Shown piece by piece: positions 1 to 64,000 of a stretch of 64,000 bases of DNA. The DNA is from Copromyces sp. CBS 386.78. Its lineage: Eukaryota; Ascomycota; Sordariomycetes; Sordariales; Sordariaceae. The stretch is taken from the NCBI GenBank assembly GCA_030685235.1, contig MU839151.1, positions 124,001-188,000 on the forward strand, in the 5' to 3' direction. Numbering within the stretch: the first letter of the stretch is position 1; each line of letters begins with the position of its first letter. The notes beneath the pieces were generated by a model. The model was given only the letters and a program-made list of their open reading frames with translations, did no database searches and was not told where the DNA came from. A program made the position numbers and the translations under genes.

Positions 1-345
1 CTCTTCTGCTCCTGAAGCTTACGTTCCTCCTCAAGCCTCTTCTGCTCTTGAAGTTTACGTTCTTCCTCAAGCTTCTTCTGCTCTTGAAGCTTGCGTTCCT
101 CCTCAAGCTTCTTCTGCTCTTGAAGCTTGCGTTCCTCCTCAAGCCTCTTCTGCTCCTGAAGTTTACGTTCCTCCTCAAGCTTCTTCTGCTCCTGAAGTTT
201 ACGTTCCTCCTCAAGCTTCTTCTGCTCTTGAAGCTTGCGTTCCTCCTCAAGCTTCTTCTGCTTTTGAAGCTTGCGTTCCTCCTTAAGTTTCTTCTGCTCT
301 TGAAGTTTGCGTTCCTTCTCAAGCTTGCGCTGCTCTTCAAGCTTG
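1..345 (-). repeat. 36-bp coding tandem repeat (coiled coil)
   Basis: About nine near-identical 36-bp units, each encoding 12 residues of the LEEERKLQEQKK type, lie inside the coding frame of the coiled-coil gene and continue to the window edge. Units differ mainly by single synonymous or K/R changes. Toward the right end (about 300-400) the units become degenerate, as expected for an array that expands at one end. Confidence 0.9.
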
Positions 346-1799
346 TTCTTCTCTGCAAGCATGCGTTGTTCTTCAAGCTTCTCCTGCTTTTGGAGTTGAA
401 GTTTCTTCTGTGCTTCAACCCTGTTATTCTCTTCCTCCTCCAACTTCTCCCGCCTTTTCATCTCAATCAGCTCATCGAGCTCATTGTCATGCCGCTGTCG
501 TTCCAACCGTCGTTGCTCTGCTTCATGTTCTTGAAGCCTTTTCTGCAGTTCAGCAGTCTGCTGTTCTAGCTTTCGCATCTGCTCCTCCATTTGCAGCTGC
601 TTGTCCAGACTTCGCCGCCGCTCGTACTCCGCTTGAGACTGAGGTGCATGTTGTCCCCGTGGTGGCCAGAAATCGCCGGACCGCGGTCCCAGGGGTGGCG
701 ATCGTTCGTCAAACTCATCGTAATCTGATCGCTCTTCACGTGGTCGCGAGCCAAGCCTTGGCTCGGGATGATGCCGGCGGGGAGGCGATTGCTGTATGGA
801 GTCCGATTTGGAGCTGCCACGGTGCCGTTTGTATGGGCCATTGTCGTTTGAATCACGGGAGAGCGGCGACCCTGAGCGCTTGCGCAAACGCTCCCGCGCG
901 GCGTTCCGGTTAGGTTCTAGCAAATATTCCCAACCAGTCCCAACAGGTCGAGGTTGGTTAGGTTCTAGCAAATATTCCCAACCAGTCCCACCAGGTCGAG
1001 GTTGGTTAGGTTCTAACAAATATTCCCAACCAGTTCCAACAGGTCGAGGTTCATTCTTAACAGGCGGTGGTGCTGGTCGAGGTGGGAGATCGTGCCCGTG
1101 ATGGGTAGGGGGGATTGGGCGATAGGGAGTTCGAGTGGCCGCAAGTATCCTTGGGCATGGTGGTCTTCCAATGAGGCTCAAGGGGATGCCGTTGCTATTG
1201 ACGAGTGTTCCTTTCATGCTCTTAAAAAAGGAATCCGCGTCAGCTGTGACTGCGGGATCGGTAACAGCGCGGACCGTGCGGTTACGGAGGGCCATCTCCA
1301 GATCGGGACCATGGGCGTCGAGAAAATCCATCCATTCATCGACCGCGCGCGTAACATCGGATCGAAGGATATGTCTTCTGGTCCGTTGGATTTTACGGGC
1401 TTCCATGAGCATGTAGGTCAACTCCTCAACGTAGACAGCTTTGGCTCTGAAGCCGCGGCCGATAGCGCTCCAGAAGCTGTCCTGGCCCCAGAACTTGCCG
1501 CAATAAATCAGCGCTTTGAAAAGGACGTAGACGTTGTTGCCATACATGAGATCTTGCTTTGCATGTTGGTCGGCGTCGAACCGCCTGACGTACTCATGCG
1601 TCTCATCTGTATATGCACTAGTCAAGAAAGACGCTGCCCATGTGTTATCGAATATCAACCTTGCTTGGGTATCATGGTCGAAGCCGAAAAGGCACATATG
1701 GCGGGAAACCGGCGCGGCCACCATGGCTGATGGAGCTGATGGCGGGCGTATCGGGAATGGATGTGGCATTGGCTTAATTGGCCTCAGGACATTGGTCAT
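1..1799 (-). CDS. Coiled-coil protein with tandem repeats, 3' end beyond window
   Basis: I do not recognise a family. One reading frame stays open on the minus strand from a stop near 1985 to the window edge, so the C-terminus is missing. First in-frame ATG is at 1799 (MTNVLRPIKPMPHPF); later ATGs at 1769 and 1724 are possible, and an upstream exon cannot be excluded. Order of regions: a proline-rich start; a folded-looking segment of about 150 residues (begins near HMCLFGFDHDTQARL, rich in W/F/Y); a proline-rich linker with three copies of a 16-residue repeat (QPRPVGTGWEYLLEPN); a basic/acidic disordered stretch (RKRSGSPLSR, DYDEFDERSPP); then a long Glu/Lys/Gln coiled coil that becomes a perfect 12-residue periodicity (KLEEERKLQEQK). 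The plus-strand LLKLAFLLK frame over 48-569 is only its antisense shadow. Confidence 0.75.
   Translation of the reverse strand, partial: MTNVLRPIKPMPHPFPIRPPSAPSAMVAAPVSRHMCLFGFDHDTQARLIFDNTWAASFLTSAYTDETHEYVRRFDADQHAKQDLMYGNNVYVLFKALIYCGKFWGQDSFWSAIGRGFRAKAVYVEELTYMLMEARKIQRTRRHILRSDVTRAVDEWMDFLDAHGPDLEMALRNRTVRAVTDPAVTADADSFFKSMKGTLVNSNGIPLSLIGRPPCPRILAATRTPYRPIPPTHHGHDLPPRPAPPPVKNEPRPVGTGWEYLLEPNQPRPGGTGWEYLLEPNQPRPVGTGWEYLLEPNRNAARERLRKRSGSPLSRDSNDNGPYKRHRGSSKSDSIQQSPPRRHHPEPRLGSRPREERSDYDEFDERSPPLGPRSGDFWPPRGQHAPQSQAEYERRRSLDKQLQMEEQMRKLEQQTAELQKRLQEHEAEQRRLERQRHDNELDELIEMKRREKLEEEENNRVEAQKKLQLQKQEKLEEQRMLAEKNKLEEQRKLEKERKLQEQKKLKEERKLQKQKKLEEERKLQEQKKLEEERKLQEQKKLEEERKLQEQKRLEEERKLQEQKKLEEERKLQEQKKLEEERKLQEQKRLEEERKLQEQK
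913..1056 (-). repeat. 48-bp coding tandem repeat, three copies
   Basis: Three consecutive 48-bp units begin at 913, 961 and 1009. Units 1 and 2 differ at one base (CCAACAGG against CCACCAGG); unit 3 diverges at its end near 1051. Each encodes 16 residues ending GTGWEYLLEPN. The array keeps the reading frame of the coiled-coil gene. Confidence 0.92.
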
Positions 1800-3128
1800 G
1801 CAATGTCGTAGATGTTGAATGTGCGGACCGGGCTCGCATACGCAGGGAAAGGGAGGTCGGAATTGGTGAATGTCGAGCAAAGTTGTCCCGTCTGGTGTCC
1901 CTGTTGCGCGATACTGGGGCTGCAAGGTAGAGGCGGACTCGCGCTCCCACAGGAGGAAGGTACCTTGGGAATGTCTGGGCGGAATTCAAGGTACAATGAT
2001 GGGCAGCCTGTTGAAGGGTGACGGCCAAAAAGGATGAAAGGAAAAACAAAAGGATTTTGCCCCGAAGGAAGAGAGCGAAAATGCCAGTCCAACTTCTGGT
2101 TTAGAACTCGAGTGAAGTTGTGGGTGGAGAGAGACGGATGGAGAAAGTGTCGATTTATGTCTTTGGTCCGTCGTAGTCACCGTGCGAGCAAATCCTTATC
2201 AGACCAGCCATACAGCGGAGGGTTAGGGGCGACTAAGTACCAAGTAATTAAGTAAGAGCCAGGGGCATTGCGGTTGCTCTTTGCACTGTGTTCCCTACAA
2301 ACGCCAAATTTCGATATGTCAAAATCTCTGCAGGACAACTCGGAAGCTCTTTCTACCACTCACATTCTAGATTCATGCCGACCTATAATACCTAGTCTGC
2401 AAGCACGTAATGGGCGTCTAGAAGCACAGTTGTTGCATTCTGCTGGGTTCCCCGCCACAAGCAAGAGGCGAATGCAGCTAAATCTGGACTGTGTGGATTC
2501 CAGAAAACGGTGGAGTACTGGTAAAGGCTTTTGAAGGTTCCAGAAGGGCATCCACAATGGAATGGACAGCTGGCGGTCGTCCGAACTTAAAAGCTGTGGA
2601 CTGTCTGTTTGCGTGGTTGTTGACATCTGCTCCTGCCTCTGACCAGGTAACACGTCTGGTGTGAGTGTCGAGGATGACGATACAGCGCGCAATCTCAAGG
2701 CGGTCGGGCCTGCAGGCCATCCTTTCGGCGGGCGAACAGTAGCAGACTCCGGCCGAGTCAAATGTCTAGAAGGGACAGTCAGCGTGACGGTGTTCGATGG
2801 AAGGAAGCAAGCCAGATTCGAATGTCGTGGTTTCCCTGTCCTTATAAGCCTTCGTATTTGGTATTCCATCGACATTATTCCCGCGTCAAACGTCACTGGT
2901 ATCCTGGATTCCAATGTGACAAAATCCGGGGACCACGGGACGGTTGATCAGGGTCCCGTCGTCCGGATGCTTGGGACGCCGGCCCTCTGCCTATTGGTCA
3001 ATCCAGCCATGTGACATTTATCGTCACGGTTCACCTTGTATTTCACCTTAACCTGGACCTTCCGTTTGCTTGAAACGCATCCTATCCATCAGTGATAGAA
3101 TCGCCTTTCTGCCCCAGTCTTCGTGGTA
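1800..3128. other. Intergenic region, no supported gene
   Basis: Lies between two minus-strand genes and should hold the promoter of the coiled-coil gene and the 3' flank of the NmrA-like gene. Open frames here (for example minus 2360-2914) show no recognisable domain, no C-ending codon bias and no splice structure. A coding exon of the left gene could extend into 1800-2090. Confidence 0.5.
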
Positions 3129-4279
3129 TCACTTGTGCAAAACAGCCGACCAATCCTGCTTCTTCATCCACTCGTCCAAGCTTGTCATGGGACAGTCAGT
3201 TCCCTGCTGTTCATAACAGTCAGTACGTGTTTCTCCTGTCAAACTTCTCGTTCATGACCACTTACCTTCCTCAAATCCTCAGCCGTCAGCAATTCCATGC
3301 CACCTCCATACCCGGGATCATCAGAGTAGGCAAACATAATCGCCACCTCATGACCCGCGTCTCTATCCGGGGTGTCGGCGATCATGTCATCAACCGACAC
3401 TTGCTTGTAGACGGCCTTTTCCGCGGGAACCCCAGCTGCCTTTGCCCATGCCTGCAGGTACTCGGGCCAGGTCGCGTGAGAGCCCATGGCCATGTAATTC
3501 CTGCCCGGAGGCTTCTGGTGAACGGCGTACACAAAGTTTCCAAGGTCGCCGTTGACATCCAGGTGGGGTATCAGCGTGTTGGGCGAGCATGGGAAGCGCA
3601 TGTGGAAGGAACCATCGGCTTGCTGTTGCATGACTGCAGTGGTGAGTCTCGATGAAGCAACAGAAAGACAGGGGCAACATACCTTTCGAAAATACGAATT
3701 CGGAAGGATGGCGTGGCTGCTCATGAAGAAGCCCGTCTGCACGCAGGACATCTTGGCTGCCAGCGCCAGGTGCTTTTCGAACACATAGTCAGGGAAGATG
3801 TCGGCCTTGGAGTCAAAGTGATACAAGTCGGTGAACTTCCCACCACTGCAATTCCGGGCGTGGCTCAGGGTCGATACTATAAAGCCGTTGTCGTCCAACG
3901 TGTCCACTACCTTGGCCGCTGCATCAGCAATTCGTCTTCCCTGGCAATACTCAATCTCGTAGGCGTATTGACGGCAACTTATGCCCATCTCCTTGGCTAT
4001 CTTGCGATAGTCGGGGCTGAAGAAGGGTTCCCAGTAATCGGTGACGCTGAAGATGATGTTCGCTCCTGCAAATGCGGCATCGAGACTCTGTCCGTCACGG
4101 AGGTCAGCGGTCACCATCTCCACGCCCAGAGCGGCAAGGGCTTGGGAAGCTGGAGACGAGGTGTTGCGGGTTAAGCCGCGGACCGCATATCGGGGGTCTT
4201 GAAGGAAGCGGCGAGCGACAGAGCCGCCTTGATTGCCCGTGGCGCCGACAACAACGACGAGTTTCTTTTCTTGTGTCAT
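3129..4279 (-). CDS. NmrA-like family NAD(P)-binding protein
   Basis: A 343-residue NmrA-like protein: a Rossmann-fold, short-chain-dehydrogenase relative that usually senses or uses NAD(P) rather than being a defined enzyme. The N-terminus has beta strand LVVVVGATGNQG with the glycine motif GATGNQG, followed by ARRFLQDPRYAVRGLTRN and VEMVTADLRD, all typical. Start is the ATG at 4279 (MTQEKK); the codon 15 bases upstream is TTG. Two introns: 3623-3682 (60 bp, so read-through would also be open) joins SYFRK to QADGSFHM, and 3207-3265 (59 bp, GTAAGT donor, GTACTGAC branch point) joins LRK to the final exon QGTDCPMTSLDEWMKKQDW, a normal C-terminus for the family. A GTAAGC donor near 4341 suggests a 5' UTR intron. 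Substrate and pathway cannot be read from the sequence. Confidence 0.88.
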
Positions 4280-6243
4280 TGTTTCTGTGGTCAAGGTTTT
4301 GAAGTTGGTGATGCTTTCGGGGAGTGGACGGCGTCAGCTTACCTTGCTTGCTCGTACGACTTCCGAGAGGCTGGAAGAAGCTGACTGTCCGAGGCCGCTT
4401 GGCCAAGGACTCGACCGGTAGACCCCTCACTTAGGTACCCGCCGGCAGCCTGGGACTAAGGTAGTTCTAGATCTGCAAAAGGCAAAGGCGGCTGGTCAGT
4501 ATTGATAACAGTAATATTATGCAGGGGTTGTTCTTACTTGGGGTCCGTATGTGGTGGCAGCTGCGGTGCTACGCCAAGACCACCTGCCACAACAGCAGTT
4601 GTTGGATTCAGGGGTATGGCATCTGCCCCCTGGGCAAAGTAAACAAAGCTACCGTAGTATTGCCTGTTGGTGTTTGCTACTTACCGCATGGCAAAGAAGC
4701 ATTCTTGGTACCACGTGATGCAAATAGCTCAGGTCAAGAACAGTGGTGAGCTGCTCGTTTGCACACCTGGACTTTGTCACCATCAGCCAGTTTGCTTCAA
4801 TCCGTCACATGGGATGTTAACCTTTGGGTCTAGGCTTGTTGGGACCGGGACAAGCTGGGATTCTTGGCTGAGAAACGATTGTATCCGGCGTGGTACGGTG
4901 AAGGCGAAGCTGAGTTGGAAGTGGGTGGGACAATTCGATCAACAGCTTCTCTGCGGCCAATGGTTCCATCAGCATTGCTGCGGTACGAGTAAGCTTGCAA
5001 TGGCAGTGCCGACACGACATGAAAAGACGCATGTCGCACTTGTTTCCTCTTCTATTTTTCATGATTGTGTCCGCTTCGTGGAAGTGCCCTCCCGACGGTC
5101 AGGTCACGGTGAGATGTCTCGGCGCAGTGGAAGGTACCTAACGACAATGTCGGTAATTGGGATCCCCCCGAGTGCAGGGTGCAGACTGCCCGATATTGCC
5201 ACGTCGGCCGGACGGGATGTGTGCTGTCTGGACTGCATAATCTGGCAGGAAGTCCCAGTGGTGGGAAACTGTATGGAAAGGATGGCCGGAGACGATAAAC
5301 TTGAAGTGGAAAGTTCAAGTTGGACTTGATAACCAGAATGCAGAGGAACGGAGGAAATTCATGAGAAGTACACCTTCCTCCCCCTCCGCACCCGTTGTCG
5401 CTCCCGACGCACTTTCCCAGCCGCATTCGCAGTCTGCGAGGTACTACCAAGGACGGCACCTCATCACTGCAAGTGGGGAGCCCGCAGGTGAGGAAGGGAC
5501 TCTCCATGCGCCTTCCCAGTTTCGAGAATTCCACAACAAGTGGAAACTGCATGTTACCCCTCCACGTTCCTTCCAGTTCTACGGGTTGCCTTCCCGTACC
5601 ACCACCTGCCTCCTTCCTTGATCGCAAAGGAAACGGCTCTATCTCAGAGTGTCTGTGTCAGTCAACTGCTCTTTCTTTCTCCGGTCAGCATGCGTGTTTG
5701 CTTCGGGACGGGAGTTATCACGGTCTTCACTCATCACGCCTTCCACATGGACGAGTTTTCTCATGACACTCCTGCTCCACAACAAACAGCTGCACCTAAC
5801 AGCCAAGGGTGAGGGCAATTTCGAGTGGAATCTGCCCAGGAAGACCAAGAGAAGGATGAACGGGAACAAGAACCTTCTCTAGAAGCTTGGAAGGCCATAG
5901 AATGGTGTTAACTTTACGGAGATAAAGCGGGCGGGCGCTCTTCGTTCTATCTGCGTCGGACTTTTCCCTCTGCTCTCTTCACCTGTTGTACAACCGATCA
6001 GCCTCGTCTGCAACCTGCAAGCCCCTTGATTGTCTCTCGTTTCGGACTTCCCCTTTGTCTCAAATACGGGTACCGCGCCCTGCATATCACACTCTTTGGC
6101 ATAATACCCGACATTCAGAGGTACCATCCTTAGGTAGGTGACTTCCATTCTCTGGGGAGGTTGTCAACATTGACCGGTATGACGTCTGGTCTTGGGGTCT
6201 TGGGCACTAACTGTTTCATCCAGACGGGATCTAGACTTCCAAG
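4280..6243. other. Long intergenic region between divergent genes
   Basis: About 2 kb separate the NmrA-like gene (minus) from the secreted-protein gene (plus), so both promoters lie here. Open frames up to 220 codons on plus (4667-5329) and 191 on minus (5052-5627) start from non-ATG codons or lack any domain signal. I see no RNA gene or repeat. Confidence 0.5.
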
Positions 6244-6759
6244 ATGCATATCGTCATCATGTTTGTTGGGGCCATCTTAGCTTTTGCTTCCAGCGTTCTT
6301 TCGATCCTGGCAACAGTTTCGGGTCCGCCCTCTCCGCAGGATAGCTCTACTACCTCCTCGTCGTCGCCGCAGCAAAATTCCCAAGTCATCAAGTGCCAGG
6401 GAAGCATCTGGATGAAGAATACAACAACTACTGAATCGCCACTCGTTGAGGACTGCAATCACCTACAGCGTAACATTGCGAAAGACGGCGAGTGGAGGAC
6501 CATGTCGGGCCACCACCGCAATCTTGCAACCTATGGCACCTGTGTCTTCGCAGTCCGAGGTTTCGACGGTCTCGACATCTTCAAAGTCGGCAATGACGAC
6601 ATTATTGACCAAATTGACGCGGCCGTCGCCGAGTTTGCACTACAAGATGCAGACGGACACTACCACGTTGGAGCAGAGGGCGAGTTCTGGTGCGACAGCC
6701 TGCTGAGCTGGCCGGATGGAGTTATCTGGAACATCCACCACTCAGATGATGATTTCTGA
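6244..6759 (+). CDS. Small secreted Hce2-type (Ecp2-like) protein
   Basis: Single-exon protein of 171 residues. Residues 1-20 form a hydrophobic signal peptide (MHIVIMFVGAILAFASSVLS), followed by a Ser/Thr/Pro-rich segment to about residue 47. The rest has the Hce2 pattern (homologues of the Cladosporium effector Ecp2): an early Cys (IKCQG), SPLVEDCNHL, a Trp, LATYGTCVFAVRG, VGNDDIIDQIDAAV, and VGAEGEFWC, giving four cysteines for two disulphides. Hce2 proteins are secreted and occur in plant pathogens and in saprotrophs; a role in this organism is unknown. A related gene follows in the same orientation 1.2 kb downstream, so the pair looks like an old tandem duplication. ATG at 6244 has a good context (AAGATGC). 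Confidence 0.82.
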   Translation: MHIVIMFVGAILAFASSVLSILATVSGPPSPQDSSTTSSSSPQQNSQVIKCQGSIWMKNTTTTESPLVEDCNHLQRNIAKDGEWRTMSGHHRNLATYGTCVFAVRGFDGLDIFKVGNDDIIDQIDAAVAEFALQDADGHYHVGAEGEFWCDSLLSWPDGVIWNIHHSDDDF

Positions 6760-7918
6760 GGCAGCTTCGGCCGACAGGGACACAGGATACCGCAGTGTCT
6801 GAGGGAGAAACGAGGCCAATCTGACGGGTCTCAGCTCACATCTTTCCGCACCGCTTACGTGCGGTCTCTTACCGGGTTGCTGGTAGCATCCGTACGCCTC
6901 TATTTATGAGAATCTCTCCGCATTTGTATCACGGAATGAGGTAGTCTGAGTCATGGGGGGGATTGTTCGGAGAATTATTTCACCAGTCGATTTCTGTGCT
7001 ACCTTGCGGCTAAAATCATCCGCGTCTTTGTGTTTCTATATTTTAGGTAGTCTGTAGGCTCAGGCCGCGATACTTGGTGGGGAGGCAGGCATTAATGACG
7101 GCGATAATGAGCTTTGTGGGAGTACACGGGACGGGACAATAATCTGAGCATAACTCCTACTCCATCCAGCTGGCAACGGCGTCTGCATCTATCACGACCC
7201 AAGATGTACAGGTGTGATCACCAAGTGAAAGCAGGGTGATGGAAACTGCATGACCGCGAACTCTCGACGGTCACATTTCTACTATCTTTGGGATTATCCG
7301 GATAACAACAGACCCATCCCATACTGCGCATGTTGTCCCACGACGAAGATGACACCAAAACATGCGACGGGTGGTTCGATCCTTGGTACAACCATATTCT
7401 CGCTCAAGTCCCGTTCGAGAACCGAGGCTGTTACCTTCAAGACCTCGAAGAAGGGCAGCCAAGCCCTATCATGTCACTCCCGATGCGGTACCAGATCGAG
7501 AAAAAACAGAGTGGAAGCGGCGAGAACCTTGCTGGACGGAAAGATAAAAGGTGCAGTAAGATGAAACACAAAAGTCCCGCTAAGTCGGATGAGGGGCGGT
7601 CATTTGCCAAAGAAGAATTTCGTTATCGTTCGTCCGAAGTCTTGGAAATCCAGACTTGGAAGGAACGGTCACCTCTGCTGTGGATGATCCTCGAGTCGCG
7701 GGCAAACAACCCATCGGGCAGGTATAAAGGAGGGGTCCTTCCTCCCACAAACTCTTCCTTCTTTTGTTCTTCGTTCATCCATCACCACTCCTCTCACGAA
7801 TCTTCCCAAGCTTTTACAACTTGGATCACCACTCTCTCACCTTGACCAGCAAGACAACAACAATAAGCAGGCCATATCACAAGACTACCTCACTCTTTTG
7901 TTCTCTCATCTCGTCAAG
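6760..7918. other. Intergenic region with promoter of next gene
   Basis: Separates the two Hce2-type genes. An ATG-initiated frame at 7330-7845 overlaps the TATA box and pyrimidine-rich leader of the downstream gene and has no domain signal, so it is not called. 6760-7250 is the 3' flank of the first gene. Confidence 0.5.
7723..7728 (+). promoter_or_regulatory. TATA box of the second Hce2-type gene
   Basis: TATAAA within GGTATAAAGGAGGGG, about 195 bp before the ATG at 7919. It is followed by a long C/T-rich leader (7738-7915) of the kind found in strongly expressed filamentous-fungus genes. Confidence 0.6.
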
Positions 7919-8455
7919 ATGCTCGCCAAGACACTCATCGCCCTCATCCCGAGCTTTGCTGCTCTTGTCAGCGCTGCTCCTGCTCCCGCTCTCGGCGCAT
8001 TCAAGCATGACGCTGGCCGCAACGGCACCAACGTTCTCAGCATCCACGACTTGCCTCACATGCTGTTCCACGACTGCAAGGGCGACAAATATGTGACCAA
8101 GACTACTGCCGGCTCCCCGCTCGTCGATGACTGCCGCCACATCGCGGACGTGATCATCCCCAACTTTGACCATACCCCCATCTGCTGGTCCTGGGCCAAC
8201 GTCATTCCCAGGGAGATTCTCAGCTACGGCACCTGCGCTGTCAACATTGCCAGCAAGCTCGACAAGTACCCCAACGGCGACTTGATCGAGTGCTGCAACA
8301 AGGACATTCAAGACTTCATCCACTACGCAATTGACAACTTCCGCTGGACCACCCCCGATGGCCGCCTCGTTGTCGGCGCCGAGGGCTACGCCAACTGCCC
8401 CAGCGATTTCCCTTCCCACCTGAGCGCTGCCGTCTACGGTCTTTACCACACCTAA
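7919..8455 (+). CDS. Small secreted Hce2-type (Ecp2-like) protein
   Basis: Single-exon protein of 178 residues. The start is the ATG at 7919 (GTCAAGATGC, a strong fungal context); the frame is open a little further upstream but only with a TTG. A signal peptide (MLAKTLIALIPSFAALVSAAPA) is followed by a short linker and an Hce2-like fold: FHDCKGDKYV, SPLVDDCRHI, CWSW, ILSYGTCAVNIAS, CCNKDIQDFIHYAI, DGRLVVGAEGYANC. Order and spacing of SPLVxDC, YGTC, xDIxDxI and VGAEG match the neighbour at 6244-6759, but there are extra cysteines (CW and CC). Codon usage is strongly C-ending, and with the TATA box and CT-rich leader this points to high expression. Function unknown. Confidence 0.83.
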   Translation: MLAKTLIALIPSFAALVSAAPAPALGAFKHDAGRNGTNVLSIHDLPHMLFHDCKGDKYVTKTTAGSPLVDDCRHIADVIIPNFDHTPICWSWANVIPREILSYGTCAVNIASKLDKYPNGDLIECCNKDIQDFIHYAIDNFRWTTPDGRLVVGAEGYANCPSDFPSHLSAAVYGLYHT

Positions 8456-9064
8456 GCTGAGTTCGAGCTGAGTCCTCGCTGAGCGAAAGCTGCAGGCAGC
8501 ACATCACCACATCATCCACGGTTCACCACGGTATACTGGGGCGTCTGCTGGCAGCACCACAGCTCGATTTCACTGGCGTCGGAGTTTCATTTCTGGGGCG
8601 GCGAGATCTTGCACGGAGGACACCCTCTCACATTTTCTTGCATGCACGGATCATAATTTGGGGCACATAGCATGCTTGGGTTCGGAAAACATCATGGGTT
8701 TCGTTTGGCATTTGTTGACATTTGGGAACGGGTTCTCTGGACTGGATGCATATGCTGGCTGGGTTTAATGACTGGTGATTGGGGACATCAAAGTAATCTG
8801 AGATTGATATGAACAGATAGTCAGTATATCTTGCGCTTGTGCATTGATATCTGACAGATGGGTGGTAGGAGATTGGAATCTCGTGGAGGTTATACTTCTG
8901 GGCGGGGCTTTCCATTCATCACACATTAGTTTCAATCAACTCGTTACCCTCCCCATAATATGCATGCATCCCTTGACACAACAGTGAAATCCAGTGTGTG
9001 AAGCGTTATGATCATTAACTCTTTTTCCTATCCAACCCATATTATCATCAACCCCATCAATTCT
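8456..9064. other. Convergent 3' flanks, no gene seen
   Basis: Region between a plus-strand and a minus-strand gene; carries their 3' untranslated regions. Nothing else recognised. Confidence 0.5.
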
Positions 9065-9867
9065 TTACGCAGTCTTACCACGAACCCTCTCCTGGACAGT
9101 AACCAACTCTCCAAAAGCCTCCTTCAACTCGGGAACCTCCAACAAGCCCCTCAAATACCCCTCCACACTCGGCGCGCTGTTCTTCTTCATCTCGGCATCC
9201 AACAACAACTTGCTCGCCAAAATCAGGGGTCCAGCAACCATGACATCCGCCACCGTGACCTCCTCGCCCACCAAAAACTTGCCATTACCCTTGGTAAGGA
9301 CAGTCTCAACATACTTCACCGCCCTCTCGAACTTGGCCGCAAACGTATCATACCCCTCCTGGGCGTAGGGCACCAAGTCCGGGCGGTACACCATGAGCAT
9401 AGGCGGGGTGAGGTTAGCCATGAGCTCCTGCTCAGCGAAGCAGGCCCACTGCTCGATCCTAGCACGGTCGACGACGGTGCGGCCCAAAAGCTGGTCGGCC
9501 TTGGGGCCGGACTCGGCAAGGAAGCGCACGATGGCTTGGCCTTCGGTCAGGTTGAGGGTGCCGTCAGAGGTGGACAGGGCGGGGACCTTGCCGAAGGGGA
9601 ACTTGGAGAGGATGGAGGCCCATTTGGCGTCGGAGGCGTTGCCGAGTTGGAAGTCGCTGTCTTCCACAACCTCCAAACCATTCATCTTCGCGACAGCCTG
9701 GGCCTGTTTCGGGGTGTTAGTTATTGGGGGTGTGAGGGTGAGGGGGATGAAAGGAGGGGAAGGGAATGGGTTTGGGAGGAGGAGAAGAAAAGGAAAAGGG
9801 AGGGGAAACATACACGCTGGACGCGCATGTTGTTGGGATAAGTGTAGATAGTAGCGAAGGGAGCCAT
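9065..9867 (-). CDS. Glutathione S-transferase, EF1B-gamma-like class
   Basis: Two exons, 230 residues. Exon 1 (9867-9814) encodes MAPFATIYTYPNNMRVQR; a 110-bp intron (9704-9813, GTATGT donor, AACAG acceptor) leads to exon 2 (9703-9065). The N-terminal thioredoxin-like domain has the FPFGKVPAL loop with the cis-proline that binds glutathione, and EGQAIVRFLA, the helix that follows the ES/EG motif. The all-helical C-terminal domain has KFLVGEEVTVADVMVAGPLI, the N-capping box region. The sequence resembles the GST part of translation factor eEF1B gamma, but the protein ends after this part and lacks the conserved C-terminal eEF1G domain. It is therefore probably a free-standing GST of that class rather than the elongation factor subunit. 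Substrate unknown. Confidence 0.88.
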
Positions 9868-10462
9868 TTTGATGTTTTGTTGTCTAGTGAGACGGTGGTT
9901 GTTTGGATAATGTGTTGTTGTTGGTATATAAGAGAGTCGATGTGATGTTGCGATCCGAGTTATGGATGGCGTAATGGGGTTTGGATAGGTCGAAAAGGTA
10001 AAGCAAAGAGGAAGTGTTGTTCAATTTATATATCTGAACAAGTCAGTTGCTTGTCAAGCATTCGTGGTGTCTCCGTCTCGGAAGCAACCGAGTCCAGCGG
10101 ATCGACATGGCCCTCGGGCATCCTCCTCTCGACGACCGTCAGAAACGTCAAGCTGACCAAATCATCCACCTTCTTTTACTACACTACTTCTCCACAACCT
10201 TTCTCCGCTCTCCTCCTCTCTCCTCCTCTCCTCCCCGCCAAAAACCACAGGATGGACAAAGTTCCGGACTGAAACTATCCATTGGCTTCCATCAATTGAA
10301 GAATTAGTCAGCGGGTTTATAATCGCGGTCGTGCAAAGTGTCCAGATTGTCCTGCGTTGTCCCAGGAATGCCAAGAAAACGTTTCTCCTCAAGTCCCGGC
10401 GGTGCGGAGGTGGGCGCTGGGTGGTGACAGACTCCACCGAACCCATGGACGCCCGGGATGCC

Positions 10463-10480
10463 GGGGGGGGGGGGGGGGGG
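10463..10480 (+). repeat. Poly(G) run of 18
   Basis: Uninterrupted G tract; such runs are unstable in replication and sequencing, so its exact length is uncertain. It could form a G-quadruplex on this strand. Confidence 0.85.
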
Positions 10481-10551
10481 CAGAACGACTACGTACCTAC
10501 ACTAAACGAGCTCGAGATAGGTACCAAGCTATCCCGACCTGTATGAACTGT

Positions 10552-10578
10552 TTGTTGTTGTTGTTGTTGTTGTTGTTG
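10552..10578 (+). repeat. TTG trinucleotide microsatellite
   Basis: Nine uninterrupted TTG/GTT units in non-coding DNA. Confidence 0.9.
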
Positions 10579-11927
10579 ACATGTTGTCATCACATCTGTC
10601 GCGGAGTACAACATCTTGAGAGTCCGAGCAAACTCGCATGTTAGGACTAAAGTGAAAAGGCGTTTCTCTTTTCATCCAGATTGACGGCGTTATGAACGGG
10701 ATACGTAATAGCTCCCGCGCCAGTTGGCAACGCGAAAACGTGGTTACACGGTCGACACTTTGTGATCCGTCTTCTGCCTTGGGTTTGCTGTTCACCATAT
10801 TCATCATCCCAAAGCTCAATGCAGCGAGTCAACCAAGCATGAATCCGGGTCACCAAGCGGCAAGCCGGATGCCTGGACGAATCCCAATTCTCAAAACTTC
10901 GACCGCTGAATTGGCGGTTGTTATCTTGATCAGGATGCCAGGATGCTCAGGATGGATGCTCTGCAGCGGGGAAGAAACGAGATCGCAACGTCGGGAAGCA
11001 TTGCGGAGGTGAAATGTGGAGCCTTTTGACTTACTAATCATTGATGGTTTTGGCAGCATTAGGGTGTGGTGTCAGGTGTGTTCGGCAAACCTGGAAGAGG
11101 CCTTCTCAAAAGTTCAGAAACCTGTTCGAATATCCCGGAATTGTTTGCTAAGAAATTTCCAGAAAGGTCAATCTCACAATCGCGTTCGAGTGATGATTTG
11201 AGAGGTTTCCGGCCGGAAATTCCGTAGCTTCATGAACGGTTTTCTCCACAAATGCCCAAACCCACCAATCACAACACAACATTCATGAAGCATTTCACCA
11301 TCCAAGAGCTGCTGAAATCCGATTCTGAAATTCAATCCCAACCCAAATTTCCAAGACAGCCCGTGCAGCGCCGCTGAAAGTTTCATTTCAGAAAAGCCAT
11401 TTCCAAGTTTGCCCAACAGGTTTGCCCGCGATGAAGGAGGACAGCAAGATCCAAGGTCAATGTCAAGGACAAAGTTCTTTCAATTGAAGATGGCTCAGAG
11501 GATGGGAATTCTGGCATCGAACATTATTATCCGACCCCTCACTTTTCGAGAAAAGGGCAAAAGTCCAAAATTGAGGTCGTTGTTTGGACGATTGAGCGGC
11601 AGCGTGGTGACGCACTAACAATTAACTTCCGCCCGTCCTCTTCCACCGGGCATCGGGGCACTTTCGCCCGAACTTCAAACGAATTTTGTTCTCTTTCCAC
11701 GAGGGACGACGACGAATCTGGGACGGCACCATAATGCTCTGTATTGAGAAGAGGATAATAGGTAGATATTGTAGGAGCCGTTTCACAAAGGAATCCCGCG
11801 AGAAACCGCGAGACACCTACGCCTTGTTGCTCCGGAAGCCCATCCGACGAGTTACACCTCCATCACTTCTCCAATCATAATCCCATCTTCCGGAAAACCT
11901 TCCAACAACAACCAATCAGGTTCCACA

Positions 11928-12012
11928 GGGCGTGTGGCTCAGTTGGTAGAGCGTTCGCTTAGCATGTTTCCGAGCATGCGAAAGGTCCTGGGTTCGATTC
12001 CCAGCTCGTCCA
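11928..12012 (+). tRNA. tRNA-Ala (anticodon AGC) with 12-nt intron
   Basis: Acceptor arms GGGCGTG and CTCGTCC (one U:U mismatch and one G:U pair), D arm GCTC/GAGC, anticodon stem TTCGC/GCGAA, loop TTAGCAT with anticodon AGC at 11961-11963, and T arm CTGGG/CCCAG around TTCGATT. The loop is interrupted by 12 bases at 11965-11976, directly 3' of position 37, the canonical site for tRNA-splicing endonuclease. The B box is GGTTCGATTCC, and T-rich sequence follows (TATCTTTTAC) as Pol III terminator. Decodes GCU/GCC/GCA depending on inosine at position 34. Confidence 0.93.
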
Positions 12013-12843
12013 TATCTTTTACTTTTCTTCCCTCCAATTTTTTTGTCTTTTTCATTAAATTCTTCTTCTTCTTCTTCTTTTCTCTGCATGTGGCTCTGTG
12101 TGATCTTGGTGCTATTATGTCTGGCTTGCTCTCTGTACGAAGTAACTGTGGTGGTGGATTAATGGGGAATTGGATGTCTTGGTTGGGACTTTTTTGCTTC
12201 TCGATATGTGCGACAGATACTTGTGGTGGACCAAAAGATCAACTATGTATGTCATTGGGAAACACCAGAGACTTCAATTCTTTGAACGTTCTTGGCCATG
12301 GACACAGTGAAGACATGAAACGACACTGACCAAGTGTTGCTCCTTACACATTACCAGCTCACTACAGAGGCGGAGAGAAGGCCACAACGCTCTAGTTACT
12401 CGGATTGGCTGCCAAGTGTCCCTATGAACGTAAGAATGAAGTCTATCTCCATGTAGCATAAAGTATGAACCAGAACAATATCTATCCACACGGTCATCCC
12501 ATAGCCATCTCTTTTCAGCCTTTCCATGAGTTCCAATATCATACTCCTTCTTGGGCCATTGGACCTGACAATATATTGCGCCAACCAAAAACGCCTTAGC
12601 TATGCTACCCATACACTCTAGCCCTCAACTCCTGTACTCAAAAAATGTAACACCTTGTTAAGCAATAATATTTTGCCCATGGATCTCTCCAGCAAGACAG
12701 CAACAGAAACTACTCCTCCCACATGCACAACTCCAAAGCGAGCGCTAAAACTTCCCAACCAAAAATCCCTGACTCAAACTCTTCCTCAACTTCCTCCCAA
12801 TCCCCATCGCCCCGGCCGCCGCTGAGGGACTCGCAGGTGATTC
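12013..12843. other. Intergenic, no gene seen
   Basis: Between tRNA-Ala and the 3' end of the JAMM deubiquitinase gene. A TTC-rich stretch follows the tRNA at 12060-12080. No supported frame. Confidence 0.5.
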
Positions 12844-14740
12844 CTAATACCTCCTGAACGGCGGCACCTTGGACCCCTCAGGTCTGAGATCCACCACCTC
12901 AAAGTCAACTCTGCTCGACTCAAACACATGCCCTGGTGCATGACGAGCACTACAGTAGATCTCATCTGAAGGAATGGCATGCTGGTGGAAGACACCCGGG
13001 GTGTTGCAGTTGATGATGTGCGGGAGGCCGGGAGGATCGGTGAGGCGGAAGATACCGTATCTGTTTTGTTGAGAGGTAGGTTAGCTGGTGATGCTCGGAA
13101 GGGGAACGGTGAGAGGACGGAAAAATACTTACGAAGGATCATATCTCGGCGCACAAACAATGGCAATGCTCTCCTTCATCATGGTCTGGTATCCGGCATG
13201 GGTATGCAAGTCTCTCGAGCTCATGAAGCAGGTCTGCGTCGGGTGGGTGTGGATCCAACCGAGGACGAACAAGTCGTTCTCGATGCAGTACGTGACGTAC
13301 GCTTCCTCGTTGATGGTCTCACATGTGTCCGAGGAACACTCCTGCTCCGGAATCAGGAGGCAGGTGATGAACAGTGCATTGTTGATCAGGGTGCCGCATA
13401 GAATGCCGCACATCTCCAGCTCTCTGATGGTGTTTTCGCGGGCAAGTTCGAGGAAACGGCGGCGGAGACCGCTGGGAAGGAATACCGATCGGAGAGGCTC
13501 GCCGCTTTCGAGGTAGGCGACGGGGCGGAATGTGACTTTGTTCGCTTCTTTCGGCTTCTCCTCTGGTTCTGGAGGCGGTTCGCTGACTTTGGGCGGTCTT
13601 GCGGGCCTGTCGTCGACTTCGTCCTCGTCGGTTACCAGTCGGATTGTCTGACTGGGAAGGATACCGATTCTCCTTCCATCTCTGCTAAACGAGCCCGACT
13701 CCTTGCTTGGGCGTGGGGGTGGGGGAGGAGGTCTAGTGACGGGTATTGGCCGCTCGAAGGGTATCACCTTGGGCGGAAGTGGTGGTTGTGGTTGTGTGCT
13801 TTCCGGCCGCGGCGCCGGCTTCGGGTAGTCGTATGTATAAGTAGATGTTGGCTTGATGGCTGGGTAGTGATAGTTTACAGATCGATATCTATCAGTATCA
13901 CTGGTGCCGTTGTCAGTCTCCGAATCCCCATAGCCTCCTGAACGGTCCAGTTGTCGTCTTGTGGCCTCCATTTGCCGGCGAAGGTCGTCGTCCTCCGAGT
14001 AGCGATTGTTTGTTGGTGGAGGGGTAGGATACTGTTGTCTCCTGTCCACATTATAGCCTCTGTCTTCCTTGTAACCAGCTGACGTCCTACGCATGCGCTC
14101 GTCCTCTTCATCGTTCTCTTGTCGTCGTCGCCTCCGTCGCTTGAGCAGCGTCTCCCTAGCCAAGTCGACGGCCAACTCTTGGTTTGACCCAGCATCCAGG
14201 ATCTTAGCCTGAGAAATATGGTTCCATGACAAAGCAGCATCGTTGGCAGCGTGCCTGGCGTACTGCGAAGATGTAGATCGTCGTTTCTCCCTGCTGTCTT
14301 GTACGCTGGCCGTGAGCTGCTGCCACTTCTGGTACGCCTCCTCTATTTGGGGCTTGAGCTGTTCAAGCTGTTCAACAACGAGATTTATCCGGTTGTTGAG
14401 TTGCCTCATCAGGGCTCGGTTTTCGGGGAGTTTGGCTTCGGGGTGCCTCGCCATATCCTCGAGGACGAGGGTGCAGTAGCGGAGGAGAAACATGTAAGCT
14501 TGAGCTATGCTTCCTTCGTGGAGGTAGATTTGGCCCTGTAACCACCCGACCATAGTCAGCTACCACTCTTGATATTACCGCCATATCAGACTTGTAACAA
14601 ACCTCATGATGGATGGTGTTGGCAGCGCGCGCCCAAAACTTGAAGCCGATCCGGGGATTCCAGTCGTATTGTTTTGCCTTTTCGGATATCTCCTTGACAT
14701 TCATGGGCCGGCTCCCGGTCTCTATCGTAGCGCTTCCCAT
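12844..14740 (-). CDS. AMSH/STAMBP-type JAMM deubiquitinase (S. pombe Sst2-like)
   Basis: Three exons (14740-14603, 14535-13133, 13060-12844) give 585 residues; introns are 67 and 72 bp and every junction preserves frame. Residues 1-110 form the helical USP8-dimerisation/MIT-like region (ISEKAKQYDWNPRIGFKFWARAA, HEGSIAQAYMFLLRY) that binds ESCRT components. The middle is Arg/Glu-rich and proline-rich (IPVTRPPPPPPRPSKESG), a likely SH3 or STAM/Hse1 contact. The C-terminal metalloprotease has the catalytic Glu in EMCGILCG (about residue 420) and the zinc site HTHPTQTCFMSSRD (about residue 475), followed by LHTH and ESIAIVCAPRYDPSYGIF. The HTHPTQTCFMSS signature is specific to the AMSH branch, which cleaves Lys63-linked ubiquitin on endosomes. 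The VPS4 gene, which acts in the same ESCRT pathway, lies 4 kb away, but the two are not clustered in a functional sense. Confidence 0.95.
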
Positions 14741-16331
14741 GATTGCTGTATACTAGCTAGGTAATCGGTGTTGTTTGATCTTGGTGTTGTGCTTCGTTCC
14801 GTTTGTTCGTCGTCGCGGGGATGATTTGGCAAGTAGTCGTCTTAACCGCAATGGCTGGTTGGCGAAGTACCTTGAGAGCTACTCGAAGCTTATCGCAACG
14901 GACGTGATCCTTGCAACTCAAATTGGATGGGCGATGATTATGGGTTATCTATGTTGGGGGAATCCGGCTTTCATTGTTGTTGCCTTGGAAATCGGCCAGG
15001 CTTCGGATTTCGTGGGAGATGGCCAAGAGATTTCGGCGGGCACGGAAGGGTCTCTCTGGTTTGCTTGCTTGTTGTTCTGGTCAAAGAAAGTTGTCCAAGG
15101 ATGTCATGACAGTCACAGGGCAGGGTCCCGCTCCCGGAAGCAGTCCACATGCCGCAGGAACCTTTCAGTGGCTCCTTTGCTGAAAGACGACCTGGAAGCT
15201 GGAACCTCCTTGGCGGCTTCAACCCCGCCATTGGGCCGCGCGGCCGGCAGTGCGAGGGCGGCGAATGCCTGCCGCCAGGCTGCCTTTGACAGAAGCGCCG
15301 GCATGGCATCCATTTCGGCTGAGTCAGCTTGGAGGGTGCACAGGCCACTTTGACCCTCTCTTGGACTTGGAAGGTCCTTGGACATTCTCAAGTGCCAACT
15401 TTGGATGGTGAGATGGATGGATGGCATCAGCTCGATGGATATACATCCACGTTGAGATTCGGTTGTGTCAAATGGGTGCATTGGTTGTATTCGGCCAATC
15501 TTGAACCCCCACGGCCAAGGACACACAAATTCCAAAGAAGTCGGGTTGGGATGTTGACTTCCAACGTTTCTGATCAGACAAACCATTCCCATTCAAAAGC
15601 CCAAAAGTTGTCTGATTCCCATTCGACCTGCCATCATCCCAAATAGTAGTAGCGGCGATATCCTGCCGGTTTCTGGATTATCTTCTAACGACGGTGACAT
15701 GGCGGGACCAGCCGATTGCAACAGAAGGTCCAAAGAAGCAATTTAGCAAATGGAACGCAAGTCGAACCACTCGGGAACCATTTCCAGCCTCACAAAAACC
15801 GGGAGTTTATGGAATCCGCCAGGGGTTTGGGTCGGGGCCAAAAGGGGAGGCGAGGAGTGAATGTGCTGCAAGTGAGGCCTGTCCTGTGAGGGTGTGTTGG
15901 ATGCGAGGACGGATGTGCCCCTGACAGCGAAATAGTAACCAGGACCAGGACCAGGACCAGGACTGGCAACTGGCTGGCTGGCTGACCGGTACACACGCGA
16001 TGCCGTGTCCTTGTTCCTCGATCCCGACTTCTCGACCGCGCCATCATGACCTCGATCGCGGTGCAACTTCGGCTGCATGGCTGATATACGGAAATGCCTT
16101 TTTTCCAAGATGGTACAAGTTAACATCAAACCTGGGAAAATAGGTGGCGGCGAGACTTTCGGTGTATACCGTTCCCGAGTGGTCTCTTGGTGCTTATAAT
16201 CCTGCCGTGACCCCCGAATGCTTATGTAGTGTTGTGGTACTCTAGCACCATTATACCAACTAGCAGCTCTCCTCTGCTGTTGATACCATTCACACAACTC
16301 CGTGATACCCTCAGTTTTCCCAAAGTTCACC
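14741..16331. other. Intergenic; promoter of the deubiquitinase gene
   Basis: No supported gene. Frames at 14775-15353 (plus) and 15113-15592 (minus) lack domain signal. 15943-15966 is a short GACCAG repeat followed by GGCTGGCTGGCTG. Confidence 0.5.
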
Positions 16332-16781
16332 ATGGCGTCCACCCTATCCTCTGTAAGCCCAATGCGAGGCAAGTTCAACCACCTCTGCCACCTTCTGCCA
16401 TACATATCCCGCCCCCGAACTCGAAACCACGCCTTGACTGACACCCAATCTCAAACAGCCAGCATAGAAGCAGCAACCTCCCACATCTCCTTCTCCCAAG
16501 GTCGACTCCTCGTTTCACCCGGCACCTGCCTCTCGACCTTACTCAAACAAACCCTCACCAATTTCACCACCAACTACGACACACACCTCCCCTCCAGCCT
16601 CCAATCTCTCCTCCTTTCCCAGCCCTCGAGCCTGGACCGTATCCTCAACTCCATCTTCGACACCTCCTGCCTCGCTTTCGTCACCGAGAAGGAATTCCGC
16701 ATCGAAGCCGGACTAGAAGATCACGACAGGGTGACGCTTTTCGTTCAGGCTGTGGCGGGGATGGCGGTGGTGGCGACGTAG
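16332..16781 (+). CDS. Small conserved-looking protein of unknown function
   Basis: An ATG-initiated frame of 149 residues (ATG at 16332 in TTCACCATGGCG, an excellent context). No domain recognised. The first 40 residues are basic and Ser/Arg-rich with few acids (MASTLSSVSPMRGKFNHLCH), which could act as a mitochondrial presequence. The rest looks like a small helical domain (CLSTLLKQTLTNFTTNYDT, SLDRILNSIFDTSCLAFVTE, EDHDRVTLFVQAVAGMAVVAT). Codon usage is strongly C-ending, which argues that this strand, not the minus-strand frame across it, is coding. A GTAAGC at 16353 and CAAACAG at 16459 look like splice sites, but joining them breaks the frame. Confidence 0.6.
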   Translation: MASTLSSVSPMRGKFNHLCHLLPYISRPRTRNHALTDTQSQTASIEAATSHISFSQGRLLVSPGTCLSTLLKQTLTNFTTNYDTHLPSSLQSLLLSQPSSLDRILNSIFDTSCLAFVTEKEFRIEAGLEDHDRVTLFVQAVAGMAVVAT

Positions 16782-17267
16782 AGGATCGCGGGGTGCCGGG
16801 AGGACAGAGACTCGCGGATGGAAGCAGTTTGCTTCCGTTGAATGCGGTGGGCGAGGATTTGTTGAGTGAGAGCGTGGCGTGGGTTAGTGATTGGAGCTGT
16901 AAGAATATGGGGCTGCCGCGGGGGTTTACGATCATGGCGCTGAACTGAGAACTGAGGTTGAAGGGTCGAGACCTGCGGTACCTGTGGTTTGTGGGTGGGT
17001 GAGTAAGGAGGGGAGGGAAAGAGGGAGGGGGGGTGTAAGCCGTGTTTTGGTTATCTCCATTCTTTTGTGATTTTGGAGCAAGGCGTAAGCGGTGTCTTGG
17101 AGGTTAGTCGGCGGAATATATTGTGTTAATCAACCGTTTAGTAAAAAACCGACTGCGTCCGCATTCACAAGCCACCTTGCCCTGTTCGGTCTGTGATGGA
17201 TCTTGTTTGTGCCTGATCTCGATTGGGTATCGTGGACATTCTCTCCGCAGTACTTATTCCATTACCT
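16782..17267. other. Convergent 3' flanks, no gene seen
   Basis: Short region between the small plus-strand gene and prefoldin 6; G-rich at 16990-17030. Nothing further recognised. Confidence 0.5.
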
Positions 17268-17876
17268 CTACGCCTTGACGGCCTGAGGAGCACCACCAGC
17301 TTGGGCGCTGGTCTGGACCTGAATGATCTCTGTCCTCTTCTTCTCGATCTTGCCCTGTGTCTCCTTGATGACTTCCTCCAAGCGAGTACTGTGAGAAAAA
17401 AAAGTCAGTTTGCTTCCAAGTCCTTGACCTATAGGTCTCCATCCCTGCGCATTCACTCACATCTCCTTGCTGATAAACTCCAGTCTGCCCTTGACCGTGT
17501 TCTCTGCGTCCATCTTGTCCTGCTTCAGAAGCACTGGGCCGACTAGCTTGTAGATCTGCTCGTCATCCTTGAGCTTCTCAAACTCCTACACACGGCTTGA
17601 TTAGTCCTCGGTTTTTCATTGGGCAGCATTTGGGCGAAAGGGGTTGGGCAGGCGGGTTCGGTGTTGGGAAAAAGCGAGGCTGACTTGTTGTACACCGAGG
17701 TTTTCCTGCTTCTGAGCCTCGAGCTTTTGCCTGGCGAGAACGGTCTCGGAGAGTTCTGGAGGTATGGTTCAGCGGGTGAACGGCGGAGATAACATCACAA
17801 AAGGGGGCTCACCTTTGTTCAAGTTTTGATACTCATCAGAGAGAGCTTGGAGCTTTACTTGGAGGGGGCTGGCCAT
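17268..17876 (-). CDS. Prefoldin subunit 6 (YKE2-like)
   Basis: Four exons (17876-17813, 17755-17685, 17585-17461, 17388-17268) encode 126 residues; introns are 57, 99 and 72 bp and the joined length is exactly 127 codons with the stop. This is a beta-type prefoldin: an N-terminal helix (VKLQALSDEYQNLNKELSET), a central hairpin with the family motif ENLGVQQEFEKL and YKLVGPVLLKQD, and a C-terminal coiled-coil helix (TRLEEVIKETQGKIEKKRTE) ending in a Gln/Ala-rich tail. Prefoldin is a hexameric cytosolic chaperone that hands nascent actin and tubulin to the CCT chaperonin. The gene is divergent from VPS4. Confidence 0.92.
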
Positions 17877-18719
17877 GGTTGCTTCTTTCAGAGGTGATGT
17901 GAGGTGATGGTTGGACTGAAGGATTAATTGGTGATGACACCGAGAAGTGAAGAAGGGGATTTGGCAAAAGTCAAGGAAGACGATCAAAATGCAGGAACAG
18001 AAACACGTATGAGCTCCAATATGGGGAATTTTGGAGGTTTCTAGGTATTCTGGGGAACTGAGAGCTCGCTGGGCAGTCAATCATCAGGGGGGACGGGAGT
18101 AGATCCCCAGGGTCAATGCCCGACGGATTGCTGTTAGTATCTGGGTGTTTTTACCGGCTGGGTACTAACAGACACCGGATAGCGCACTCCTCACGCGCAA
18201 AACGAGTGGCGTCAGTGGCCCCAGGAACCCCGCGCTAGCGCTTCCAGGTCAACGACCGAGAACGACCAAGCTGAAGTCGACTTTGTTGTTTGAAACCAAG
18301 ATCTGGACAACCTAGGCCAAGACCACGATCTTCCCCATTCCAATTCCACCTCAGATCAGGGCGCGATACCATCTTTTTCCGCCAGACGACGAACCTTGCC
18401 AGTCCCAACATCAGGCAACCCTCGAAAAACACGAGCAATCCCCAATCTCTCTACCTAGCGCCTGTCTCTGCCGCTCTGGTAGCTGTGTGCCTAGGACAGC
18501 AGCGTCGTCATCCCTCGCATATCGGGCCATCTGTTGACTTGGACTTTCCAACCCCGACGCGCACAAAGATCAACAACCTCTCCTCCTCTGAGCGAACAAA
18601 CAACCAAAAGGCACGACCACGGCGCCTACTGCGACGCGCCAAAACTACGAACTGTACACTCCTGACCAACCCACCAATTTACGCGACACCACTTACACGT
18701 TCGAACCGCCGCCGCCAAA
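17877..18719. promoter_or_regulatory. Divergent promoter region, prefoldin 6 / VPS4
   Basis: 843 bp between two oppositely oriented starts. No clear TATA box; C-rich leader sequence precedes the VPS4 ATG (18640-18719). Frames inside it carry no domain. Confidence 0.5.
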
Positions 18720-20220
18720 ATGTCCAACACCGACTTCCTCGGCCGCGCCATCGAGCAAGTGCGCAAAGCCATTGAAGCCGATAACGCCGCCCAGTACGAC
18801 AAAGCCTACCAGATGTACTACCAATCCCTGGAACTCTTCATGCTGGCCCTCAAATGGGAGAAGAACCCGAAATCCAAGGAGATGATCCGGGCCAAGACGG
18901 GCGAGTACATGGACCGCGCCGAGAAGCTTAAAGCGCACCTCGCCGACGCGGACGCCAAGAAAAAGAAACCCGGAATGGTGGGTGCGAACGGGGGGTCGAC
19001 GGGCGGGACGGGTAAAGGGAAAGAAGCCGGGGAGGACGGTGCTAATGGCGGCGGAGAGGCTCTAGATGAGGATAGCAAGAAGCTGAGGAGCGCTTTGGCG
19101 GGAGCGATTCTGCAGGAGAGGCCGAATATCAGCTGGGATGATGTAGCGGGCTTGGAGGGTGCCAAGGAGGCGCTGAAGGAGGCGGTTCTGTTGCCCATCA
19201 AGTTCCCGCATCTGTTCCAGGGGAAGAGACAGCCGTGGAAGGGGATCCTGCTGTATGGCCCGCCGGGAACGGGAAAGAGTTATTTGGCGAAGGCGGTGGC
19301 GACGGAGGCCAAGAGCACGTTCTTTAGCGTGTCAAGCTCGGATTTGGTGAGCAAGTGGATGGGTGAGAGTGAACGGTACGTTATTTAGCTTCCTGGGAGA
19401 AGTTGTGACGACGATCGCAAGCTAACGAGTTCTCCAACAAAACAGTCTAGTAAAGCAACTCTTCGCCATGGCCCGAGAAAACAAGCCCTCCATCATCTTC
19501 ATCGACGAGATCGACGCTTTGTGCGGTCCAAGAGGGGAAGGCGAGTCCGAAGCCTCGCGCAGGATAAAAACCGAGCTTCTGGTCCAAATGGACGGCGTCG
19601 GCAAAGACAGCAAGGGCGTCCTTATTCTCGGAGCGACCAACATCCCCTGGCAGCTGGACGCCGCCATCCGCCGCCGCTTCCAGCGCCGCGTGCACATCAC
19701 GCTGCCCGATCTGGCGGCCCGCACGACCATGTTCCGCTTAGCCGTGGGTGATACCAACACGGCGCTGAAATCGGAAGACTTCCGCGAGCTGGCGAGGGCC
19801 GCCGAGGGGTATTCGGGCTCGGATATCAGTATTGTGGTGCAGGATGCGCTGATGCAGCCGGTGAGGAAGATTCAACAGGCTACGCATTTTAAGAAGGTTT
19901 GCTTCCCCCCTTCCCTCCACTTCCTAATTCCCATCGCTCTTCCTCCCCACCTCTATCCATGATGCAACTTGCTAACACTAGCTTTAAAACAAAAACAGGT
20001 CATCCACGAAGGTAAACAAATGCTCACCCCCTGCTCGCCAGGCGACCCCGAAGCCATCGAAATGACGTGGGAGCAAGTACCCTCGGACGAGCTGCTGGAG
20101 CCGTTTGTGGACAAGAAGGACTTTATCAAGGCCATCAAGGCTAGTAGGCCGACGGTGTCTCAGGAAGATTTGCACAGGAATGAAGAGTGGACAAAGGAGT
20201 TTGGTAGTGAGGGTGCGTAG
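18720..20220 (+). CDS. VPS4: VPS4-type AAA ATPase of the ESCRT pathway
   Basis: Three exons (18720-19375, 19446-19896, 19999-20220) encode 442 residues; introns are 70 and 102 bp. Residues 4-80 are the MIT domain ([39 protein letters not shown]) that binds ESCRT-III tails. A low-complexity Gly/Lys linker follows. The AAA domain begins at [19 protein letters not shown], with Walker A GPPGTGKS (about residue 180), Walker B IIFIDEID, and the second region of homology [20 protein letters not shown] holding the arginine fingers. The end has the Vps4 beta-domain region and C-terminal helix ([22 protein letters not shown]). The enzyme disassembles ESCRT-III filaments at endosomes using ATP. Length and domain order are normal for the family. 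Confidence 0.97.
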
Positions 20221-20936
20221 AGATACCTCAACCTAGTGGGTGTAGTTGTTTATCTGTTCTGTCTTTATGTTGTGGTCTTGTTGTTCTTTGGTGCTGGTTC
20301 TCTCATGGAAAGCGAAGGAGTAGTGTACAGAGGGCGGCGGGTATCTGGATGTTTACTTTATTTTAGGCTGTTCGCCTTTGCCCTTACTTTATGTTATCAG
20401 CACATAGCGTGCGGTATGCACACGGTTGTTATGAAAACTTGATGATGACGATATTCTTCGGAGATTACATAGAATCATGAGATCGCTGTTCCTCGAGTTT
20501 CTCGTTTTAATGTCACGATCACATCAAGAAGATCAAGACATTTCGTTCGTTTAATGAGCCTTTGTTTTTACCCACACCGCATATTGCCATATGCTGCATG
20601 GGTATGAATGCTAGTACAGTACACACACGCACATCCTTCGAAACTTTTTGCGGCCGCTAACCCTCTATGATCAGTCGTAGATGGCAAGAGATGTGAATGA
20701 CGACAACGACGAACTATTTATGATTCTTGCCAAGAGAACAAGTAGACCCGTAAAACTCCTTTGTGCCAGATTGCCCATAACCCATACATTATAAGAAACT
20801 CCCGAGGATAACAACAGAACAAGAACGACGTGAAAACGCGAGACGAGAAGCTCTAAACAAGACGAGTGAAGAAAAAAGTAAAAATCGATGAAAAAAAGAC
20901 ACAAGGTTGTTGTTGACCGCTGGTTATTGTCTTTTT
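20221..20936. other. Convergent 3' flanks of VPS4 and NOP58
   Basis: 3' untranslated DNA of both genes; no further gene or repeat recognised. Confidence 0.55.
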
Positions 20937-22655
20937 TTACTCAGACTTCGACTTCGACTTCTTCTTCTTCTTCTTCTCGGGTTCCGCAGCGTCGGGGGCG
21001 TCTACCATCTCGACGTCTTCGCTGGTCGCTTTCCTCTTCTTGTCCTTCTTGTCCTTCTTCTCCTCCTTGTCCTTCTTCTTCTCCTTCTTCTCCTTCTTGT
21101 CCTTCTTGTCCTTCTTGGAAGATTCGGCGGCGACGTGATCGGCCGTCTTGGAATCGACCATCTCGGTGTCAATGTCCATGTCACCCTCGTCGTCCATGAC
21201 GAGCTTGATGGCCTTATCCATGGCCTCGGTGTTCTTCATGGGCTTGATGCCCTTGGCGTACCATTCCAGACGCTGCTCGAGCTGCTCGCGCATAACCTCA
21301 CCAAAGCGGCGAGTGGGGTTCTCGGAGAAGTTGTCGATACGCGAGGCAATGGAGCACTTGTTGGCGAGGTAGCGGGAGATGCGGCCCTTGACCTTGGGGC
21401 CGGCACGGCCGATGAAGGTGCTCTGGTACAAGAGACCGTATTTGGGGGTGGCGCCCTTGGTCTTGAGAGCGCGGAAGAGGGCCTTCTCGGCACCGAGAAT
21501 CTGGAGGGTCGAGGCGGGGTACTTTGCGAGATTTGTGAGGGAGCCGGCGTGCGAGATGAGGCGGGCGGCAACGGGGGTGCCGAGGATGACCTGCAGGTTA
21601 GGAGCGACCTCGCCCATCTTCTTGTCGAGCGACTCGGCGAGGATGCGGCGGAAGTCGGCCATCTTGGAGACGTTGTCGGCGAGGTCCTTGACCATGTTGA
21701 GATCCATATCGCTGATGTCCTGACCCATGGAGACCTTGGCGGCCTGGATGATGGCCTTGGCCTTGTCCTCGTCCTGGTTAAGGACGTTGGCGAGATCATC
21801 GATGGACTCGTCGCTGAGAGACTTCTTGTTGCCGACAGCAATGACGACCTTGGCGTAGGTGCCGTTGTCGGAGACGATGCGGATGAGCTCGGGGAAATGC
21901 CAGCCGTACCACTCCCTCACGCGCATAGCGCCCGAGTTGATACCCTTGTCGAGAGCATCGAGGGTAGCAATACCCTGGATGATGTGGTTGTCGTTCTTGT
22001 GGACGGAGAACTTGACCTTGGCGCGGGAGTAGGCGTGACCGAGACCGAGCTGGGCGCGGTTGATGTCACCGTCCTGGAGACCCTTGAGGAGCTTGCTGGC
22101 GTGGGTGCGGATGCCGCGAAGGAGGGCAGCGACGACCTCGGAGGTATCGGCAGCCTCGCACTGAACACCGGGGAAGGTTCCGCTGATCTCACCAGCGAGC
22201 CTCTTGTCGACGACACCAAGGACGATCTTGCTCTTCTTTCCGCTGGTCTGGGGGAGGTTGAGTTCGAGGGTGTTCTTGAGATGGTCGGGCATGATACCCT
22301 CGGAGATGAGGTTGATGGCCTCGAGACCATGGGCGGCAGAGCTGCGAGGGGGTAAGGAGTGTTAGTTTCTCTTCTTCATGTTTTTGTCCCCTCCAAACAT
22401 CATCATCCCAACATCACCACCGTATCACCACAACCACAACCACCAACCCCCAAACAATTCTTCGGATATCTTTCTGGCCACCTACTTCCAAGGGTTGAAG
22501 CTGCGGAGCTTCACCATCTTGCCGAACTTGTCGAAATCCTTCATGGCATCCTTGACCTCGGGCAGCTCCAAGCCGACGGTGTCAGCCTGGTGGACGACCT
22601 CAAAGAGGGAGAAGCCGACCGCGCTTTCGAACAAAAGATAGTTGACGTTGGCCAT
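20937..22655 (-). CDS. NOP58: NOP58, core protein of box C/D snoRNPs
   Basis: Two exons (22655-22486 and 22341-20937) encode 524 residues; the 144-bp intron joins FNPWN to SAAHGLEAINLISEG. The N-terminal domain starts MANVNYLLFESAVGFSLFEV; a coiled-coil region follows; the NOP RNA-binding domain covers about residues 250-400 (PNLQVILGTPVAARLISHAG and LGAEKALFRALKTKGATPKYG). The C-terminus is a long Lys/Asp/Glu tail made of KKDKKDKKEKKEKKKD repeats and ends KKKKKSKSKSE, as in yeast and fungal Nop58. The protein pairs with Nop56, fibrillarin and Snu13 in the nucleolus to guide 2'-O-methylation and to process pre-rRNA. The long plus-strand frame over 20907-22355 is an antisense artefact of its codon bias. 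Confidence 0.97.
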
Positions 22656-25417
22656 CTTGTTTATGGTTGTCGATGATGACTCTGTAATAAAATGGGCGAC
22701 TGTGTATGTAAAGCCGGTGCGCTGGGGTATCGTGTGTCGTGCGCAATTGGGCGTCGTTCAATGCCACCGGTGCATGAACTCAGTCTTCGGTCTCCGGGAA
22801 TCAGAACAGTCGCTGTGTTTGGATATTTTTTTGCTCTGCCACTTTTGCCCTGGACAAGTTTTTTCGAAATTTTTGCGGCAAGCTCAGCACGGAGCACGGG
22901 CCATGGACATGCGGGGTGGGGATTCTACCCCAATTGACGCCGCATTGGCGACCCCATTGGCTCGTCTCGGGGGTGTAAGTTGGAGGGCTTGGCATTTTGT
23001 CGTCGATTCCTGTGCGGAGTTGGGAATTTTGGTGTCGATAAGATTTCTGATAAGAATAATATGGCAGGGGAAGGGGGGGTCTGCCAGCTGATGGACAGCT
23101 GTCGGATTGTTGGGTGTCTGTCATCTGTCTCTTTCGACTTTCGTCCAACCCTCACCTCTCGCCCAGTCCTCGTCGTCGTCCTCCCACACGGGACATCATG
23201 CCCTTGACACTCCCACTCTTCGCACCGCACTCAACCAGATCGCATATCGCACCCATTCTCTTATTCCCATTTGGCCAATGGTCGATTCCCCCCCAACTCA
23301 CATCAGCCCTATCGGCTCGATCTGCATGTAGGTCTGACCTGGGAGAGATTGAGGCTTGGACTGTTTGGCGGTGTCCGTAACAGTTCTGTTTCGACCCTTT
23401 TACTGCTTTCCCGGAGAGCAGGGAGACGGATGATTAATGACGAATTCTTGGTCTTTTTCAATTGAGGCAATGCCACAATCCCCAGGTACTCTTTAAGCCG
23501 ATTTGCTGATATGCAGTGGCCATATCTCCGTCTTTCTTACCTAGGTACCTTCCTTGGTCGTTGACCGAGACACATCCAGGACTACGATATGCAGTCAGAT
23601 CAAAAATGTGAAGGCGCCGTCACGGGTTCTCGCATCTCAACATGTCCTCCTCGGACTTTGGCTGTCACAAGTGTCGACAGCTTCGCATTTCAACCAAAGA
23701 CTCGCGTCCAAGGACGGATTACCAATTGAACAAACTGGAACGCCGGATGACTCAGGCCAACACGATTGACCGCCCGGTCTCAGTACCCGCAATGCGTTAC
23801 CATCGTCTACTACGGCGTCGATGTTGTCGTCAGGGCGTGGGGCGACATGGCGAGTCCAGACTAACAGACAGACAGACACACACCTAAACACCATCAAGAT
23901 AGACTGGTGATGCTTTGACTAATACGGCAGGTTGTTCATCCTCGCCATCACTTCCTATAGAGGCCATTGTCTGGATGATCACCAGCGTCGCAATATGGAA
24001 TAGCCTCTCTGGCGTCTGCGGGATTGGTCGCCAAACGGTTCCGTCCAGCCGGACATCCAATCAAACGACAATCAAGTCCGGGATTTCCAGTGATGGTTGT
24101 ACGTACAGTGGCAGAAGTGGCTGAAGAGCCCTACAGGATGCACGGCACCTCCAGACACCCCCAAATCGCCCCAAATCCTCCCGCTCTTCGGCGCATCAGA
24201 AGCGTCCGGGTCGATGCCAGGTGGCGCACCACTCCGGCCCGTCGCATGGGATGTGGTGCCGCCGTGTATCACTTCCACTTCGGTCTCTCATCGTCAACAG
24301 CATCACCACGACCACGATACTACACCGTACCCCAAGTCGAACCAGCGAGCCAGCCTCTTCCGCCAGACCCCCAAGTCATGCCAAATCGATAGTGGTGGGC
24401 ATTTGGCATGGTGATTTTGTATTTGTGTACGACACATGATGGTTCTTCCAGCCGAGCCAGCTTGTTCTTCGCCCAAGACTTTCGTTGATTTTTTGAGCGC
24501 GAAATGCATGGCTTCCAAATCAGGGGTATAAACATCGACAACGTAAACATGCCATGGAGCTGTACAGGGGCCGTACAGTATGTATTGACCGACATATCAA
24601 ATCGTACTTGACAGGTACAAGAAACAGCGCTGATAGGTACCACCCTCCATCATCTCCAAGACGCCATTGGATGCCCCAGTCGTAGCCTAAACCAGTGCGC
24701 AGCTGCGATGAATTCCCCTCTACACCGACCTTCCAAGCATGAGACTATCAAAAAAGGTACTCTGCAGTATCTATCCATCCGTCCTCCTTGATTCAGCCTT
24801 ATGCCCTCGGGTTACGTCGCCATACAGCGGCGTCTCCGTACGACCATCATCCCATCCTACCCTACGAGCCTAGTCTGCTACTAGCTACCTAGGAACAAAT
24901 GGCCGGCTCACAAGCTCCGCGCCGGCACACCCCACGAAACCATCATCAAGGGCCGTGACTTCGCCTTCTTCTGACATGATACTGCCGTCCCTCCGCGTCA
25001 CCCTATGGGCTGGCATAGGAAATGAGAGCACCGCCTCCTCCAGGAACCGTTCCGTCTCGCGATAGCTTGGTTACTTCTACCCGGATCACATTTAACACCA
25101 ACACTTGACAGCCTCTTGGCTTCACCATCCCCACAAAGTCTTGCACAGCCCTGTGCGCAGTCAATTCGTGAATCCACTTCCTCACTTGGTCGATTGAGCA
25201 TAGGTCTGGACACACAAGACATGATCTTATGCCCCTAGAGCTTCGATAAATAAGAACGACGCCATTTATTAAACAAGGCCCATCCGGAGGTAACCCGCTT
25301 CCTGCCTTATTTACACGGCATCTTACCCTGGCTTGCTCTTGACTGGTGACTTAGCTTATACATTTGTTGTCTGATAGGAGTCATACACGATATCACTACA
25401 ATCCAGGCATTTTGTTC
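22656..25417. other. 2.8-kb intergenic region between divergent genes
   Basis: Upstream DNA of NOP58 and of the zinc-finger gene. Only short overlapping frames on all six phases, none with domain or splice support; a CAGACAGACAGACACACAC tract lies at 23865-23883. I see no tRNA or transposon ends. Confidence 0.5.
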
Positions 25418-28400
25418 ATGGCTCCGAATTATTCTCAGCCAAGGGTGGACCCTGTGAGAGAAGGAGTCACTAGCTACGCCGTCGGAGAAAATGATACTGC
25501 CTCGTATCAGGTCCCGACTACTACACTTATAAAGAACACCCACCCCGAGACACACACCGACAACATCTGGCAAGAGAACGAGGAGAACGATTACTTTCCC
25601 ACTGCCTACCATGAGATCACCAGCAAAAATTCTCGTGCCTCACTCGCCTCGACATCTAGACGGAGCTCAGCTGCCCCCAGCATCTTTTCAACAGCCGGCC
25701 TAAGAATATCTACTGCCTCGACGGTATACTCGCGATACTCAGTTCGACAACACTCACTGGACTCGGCGGACCCTATGTCATCTGCAACACCTTGGAGTTC
25801 TGAGAAATGCGATGATGGCTTCAACACCGACGAGTACCCACTTCGTTATTGTTGCACGTTTTGCGACGCCATGTTCGCGTGTCCCGTACAGTGGAGGGAT
25901 CACGAACTCAAGGATCACGACAGACCTGAGGAGCATCTGTGCTCCATTTGCCACGATTCTTTCCCAGAGAGGCCATCTCTTGCATCCCATTGTCGAGAAA
26001 TCCACAACCTTTCTTCCCCCCCAACGACTGAACACATAATCAAGCTACCGACAAGAGGAGCTTGGGGCTGTGGATTCTGCGGTGCCTTTGTACAGTCGCG
26101 TCCTGACTATCTAGACCACGTCGGCAAGCACTGCGAAGAGGGCATGCAAAGAGTCCATTGGCAGCACTCCTCTGTAATTCGTGGCCTCTTAAAACAGCCA
26201 AGGATGGTGGAAGCATGGAATCGTCTGGTTTCAAATGAAGAACGGGAGCGAGGTACCAAGTTGCATTTTATGTGGGATGAACACACGACCGGACGACACG
26301 CAACCACGGAGCTTGGAGACGCCCGCAATCCCTCTCGGCTGCAAGATATACTCGAGTTCTTCGCAAAAGGCTCTTGCGACCTCCAGAGCACCGCGCAATA
26401 CGCCTTTAACGTGGCTCAAATAAGGGCCGAACAGAACGTTAGCAGTCTCGTCAAGGCGTACTACTCTCATGGCTTGCGCCCGTTGCCGGAGAGTCCAGAC
26501 GATATCACTTCATCTCTAGTCGATGGGATGGGCCGCCTAAACCTCGAGCACCCAGCGCCCCAAATCAGTCAAAAGAATCCGGACAGTCCTGCACCGATCG
26601 ACTCTTCTCCAATTCCTGTGTCATCGACTAGGACGGGTTTCACTGCAGCATTTCCTGATCAAACCACCGCCGCAGAATCACTGTTTGCCGCTTGGGATTC
26701 CTACGTGTGCACACAATCCAAGGCTATCCCAAATCGAGACGCGGACATCGCACCGCATCGCACAAGCCCACCAAACACTACGGAGAGCGCTTCTCTTTCT
26801 GTACCCAAAACCAATGTGTTTTTGAAGTCGACTTCATCACCATTGGGAAAAGGGCTACGTCGGATAGATAGCGATAGACATCTTGATGCTCTCAAAGCTG
26901 GAGCTGCGGCCTTGGCGCGAGGAGAAAATACCGAACGTCCACGGACTGCTTTGGCCTCAGATTACACCAGAGCCCCAACATCAGTATCTGCGGAACATGA
27001 CGCAGAGGCCAGTCAGCAGCCATCCCTTTCAGAAGCTCTGCTTGAACTTGCTCCAAGGTACAACGTCGTTCGCAAGGACTGGCTGCTTGTTCCGAAGCCA
27101 GGGAGCCGCTCCTCCATTGGGTCACCGTCTGTTTCAAGCATGCAATCGGGCAACGCCAGGAACAGGTTCTCGACCATTGACGATAGCACTAGTGAACGTG
27201 TCTCGGAGGACAGTTTATCTGATCCAGACATTTGGGCAGAACAGGACGTCGGTAATGACAACAACAGAGCTTGGAGCAAAGCCTATCAGCAGGCCATCAA
27301 CATGGTGCTACAACGACTCTGGTCCCAGTATAATCAAAACTGGGAGGCATTGATCAGATCATGCGTTAGCAGTGTAGGGAGCAGTAATGCCGACAGGATG
27401 GATCCATATCGAGCCGGGAAGGCCACGCCGTCTCGGCGAAGGCCGGGCGGAACCCTTCGACCCCCAAGTTCGCGACGCACCCCCGATGACGATGACGATG
27501 AAGACGATGATGACGGTAGTCAGCCATCGCCCTATGCTTCCAGGCCTGGTTCCGCAACATCAAAGAGATTTGCTTGCCCGTTCCGTAAACACAATCCGGA
27601 AAAGTACAACCGTGTCGACTATGACATTTGCGCAAACAAGGATTGGCCGACCATTCCAAGGTTGAAGTAAGCATACCAACCACAATTCCTGGACCTAGCC
27701 CTATGGTACATCGCTAACGCGCAGTGTAGAGAGCATCTGTATCGAAGACACTACAAGATCCATTGCCAACGGTGCAAACAGACTTTCAGCGATGCGAGAC
27801 AACTCACCATTCACGAGATGGCCCCGGAAGCCTGCGAACTCCTCGATATCAAGCCGCCTGGAGACATTACCACATCACAAGAACGGCAGCTCAAGTCTAG
27901 GAAGCATACACATCGGCGCCAGAGCGACGAAGAGAAGTGGAGGGAGATCTACCGACTGCTGTTTCCCAACGATATCGTGCCGTCACCTTGTGAGTCCCCC
28001 AAGAACCTCCAATCCCCAACGTCCAGACAGATTGAGGACTGACCGATATGTCAACAGATCCCGAATACGCCGAGGATTTCCAGCCAATGGGCGCTGAGTC
28101 TCGAAACGTTCTCGAATTCCAACACTACCTGTTGACGGAAATGCCTCGGCTTTTCACACAAGCGGCCTACGAATACGCCGGACAACACATACAGGATCAA
28201 GTGCTGGTTCGGGTTGACGACGTCAACAAGATCATTGAAGATACCCTGCAACAAGCCTACGACACGTGGACATTGCAAGGGCGCCTGCTGCCGCCGAACA
28301 TCAGCCCGTCCATCTCGATGCGCGAGTTCCCGGCTACACAGGCTACGCAGGCCGGACATTCAACCAGCATGTCATCGACCACCTGGCCCGAAACGACTAT

Positions 28401-28680
28401 GCCTCCTCCACCGTACATCCATGAACAGTCGGCTCCTTCGTTTCTTCCCAATACCTCTGCTCCGGAGTATGCGCTCTTCTCTGTCGCATCTGAAATGGAC
28501 GCCATGCTCATCCTCGACGATATCGACATGCCTGTCTCCAACCCAGCTGGGTCTGCGCCGAGCTACACGAGCAGCTACACGAGCAACGAATACATGACGA
28601 CAGGGCCTGATGTGCAGTATACTGGTGCTGGCTTCTTTCCTTACGGTGGTAATGCGGGCGGGAATCCGAATTGGTTCTAA
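25418..28680 (+). CDS. Large C2H2 zinc-finger protein, fungal-specific
   Basis: Three exons (25418-27666, 27730-27989, 28058-28680) give 1043 residues; introns of 63 and 68 bp, with frame-preserving joins PRLK-EHLYRRH and PSPY-PEYAEDF. The start is the first ATG (MAPNYSQP). After a Ser-rich N-terminus come three C2H2-like fingers around residues 144-240: CTFCDAMF...HELKDH, CSICHDSF...HCREIH and CGFCGAFV...HVGKHC. A long disordered middle ends in an acidic run (DDDDDEDDDDG). The second conserved block near residue 730 reads FACPFRKHNPEKYN, WPTIPRLKEHLYRRHYKIHC, RCKQTFSDARQLTIHE, a cysteine/histidine module common in filamentous-fungus proteins of unknown role. A Pro/Ser/Thr-rich C-terminus could be an activation region. 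It probably binds nucleic acid; target unknown. Confidence 0.88.
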
Positions 28681-29934
28681 ACCATTTCTGTTAAAACAGC
28701 GGCGCAAAACCCTTCCCACAAGGGACCAAAGAAAATGGCTAGATGGGAATGGACGGAGACTGGGGCTTTTACCTACGTTATCGACCGCAGGACCCGTTTG
28801 GAGAGCGCCTCATTTAGATTCTGAGTGATCTTGACGCAACGGTCAGTGCCCAGCCAGTCATTCATTGTTCCTAGGGTGTGGCGGTTGGTTTGCGATCGAT
28901 AGCAGGAACTACCTAGATGTTATGTTCAATAGACAGACCGTGGGAGAAGCCCATTACTTTGTACTTTTGCACCCAGTCACATCCTCCTGGATACCATGTC
29001 CCATCGATTGCATTCCATGCCCCCTTGCCCAGAGGCAGGATTAGGCGCCCTGTAATGCCGTGTTAATCAGGAAGCCACGGTAGCTGGTTGCTGTTACCAA
29101 ATCACCAGTGCGCTTTGATCGGAGCAGTTCTGGAAGGTGGGCAGCCACGGAGATCGCTGGACTACCTTAGGTACGTTCGGCGGGAACATCGACACCTTCC
29201 CGAGATAACACATGTGAACGAAGCTCTGTAACCACCTAAGACGACCAGGAACTTTTTCCTTCGTTCCTTGCTATGCTGTTATTCGACACGACGGGGGGCA
29301 AGGCCGCATTTCCAGTTCCAAGTCTCCAGCATCGTCACTGCTTCCGCTTTGGTTAGGTTGTCTTGAAGGCCAGGTTTCTATGACGCTATCCAGGAGGAGA
29401 GATGATCGAAAGCCGAAGTTCGCCTTCCCTCGCATGGTCCAACCACATTACACCTTTTGAAATACTCTTGCACGCGTGGATGTGTCTATATAATGCCTTT
29501 GAATCCAAATTCTAGACATCATTGTGATCCCTATCACAAATTTTGCAACGGCCTTTCCCCAATCGCAACGAGCGGTATTGGACGGTGGGTGTGCGGGTTT
29601 GACCACTTCGACCGGGGATATCGCCATATCGGGTTGCAATGGCCTGCCTTATTTTTTTCCCTCTGCGTCAATGGCAACTGCGCGTTATCATAGCCCTTTC
29701 CAGGCCCAAGATTTCCTAGGATGGAGCCTTGAGCTGGGGCTTATTTAAGTATCCCGCCCTACTCGTCTTTTTGCTTCTCCTTCTCTTTTCTCTGTTTTCT
29801 ACCCCACGACAAAATCACACATCCACATTGTCAACGCGGTTCTTTTTGGACATTTGGAACATCTCTTTTGGGCAAGATCCCCCGCATCGTTTGAATACCA
29901 ATCACCAAGATCATTTACTCAAGCTGTCGTCAAG
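28681..29934. other. Intergenic, promoter of next gene
   Basis: Carries the 3' flank of the zinc-finger gene and, from about 29700, a CT-rich leader (CTTCTCCTTCTCTTTTCTC) before the ATG at 29935. No other gene seen. Confidence 0.5.
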
Positions 29935-31445
29935 ATGAGTGACCAGAACCGCTTCGAAGGAAGACGACGCGCAAGACGCTCCTCCATGTCCGAGTCACAG
30001 ACGCGTGAACGAAACCCCTCCGGAGAAAGACGGCCCCTTTCTGCGCCAGCTTCAGCCCCAGGTTCTCCACGCGCCACCGCGGCAGAAATGCATGATTATC
30101 GCGAGGCGATCCGCAGGGAAGCCCAAGCCTTTGGAATGGGCCTCCAGCCAGCAGATGTAAGTGCATATGTACCGACTCTCATCATCATCAGTGAGGTGTT
30201 AACCAGCAGCTGACACGAATGCACACAGCTCGAGTCTCCGGATCGTCTTGGGCTCCTTAAACTATTAGAGCCCGATATCCAACACCAGGTTCAGACACTG
30301 GCCACGAGGGAGTCGGCGATCCCCAAACCTATCGACATCGGGAAGAATAATACCATCGAGTCAACAACCACAGAAGTCACCACCGCCAAGTCAAGTCCAA
30401 CTGTCAGAGAATCTCGAGTTCGCTTCTCTGACGTTGCTGGACCTCCTCCTCCCATAGTCCCCAATTACCCCTCAATCGACGACATCACATCATCTTGCCC
30501 AAGGGCGAGTGAGAGGGCATCGTCTTCGCGACAGAATGCATCCGCTCCACTCCCGAGGTTGGTTTCTCCGGTCCAGAGCGCTTCACCCTCACCCCATAAT
30601 GCACCGCCTTTGCGACGGAGGGCATCGTCTCCGCGTTCAAGGACGAGAGCTTCTACCCGCTCTGTACCAACTTCAACAAAGCGACTGCCTAGTCCCCTGG
30701 CAATGATACCATCTCCTCTTATTTCGGATTCCCTCAGCGCAGTCATCAAGATTGCGCAGAAGTTTCGGGAAGTGGCACAAGCGCTTGGATTCCGTGATGA
30801 TGATGTCTTCAAGGTGTGGTGCAAGCGCTGCGTCGAATACAGCTTTGATAACTTTCTCGAGCCTTACATGGAGAAGTGGTGGAATTATTCGAACCGTCTG
30901 ACTGAGGCAGAAGTGGACGAGGCAACCAAGATTGGTTGTCGTGCTTTGATTGCTCTACTCAAAGGGGATGAGACTAGGTTTCTTGAAGGGCATTGTGAGT
31001 TTGAACATCTTTTGCCAGGATATGACGCAGTGACTAATCGATGTTTCTCCGTATAGTGAGCCGGCTTCAGCTTTTTGCACGCTTTGCTATTGACGTGGTG
31101 CACGATGACAATGAGACGCATGCAGACATTCCTGAGGACAACAACTTTCTTTGTGAACATCCGTTGGGCAACACGCAAAAGATCCGCGGACTAATCATGT
31201 TGGCGGACTTTTTGCTCGACTGCCGCTTTATGGAGGTGTCGACGAGGCGCGAGTACTTTGCGGCATCAGCCAGGGCGAGTGAGCGCCGCAAAATCGATGA
31301 GAATGTTATTGAAGACGAGGACGACCAGACTGAGACGGACAAAAGCAAAAGTGTGATAAGCCCGAGGCAGCACATGGCATCTGTGTTAAAAGAGAGGGCA
31401 CAAGTGCCGTCGATGGATACATACGCCGGAGAGAAGAGGAAGTGA
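29935..31445 (+). CDS. Unknown protein, basic disordered N-half and helical C-half
   Basis: Three exons (29935-30156, 30229-30994, 31057-31445) encode 458 residues; introns are 72 and 62 bp. The ATG context is CAAGATGAGT. I recognise no family. The first 250 residues are Ser/Arg/Pro-rich and disordered (RRRARRSSMSESQTRERNPS, PPLRRRASSPRSRTRASTRS). The second half looks folded and helical: SLSAVIKIAQKFREVAQALG, VFKVWCKRCVEYSFDNFLEP, TKIGCRALIALLKGDE, then after intron 2 LSRLQLFARFAIDVVHDD and IRGLIMLADFLLDCRFMEVS. The C-terminus is acidic (IDENVIEDEDDQTETDKSK). A diverged copy of that acidic segment sits at 34013-34106 on the other strand. Confidence 0.85.
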
Positions 31446-32016
31446 TTGTGGCTGCTTTTATGTGGCTTTCGTTCAGTATGGTGGTTTTAATGTGTAGTGT
31501 CGAGCGAGAGAAACCTTAGCGAAGTATAGCCATGCCTAGTATAGCTTAGAAAATTGCTACGGTTCCCGAATGAAACACCGTTGATTAAGTCCAATGCTGG
31601 TTTTTGTGTTAGCTCGAGACCTTGAGTCAACTTGCCCAGGCGTTTTCATATCTGTTCGATTCGTTCCGTTCCATGACCACGGCATAATCTCACCTTTCCA
31701 CTTAAATATGCTATTTTGGAAATTTAGTATTGCGTATTGAATCTTGCTGATGCCTTTCCGATCCGTACCTACCTAGCTCCTCTTGATGCTGCTATCTTTC
31801 CTTGACTGCCATTGACAGTAATACAGGTAGGTTGAGAAGCTTCAACGCTCAAATGTCACATCATGAGACACAACGAAGACACCAGGCATTTGCGCACCAA
31901 CCATTGTTTTCAAACACCTCCAGTCACTACCTTGTAACTTGATGGCTCGTGCGGTACCCTCCACACATGCGAAGTTGCGAACCCAGCAAAGACACTGAAC
32001 AATCAACGTTCCAGGT
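31446..32016. other. Convergent 3' flanks, no gene seen
   Basis: 3' untranslated DNA of the unknown gene (plus) and the second NmrA-like gene (minus). Confidence 0.5.
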
Positions 32017-33122
32017 CTAAGCAGCCAACAACCCCTCCTCCTCCAACCACCCCTTGACCACTGCTCTCACATCCTCCGTCAGGAGTCTCAGCTTCTCATT
32101 CGCGCTCTCCTCTTTCTTCAGTTCATTTCCGGCCCCGTCCGCCAGAAAGTGGACCTTTAGGAAATCCACAAACGCGCTATAATCGCCCTTGGCCAGCTTC
32201 TCCTCACCGTTGTTGTGGATATCCTTGGAATCCACATGGGTGACATTCAGCTTCTTGCCTGTTAATTCTTCAGTAATGGCCAGGAGTTGGTTCTGCGACA
32301 CATTGAACGAGGCCGTGGAGAGGTAACTGTTTTTGGTCAGGTCCGGATGGCGCAGGATTTCGGAGACGGCGCGGCCGATGTGCGATTGCAAAGAAGCTGG
32401 CCAGAGTCCGGTGCCGGAGTCGATTATGGTTGCTTTGCCGTTCTTTGCATCTATTCCGGTGAGGCCGTTGGACAATGCCTGAGTGGTGGCTTCGTCAGCA
32501 TCCTCTCCCTCTTCACTACATGGACCTACCTAGGCAGGGTAACGAGGGGGGGGCGGGCAACATACCGATTCAAAAAAGAAGCCCGTCGACAGTCCAGTCC
32601 AGGTTAATCCCGTCCCTTCCTTTTGAATCAGGTAATCAACAACCTCCCTCTTGCCCGCCAACAGCTCCCCGATCTTGGTCTTCTCCACCCCTTTCTGGCG
32701 AGTGTTAACCCCAAACTCGCTCGGCACAAATCTCTTGACGCCGGCCGCGATCGCCGCGTCAACGATCTTCTTTTGCTCTTGCACCGCAGCGGTGGCGAGG
32801 ACCGAGACTACGGCGTCTTGGCCCTCGAAGGCGGACTGCAGAGACGAAGGGGAGGAGTAGTCGACTGCTGTGAAGGTGACGGTGTAGGGGGTGAAGGAGG
32901 GCTTGGAAGAAGTGGAACCGGAGCGGGTTAAGATGGTCACGGTGAAACCGCCGACTAGGAGGGCGCGGACTATGTGGGTGCCTAAGTTGCCTGTGCCCTG
33001 TTGGGCGGCGGGAAGAGGGATGTGGTTAGATGGGCTGTGGGATGATGGCGCAAAGGCAGAGCGAGCTTTGGACAGGGGTGACTTACACCGAGGACAGCGA
33101 CGGTGTTGATGGTGGAAGACAT
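32017..33122 (-). CDS. NmrA/isoflavone-reductase-like NAD(P)H oxidoreductase (CipA-like)
   Basis: Three exons (33122-33087, 32997-32566, 32478-32017) give 309 residues; introns 89 and 87 bp. Exon 1 and 2 join to make VAVLGGTGNLGTHIVRALL, the GxxGxxG nucleotide-binding loop of atypical short-chain dehydrogenases. Next come VTILTRSGS (the basic residue that favours NADPH), VDYSSPSSLQSAFEGQDAVV, VLATAAVQEQKKIVDAAIAAGVKRFVPSEFG, TGLSTGFFFES, then the family's C-terminal substrate region (LSTASFNVSQNQLLAITEEL). The isoflavone-reductase-like set includes fungal proteins of secondary metabolism and stress, but no cluster genes surround it here, so the substrate is open. It is only distantly related to the NmrA-like gene at 3129-4279. 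Confidence 0.9.
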
Positions 33123-33694
33123 GATGACGGTTGGTTATGATAGGAATCACTTGTTTGTTGTGAATCCGGATTGTTCTTTGTCGATCAATAAGTACTTAAT
33201 TTGCGAGCTTTTTGATGCGGTTGAATCAGAATTGGCGAGTGCTTTTGTGATGTTGGGGAGGATTGCAAGCGAAAGAGAGAGAGAGAGAGGTTCCTGAACG
33301 GCAGCCACGATGCACTACCTACCTACTTATACAACTTTCCCCTCTTCCATTCCTCCACCTTTCCGTCGACTTGCCGCTCTTGTGGACCGCGATCAAAGAC
33401 ATCACGCATCATTAATCAGCGAGCATCATGCATCATTGAGTGATGTTGCAAGATTGGCTCGGGATGGCATGCATGTAGGTAGTCGTCGGTTGGCCAATGA
33501 GAAGCACAGGACCAAGACGTTTTGAGTCGAGGACGCCCTTGCGTGAAACTGTTGCACCACCACCTCATCAATTGCGTTGTTCATTGACCAAATTTCGCAA
33601 GATGAACGAAGAGGGAATGGTACTGTGAGTTTGGGGAGCTTTATGTGGCCATTATGAGCACAAATCTGCGGCCGATTTTCAATAACAACCAATA
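33123..33694. other. Intergenic; promoter of the reductase gene
   Basis: Contains a short GA-rich run (33269-33290) and inverted CATCACGCATCATTAA / CATCATGCATCATTG motifs near 33400-33440. No gene seen. Confidence 0.5.
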
Positions 33695-33788
33695 GGGATT
33701 GTAGTATAGTGGTCAGTACTTCTCGTTGTGGTCAAATTCGACATACAACGGATCCGAGAGGACCCAGGTTCGATTCCTGGCAATCCCA
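33695..33788 (+). tRNA. tRNA-His (anticodon GTG) with 22-nt intron
   Basis: Acceptor arms GGGATTG and CAATCCC pair perfectly. D arm GTAT/GTAC, anticodon stem TCTCG/CGAGA, anticodon GTG at 33728-33730, T arm CCAGG/CCTGG around TTCGATT. The anticodon loop is interrupted by 22 bases (33732-33753), again after position 37. The mature tRNA needs the extra G at position -1, normally added after transcription. A T-rich stretch (CTTTTTTCTTTTTC) beginning at 33790 serves as terminator. Confidence 0.92.
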
Positions 33789-33861
33789 TCTTTTTTCTTT
33801 TTCTTTTTGTAGGTACCATTCGCCTTACCACCTTTTGGAGAATTTCAACATTGTGGCTCCT

Positions 33862-33863
<2 letters not shown>

Positions 33864-33902
<39 letters not shown>
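33864..33902 (+). repeat. Poly(T) tract, 39 bases (poly(A) on minus strand)
   Basis: Uninterrupted T run 76 bp after tRNA-His. Read on the minus strand it is a poly(A) run about 110 bp 3' of the gene fragment at 34013-34120, so it can be read as that fragment's tail. Exact length is uncertain, as for any homopolymer. Confidence 0.85.
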
Positions 33903-33903
<1 letters not shown>

Positions 33904-34012
33904 GGAGGAGGTCCAAGTAGGGCAGGGGCACTGCAGTCTTCCTTCGACATGCGGTTCTCCAAGTTCAATGGCGATAATTAAAGATTGCGAAAGACCTTTT
34001 GGGGAAGGTGTA

Positions 34013-34120
34013 GGGCTTATCACAGAGGGCATCTTTGCCTTTGTCTGTCTCTGTCTGGTCGTCATCGTCTTCAACAGCATCCTCATCAAATACGCGGCGC
34101 TCCGACAAGTCATAAAGTAG
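34013..34120 (-). pseudogene. Truncated copy of the unknown gene at 29.9-31.4 kb
   Basis: On the minus strand this segment reads SERRVFDEDAVEDDDDQTETDKGKDA, close to SERRKIDENVIEDEDDQTETDKSKSV of the protein at 29935-31445. At DNA level the segment matching 31281-31363 is largely identical by eye (shared GCGCCGC, TTGAAGACGA, GACGACCAGAC, TGTGATAAGCCC), with one in-frame insertion of about 9 bases. Upstream similarity fades near a shared TACTTT; the N-terminal 400 codons are absent, as are both introns of the parent, though neither falls in the copied part. About 110 bp of unrelated DNA and then a 39-base poly(A) run follow in the sense direction. Probably a dead fragment. Confidence 0.6.
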
Positions 34121-36048
34121 TACCATACTAACTGTACTAACTGTGTACACACCGAGCTTGCTAGCTTTCGCTGTTAGTGAAATTTGCCTGCCGCACGCAC
34201 CGGCTGCACCAGCCGAAATGCCCTCTGCAATTGCTGCACCCAAGCGCTACGCAATGCCTTTCTTCTCCGTTGTGTCCCATTTCATCCTGGAATTGACTTC
34301 CTCTTGATGCCTCGTATTCTCTGAAAAACGACCACTTGCACACAGCCCTGCCTCAAGATGCCAATTGACGGCACCATCTCTTTTTTACCCAAGTCCCAGT
34401 GCCACGGCCCCACGCGACGTCACCGGAGCTCCATCTCTTGATCAGTTCGAGCCGTCGACATGAGCGATGCTCATCCTGTCATTGCCATGCAAACGACGGT
34501 ATTTTAGGAGGGACTCGTGATACATCATGGTCTCCGTCGTGAATACTAGTGCTCCGCCTGTTTTCTCGTTCGTCTGATTTCTTTCCCCTGCACACGAGAT
34601 TGACCTGCTAACTGACGACGCAACAGGGCGCCGTCGAACCCAGTCTGCCCAGCGAGTCTTCGTCCTGTGCCTATCCCGCTCTATTCTTCAGCAATACTAC
34701 GAGGGTATGATGGACGATGAATGCATGAAGGTTGAAGTTTTACATCTGCTTTGAACAACTCACGCCACGCGGTCTTGCCGCTATGCCTCAGCTTTCTTGA
34801 TGGTCCACCCCCGGCTTGTGTAATGTGTCTCGGGTCTGACGGCAAGCCATAACAGCCCCGGCCTGACTTCAAACAGCAGTCGGCTTCGCGGTGAACTTCG
34901 TAACGCTCCTTACCGGTGATGGGTTGCTCCTCGAGAGGCCTTGAAAGCTTAGATGGGAATCGTCATTCGTCAAGTCCAGCTTCACACTGAAGCTCGACAG
35001 ATCACAACACAGTGTCAGTAACGGCGTCAAAAGTCGACGGCTTACTCTGTCAACAAGAACGACCAATACGATAGGAATGTCGGTAACTGGCACGCCAACA
35101 ACGGTCGTTTGTTACATCCCGTGCGGGAAAAGCGGCTGTGGCTGATGAGGCTCATAGGCATTGCATGTCGCTCAACCTGGGATAGTGGTCGAACCGAACT
35201 GATGGCTGGTCAATCACTTCGGGTTGATTGTTGCTGTTCATTCGAATTCACTTCGTGAGCAGTTACCTGTCTCCTGTATAGCAACAGTGCCGGGACTTCT
35301 AGTGCCCTCGTACCCAGGTCTGTGATGTGAGTGTACGCTTGGCAGGTCGACTTATGATGACATCGGAAGAAGTGATGGTGGCAAATGGACAAAGACGCAG
35401 TCCTGGAAGGAGTCGGACACTTAAGGAAGGAGAAGAAGAAGGGTTTGATCAGGATCAAAGTGATGGTGATGAATAAGGGGTAGGGCCGGCTTCTAGGGCG
35501 GACAAGGGAGGGGTTGACTAAGGAGGGGGAGGATCAAGAGACTGACGTTTTGGGGAGGTCCCGTCTTTTGGCAAGGACGATTTCGTGGTCCCCAAGCTCG
35601 GGCTATATCTGGGAGCCATGAATTGTTCTGTCCGCTTATGGCTATTGCCTTAGGAAGACGACCGTCGACCGCAGTCAACCGCTTGTCATTTGATCGTGAC
35701 TTCGCAGCAATATGTGCATGGTGGCAAGAACAAAGCTTCTGACGGCCTCATCTGCACGTTGGCTGCATATCAACTGCTAAAGGCCTCGTCGATGACCAAT
35801 GAACTTGAATTGCACGGAAAAGGGTTGCATCGGCCCCATTGTTAGGCCTCCCAGTGGCAGTGATTGGGCAGCTTTGGATACACACTTCCATTGCAACAAC
35901 ACTCATGACGCCGAGGAAGGCATGCAAGCTTTGAGAAGTGCAGCAGCTCGCAGGTCCTTCCGCTTCAGACGTTATCGGAACTTTTCTTCGTCAAATCTTT
36001 GCCTGATGTTCGAACCGAGGAGCTCATCATCTCGAACGCACACCGAAG
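34121..36048. other. Intergenic, no supported gene
   Basis: 1.9 kb with only short frames. A TACTAACTG motif is directly repeated at 34126-34145. The last 250 bp should be the promoter and leader of the CorA-like gene; the ATG-initiated frame at 35799-36203 overlaps that gene's start in another phase and is not called. Confidence 0.45.
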
Positions 36049-39000
36049 ATGTCGACAGACCACACCTCAGAGCTCGTCAATATTCTCAAAGATATCAAGG
36101 ACACCCTAGCTGCACAGACCGATCATTTGAAGACAAACTCATTGCTGCTCCAAGCGCTCCTGGAACTGAATCAAAGGGAAGCGGAAAAGAAGACGGCTGC
36201 TGAGAAACCTAGCAACAATGACTCATCAAAGGTTCCGGAGGTTGAATCCAAGGCCCATCAAAGGTCGGCTGCTGTGCAACCAGTGAGAAACAACGCACCA
36301 GAGCCTCCGGACATTGAAGCCAAGGCACTTCAGGACAGCAAGCACCCTAGTTTCCTACCCCTACGTACCTATCAAGCTCCAGTCTAACATTGACGTTGGG
36401 CAGGTGGTAAACTGGAGCAACCTGGAGAAACAACAACTCTTGTCTACGCCAAATCCGAACCTGATCTCATATCCAAATGGGAAGTCCATCCAGAATGGAA
36501 ACTGCGAAACAGTTACGTACTGTGTCTTCAAAAAGAACAAAAGGGGTATCACATTGATGATCATTTGTTCACAACACCACGACCTCTCGACCCTTTGCTG
36601 TACCCGCCGGGTGAGCGCAACTCAGGATTCAGCCGGCCAGACCAGTCTTATGATTCCTATGCTTTTAGCATGACAAGACGAGTAAAACAATCCTGGGAAT
36701 ACCGAGACGACGACGACAAGGCACGAACCACGGGACTCGGGGATTATGCTGACATTCTAGTAGACGCCCTGAACAACTTGTATTCTGTACCTGCAGACAC
36801 ACGGCTTCCCCTTGGCTTTGAGCCGCTGACCCTCCGGCGCATGAGAAGCAAGGGCGAACTGGATGGATACCTCATCAAGGCAACTCAGCTTCTGGAAAAC
36901 TTACACCAGGCTGCTGGGACTTTCATATTATGGGATTATGATGCTTGCGGCAACCACTTCTGCTACTACCCGTCAGATATGTTGTGGAGTGACAGAGATG
37001 AACTATTCGACAAGTTCCCAGTCACAAACGACTCCATTCGATGGCACCGTTACAATGAGAACCGGCGCGTTGACAGATATTACAAGTTGATTCCCAAAGA
37101 CATATACCTGGAGTTCTTTCAGTTACTCACGGCCGAAGAAGGACATTGGTATGCCGGCGATTGGGCTTCATGTGCCAGGAAATGGCTTCGTCTGGAAGCG
37201 CACATCGATGACGGTGGAAAGTCTCAAACGATTAGGTACCTAACCCCAGGGCCCCGATGAAGAGCGCAAGGATGAAGAACATGAGATCAGGCAGGCGATC
37301 ATGGACGAGACCAAGAGAAGTCCGCGACTAACTTGGCCCCTAACTGCAGGCCCTGGTATCGCATAATAGACGTCAATGGACTGGAGCTCATTGACGCAGC
37401 TGACGTGGCTCGCATGTTTGTCCATTTTCTTTTTTCCGATCCTTCCCATGGAATGGACCTTGTATTCCAAGAAACAGGTCTCTCACTCGCAGGTCATCTG
37501 GAACTGGCTGTCACTCAACACCTGAAAGCTGACCCTCTTTGGGGAACCGCGGTCACTGCGAGCGGACAATGGGACACGTTCCATATCTCGTGGTATCGCG
37601 TGTCTCCAACACCTTACAAATCTTGCTGGGGATACGGACCTCTATATCTAGAGGACGGGTACTTTCTCAGCCGTCAATCATTCAGCGTCACGATGTACAA
37701 CTCAAACTATGAGACGGTGCAGACTGGAGAACGATCTGGGCCATACTGGACCCTCCTCGTTCTTCCTCCGCCTGAATTTTATGTCCTACCAGAGGAATCC
37801 GGGGATACTTTTTGGAACTCAACAGTCAGTCTGCGAACTGGGATATTGGAGTTTATAGACCGTGGTTTGAGCCGCGCGGCAAAGGAATGGGCAGAACTCG
37901 ATCCTTATTTTGATCGTCTTGACGCCAAGCGCGAATTGATATTCAACCCGGAGCAACACGACAGTCTTCTCTTTGACGACAGACACTTCTCGCGATCAAG
38001 ACTATACTTCTGGGCTATCAACGGACTTGGCAGATTTATTCAGGATATCAACGTTACGATCGAACGGTGGGAGATGTTTTGGGAGAGGAACGAAAGGCAT
38101 ATTCGCCGAAGCGAACAGCACCTAGTGGACAAGCACGTCAAAGCCGAAAAAAAGCCACACATTGGCGACAGGTCCGTTGATGAACTTCTTGCTTCGGTTG
38201 ATTTACGGATTCAAAGCTTGAAGAATACCCGACAGGGCTTCGAGGCTAGGAGGCAGAAGATCATCGAGTACAGAGATGGGGTAAGTGAAAATGCCCCCGC
38301 TAACGCACTGAAGAAGACTTTCTCTCGCAACCATCACATGTCGGACATCTGGGCCCGCCTTCATTGAGCACCTTCTACACGCCGTAATTCAATGCGGCAT
38401 CTCACTAATTCGAGAGTTAGCTTTTCAATGCCAGCAGTGTCATAGAGACTCGCGAAGCAACGAGACTGAGCCAAAACGTCAAGCTGTTGACCTTTGTCAG
38501 CATCTTCTACCTGCCGCTGGGCTTTTGCATGTCGATGTGGAGTATCAATGAAGACTACAACGCCACCAACCTCGTTATTGTCACCATTTGTATTGGTATG
38601 GCAACCTATTTGGTGGTTGCGAACCTCGAGACAACCGTCCATGCCCTCCAACGTGGTGTTTCACTGCTGTTCAACACACCTAGGCAGCGTCTTGTAAAGA
38701 AGATGCTGGAGGAGAGTGATACGCGGTGTAGGTTCCTCGGCGAGGAAATGTCAAAGGTACCACTGAGCAGGGAGGACGCTAAGCCAAGCGAGTGGCTTAT
38801 CTTTGGGTACTGGTGCACAACCATTCACCGCAGCCTCAAGAGCCTTCGCGGAACGAAACAAGAACGCGTAGAAGAAAACGAAAAACCCGTGGAAGAACCT
38901 CAAGGGTACTGGCTTACGAGCATCTACCGCAGCTTACAAACCCACAAAGAGAAACCCGCGGACATTCCTCTACATGATCCGATAGAGGAACAAAAAGCGC

Positions 39001-39531
39001 AACTGGAATGGTTGAGGAGAAGGTTTGCTGAAAACAGAGAACGGAGAAGAAGCCAGGGAAGGCCGGGCCACGTACCTGAAGACCAGAAATCTGGTGAGGT
39101 GAAAGGGACAGAGCAGACAGTAAGTTAAACTTTATCCACCCACATCATATAGTATGTGTAGTTCCTTTCTGAGGGTTGCGCCCTACGGTACACGACTACA
39201 AGACCTCGTATGAGCTGCCTGCGTCTAACACACAAACCTCATCACAGACCCCGATGGCAACAAGTCTTGTAGCAGATACTTCTATGTAAGAGGGGAATAC
39301 CTGAACGACCTTGGTCGATTCCATGCTGATATGCTCTCTAGGGGGATTGCGCGAATAGAACGGAATCTACGTCGTCTTCAACACACGTGGGAACCCGGAG
39401 AGCGACCTCAAAAGAAACCGAGACATCCTGACGCAACAGAGGAGCAGACTGATGATCCCCATGCCTCCAATACCACGAATGGGTTGCGAACAAGAGCTAA
39501 GCAAGTGTTTTCTCCAGGGCAAGAATACTGA
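36049..39531 (+). CDS. CorA-like membrane protein, fungal-specific long form
   Basis: Six exons give about 1001 residues: 36049-36364, 36404-37235, 37350-38280, 38421-39119, 39248-39285, 39342-39531. All joins keep frame. The first intron is only 39 bp with donor GTACCT; an alternative donor 15 bp earlier (GTTTCC) makes it 54 bp. An N-terminal coiled coil (ELVNILKDIKDTLAAQTDHL) leads to a large soluble region with no domain I can name. Exon 4 has the CorA-like pattern LFNASSVIETREATRLSQNV, then KLLTFVSIFYLPLGFCMSMWSI (membrane segment 1, about 714-734) and NLVIVTICIGMATYLVVANLE (segment 2, about 743-761). Bacterial CorA ends its first segment with GMN; here the position reads SMWSIN, so magnesium transport is not assured. 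The C-terminus is charged and cytosolic-looking. Confidence 0.82.
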
Positions 39532-39875
39532 GGGGAAGGGGATCGAACGTCTATCTCTACGACTTATAAAGTTCTTACGCTAGATGGAGACGGGAAGCAA
39601 TTTTCTTCAAGTGGTCAGACAGCCGTTTAAGCTTTCGGCCATAGTATGTGTGACGGCCTGGTCATCCGTCGCTATAGGAAAGTAAATGGGACTTACAAGT
39701 TACAACCAACCACTGGAAAGTTGCCCATTCGCGTATTATATTGTACCTGCCCGCTCGGTAAGCAACACACGTTTGACTCAGCAAGCAGTTGGGAGTACGC
39801 ATATAACTCTAACTCGGCGCCTGGTGTCGCGATCGAAGAATCCGAGTTATGTGCTACAGTTTCTACACAAGCGTA
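39532..39875. other. Intergenic up to the TIR element
   Basis: Holds a 76-codon ATG frame (39646-39876) whose stop TAG straddles the junction with the inserted element; no domain, not called as a gene. Confidence 0.4.
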
Positions 39876-39937
39876 GAGCTTGACTTCCCGCACCGTCCCT
39901 AATGTCCTTGCGCACCCTTTTTGACTTGATGCACCGC
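39876..39937 (+). repeat. Left terminal inverted repeat
   Basis: Inverted match to 40266-40327. Mismatches are transitions, consistent with light RIP or ordinary decay. Confidence 0.88.
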
Positions 39938-40265
39938 CATAATAGCTGACATAGTTTTCAATCGTTTTTCTATGAAAATTTCGGTATTTTCAATGTTTCG
40001 AACATGGCGGTGCGCTAAGGAGGCTCGAAACGATTGCGACGATACTATAGAGATATAAGCAATTGAAAACCTCTACAGTAAAAATGCGCAAACAGGAGAA
40101 CCCTACTATTGATTACTCGATTGAGCGCGGTCGGTTTAGGGGAGGTTGTGCAATTGGGTTGGTGCTGGTGGCTGAATGTTTAAAACATTTTCCGGATTGA
40201 TTTTACTATACAAAACGGGGTGCTTTACATGTCAGTTGTCATTCAGCTGTCGGGTGGAGTAAGTG

Positions 40266-40327
40266 CGGTGCATCAAGTTAAAAAAGGGTACGCGAGGACA
40301 TTAGGGGCGGTGCGGGAAGTTAAGCTC
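40266..40327 (-). repeat. Right terminal inverted repeat
   Basis: Inverted match to 39876-39937; directly followed by the second copy of the CAAGCGTA target site. Confidence 0.88.
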
Positions 40328-40386
40328 CAAGCGTAACCAAGTCCGCTTGAGGAGACTCGAAAAAACCAACACCGATATTAAGTAAA

Positions 40387-40396
40387 TATATATAAG
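40387..40396 (+). promoter_or_regulatory. TATA box of a probable secreted-protein gene
   Basis: TATATATAAG, 110 bp before the ATG at 40506 and 60 bp after the end of the TIR element. A C/T-rich leader (ACTCATCCTTTTCTTCAC) follows. Confidence 0.5.
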
Positions 40397-40505
40397 GGCA
40401 TCAACGTCCTTAGGTACCAAGTGGAAGATTTCTCTCGGCAGTTCTCAACTGTATCACTCATCCTACACTCATCCTTTTCTTCACTTCACCAACTCTATTA
40501 TCAAT

Positions 40506-41280
40506 ATGAAAGTCTCCGTCTTTCTCGCCATTCTCACTACTGTTACTGGGTAGGCATGTTCGATCACACGACTGCTAATACCTGTCACACGGTATTACCT
40601 ACACATTACTCCGAGAACATGTTGAATTAACGACACTCTCCGCATCTGGAGCGGTTGCGACCGTTGATGTATGACTCAGACGTGGACCAGCTCCTTGAGC
40701 GGCTTCTTCCTTGGAAGCGATTCTGGTCACTCAAATTGATGGCAACTTGAGAGACTTTTCCTTCCCAAGATGGAGATGCAAAGAACGAGAAGAATTACCC
40801 CTAAATGCGGGTGCAAAGGGGAGCTGCAATGGAATGGAAGTACAAATGGTAGTGCAAATGGGGGTTTCTGTTCGTGAAGTCCGAGGTTTGTCGAGCAGTG
40901 CATTGCATACCTTAACAGTTTGGTAGTGCATGTGGAGCTTTGTATGGGGTCCGCCCGCAGCACTAAGTATAGCTTTATCCTAGATGCTATCAACATCAAC
41001 TTCAAGAAGTAGTGCTGACGTACTTCATCTCCCACACTCCACACACAGTTCATCCAGTTCCTCCGCTACCAATGATACCGGGATCAGTATTCACCCGCCT
41101 TCGACGACTACCAGCGAAGAATCCATGGGCAGACCCATGATTCCTAAAATCTCACCCGGACGACCGGGGCTTCTTCAGCATTTCGAGCCCCACGAAGTTT
41201 CTCTACCCATAACAACTTATCGCAACACTCGCTGGCACAAGTCCAGAACCACTTCTTCCTCTCCTCACCAGAGGAACTGA
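40506..41280 (+). CDS. Probable small secreted protein (tentative two-exon model)
   Basis: ATG at 40506 (TATCAATATGAAAG) opens a signal peptide, MKVSVFLAILTTVTG, that runs into a GTAGGC donor at 40550. The best match is an acceptor at 41048 (CACACACAG) preceded by the branch point GCTGAC; joined, 40506-40549 and 41049-41280 give 91 residues in frame. The mature part is Ser/Thr-rich, then SPGRPGLLQHFEPHEVSLPI, with no cysteine and no known family. The TATA box and pyrimidine leader support a real gene. The 499-bp intron is long for this genome, so a cassette exon or a broken gene is possible. Confidence 0.38.
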
Positions 41281-41396
41281 GAGCATCGTCCTAGCCAAAG
41301 TCAACGTACCCCAACTTCATCGCCTCATCGCAGCAGCATAAGGGCCTGATATCAACTTCTTGACTCCCAGGACTTCGAACCCCACACTCCCGCTTT

Positions 41397-42100
41397 CTAT
41401 TGCGACTGATGGGTAAACTTCCTTGATTTTCGGCTTGGAGCTATGACTCCCATCAACACCACTATTGACACCCACACCGTCATCGTTTCCCTGTCGACAA
41501 CTCCCATCATGGTTTCATTGACCCACCCCACCCACACCAACCCATACGGACACCGCCTACAGGCAAAGTACTTTCTCCCGGCGTTACCCTTCGGGTTTAG
41601 CACATCGACGGTGTAGAGCGTCGAGGGTTTGTGGCAATTGTTACAGGGTGGTCTTCGATCGGTCTCCTCTTTGCGAGCCGCTGGCTCCGGAAATGACCAT
41701 GATGATGGTGACAACGATACTGAATCCCACGTGAACTTGGGCGATGATGTTGATTCCGACCTTGGGGGCGTCGGAAGACCTGAGAGGCTCCCATTACTTG
41801 AGAATGACGCGGTGCAAAAGACAGATATGCTGAAGAGGTCGATGGGTTAGAGGACTTGGATTGGCTGGGTTTGTCCGAGCCCGACGAGATTTGGATGCGG
41901 GAGGATACGGCCGCGAGGTTGAAACGTACGTGGTGAGTGTGGTGGTGGCGTTGTTGCTTGCGTGTGTGGCTAAGAGGTGAGGGCGACGGTGTGGGTAGAT
42001 GAGTTTGGCTCGGCGTCGGCGGCGGCAGCGTTGTTTCTGGCTTCTTCTCAATCTGGCGGGATACATGTTTTGTGCATTTTGTGGGCGTCTGTGGCTGCAT
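41397..42100 (-). CDS. GRF-type zinc-finger protein (splicing unresolved)
   Basis: The 3' exon reads PPCNNCHKPSTLYTV, then GNAGRKYFACRRC and VWVGWV: a GRF zinc finger (Cys pair, N-x-GR-x-F-x-x-C, Cys, aromatic-W) as found in DNA-repair and topoisomerase-related proteins, where it binds single-stranded nucleic acid. Its frame is open from a TAA near 41860 down to 41397. The upstream frame starting with ATG at 42100 (MQPQTPTKCTKHV, later VRFNLAAVSSRIQIS) is in another phase, so an intron must lie between them. A GTACGT donor near 41926 with acceptor GCCCAAG near 41741 would preserve frame, but other joins exist. A weakly hydrophobic stretch (TVWVSIVVLMGVIAP) follows the finger. Confidence 0.45.
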
Positions 42101-42144
42101 GATTGCGGCCGTTCAGGGAGTAGCTGTGTGATGGTAAGGAGAGG

Positions 42145-42199
<55 letters not shown>
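42145..42199 (+). repeat. Poly(A) tract, 55 bases
   Basis: Uninterrupted A run, 45 bp upstream of the putative GRF-protein ATG (poly(T) in that gene's sense). Such dA:dT tracts exclude nucleosomes; length is uncertain. Confidence 0.85.
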
Positions 42200-42201
<2 letters not shown>

Positions 42202-43161
42202 TACATCCAGATGAAGGTGGCAGGTTGACTCTCTTTCTCGCAAAGATGGTATGAACACTTCATTTTGTCACCTCATCTGATGCAAGAGGCCCACGGCTTG
42301 TCCAATCATTTTGCATTGATCGGTCCGACGGGGAGCGAATGGGAAAAAGAATTCAGGTCGATACGTAGTCAGACTCCGAAGGCATTTTGAGGACACTGAA
42401 TAACGAACTGTTGTAAGTAGGACTACATGCGGTAGGGTGAAGCAAAGAGAAGACCCTTATTGGCGAATGTTCCATGATGCCTGAAGAATGATGGAGCAAA
42501 CGGTTGTCGTCAAAAGTGGAGCCCGTCTTACACCCTCAACCAGCGCAGCACGGCGACACTTGTTGAAGAAATGGGTATGTATTGGCCAGTCTTGGAGGGT
42601 TAGGGCTAAGTACGACCGAGGATGGTGATGCCGGCCAAGTTCGGAACCTTGGAATGCCATACGGTGGAAATGCCAAAAAGACAACTCCGAGATATTGGAG
42701 AAAGAGTTGGAGTCAATGCGAATTCCCCAAAATTAGGTCCTGCAAGAAATGGGATGAACAGAGGGAAAGCGCTGTCCAACTTTGGGTAAGCTCAGGCAGA
42801 CACGGGCAGACACTGGGCAGGCACCAGCGCAAGACTTTGCCGGCGCGGCAGGACAGTACCCCGCCTCCTCTGATAGGCACCCGCGATAGCGATACCAACC
42901 CGCTGGACGGGAGCCTGAATTGGGTTCCCTCTGGAGCTGAGCTTGGGCCCTGCATGTCACTCTCACTCAACACCTTCTTCCCCCTTCCTTCATCCAAGTT
43001 TCATCACAATCTTCATCCAGCAGAAAAAGCATCAGCTCGTCCAACTCTGAATAAGTCATCGTATCTTTCACGTCACAGAAACACAGTCTCGCATACCAAG
43101 TACCGACACGTACACACCAAGCAGTACCCCACCAAACACCGTCATACCCCCGACCGCAAAC
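42200..43161. other. Intergenic; promoter of the EF-hand gene
   Basis: Between a minus and a plus gene. A C-rich leader precedes the ATG at 43162. The long frame crossing 42582-43763 is the EF-hand exon extended by chance upstream through its first intron. Confidence 0.5.
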
Positions 43162-43978
43162 ATGGTGAGTGCAGTTCACACACATCTATCAGCAACACCA
43201 ACAGTCCAGCCCAACCCAGCAAACACCCGCCAACAGCCATGATATCCCAGCATACTAACCCAACCAACCCGCAGTCTCCCAAATACCCCACCCTCAACCC
43301 CGAACAAATCGCCCACTTCCGCGAAGTCTTCGACCTCTTCGACAAGGACCACACCGGCGACATCACCGCCGAAGAGCTGGGCGTCGTCATGCGTGAGCTG
43401 GGCCTGAACCCCTCCAAGTCCGAGCTCGAGGACCTGGTCAACGAGGTCGACGTTAACAAGGACGGCGTCATCAACTTTGAGGAGTTCCTCAACCTCATGT
43501 CCGCCTCAGTCAAGGAGACCGATACCGAAAAGGAGCTGCTGGAGGCGTTCAAGGTGTTTGATAAGGATGGTTCGGGCACCATTTCGACCGAGGAGCTCAG
43601 GGCCGTGCTCAAGAGCTTGGGCGAGGACATGACGGATGCGGATGTGGATGAGATGATTAAGTTGGCGGATAAGGATGGGGATGGGCAGATTGATTGTGAG
43701 TTCTTCCCCGTTTTCCGTTGGATTATCCGCTTCTTTGAGGGTTGGGGCGATGCGGAGGGTTGAGTGGGTGGGTGCGTGTGATGTGGTGTTGGGGTCGGGT
43801 TGGACTGTTGGGCCGTTGGAGGAGGAGGAGGAGGAGGGGAAGACCGTAGGCACAGGCAGCGCACGGAACGAAATGGGTCCTCCTGCTCGCAGCAGGAACA
43901 ATCGATTGTGCAGGCCCCAGATGTACTAACCTCCCTTCTTCACACGCAGATACCGAATTCGCCCAGATCATGAAATAG
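43162..43978 (+). CDS. Calmodulin-like EF-hand protein (not canonical calmodulin)
   Basis: Three exons: 43162-43164 (only the ATG), 43275-43695 and 43950-43978, giving 150 residues. The introns (110 and 254 bp) have GTGAGT donors, and the second has an ACTAACC branch point. An exon consisting of the start codon alone is also typical of fungal calmodulin genes. All four EF-hand loops keep calcium ligands: [12 protein letters not shown] (24-35), [12 protein letters not shown] (60-71), [12 protein letters not shown] (97-108), [12 protein letters not shown] (133-144). The helices differ from calmodulin: it begins [20 protein letters not shown] and its linker is [21 protein letters not shown] therefore call it calmodulin-like, a calcium sensor with unknown target. 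Confidence 0.9.
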
Positions 43979-45084
43979 GCGAGCTGGGTTGAGCTTGCGA
44001 AAGCGACACGTACCACGGGCGATTTCTCTTCAGTCACTTTAAGGGTACCAAGCTACCATCAAATCAGCGGACGATATCGATCACAAGAGCGGGTGCACAC
44101 ACACAACGAGAAATGACAGACGGCCCAGGAGTGGGTGGGCGGAGACACAGACAGACACCGACGTTGAGCGGGCAGGCCGCGGGATGCAAGCTGCGGGCTT
44201 CAGGCTTCAGGCTCAGTTACCACCCGAAGCACAAGCACAAGCAGAAGCGCAAGCGCGCAGCGCGGCTATTTCACCATCGAACGAACACACATACATACAT
44301 ACACACAGACAGGAATGTTTCTTACAGTCATGGGAAACGAGCGACCCGCCGGGCGTGGATATTGAGGGTTTAGGGACCAGAAACTTGGACCGAGATATGC
44401 AGGGAAGAACGCGCACACGGTGTGGCCTAGGCAAGCCAGGGTCTTTTTTGGAGAAAGTTATGAAGGCCGGAAGGTTTCGTTCAAGCTCATATCAATCTCA
44501 GTTTTATGCGTTGATTGCAACTCTTCATCAGCGAGGTGAGGCGCGCACTGTCTAGTCGGCTTCGTTACTTAGAAATGCATGGGCTGCATTGATCAGTAAA
44601 CAAACCCACAATATGCCAACGGGAATATCGACCACCGGGTGTCATGCCCGAACGCATGACGACAGTATTATGATGTGTTGCAAGCCTACGCCTTGCTCAC
44701 GATAACTATCATAGGTATGATGGCCGTAGATAGGGGCTGTCAATTCCTTTGGAGTCACGTCTTTGAATTATCTCGGCCACTAACTGAAATGCTACTCATC
44801 AACGAATAGGGATCTTCACCAGAAGAGATGCCACGATAGATCAACGAGTAAAAACGATATATACCCAATTCTTTCTTCTCCAGAAGGGATGTAGCGACGT
44901 CCAAGCCGATACTTGAACCAAGCCAGCTTATCGAAACGAACCAAACCAAAAACGCCGATGCTATGCAACTCACAACCACAACCGCCTCACATCATCTCTA
45001 TCGCCGCTCTCACGCAACACCTGTCCACATGCTTACCGCCTTGACCCCCAATCACTCATCGTTTCCTCCGCGCTCCCTCCTCGT
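43979..45084. other. Convergent 3' flanks, no gene seen
   Basis: About 1.1 kb. Short GCACAAGCACAAGCAGAAGC and ACATACATACATAC repeats at 44229-44303. No supported coding frame. Confidence 0.5.
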
Positions 45085-46479
45085 TCACCCCTTAATCCCA
45101 TTATAAGCCACCAAATTCGGGCTCATCTCGCCCGCATCCCACACCTTGTTTGTAATCCCCAACGCCCTCAAACCTCTATGTGCCCCCAGCGAATCCCCAT
45201 ACGTCTCAGGATCCAGGCTCTTCAAGTACAGCGCCAAGCCCGCGACATGGGGGCTCGCCATGCTGGTCCCGCTCATCGTCATGGTGCGATTATTATCGCC
45301 CTCCTTCTTGCCAATGTAGCTGGACACGATATCCACTCCGGGGGCAAAGATATCGACGATGTTTCCGAAATTGGAGAAATAAGCACGCGTGTTCTTTCTG
45401 TCGATTGCTCCCACGCTGAAAGCGCGGATGGAGGAGGCGGGCGAGACCATGGCGGCTGGTTGGTTCTCGTTTCCGGCTGCGACCACCGTAAGAATGCCTT
45501 GGTCGAAGGCGGCGTCGACGATGGCGTTGAAGGCTTCGGAGCGGTCGCACCCGAGGGACATGTTGATTACCGAGTTCTTTTGACGCTTTTTGGCAATGAT
45601 GTCCTTGACGGCCCATTCGAAACCGTCCATTACGATGGTGTTGGCGGACTGTGAGCGGGGTTTTGTTAGCGGGTTTGGGCGGAAAAGGGCTGAAGGATGG
45701 GGGAAAAAAAGACGTACGCCGCCACCATGGAACACCTTGACGCAAATGACCGTCGCATTCTTAGCCACTCCGTACTTCCTACCGGCAATCGTGCCCGCGA
45801 CGTGCGTGCCGTGGCCGTCCATGTCAATGAATGACGAGTTGGGATAAGCGTTGTAGCCGAGATGTACGCGACCCTCAAAGTCGGCGTGTTCCTTCCAGCA
45901 TCCGGTGTCGACCACGTAAGCGTAGGTGCCGGCGCCGGCGGTGGAGTTGTAAACATAATCGGAGGAGGACTCGCCCTTGTGGGAGAGGTAGCCTAGGCCC
46001 CAGGGGGCTTGCTTTTGGGTGATGATGGAGGTTTCGGCGGAGTTAGAGACGACGTTGTCGTTGCGCTTGTAGAGGCGCCAGCTGTTGTCGGGCTCGATGG
46101 TTTGGACCTATGGGTTGGGGTGTTAGAGCTTGGTGTCCGGACGATCCAGGGGTCGGGCGCATGGCGGCTCAGTGAGACATACGCTCTCATCCCGCTGAAT
46201 GATCTTCAAAGTCTCCTCATCGAATTCTCCCGCATACGCCTTGAACTTGCTTCCTACACTCCACGCCTTGTGCACGCCGGCAGTGTCTCGTCGTGACAAA
46301 CTCCTGGAGTGCACGTCCTTCGCCCAGGTGAGGTGGCCTTCGAAATCGGCATGTGGTTTGAGCAGCACAATGTACTTTCGGGGGATCGGCTGCGTCTGGA
46401 CTTCGACAATGGGAGCGGCCCATGCTGCGGGAAGGATGATCGACGCCACGAAGAGCGCGACGTTCTTGAACCCGACCAT
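45085..46479 (-). CDS. Secreted subtilisin-like serine protease (proteinase K family, S8A)
   Basis: Three exons (46479-46183, 46107-45718, 45648-45085) give 416 residues; introns 75 and 69 bp. The layout is a signal peptide (MVGFKNVALFVASIILPAAW), then an I9 propeptide (KYIVLLKPHADFEGHLTWAK, ending near IIQRDESVQTIEPD), then the peptidase. The triad is Asp166 (YVVDTGC), His198 (GHGTHVAG) and Ser358 (SGTSMASPHVAG), with oxyanion Asn289 (VVAAGN). WKEHADFEGRVHLGYNA after the Asp box and YGVAKNATVICVKVF after the His box are typical of proteinase K-type enzymes. Synthesised as a zymogen and secreted or vacuolar. All catalytic residues are present. The RIP-degraded retrotransposon begins 240 bp upstream of its ATG. 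Confidence 0.96.
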
Positions 46480-46720
46480 ATTCGTTGTTGATCAGGATCC
46501 GGTAACCCAAAAAAAAGACGGAAAACAAGAGGATGAGAGTCTGAGAGAAACCGTTCACCGTCACCCTCTCCCGACTTTCGCGAAAACAGGCGGGACAAAG
46601 CGAGCTTTTAACAGGATCCAACAGGACCCACGCCGCCGCCAACCACGCTAGCGGCCAGCATCAGCCCTACCTCCTATGGAGCGTCCACGGTCCCCACTGT
46701 AGCGAAGCCAGGAATAGAAT
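46480..46720 (-). promoter_or_regulatory. Short promoter of the subtilase gene, cut by the retrotransposon
   Basis: Only 241 bp lie between the protease ATG and the copia insertion (target duplication AGAAT at 46716-46720). No TATA box seen. Confidence 0.4.
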
Positions 46721-46886
46721 TGTGATAATATGGGTCTGAAAGTAGGGGGTTCAACGTGGCTGTATTGTGTGTTCTCTGTTGTGCTGATCCGCACTTGGTT
46801 CGATATTTGGCATCTGGTATAAATCCCGTACTAATTTGCTCCTCAATCCCGTGACTATATACGTACATATCCCCTACCGTCTGATA
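46721..46886 (-). repeat. 3' LTR of the copia element
   Basis: 166 bp, TGTGATAATATGGG... to ...CCGTCTGATA on the plus strand, i.e. TA...CA in element sense (TG turned to TA by RIP). A purine-rich AAGGGGGT abuts it on the minus strand at 46887-46896, the likely polypurine tract. Confidence 0.93.
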
Positions 46887-47199
46887 TACCCCCTTAGATC
46901 TAGCGTACAAACCGTACTAGATCTACTTAGAAATGCCTTAAAATCCTTCTAGAATTGGCTAAAAATAATACTATTCCTAAATATAATCCCCAATTATTTC
47001 CTTTTATTACGGTAGCTTTCAAGCTATTATTCGTAAGAGCTATTAATAAATATACTCGCCGTTTTATTATTTATATCCTCCTTACTAGAGTCTTCTATAC
47101 CCTTAGGGCGCCCTATAATAATATTTCCGTTATTAAATTCCTACAATTGAATTAGTAGCCGCTATAACTCTATAAATCCTAATTATTCTAATAAAGTTA

Positions 47200-48150
47200 G
47201 ATAAATTGCGGGAGGGAGGTTCTTTATAAGCCCGTTAACGATCTATTCTTTAATCGGTACGTATATTATATTAATTAATTTCTTCTTTTATATTTACTTT
47301 AGCTAATATTTATATACGTTTACGTATTTAAACTTCGTAACGAGCTATATTCCCTTCTTTACGATAAAGCGGATTGTTTATTTATTATTGTACCCTATAG
47401 GAATCCCTTCCTAATTTGGGAAATTTAGCGTAAGTTCGTTAAATAGGCGGCGGGCGTAAATCGCCTCCTTAGTACTTTAATTTAAAGATAGTAGTTTAGC
47501 CTTTATTAATAAAGTTATAATAGTATTTTATTTATTAGTACGCTAGTCGATAGTGCCGCTTAGTAATTATATTACGAACGCTTATAAATTCTTACGATTA
47601 AAAGAGTTATTTATAAATAAAGAGTTAATTATAACGTAGAAGTCATAATAATCTTTATTATTTAATTAAAGGGCGAAATCTTGAATTATAAAAAAATAGA
47701 AGATTACTTAATTTATTATTATATAATAAATAAAATTAAAGTTAAAATTAAACCGAGCGAGTTTAAAGATTAGGAAGGCGACGTTTAGTTGCGATATAAT
47801 GGCGATATAGAGGATAGAGCCGATTTTTACTTAGTACGCGATAATTTCATATAGTATAGCGCTATTTTAATAGGGGAATAATTCCTCTTTAGTTATTAGG
47901 GTTGTATATAATTTTTTAATTCGTTTTACCTTATTAGTAATTTTCTAAATATATTTATATTAAGAGAGCTAGATTAACCTTTTTTCGTAGTCTCGAATAA
48001 CTTCGATACCTAGGAACTATTTTAATAGATCTCCGCTGGTTAATTAATATTTCTTCTCTATAGTAGTTATTACCCCTTTAATAATAGTAATCTCTTAATC
48101 CCTATACTTATAAATAATAATAATATCGTTAATATAAAAGAATAAAAAAA
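47200..48150 (-). pseudogene. Relic of copia pol: reverse transcriptase then RNase H
   Basis: Minus-strand reading gives FYINDIIIIYK (equivalent of the YxDD active-site strand, with the first Asp changed to Asn), IIKGVITTIEKKY, then stop codons where Gln and Trp are expected, and FLGIEVIRDYEKRL. Further on, fragments resembling the RNase H region (NNKQSALS, GLIKNL) occur around 47570-47200. Stops and frame damage make it non-functional. Confidence 0.8.
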
Positions 48151-51100
48151 TATTATTTTTAACGAAGATATTAAATTCTATAGGGAGAAGATTTATATTT
48201 ATAGTAATTAAGGTTCTAGTAAATTCTTGCTACTAGAAGAGAGGAAATTTCCGTAAACTATATAATATTTGTAATAACTGGAATACTTAGCCTTTCCTTA
48301 TATAATTAGAGGGAGGTTTTATATATATTAATTTATTAAATAATATATTTATAAACGCATTTTTTATATTATATTAAATTAAATCGAAGTTAAAATAGGC
48401 CGCTATCGCTATTAGGATATAAAATAATCTAATTATTAGAATCGTTATATACATTTTTCGTACGCTATTTTTAAGTTGCTAATTTCTACGTATAATTAAA
48501 CGTACTTTATACTTAAGGAAACGGCCGTCTTAATCGAATTTATAGATATATATCTATATTAAACCGAATATTTCGTTATTTCTAAATTCTTCGGCGCTAA
48601 CCTACTTCTAAGATTTAAAATCCTTATATTTATTTAAGTATTCCTTCTCTACTTCTTTAAAGAATTTTCTAAAAGAATAAAAGTTAAATTATCTATAATT
48701 ATTAGGAAGGGGTAGAAAGTTAGATTAATAGAGGGTTTTTAATATACCTTTTACTTTATAGCGATATACAAATTCCCTCGTTATCTTCAATTTAAAGTTA
48801 TAGCCGGGGTCGATTTCGATTCTACTCTTTCTTATTTCTTTTAAAAAGGTTTAATCTATAACCTTATTTCCCTAAATACTTATTAATCTATTCCTCCGTA
48901 CAGATATAAAGGATACGGCCTATATAAAGTACTAATTTATAATTAATTATAAATCTTTATTAAATTAAAAGAAGTCGGTTACTAGGAATACGGCTAGGCT
49001 TTTAGGAAGGGTTAGTAAATACCCTTCTTCCTTATTTTTTAAATTTAAAACTATATTTTAGAAATTTAACGACCTTTATACTAGTAATATTAATAAGGGT
49101 TCTTCTAAAGACCTTTATAGATTTTCTAAACCCGTTTACGGATTTCATATCCTAAATTCCTCTTCTTCCTTTAATATATTCGATTCGTTTAAAAAGCCTT
49201 AGGTAATAGGGCTAAGAATTCCCTCTTTAATAGTACTAAATTAGAAGAAATCTACTTATATAATATTTATTTAATAGAAATTTTTTAATTATATAGTTAA
49301 TTTTTTAAGGGAAATATTAAGGGTATTATAGATTTCTTTAATATTACTAAAGAATACTTTATTTTCGTTAAATATAACGTTTTATATAATAATAATAGTA
49401 TTCGTATATAAGTTCTAGATTCGGTAAATATTAATTGATTAATACCCTACTAAATACCTAATCTATATACGGTCTTTAAATTTTATAATTTTATTTTACT
49501 CCTTTATTACCTCTATAAAGAGGGTAAAAACTTTATAACTATAAATTTTAAAGTATATAATAGTTGGGGACGGATTTATTAATAGAACGATACTATTTTT
49601 AAATTAATAAAATATTTTAAATCTCTCCTTAGAGGATTTCTAATAATATTTAATTTTAAGAGTTAGGTTATATAAATACGTAGTTGCTTTAGTAATTTTT
49701 AGCTATAATTTATAAGGTAAATTCGTACCTGAATGTATTATTACCGCCTTAATTTTAATTATACCCCTTAAGCGTTTTATACCGCCGTTTTAAATTTGTG
49801 TATAAAGCGCTAAGGGTTTAATACTAATTCTTTTATTAGAAAACTAAATAGTAATCTTCTTACTATTCGTTATTTCATTATTATATTCGACGATACGAAG
49901 TATTATCTAGTATTTCGTTTATAAATTTATAAATAAAAATTCTAAATAGGCAATAATAGAATCCGCTTTTCGGTTATTTAAATAATATACTTAAATAAAC
50001 TTAAACTATCGATTTATAATTATTATTAAATTCGAATATTCTATATTACCGAATTTTATTTTTTTATATAAAAAGAAGTCGATAGCGAAATATAACCCGG
50101 GTCCTTCGAAGTAATCCCGAGCCTCCCTACGTACTTAACGCTTCAATTTGGCCTTTATATATAAATTGTAATAAATTAGATCTAGTCCCTTCAACCGAAC
50201 GCTATATACTTATTTAATAAATTTAGTAAAGGTATTAGGGCTAGGGTAATTAAATCGAAGATGCTAGCGGAAAGGATCTCCTTTTCGGGGCTTCTATTTA
50301 GAATAGTTAGAATATTATATAGTAAAAGAGGACTTATTAAGGCTATTATTCTATAAGGGAATATACTTTAATATAAATTAATTATAATAAAAGTAGATAT
50401 TATAAATTAGGGAGTTTATAAGGCTAGAATATAAATAACTATTTTTATAATCTTAGAAGATCTACTCCTCCTCGAATTTTTTTAAAGAAACGAAATTGTA
50501 AACTATATTTAATATTAATATAATATTAATAAAATATAAATTACAACCTCCTTTATCGTTTTAGACTATTAATATAATACTACTATATCCTTCAATAAAT
50601 ATACGTTTATTCCTAGCCTATATATAGTTATTAGGGTTTATAGAATTTAAATTATCGAATTAACTAACTTTATTAAAAATATAGATTATTATACCTAAAT
50701 CGAAGATCGTTAAATTTCTTAGTAGGTATATAGTACTATAGTAATCTATAGTAAGTACTAAGAAACTATTTTTACTAATTTAATAATTGAATTAATTTTT
50801 ATTATTTTTATTCGTTTATTTAAAGCGGTTAACGGCCTTTTTAAAGTATTTATCCTTTTTTAAATTCATTTCTACTTATTTCCGGATAATAGGGGATTCG
50901 ATTTAACTATTAAAAATTATTTATAGCTTTATATAATAGTATTATTCTAATTTATAGTTATAAAACTTATAGAATTTGTATAGGAATCGAGGTTTCTTTA
51001 ACGAGGGTAGGGACGAAGAGGAAATAAAAGCGCACTTATTTTTATTAATATTCTTTTTAGGAGCGGATTTCCTACTAATTATCTTTATAATCTTTCTCCG

Positions 51101-52077
51101 TCCTTCTACCCCCGGGCTAAATTATTTATCGTTATTAAGAACATCTTCCTTAGTAGGCTTATTACTTAATATAACCGCGAATATTATACTTTTAAACGGG
51201 GGGGCATAACCTTTTCTTTAAATAGCGTTCGCTATTACTATTTTACAAAAGTCCTTAATTATAATTTAGAAGGAGATTTAAAAATTAGGATCTTCCTCGA
51301 TCTTCTTATTATATTAAAATTAATAAATTTCTGCCTAATTATTATAGAGAGAAAATCTAATTATATTATAAAATTTTAAAAATTAAAAGTCGTCTTCGTT
51401 AGCGTTAGGGATTTACCGGGCAATATAGAGGGCTATAGCCAATTCCTACTAGAAAATTTAATTAAATTAATTATAGTTTCTTTTCGCAGAGGGTTTAAAA
51501 AAGTTAAAAAGGGTAGCCCTAATAAATTTTTTAGCTTTATAATTATTAAAGGAAATAGATTTAGAGAAGTTATTATACTATTTATATAACTTAATATATT
51601 AAATAAAGTTAGTCTTACAATATTAATTTCTAATAATTTCGGTTATCTATCGATTTAATATAATCTTTTTAATACCTAAGTCCGAAAGGGCCTTAATTTT
51701 AATACGCCAATCCTATTTTTCGGTTATATAGTTATAATAATTATATTTATAAAAGAAGCCGTAAATCCGCGCCACGTTAGAAAGTTTTCGTTCCCGGGTT
51801 CTACATTCGGCGGGAGTCTCCCCCTTAGGGGGTATACCCTAGTAATTAACAATATTAGGTTTTTCGGGGTTAATAAACTAGGGCACGCAGTTCGCTAGAT
51901 CGATATACTTCTAAAAGCCGAAATTTTAAACCTAGGAAATAAAAGCATCTTCCTACGCGGGCTAATTTTTAAGTACATTGAGTATAATATTATTATTGGA
52001 TTTAGTCGTAGAAAATATTATTATTTCAGTTTTCTAATTATTGAATTGCTAGCGATAATTTTAAACGATTGAATTAA

Positions 52078-52090
52078 TGAGACTCTTAAT
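52078..52090 (-). other. Primer-binding site complementary to tRNA-Lys(CUU) anticodon arm
   Basis: Directly next to the 5' LTR the plus strand reads TGAGACTCTTAAT, identical to nucleotides 27-39 of the tRNA-Lys gene at 61768-61840. In element sense the site is thus the complement of that tRNA segment, with the primer 3' end against the LTR. The match lies in the anticodon arm and not at the tRNA 3' end, which implies a half-tRNA primer. Confidence 0.75.
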
Positions 52091-52256
52091 TGTAATAATA
52101 TAGGTCTGAAAGTAGGGGGTTCAACGTGGCTATATTGTGTGTTCTCTGTTGTGCTGATCCGCACCTGGCTCGATATCTGGCATTTGGTATAAATCCCGCA
52201 CTGATCTGCTCCTCAATCCCGTGACTGTGTACGTGCATATCCCCTGCCGTCTGATA
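52091..52256 (-). repeat. 5' LTR of the copia element
   Basis: 166 bp, same length as the left copy and less mutated: at most differing sites it keeps C or G where the left LTR has T or A. Confidence 0.93.
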
Positions 52257-53586
52257 AGAATTCGCACTTTGCCTGTTGGGCCCGTAACGATGTGTGCTGG
52301 GATTGGGATGTGCCTGCCGGGCCCCTGGCCAGCAGCGTTGCAATAACCCAATCCTTCAATCACACAGCCCGAAAAGCCCAAAACAGGCTCAAACCGCCAT
52401 TCGCAAAACCAGCAGCCAAATGGCAATAGACACTTCTCTCCCGCAGGCTGCAGCATAAAAACAAACGGGGGGGTTGCGACAGCATTTTTCTGGGCGTAAT
52501 CGGCTTGGCAGTTGGAACAACTGCGGCCAGGCGGCGTGGAGGGGATAGCGCGCTTGTTGTTGGGTATGTACCGGCATCATCTCCATGGGTCTTTGAACCG
52601 AAAGCGAATGCCATCTCGCGACTCCCTAGCTTGCCCGTATTGCAAAGAGCCTCATCAGTTATCGAGAGTGAGAGATGGCCATCACTCGTTCTGGATGTCT
52701 TGAAACTGGATACTGAATGGAGTCACCATATTGTCGTCGGCGGATAAATCGGATGTAACGAAGTGGGCTTGAAGGGCTCCAAAGTGGGCGGTGTCGTGAA
52801 TCCGGATCCAGATCCCGGTGGTGCCTCCACTGAACTCAGTGGGCTTGGACGCTGGGCGTTGCTGGCATTGTCGTGTCTTGGCGGTCTTCAGCCTCTGCCG
52901 TAACAGGCGATAGCTTTTGAGTTGACAAGGAACGGAGAAAAAGCCGGGCATGAAAGTGGAAATGCTGACTGCCTCTGTCTCTGTGTGTTTCCCAAACTTC
53001 CCGATCCTCGCTGACAGTTCTGAAAAGAAGTGATGGGACTGGTCAGGATACTGGGGCAGCGAAATTAAGGGGATGGAGCAGATCTCGTCAGCAAACAAAA
53101 CAGTTTGGAAGAAATCAAGTGTTACGCGAGCTGTGGCTTGGGCGAACAGAGAAGATAATGGGTAAGTTGACAGGTAGAGAAGCTGTAGGCGCGGCTGTGC
53201 CACGTTTGGTGATCGATGGGCGAATCTGGTTGAGCGCAAAGGCTCCTACAAGAATCTTAGCCTATACCAGCATAAATCAGCTCAGGTTGTCCAATATTAT
53301 GTAGAGAGAAACCGACCAGGCAAGTGTCCAGGGCAAGAACGAGTCCCATGAAGAATCGAGACAGCCTCGAGGTGTTGGTGCTTCCTGCCGTCTACCGCCA
53401 ACGCAAGAAGGAACGGAAACACCGCCAAGCCCCTTCAACTCTCATCTTCCCTTACAGCAAGCTTCATATCCCATCGTTAAAGTTCACATAAGTTCACATG
53501 TGAAACGCGAGACGATTAGTAAGCACATCACCCTGATCAATCTACCACCGCATGTCCTGGTGGTTTGCTCCTCCAGAAAGCTACCC
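52257..53586. other. Region between the retrotransposon and the G-patch gene, no supported gene
   Basis: Base composition returns to normal. A minus-strand frame at 52682-53239 (185 codons) and smaller ones show no domain or splice evidence. Carries the 3' flank of the G-patch gene on the right. Confidence 0.45.
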
Positions 53587-56493
53587 CTACAAAACCAATT
53601 CCAAAAGCGCCTCCCACCCACTCTGCGGCTCCCTATAAATCTTGAGCGCATCCTGCCCCTTGACCTCCACAAACAGCACATCGTCCTTGAACCTAACCAA
53701 CACGCCACCTTTACCGTCTCCTCTCGCCGTGATCCGGTAATAAGGTCCATCCGCATGCATCTTCTTGCGCTCGGGGATGAACTGCAAGTCATTCTCCTGG
53801 CACCACTCCTCCAGCGCGTGTCGGAACGTGACTTCCTCCGGTGGCTTATTCTTTTCCGCTTTTGATGCTGCCGCTGCCTGGGCTTGGGTCTCCCGTTCGC
53901 GGTGTTTCTCGCGATGACGATGCTCACGGTCGTGCCTCGAAGACGAGGAAGAAGACTTGGACGAAGGCAAAGCGGGGCCTCGTTCAGGAGCTTTGAGTTC
54001 TGTCTTCGCGCGATCGCCCAGATCCAAAGCCCGCTCAATCATCTTCATGCCCTTTTCGAACTCGGCCGTGATGGACGGAAGCGATTTGATCTCCTCAGGG
54101 AACACCTGATCCTGCCACCACTCGAACCACTGGCCGATCTGCTCGTAATTCGCCGTGTCGAGGAGCAACCACTGATACAGCGCGTCATGCCACATGGGGA
54201 ACACCTCGGCGACGATGACCTCGCCCACCATGGAGGGGCGGATGACCTCGAGCCATTTGAACATGCCCTCGAGCATGTCCATGTACGGCTCCTGGTCGCG
54301 GGGGTCGACGCGGAAGTTCTTGCGCATGTACCGCGCCATGCTGGGGAGGACGTGGTTCATCACCAACGGACCCCACTGGTCTGATCCCCCGTGGGGGCGG
54401 AGGACTTCCTTCCATTGTTTGAGGCCGGGGATCACGCCGCGGTTGAATTCCCAGACTTCGATGAGCTGGCGGAACTTGCGCTTGACGTCGGCCACGAGAC
54501 CGGTCGAGCTCTTGGGGTCGAGGTGGGTAGCCGGTAGGTAGGGGAGCCAGGGGAAGATCCACCCGTGCGGAAGATTGGATGTGCTACTCTTCTTCTTGGG
54601 ATGCCATTTCTGAACGGCTTCTTCGAGTTTGCGGACGATGTCTTGGAGGAGCTGGGAGCGGACGAAGGTGGGGATTAGACCGTCCCAGGCTTCGAAGACG
54701 GCAATGAGTTGGTCGGGCTCACGGGCATCCCATACCCTTACGGCACTTGCCACAGCGGGAAGCCAGAGCTGGTACATCATGGTCTCGTAGGGGGTTGCGG
54801 TGGCCCGACGATGGGTATGCTTGGTCTTCTGGTCGAGGACGAGGAGCTTCTTGATGGATATGAGACCGTCGACAAAGCGTGGCTTGGGGTCCTCCAGTGG
54901 CTTCCAGATCTGTACGTACTCCCGGAGCGCAGGATAGATAGCGGCAACGGCAAGTAACGCGACCTCATCCTTGATCTGTGGCAGCATGGCATCAGAAAAA
55001 GCGTTGGAAGCACTCTGTAGACCGGACATTGTGCGTCGCAACTTGTAGTCTAGGTCCGCCTTTTTGTCGAACTCGCCGCTCTCGACAGGGGTAGAAAGCA
55101 CTTCGCAAAGACCCGTGATGGCCCTGTTCGCTTGTAGACTTTCTGTGAGCTCGTCCAGCTCCTGCTGCTCTTGCTTAAGCTGCAGGTCGGCGTATGCCTT
55201 GCGTTCCTGAAGGCTCTGCCATTCCTCCAGGATGGCCATAAAATCATTCTGGGCCCTTCTAACGAGCTTTCGAGATTCGGCCGCCTCGGTCGATTCGGCA
55301 GGGGTAGCGGTCCCGGTGGGCGTCATCAGTCCGGAAGACGTCGTGAGCATCTTCTTGCCAGGACCCGTCATGTCCAGAATGGGAGTAAATGCATCGGGAA
55401 TGTTCAGCCCCGGGGCAACCTTCTTGACCTCGTCCAAAGTCATGTACTTGGGCTTCTTGGGTCGCGGTGTGCTGCCAGCGCTGGCCGTACCACTTCCAAG
55501 TCCACCACCCAGTGACTTGGTCTTTCTGCGAGCGGCCTTCCTCTTTTTCTCCTCCTCTTCCGAATCTACCAGCTCTTCTCCACGCAAACGTGCTTGTCGC
55601 TTCTCCTCTTCACGTTCTTGTAGCGTCTTCTCCCTGACAGCACCCAGACCGGCACCCTGAGGCCGAAGGTTGGCCTCGATAATGACGTTGCGTCCCTGAC
55701 CTTCTTTACCGAGACCCTTGCCCTCTTGGTAGCCCATCTTGGCCATCATGCGGGCAGCGAAGGACATTTTGTTGGTTTTGGTCTTTCCACCTTTTGCCTG
55801 AGCAAAGGCGCTAGGTAGGGCGACGCGGCGTGTGGGAGGTTCATCATCATCGTTTACGAGGAGGGTCGGGGCTTTGGCCGAGGTCGGGGTGAATCCTGGA
55901 CCGAGGGGGTTCGACATGTTGATTGTTGACTTGACAAAGGATTGTTGTCGTGGCGGACTCTTCTCTTTCTGTTGTTGTGTCGGCGGTACCCAGGCCAGTC
56001 CTTGGCCACGTGTAGCTGCAGCGGCAGCACCTTTGAAGCCCAGGCCAACGCCTCGCGACTCTTCCTCCTCCTCTTCATCCGCCTCATCGTCCTCGGCAAT
56101 GGCAGTCTTCATCGATGGTCTCGCGTCATATTCGTCATCCTCACCCTCTTCATCATCGATCTCGTCTTCATCCTCGTCCGAGTTGGCTGGCTTGTTGTTG
56201 GCTGACGAGACAAAGCTGACGCCCTTTGTGCGGAGGTTCTTGCGCTTCCATCGGGGACCCTCGTCTTCGCTTTCGGAACCAAAGATACCGAGGGCAGCGT
56301 CCTCCTTTGCGTCGCGAACGGTCCTGCGTCTCTTTCGTGGGTTGAAATCGCCAAACTCGTCGTCGTGGGGATTGCGCGATGGCACTTGGAAGTCGTCGTT
56401 GTCGTCCGCGTCCGAATCCGAGGATGAGTAGTCGGCGGCGGTGGCTTTATTGAGTTTCGAGGGGTCGAAGTTGAGCCCGCCGAGGCCAGCCAT
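53587..56493 (-). CDS. G-patch splicing factor, TFIP11/Spp382(Ntr1) family
   Basis: Single-exon protein of 968 residues. Residues 1-150 are the acidic tuftelin-interacting N-terminal region (NFDPSKLNKATAADYSSSDS, GVGLGFKG). The G-patch is at about 243-290 (SFAARMMAKMGYQEGKGLGK, then PQGAGLGAV) and contacts the DEAH helicase Prp43. The centre is the helical GC-factor-like domain (QNDFMAILEEWQSL; WLPAVASAVRVWDAREPDQL; SLMV-type repeats such as YMRKNFRVDPRDQEPYMDML). A Ser/His/Arg-rich insert (SSSSSSRHDREHRHREKHRE) precedes the conserved end EEWCQENDLQFIPERKKMHA and LVRFKDDVLFVEVKG. The family directs spliceosome disassembly in the nucleus. Length and domain order are normal. Confidence 0.95.
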   Translation of the reverse strand: MAGLGGLNFDPSKLNKATAADYSSSDSDADDNDDFQVPSRNPHDDEFGDFNPRKRRRTVRDAKEDAALGIFGSESEDEGPRWKRKNLRTKGVSFVSSANNKPANSDEDEDEIDDEEGEDDEYDARPSMKTAIAEDDEADEEEEEESRGVGLGFKGAAAAATRGQGLAWVPPTQQQKEKSPPRQQSFVKSTINMSNPLGPGFTPTSAKAPTLLVNDDDEPPTRRVALPSAFAQAKGGKTKTNKMSFAARMMAKMGYQEGKGLGKEGQGRNVIIEANLRPQGAGLGAVREKTLQEREEEKRQARLRGEELVDSEEEEKKRKAARRKTKSLGGGLGSGTASAGSTPRPKKPKYMTLDEVKKVAPGLNIPDAFTPILDMTGPGKKMLTTSSGLMTPTGTATPAESTEAAESRKLVRRAQNDFMAILEEWQSLQERKAYADLQLKQEQQELDELTESLQANRAITGLCEVLSTPVESGEFDKKADLDYKLRRTMSGLQSASNAFSDAMLPQIKDEVALLAVAAIYPALREYVQIWKPLEDPKPRFVDGLISIKKLLVLDQKTKHTHRRATATPYETMMYQLWLPAVASAVRVWDAREPDQLIAVFEAWDGLIPTFVRSQLLQDIVRKLEEAVQKWHPKKKSSTSNLPHGWIFPWLPYLPATHLDPKSSTGLVADVKRKFRQLIEVWEFNRGVIPGLKQWKEVLRPHGGSDQWGPLVMNHVLPSMARYMRKNFRVDPRDQEPYMDMLEGMFKWLEVIRPSMVGEVIVAEVFPMWHDALYQWLLLDTANYEQIGQWFEWWQDQVFPEEIKSLPSITAEFEKGMKMIERALDLGDRAKTELKAPERGPALPSSKSSSSSSRHDREHRHREKHRERETQAQAAAASKAEKNKPPEEVTFRHALEEWCQENDLQFIPERKKMHADGPYYRITARGDGKGGVLVRFKDDVLFVEVKGQDALKIYREPQSGWEALLELVL

Positions 56494-57132
56494 TATGGTG
56501 ATTCAAATTCGGTGTAGTCGTGGCAAAAAGACAAAAGAAAGGCGAAAGAGAAATGTAGTGATGATAGCGGAATGTTCTTGTTTGGATGTTGTTTGGAGGT
56601 TGCTCGCTACAAGCTGTGGATGTTGACTGCTGTAGTACTGAGCAATAGGCGTGCTACAGGGGTGTTTCCCAATTGACGTGTGCATGGAAGTGGCGTCAGA
56701 ACTTTTAGCCCGTACCCGACCTTCCTTATCTTATCGGCTCAGTCATCCCGTCCGCACGTGCACCTATCATGATGAGTCCCGTTTAACGCATATCTGCCTG
56801 GGATAAGCGGTGAGAAGTATGCAATTGTGTAAGTGTAATTAATGGATCAGAGCGCGTATGTACTTTAGGAGTTCCGTTTGCTGCAGTTCGTTTGCATGGC
56901 ACCATAAGATGATAAAGACTGACTGCCATACAATCCCTAGTATTGAATATTCAGCATGTGATTCTTCTATACAGAACTATGGTGCCTAGTCACCCAAGTT
57001 TAGCCCGGGTTTCTAGCATGTCTGGCTGGGTATCTTAATATGTCCCAAACGGGAGTTGACCATTACTACCCCGCTTTTCATGTCTCAAACACTTGCCTGC
57101 CGTGTCTTCGACTCATTCTCCAACATGACGGC
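56494..57132. other. Intergenic, promoter of the G-patch gene
   Basis: Upstream of the minus-strand G-patch gene and downstream of the reductase gene on the same strand. No gene seen. Confidence 0.5.
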
Positions 57133-58665
57133 TTAAGTTGTCATCTCTGCGCCCCTTTCCTGCACCACCAAAGGAGGCTCTTTGGCTTCTTGTGCAATTT
57201 GACCGATACCACCGTCTCCATGAGTCCTCGAATCATCTCCAGCATCTGAGTCGTAATATATTGCCGGCCCTTCCTCGTCGCCCGATGCGCTGGGAGTGAC
57301 GCCTTCAGTGTGATCCGACGCCGTCGACCAGGTACTTCCGCCGCTCTCGCCCGAATAAGGAAAAGCCTCCGATGGAATGATGTGCCGCTGGATGATGCCC
57401 TCCCATGTCTCTTCTTCCGTGGGAGATGGTGGGATGACCTCTGCTGTGCCGTCATCGTGCTCCTCCAACCCCGCGTACTCGGTCGGCAGAGAAAGATGCA
57501 CGTCTGGGATGGCCAACTCGGATTCGCTGTGTGAGCTTGGGCTGTGCGCAATAGGCGTCTCGTCTTTGGCCATTTCCACGCTCTCCCAGTCCAGCGACTC
57601 GGTTGGCGAACTTGAAGCAGTTGGAGATGGTACCACTTGAGGCTGCCGTACTTTGGCCCAGTGCTGGACCACGCTCTTGACCTGGTCGGCAAAGCTGATG
57701 AACTGCGTTCCAAACGTGTCCCGCGTCAGGCTGGTGTCAATGGGTATGCTGACAGTCTGACAGTATCCGCTGGTCGTCAACAGCTTACTCGCGAAAAGCT
57801 CTGGGAACTCTTCCTCGGCAATGTCAATGGCATCGGTCCACCGCACCTGCTCGCCCAAGATGAAACTCTGACCTCCAAGGATGTAGGGACTTAGGGCCTC
57901 GACATGGACCCGTGCCACGTCTTCGACATGCACCGACACTCCCGCGTATACCCCCAGGCCGTGGCCTAGGAGTAGGGCTGCCAACATGGAGTTTGTGCCC
58001 TTCATCGCCTGCCTTTCCGTGGTCGCTGCCGTGTTGGCCCCCAGCACGAAGCCCGGGTGTATGTACACGGCGTCAAAGAATGGCCGCTCGTGCGCCATGT
58101 ACTCCTCCGCCACTTGAAGTGCTCGACATTTGGAGGCTGCGTAGGCGGCAAATTCGGATGCGTATGGTCCTTGATCAACGGGTATCCGGTCTTCGGGAAC
58201 CACAGGCTGTTCTCTCTTCTCTTTGCCCTCCATTTGTGATATTGGGACAATGGCCGCAATGGAACTTGTGAAGACAACACGTCTTACCGTCCCGCTTTGC
58301 TCGGCGGCGTCAAGAATGTTGAGCGTTCCGGCTTCGGCAGGCTTGATGAATGTCTCTCGGGCGTCGTCTGTACCGATCCAGCGACCAGCTTTGCTTGGTA
58401 GAGGAGATGCTGTGTGGATGATGTAGCCGACATCTTCCGCGGCCGTCACAAATGCCCCTGGTTTCGTAATGTCTGGCACGACGATAAAGGAGAGTTTCGA
58501 AGGATTGAGGCGGCGTAGTGCGGGTCGGGCTCGGATTGTGTGTTCGTCCTCTGCTTTTCGGACAGCGCACCGAACATGATATCCCTGACGGAGTAGGCAC
58601 TGAAGAATGGCCCAGCCAAGGTGGCCTGTGGCACCAGTCAAGAGCACTATGTCTCCGGGTGCCAT
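57133..58665 (-). CDS. NAD-dependent epimerase/reductase (dihydroflavonol-4-reductase-like) with long tail
   Basis: Single-exon protein of 510 residues. Residues 1-335 form an extended short-chain dehydrogenase: the Rossmann motif VLLTGATGHLG, YHVRCAVRKAEDE, VVPDITKPGAFVTAAEDVGY, IHTASPLPSK, GTLNILDAAEQSGTVRRVVF followed by TSSIAAI, and the active-site YAASK (Tyr-x-x-x-Lys). VYIHPGFVLGANT and VHVEDVARVHVEAL are typical of the cinnamoyl-CoA/dihydroflavonol reductase group, which reduces aldehydes or ketones with NADPH. The last 170 residues are an unusual Pro/Ser/Thr/Glu-rich acidic tail (PSPTEEETWEGIIQRH, ASGDEEGPAIYYDSD) not found in the standard family length of about 340. Substrate unknown. 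Confidence 0.9.
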   Translation of the reverse strand: MAPGDIVLLTGATGHLGWAILQCLLRQGYHVRCAVRKAEDEHTIRARPALRRLNPSKLSFIVVPDITKPGAFVTAAEDVGYIIHTASPLPSKAGRWIGTDDARETFIKPAEAGTLNILDAAEQSGTVRRVVFTSSIAAIVPISQMEGKEKREQPVVPEDRIPVDQGPYASEFAAYAASKCRALQVAEEYMAHERPFFDAVYIHPGFVLGANTAATTERQAMKGTNSMLAALLLGHGLGVYAGVSVHVEDVARVHVEALSPYILGGQSFILGEQVRWTDAIDIAEEEFPELFASKLLTTSGYCQTVSIPIDTSLTRDTFGTQFISFADQVKSVVQHWAKVRQPQVVPSPTASSSPTESLDWESVEMAKDETPIAHSPSSHSESELAIPDVHLSLPTEYAGLEEHDDGTAEVIPPSPTEEETWEGIIQRHIIPSEAFPYSGESGGSTWSTASDHTEGVTPSASGDEEGPAIYYDSDAGDDSRTHGDGGIGQIAQEAKEPPLVVQERGAEMTT

Positions 58666-61600
58666 ACTGAATGGTATTGGTGTCTGTTCTGTTGTCTTTT
58701 CTTGATCCAGTCTGATCTGGCCTATGACGGTCGGTGTTCGTTGAACTTTTATGACGATGGCGAGACGACTTCAAGGGTTCAACAAAACTTGACCATGAAA
58801 GAAGGTCGACGTAAGGTTGCAGCGGAGGGCAGACCTCGTGACCTTTTAAATGAATTGCCAATTGTGTCAGGAAAGGGGGGCAATAATGTGATAACACCTA
58901 TGTGCCGCGTAATGCGCACTCCATGGCATTTTTTTTATCCGAGAGCGCTTCCTCCTTTCGGATTCTAATCGGCCGTGCATTGTCTACACCAGTACCAAGG
59001 TACGTACCTCGGCCATCAATGGCCTCGACTCCGATTTGTTTCAGCTGTCTCTTGCTGACTGCATTTGGGAAGCCTCCAACAAGGGGCAATCACAGTTTAC
59101 GGCCCAATGCCGAAGCATCCCACAGACCGCTGTTCCCAGAGACCTGGGCCAGGGCTTCAGGTTCCGTCTGAGGGTATCTCTGGCCACGAATTCGACGTCA
59201 CCATTTCAGCAATTTTTTGCTATGCCACGTACCCTCCGCGTCCGAGCGGTACTCGCCGGCACCCGAATACGTACCACAACAACCACCGAGTGCACTGATA
59301 CCGGTCATTCGAACATGGGCAATGCCTCCGACGTAGCCCGTCCCGCATACTCTCTTCGGGCACTCAGCGGCCGACCTACCGACGTCGGCAACACAAACAA
59401 TGCCATCGACGTCGTCAGCACCTCCTGCAACTGCCCAGACGTCTCATGCTCGCCTCTTGGCGTTCCGTGTCACCTCGACTGTTTGTGACGGTTTGGGCGT
59501 CGGCCGAGAAGTGATGCACCCAAATACGCCCAACGGGGTCATTTTCTCCCCCCAATCTGACCACAACAGTTGACAACAGTCTCAATTACCCCAGATCAAT
59601 CGCGGCAATTCTAATCTGCCCTTACAACTTCTTTCTGCATGTCTGCAGTACGCAGACGGTACCGTCATACGCGAGATTTCCAGCTCGCCAGTCGGAGTTC
59701 GCTGAATGTGAAGACCGACTACAAGCGACAGAAGCGATGGTGACACAGCAGGGAGCAAACATGCAACTGACTTGGTAAACAACCACGAAGCGTTGCTTGA
59801 TTGACGCAGCTCGGTTATAACAGCAATTCATGCGACTGGAATGTCGAAATTCTTGCATCTGTCGGCCGCCGACTCTGACGCGGCCAGTCAATGCAATCCG
59901 GCACCTTCGACTCTTTCGAGAAGGAGTTGGCACGAGAAGCACACATGGTCCCTTCCTCCATCACCCGGCAGCACGCGACGGCATCGGAATGCCACTAATC
60001 CTTTGTTCATCCCTTGCATGAGCCTCGCGTGGGATATACAAATGCAGCCGATGTCTCCGAGAAAGGAATGCGGGCATGCAACGGGTTGCCCACGCTCCTC
60101 ACCCTGTTCAAGCGAACGGCGAACGGCGATCTGCACGCATGTCTCTACCCGCCGCGTCTGGACAACAACCCCGCGTCACACAAGCACTCTGAACTCAGGA
60201 CTCTCTCCCTTTCGGTCCCGTGAGCCGTGAGACATGATTCGCAGAAGTAGCCGACCGTGAGATTACAGACAACAAGACGGCCAAAACGCCTTGGCCCTGG
60301 GAGGCTCGATCTGGACCGTTGTTTCGCCTACAACTGAAGCTGTCTCGGGTTCTTTTCATGCTGGAATCACCGCATTTTGTCGGATGTTTTGGCAGCAAGC
60401 CACAGTGCTGCAGACATGCTTGGGTGAAGAGTAGCCGAGGCCTGGCCATACCCAGCAATGGCGTGTCAGGGCAACGCCACCGGTTGCACCGAAAGACGGG
60501 TTTGAAGATCTGGGCCATGCGCCACGGGGAGATTTTGTAACAAACGGGAGCTAGATCTCCTGGGCTCTAGCTGATACTGTAACAAAGAACATCCTGGCAA
60601 CGCATTTTTCGCATGGTGGGATCTCAGCGGCAAAGACAAAGACACGCGATTACGATCCCAGGAAATCTGGATCCGGAATGCGGAGAAGACACGGATCGGG
60701 GATTACTCCGGGTCTCGAACGGTCCAGCAAAGGAACGAATTAACGACGACAGCTTCAGGTATTCGGGTGCGTAATCTGATAACAAGTTCGAACTCACCTC
60801 TGGTCAGCTAATTTGCTTCGGAATCTGGCAACGAGAATACATTTTCAGCCTCAAATGGGCGGGGCCAGAACTCGGTCCGCATTCTTCCAATTGTGGGCAT
60901 CTTGCCTGTAATAAAAGATCCTTGCCCGAAAAGATTCAGGGCGTGCTTACTGCCTCCGACTCGCCCTGTGCCTCCACCTCCGAAACCCCTACACGGACGA
61001 CGGCCCGGAAGATCGCCCGTGACACAGAACGGGCGGTTATCGTTGTCAGCATATGCTTGAAACGATGGACCTGGACAACAATTATGCGAGTTTTCTTCCC
61101 CGTTTGGTTCCTGCTTCCGAGTGTGCCTGGCCAGTGTATCACCAGGGGCATGTCCCTCTCTCAATCTTCGGTTCTGGCTTGGATATTCAGCTCAGGTTTC
61201 CAGCTAATTTGAGCATAAGCTCCACGATTCAATTGCATCCAAGTCCCGGTCATAGCAAGATATCTGCACTCGCTTGGCCAATACGGTACCCAACACTGCC
61301 AACCAGCCGCTGAGCTCGTGCCGTTCACGAGGCTGGGAGAAAAACACCAGCGCGTGGACCGAAGGTGGGATCAGTCCCTAGCTTGGGGCTCAAAGAAAAA
61401 CTCGGAGTAACTGTCACGGGCGAATTCCTCGATCCATGCCAATTTCAGTGCACTTCCTTGGCTCTTCTTTGCGCTTTGTAGTTCGGACGGGTCATCCGCC
61501 CCTTATGAGGTCCTTGCGCTTCTGGCTGTTTGCGATTTCCGCCGGGCCCGCTCCCGTATCTCTTTGACTTCAAATAATCTGAAGGTCACATTGGCATTGT

Positions 61601-61767
61601 TTGCGGGGCTGAAGTCTTACGACTTACGGACGATCAAGATGTTGCCACCTCACGACAGGCGTCAAATTGATATGCTTCGTTCAACATCCAAAATCCAAAT
61701 CCAGGAATGTCTTCTTGAGGCGCACGCCTGGGCGCCGATTCCAACAACAAACTGGCGGTTAAACACC
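58666..61767. other. 3.1-kb intergenic region, no supported gene
   Basis: Promoter of the reductase gene on the left, tRNA-Lys on the right. Frames of up to 150 codons (59036-59488 plus; 59841-60230 plus; 60808-61164 minus) have no domain, no codon bias and no convincing introns. No transposon ends or RNA genes seen. Confidence 0.45.
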
Positions 61768-61840
61768 GCCCGGCTAGCTCAATCGGTAGAGCGTGAGACT
61801 CTTAATCTCAAGGTTGTGGGTTCGACCCCCACGTCGGGCT
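61768..61840 (+). tRNA. tRNA-Lys (anticodon CTT), no intron
   Basis: Acceptor arms GCCCGGC/GTCGGGC, D arm GCTC/GAGC, anticodon stem TGAGA/TCTCA, loop CTCTTAA with anticodon CTT, T arm GTGGG/CCCAC around TTCGACC. Decodes AAG. The T-rich terminator starts at 61867. Nucleotides 27-39 are those matched by the copia primer-binding site at 52078-52090. Confidence 0.95.
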
Positions 61841-61944
61841 CAATTCCCGATGTTCAACAACATCTTCTTTTTTTTAAAAATTTCTGCCCCCGAGCCACCG
61901 TTTTCTTTTTGCTTTGCTTTTGACAATGTTCGTCTTTCTTCTTT

Positions 61945-61965
61945 AAAAAAAAAAAAAAAAAAAAA
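61945..61965 (+). repeat. Poly(A) tract, 21 bases
   Basis: Homopolymer run 105 bp after tRNA-Lys, preceded by CTTCTTT and directly followed by TTACTAACAG. Confidence 0.85.
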
Positions 61966-61975
61966 TTACTAACAG

Positions 61976-62148
61976 CCCCAGAAGGGCGAGCGTGGAGGAA
62001 CGTCGTTGACTCCATAGTCTCCATTACTGGCCGTGCTCTCGGACGGGAAGATATCACTACCCAGCTGACCCAAGTGTCCGACAAAATCAAGTTCGGGACA
62101 CCCAGCGTGACGGGTGTTCAGCCGGTGATGATGTCTGTGCAAAGGTAG
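61976..62148 (+). pseudogene. Coding-like exon fragment of unknown origin
   Basis: After TTACTAACAG, which looks like a branch point fused to an acceptor, the frame from 61978 reads PEGRAWRNVVDSIVSITGRA, LGREDITTQLTQVSDKIKFG, and ends VQPVMMSVQR with a TAG at 62146. Its amphipathic helical character and frame-limited composition suggest a real former exon; no ATG exon is visible upstream because tRNA-Lys lies there. Could also be the last exon of a gene whose start I could not find. Confidence 0.35.
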
Positions 62149-62283
62149 CGGTTCGGACGACCCAACTGAACTTATAACCCTTGCTCTCGAATCTCAATGC
62201 CGCTTGGGGCATATGCGAGGAGTTCAGGAAGACAGGATACCTTGGAATTCCTAGTCCTTCCTCAAGACCTCGAGCTGGTGTCG

Positions 62284-62309
62284 TTTTTTTTTTTTTTTTT
62301 TTTTTTTTT
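62284..62309 (+). repeat. Poly(T) tract, 26 bases
   Basis: Uninterrupted T run in non-coding DNA, 136 bp after the exon-like fragment. Confidence 0.85.
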
Positions 62310-64000
62310 CTTGGCCATTGCTTTCCGCCTCTTGCCTAGCTGACGGCCACTACTTCTCTCGTGCGGATTCATCGTCATCCGCGAGATATCGCCGACCATA
62401 CCCTGGCGAGCCTGGTCTCTGCTACCACAGTTGACCCTAACCCTCTCAAGCTGGTCTTTTCAAGCCATTCCTGAACGAGATAAACAAGTGTCACGGCCTC
62501 AGAGTTTATTATCTCCTTCCTTCAGTGCCAAAAGTTCTGCCATGAAAAGCTTGCTCGGTTCAAGTGATATGACACTCGTGTTCCAAGGCTGATATTGACT
62601 CCATGTTAGGCAGGAGGAATCACGTAGTGCTTTTCTTTTCGGTCACGCAAAACATGGTGTGGCAATCAGGCAAACTCCAAAGTTTGTGTTTTGGTCATCC
62701 TAGAATGACGTTGACGAGCTGTATCCATTCAAACCCGAATTCCCTACTATAAAGAACGGCTGTCCCATTGGTTTTCTAAGGCCACTTATCGCGCCGACCA
62801 AGCTACACCGATGTTTCAACCATCCAACATCTGCAACTCTGCAACTCCTCATCTGAAGTAGTAATGGCATTTTCGTTCACAAAGCACTTCCATCCTGCAA
62901 TTTATCCCAATCGCGATGAGGAGCTATGGTAAATCAACTGGCTGTTCGGAAGTTTCCGGGCGACTTTGATGTTTTGAGAGCTGAAGCACCCGCAGGCATG
63001 GTTGTAACAACGATACCTGGTGTTTCCCATCACCTGAGGCTTACGTGCGGTCATGATTCGTCTATCTGATATTGCCTTGTGAGCTTAGGTTCAACGAGCA
63101 CAAGTCATGTCCTCTTTTCGACCATTCTTTCACTGCGTGGAGATGTCAGGTTATATCTCCCAAGAATCCCATTCAAAGTTCGTGTTCCATCGAAGTCTTT
63201 CTCCTCCAGACTCTCCAGTTTTCTCATGCTTGTCGAGAAAAATCTTCTTTTTCACCGCTCACAACAAACCGAATCAGTGAGAACCAGGGGATCTCGCGAG
63301 TTGCGACCTGACAATCTGAAAATGGGCATAACAACCAAAAGCCAAGCCATCAAAATGGGCAAGTCGTCTATACCTTCTTCAAGCCTCCATGTCTATCCTG
63401 CCACTAACACTTTACCCTACTCACTCCTCAGTCAACGATTTTGCCAACTCTCCCGCCTCAATCATCAACAAGCATAGACGCATGACCATGGCCGGGGCAG
63501 TCGTTGAGTTGGCCATTTGAGTCACTGCGGAAAGAGCGCAGCCTCAAGTGGCTCAGAGATCTTGCCATAAATCAGTATGAACATTCGTTGGGAATGAATT
63601 TCAGTGGTCCTATGAGGGCAAAACACCAACAGAAGATTCTGCTCTGGCATACGATTATCGAGGTGCTAGATCGCAAACAATGGGCGCTTCCAAGAATTTA
63701 ACCCCCGAAGTCGCCAGGCGATGTCGAGGTGGGATGGAGGGTTGAACTTTGGACTTTGGAGGTTGAACCAGGGAGGGGTGGAGATGTAGGATGGAGAAGA
63801 TGGGAAAATGAAAAGAGACCAAAAGCCCTAAGGCCCTGATCGAAACCGCACCGGTGCTCTTTCTGGAGCGGTACAGAGGGTCAGCGGTACAGCTTGGTTG
63901 CAATGCAAGCGGAGTGAAAGTTTGAGACGCGTATTTACAACGAGCGCTTTCCCTTTCTAAGCGTTAGAGCCTTGGCTTGCATTTTCATACCGGCGAAGCA
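62310..64000. other. Right end of window, no supported gene
   Basis: Only short frames (for example 63079-63477 plus, 63655-63903 minus) without domain or splicing support. Confidence 0.45.

Follow-up and report, generated by a model that had tools for sequence, protein, structure and literature searches.

Drosophila copia is reportedly primed by a 39-nt fragment of initiator tRNA-Met. Copia and yeast Ty5 resemble the retrotransposon family described here (family A) in belonging to the Copia superfamily and in priming from the anticodon loop of a tRNA, but are said to use an initiator methionine tRNA, unlike the lysine and asparagine tRNAs implicated below. Among fungal Copia elements, FunCo1 carries a PBS (ATTAAGAGTCT) complementary to an internal region of a D. 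melanogaster tRNA-Lys gene (Donnart et al. 2017, PMC5445492); it is widespread in Pezizomycotina, including the Sordariales genome Chaetomium globosum, and together with GalEa made up 80% of the copia sequences that a screen of 30 genomes uncovered (PMC5445492). The parallel with the anticodon-loop priming of copia and Ty5 has been stated by Kojima (2024, PMC10886601), where fungal Helenus TRIMs and Puccinia hordei Copia families are described with 5-bp TSDs and with PBSs to the anticodon loops of Tyr, Ile, Asp and iMet tRNAs and, in one Helenus lineage, of Asn-GTT; these examples come from rust fungi, and Lys is absent among the fungal primers named in section 3.6 of that paper. According to Neumann et al. 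(2019, PMC6317226), PBSs for half-molecule tRNAs are confined in plants to Ty1/copia; they occur in the lineages Osser, Bryco, Gymco-II and Bianca, which use a tRNA severed within the anticodon stem, 1/2 tRNA-Met or 1/2 tRNA-Ile, unlike Lys and Asn here.

Family A, represented by one copy in the window (the whole 64-kb stretch of Copromyces DNA analysed), has the same PBS as FunCo1, its ATTAAGAGTCTCA matching the published ATTAAGAGTCT exactly. Judged by this PBS, family A would belong to the FunCo1 clade, which is itself defined by a reverse transcriptase tree (bootstrap >70). The passages of PMC5445492 that deal with the FunCo1 site term it a 'classical PBS', and discuss neither a cleaved tRNA nor nucleotides 39 and 27. 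An earlier note on this DNA had presented the element as extending cleaved-tRNA priming to a fungal copia; with both the PBS (PMC5445492) and the principle (PMC10886601) in print, that claim to novelty was not upheld and is mostly gone, the mechanism not being new and family A serving as an extra example. A shared register of nucleotides 39 and 27 for Lys and Asn tRNAs in one genome was not found in searches of the openly licensed PMC literature. The genome offers an unusually clean case of probable half-tRNA priming, with several families, two tRNAs and one register side by side, and the 2017 remark on the tRNA-Lys-internal PBS of FunCo1 becomes a concrete prediction, namely a cut after nucleotide 39 and copying as far as nucleotide 27.

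Structure and classification of the window element

The window holds a minus-strand copia-type element of 5.5 kb (family A; 46721-52256) delimited by an LTR pair, a target site duplication and an RVT_2 domain; the copy is complete, RIP-mutated and dead, and descends from live ancestors. Its LTRs, each of 166 bp and on the minus strand, lie at 52091-52256 (5' LTR, ending ...TTACA, or CACA in less mutated copies) and 46721-46886 (3' LTR), and are flanked by the unstranded target site duplication AGAAT at 46716-46720 on the 3' LTR side and at 52257-52261 on the 5' LTR side. A probable polypurine tract, AAGGGGGTA, read from the sequence at 46887-46895 (minus strand), adjoins the 3' LTR, and a remnant of a copia-type reverse transcriptase (RVT_2, 47924-48556, minus strand; E 8e-17, 13 internal stops) is located 3.5 kb downstream of the PBS, corresponding to C73:171924-172556:- with a window offset of 124000. 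The two LTRs differ at 14 positions, and the differences are all transitions (14/14), as RIP would give. A longer LTR repeat of 169 bp, taking in three bases of the PBS, was rejected, as the AGAAT duplications place those bases in the target site duplication or the PBS; the same duplications fix the LTRs at the coordinates given, and the PBS therefore directly abuts the LTR.

Further complete LTR pairs of family A have 5-nt duplications (3/3) and the CACA end (3/3), with the LTR starting TGTC in two and TATC, as also in the window, in one. The RVT_2 domain and the TG..CA-type LTRs with a 5-bp target duplication are features of Ty1/copia (Pseudoviridae), and the location of the reverse transcriptase near the 3' LTR fits Ty1/copia gene order. 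A genome search with the integrase profile rve returned six matches, none of them in family A (0/6), and when ten stop-free pieces from the window copy were scanned against Pfam, none matched a copia domain and the one match obtained was weak and unrelated. Family A is a copia-superfamily retrotransposon, present in the window as a dead RIP-mutated copy, and the earlier description of a RIP-degraded copia with its site at the LTR edge was borne out by the 166-bp LTRs, AGAAT, RVT_2 and zero gap.

The 13-base site and its tRNA

The sequence TGAGACTCTTAAT occurs at 52078-52090, beside the 5' LTR, and at 61794-61806, with no third copy on either strand within the 64-kb window. The second occurrence forms nucleotides 27-39 of a tRNA-Lys(CUU) gene (61768-61841, plus strand; one of 18 copies sharing 73 bases), and the PBS read in element sense, ATTAAGAGTCTCA (52078-52090, minus strand; LTR gap 0), is the complement of those nucleotides, confirming the exact copy in primer orientation that had been reported for the 13 bases abutting the 5' LTR. 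Across the 49.8-Mb assembly the exact 13-mer was found 24 times, compared with once for a reversed control; by context these comprise 18 identical tRNA-Lys(CUU) genes, one broken tRNA-Lys-like copy, three family-A copies, one short LTR element, and one place without a recognised tRNA or LTR. Because the 18 identical genes are dispersed, the 9.7-kb distance between element and tRNA gene, which the earlier note had mentioned, is without meaning. The broken copy (L017, ~1501) is a tRNA-Lys-like gene interrupted by several short insertions, with the anticodon arm intact and no tRNA called by ARAGORN. The tRNA sample came from an RF00005 search giving at least 63 genes (63 of 2375 candidates from the first pass scored), 30 of which were read, so that the genome's tRNA set is represented incompletely.

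A chance resemblance between an AT-rich, RIP-mutated junction and a tRNA has to be considered, RIP reducing sequence complexity and the 13-mer being AT-rich; however, such a complement is expected at one given position with a probability of only ~1.5e-5 to 4e-5 (on a guessed total of 45 tRNA species), the junction is the sole 13-mer complement in the 5.2-kb internal region (tested against nine tRNA sequences, several near-identical), the same PBS has been published for a fungal element (PMC5445492), and other families in this genome match Lys or Asn tRNAs in the identical register (see below), leaving coincidence with a negligible likelihood.

Conservation within family A

A search of the genome with the window junction gave at least 43 matches (40 of 83 candidates scored), of which 38 span the junction and all 38 were read; family A thus has at least 38 junction-bearing copies. 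The sister copies keep the 13-mer beside the LTR, as half-tRNA priming had led the earlier note to anticipate, in 38/38 junctions found, RIP-type changes aside: three are exact, and 15, 17 and three have one, two and three differences, respectively. These differences are only G>A or C>T and fall at PBS positions 6, 8, 10 and 12, positions 1-5, 7, 9, 11 and 13 being invariant; the script used to read the junctions is blind to changes other than G>A and C>T, yet it recognised all 38 junctions supplied. The flank at positions 14-30 is equally conserved, with transitions only, in the 36 copies long enough to be compared, so that within-family conservation alone says little about function and the weight falls on the match across families and tRNAs.

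The same junctions bear on where in the tRNA the primer would end. Conventional priming from a tRNA 3' end, its PBS blurred by RIP, is the usual arrangement for LTR elements, and TGG can become TAA or TAG through RIP; yet the TGG needed for a 3'-end primer is absent from the first 30 nt in every family-A copy long enough to judge (0/36), no better match to a tRNA 3' end was found in the sister copies, and all 38 junctions begin ATTAA, with an LTR gap of 0 in 37/38 and one extra A in the remaining copy (L129), making this explanation very unlikely. Priming without a tRNA-directed PBS, either by self-priming, reported for Tf1 and suggested for certain plant copia elements (PMC6317226), or through a conserved hairpin such as the site that replaces the PBS in fungal GalEa (PMC5445492), is just as improbable, since the longest LTR complement to the first 20 internal nucleotides is 4 nt, a length reached by 500/500 shuffles, and the junction differs from the GalEa palindrome CTGATCAGT/CTAATTAGT (PMC5445492). 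Membership of GalEa (FunCo8), a group with no PBS and with the palindromic CHSeq1, was likewise rejected for family A, where the junction reads ATTAAGAGTCTCA in 38/38 copies up to RIP-type changes.

Which lysine tRNA would be used turns largely on PBS position 6. An A at this position, seen in 14/38 copies, pairs with U34 of tRNA-Lys(UUU), and a G would wobble with it; G is nevertheless the base in 24/38 copies and, as RIP produces only G>A, is the older state, and no tRNA gene with TGAGACTTTTAAT was found, its five exact sites being three family copies and two places without a tRNA. tRNA-Lys(UUU) is therefore an unlikely primer, if less remote than the explanations above, and tRNA-Lys(CUU) is the preferred candidate.

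The site and the tRNA in other families

A wider search, using LTR-CA followed by the first 11 bases of the Lys-type PBS with one mismatch allowed, returned 103 sites against 49 for a reversed control, so that about half of them are expected by chance. Contexts were read for 22 loci outside family A, picked by their likeness to a junction. Six belong to a second copia family with a different LTR (family B), whose PBS is ATTAAGAGTCTTA or differs from it by C>T, with a run of complementarity to tRNA-Lys of 11 nt in four loci and 9 nt in two; 15 have an Asn-type PBS, ATTAACAGTCTGA or C>T variants; and the last, L020, is of the Lys type and matches at 13/13. Sprinzl positions 27-39 of the host tRNA-Asn(GUU), which are linear positions 28-40 because of an extra base in the D-loop, read TCAGACTGTTAAT and complement ATTAACAGTCTGA exactly; the Asn-type loci match this stretch at 13/13 in eight cases, over an 11-nt run in three, and with a C>T at position 6 in four. 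Of three patterns used for tRNA-Asn genes, two matched nothing and the third gave 12 sites, from which one gene was read.

The two PBS types share one frame, with the primer end at 39 and the last match at 27, and first differ at PBS position 6, which corresponds to tRNA position 34 (C in Lys, G in Asn); PBS position 12 (tRNA position 28) likewise differs between the types and tracks the tRNAs. The earlier note had suggested looking for covariation with the tRNA, and the PBS does change where the Lys and Asn tRNAs differ, at 34 and 28, in the same frame; 11 of the 13 bases were preselected for Lys-likeness by the search pattern, which left free only PBS positions 12-13 and, at position 6, the Asn base. 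Of the evidence assembled here, this match of different families to the Lys and Asn tRNAs speaks most strongly for priming at the anticodon arm.

An association with copia reverse transcriptases was also found, in that 16/105 RVT_2 domains lie 3.48-4.19 kb downstream, on the correct strand, of one of 84 sites, compared with a chance expectation of ~0.4; the comparison covered 105 of the 106 listed domains and 84 of the 100 listed places (103 in all), with 16 one-mismatch places bearing other changes left out. Seven of the 16 linked domains are in family A, and those with contexts read include family B (C59, C93) and Asn-type loci (C6, C8:517544). One RVT_2 domain, on C41, has two competing sites, both resembling short elements.

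A probable half-tRNA primer and its possible border

The features of the half-tRNA-primed class are present in these elements, namely a PBS to the anticodon arm, a primer whose 3' end is predicted to fall within the anticodon stem, and no TGG. With a probability of roughly 0.83, the live ancestors of family A started minus-strand DNA synthesis from a 5' half of tRNA-Lys(CUU) cut after nucleotide 39. The cut would fall in the anticodon stem rather than the loop, and the 13-nt PBS would base-pair with nucleotides 27-39 of the cut tRNA-Lys(CUU), whose newly made 3' end would be extended into U5, priming the minus strand. The half-tRNA-Lys(CUU) proposal of the earlier note, with its 3' end at nucleotide 39, accordingly stands as the best reading of the anatomy, from which cleavage and priming are inferred.

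The other border of the site may have a modification as its cause. G26, which in eukaryotes usually carries m2,2G, is present in both tRNA-Lys(CUU) and tRNA-Asn(GUU), just beyond the end of the PBS at 27. The base opposite it is T, not C, in 36/36 family-A copies and in 21/22 outside loci, the exception (L107) having A. Retroviruses owe the border of their 18-nt PBS to m1A58, at which plus-strand synthesis on the tRNA stops (PMC13191261). By analogy, a single primer rule might apply across families, with the primer ending at 39, the PBS extending to 27, and the border arising from a stop or misreading by the reverse transcriptase at m2,2G26; this reading is tentative and rather doubtful, and would take in the two copia families (Lys), the RT-linked elements (Asn) and the short TRIM-like elements (either tRNA). 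If this holds, a tRNA modification would be recorded in the 13-nt half-tRNA PBS, and many families of elements would draw on a single cut by a host nuclease.

Short elements and other observations

Three TRIM-like elements of ~370-380 bp were observed at C25:386270-386710 (L103), C54:142870-143290 (L104) and C70:210510-210930 (L105), with LTRs of ~90 bp (TGTCAG..CTGACA), a PBS complementing tRNA-Asn(GUU) nucleotides 27-39 (in L105 with one RIP-type change), and an internal part in which a tRNA B-box-like GTTCGA stretch follows shortly after the PBS. The short element of L020 (L020:1408-1832, C57) has LTRs of ~94 bp, a PBS exact for tRNA-Lys(CUU) nucleotides 27-39, and a T-arm-like stretch in its interior, GGTCCCAGGTTCAATTCCCGGCC; an adjacent copy of the other TRIM LTR was seen.

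A complement of the tRNA-Lys D-arm (CCGATT..) was seen 10-12 nt past the PBS in L139, L140, L144 and L020, covering two Lys-type families, and is weak. Such a D-arm box, considered as additional support for a 5' half primer, was set aside as weak, tRNA-Arg sharing the motif and equalling Lys on family B. Shuffle scores against Lys were 3/500 for L020 and, in four copies of family B, 11/500, 1/500, 71/500 and 4/500, with no box in family A (L003 130/500, L001 44/500 shuffles); the best D-arm score of L001 was against the non-cognate Asn (0/500). Scores against Asn were 38 and 119 of 500 for two family-C copies, and 17, 344 and 469 of 500 for L104, L103 and L138, respectively.

Most listed copia RT domains in the genome contain stops; stop-free domains are found at C105:74767-75489, C2:357444-358169 and C28:18685-19380, with long open frames of 1145-1367 aa. 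The protein encoded by a neighbouring gene in the window, at 57133-58665, is 96% identical to a Pseudoneurospora amorphoporcata protein, and its identity to the named proteins from Neurospora and Sordaria is 77-84%, indicating that the host is closely related to Neurospora.
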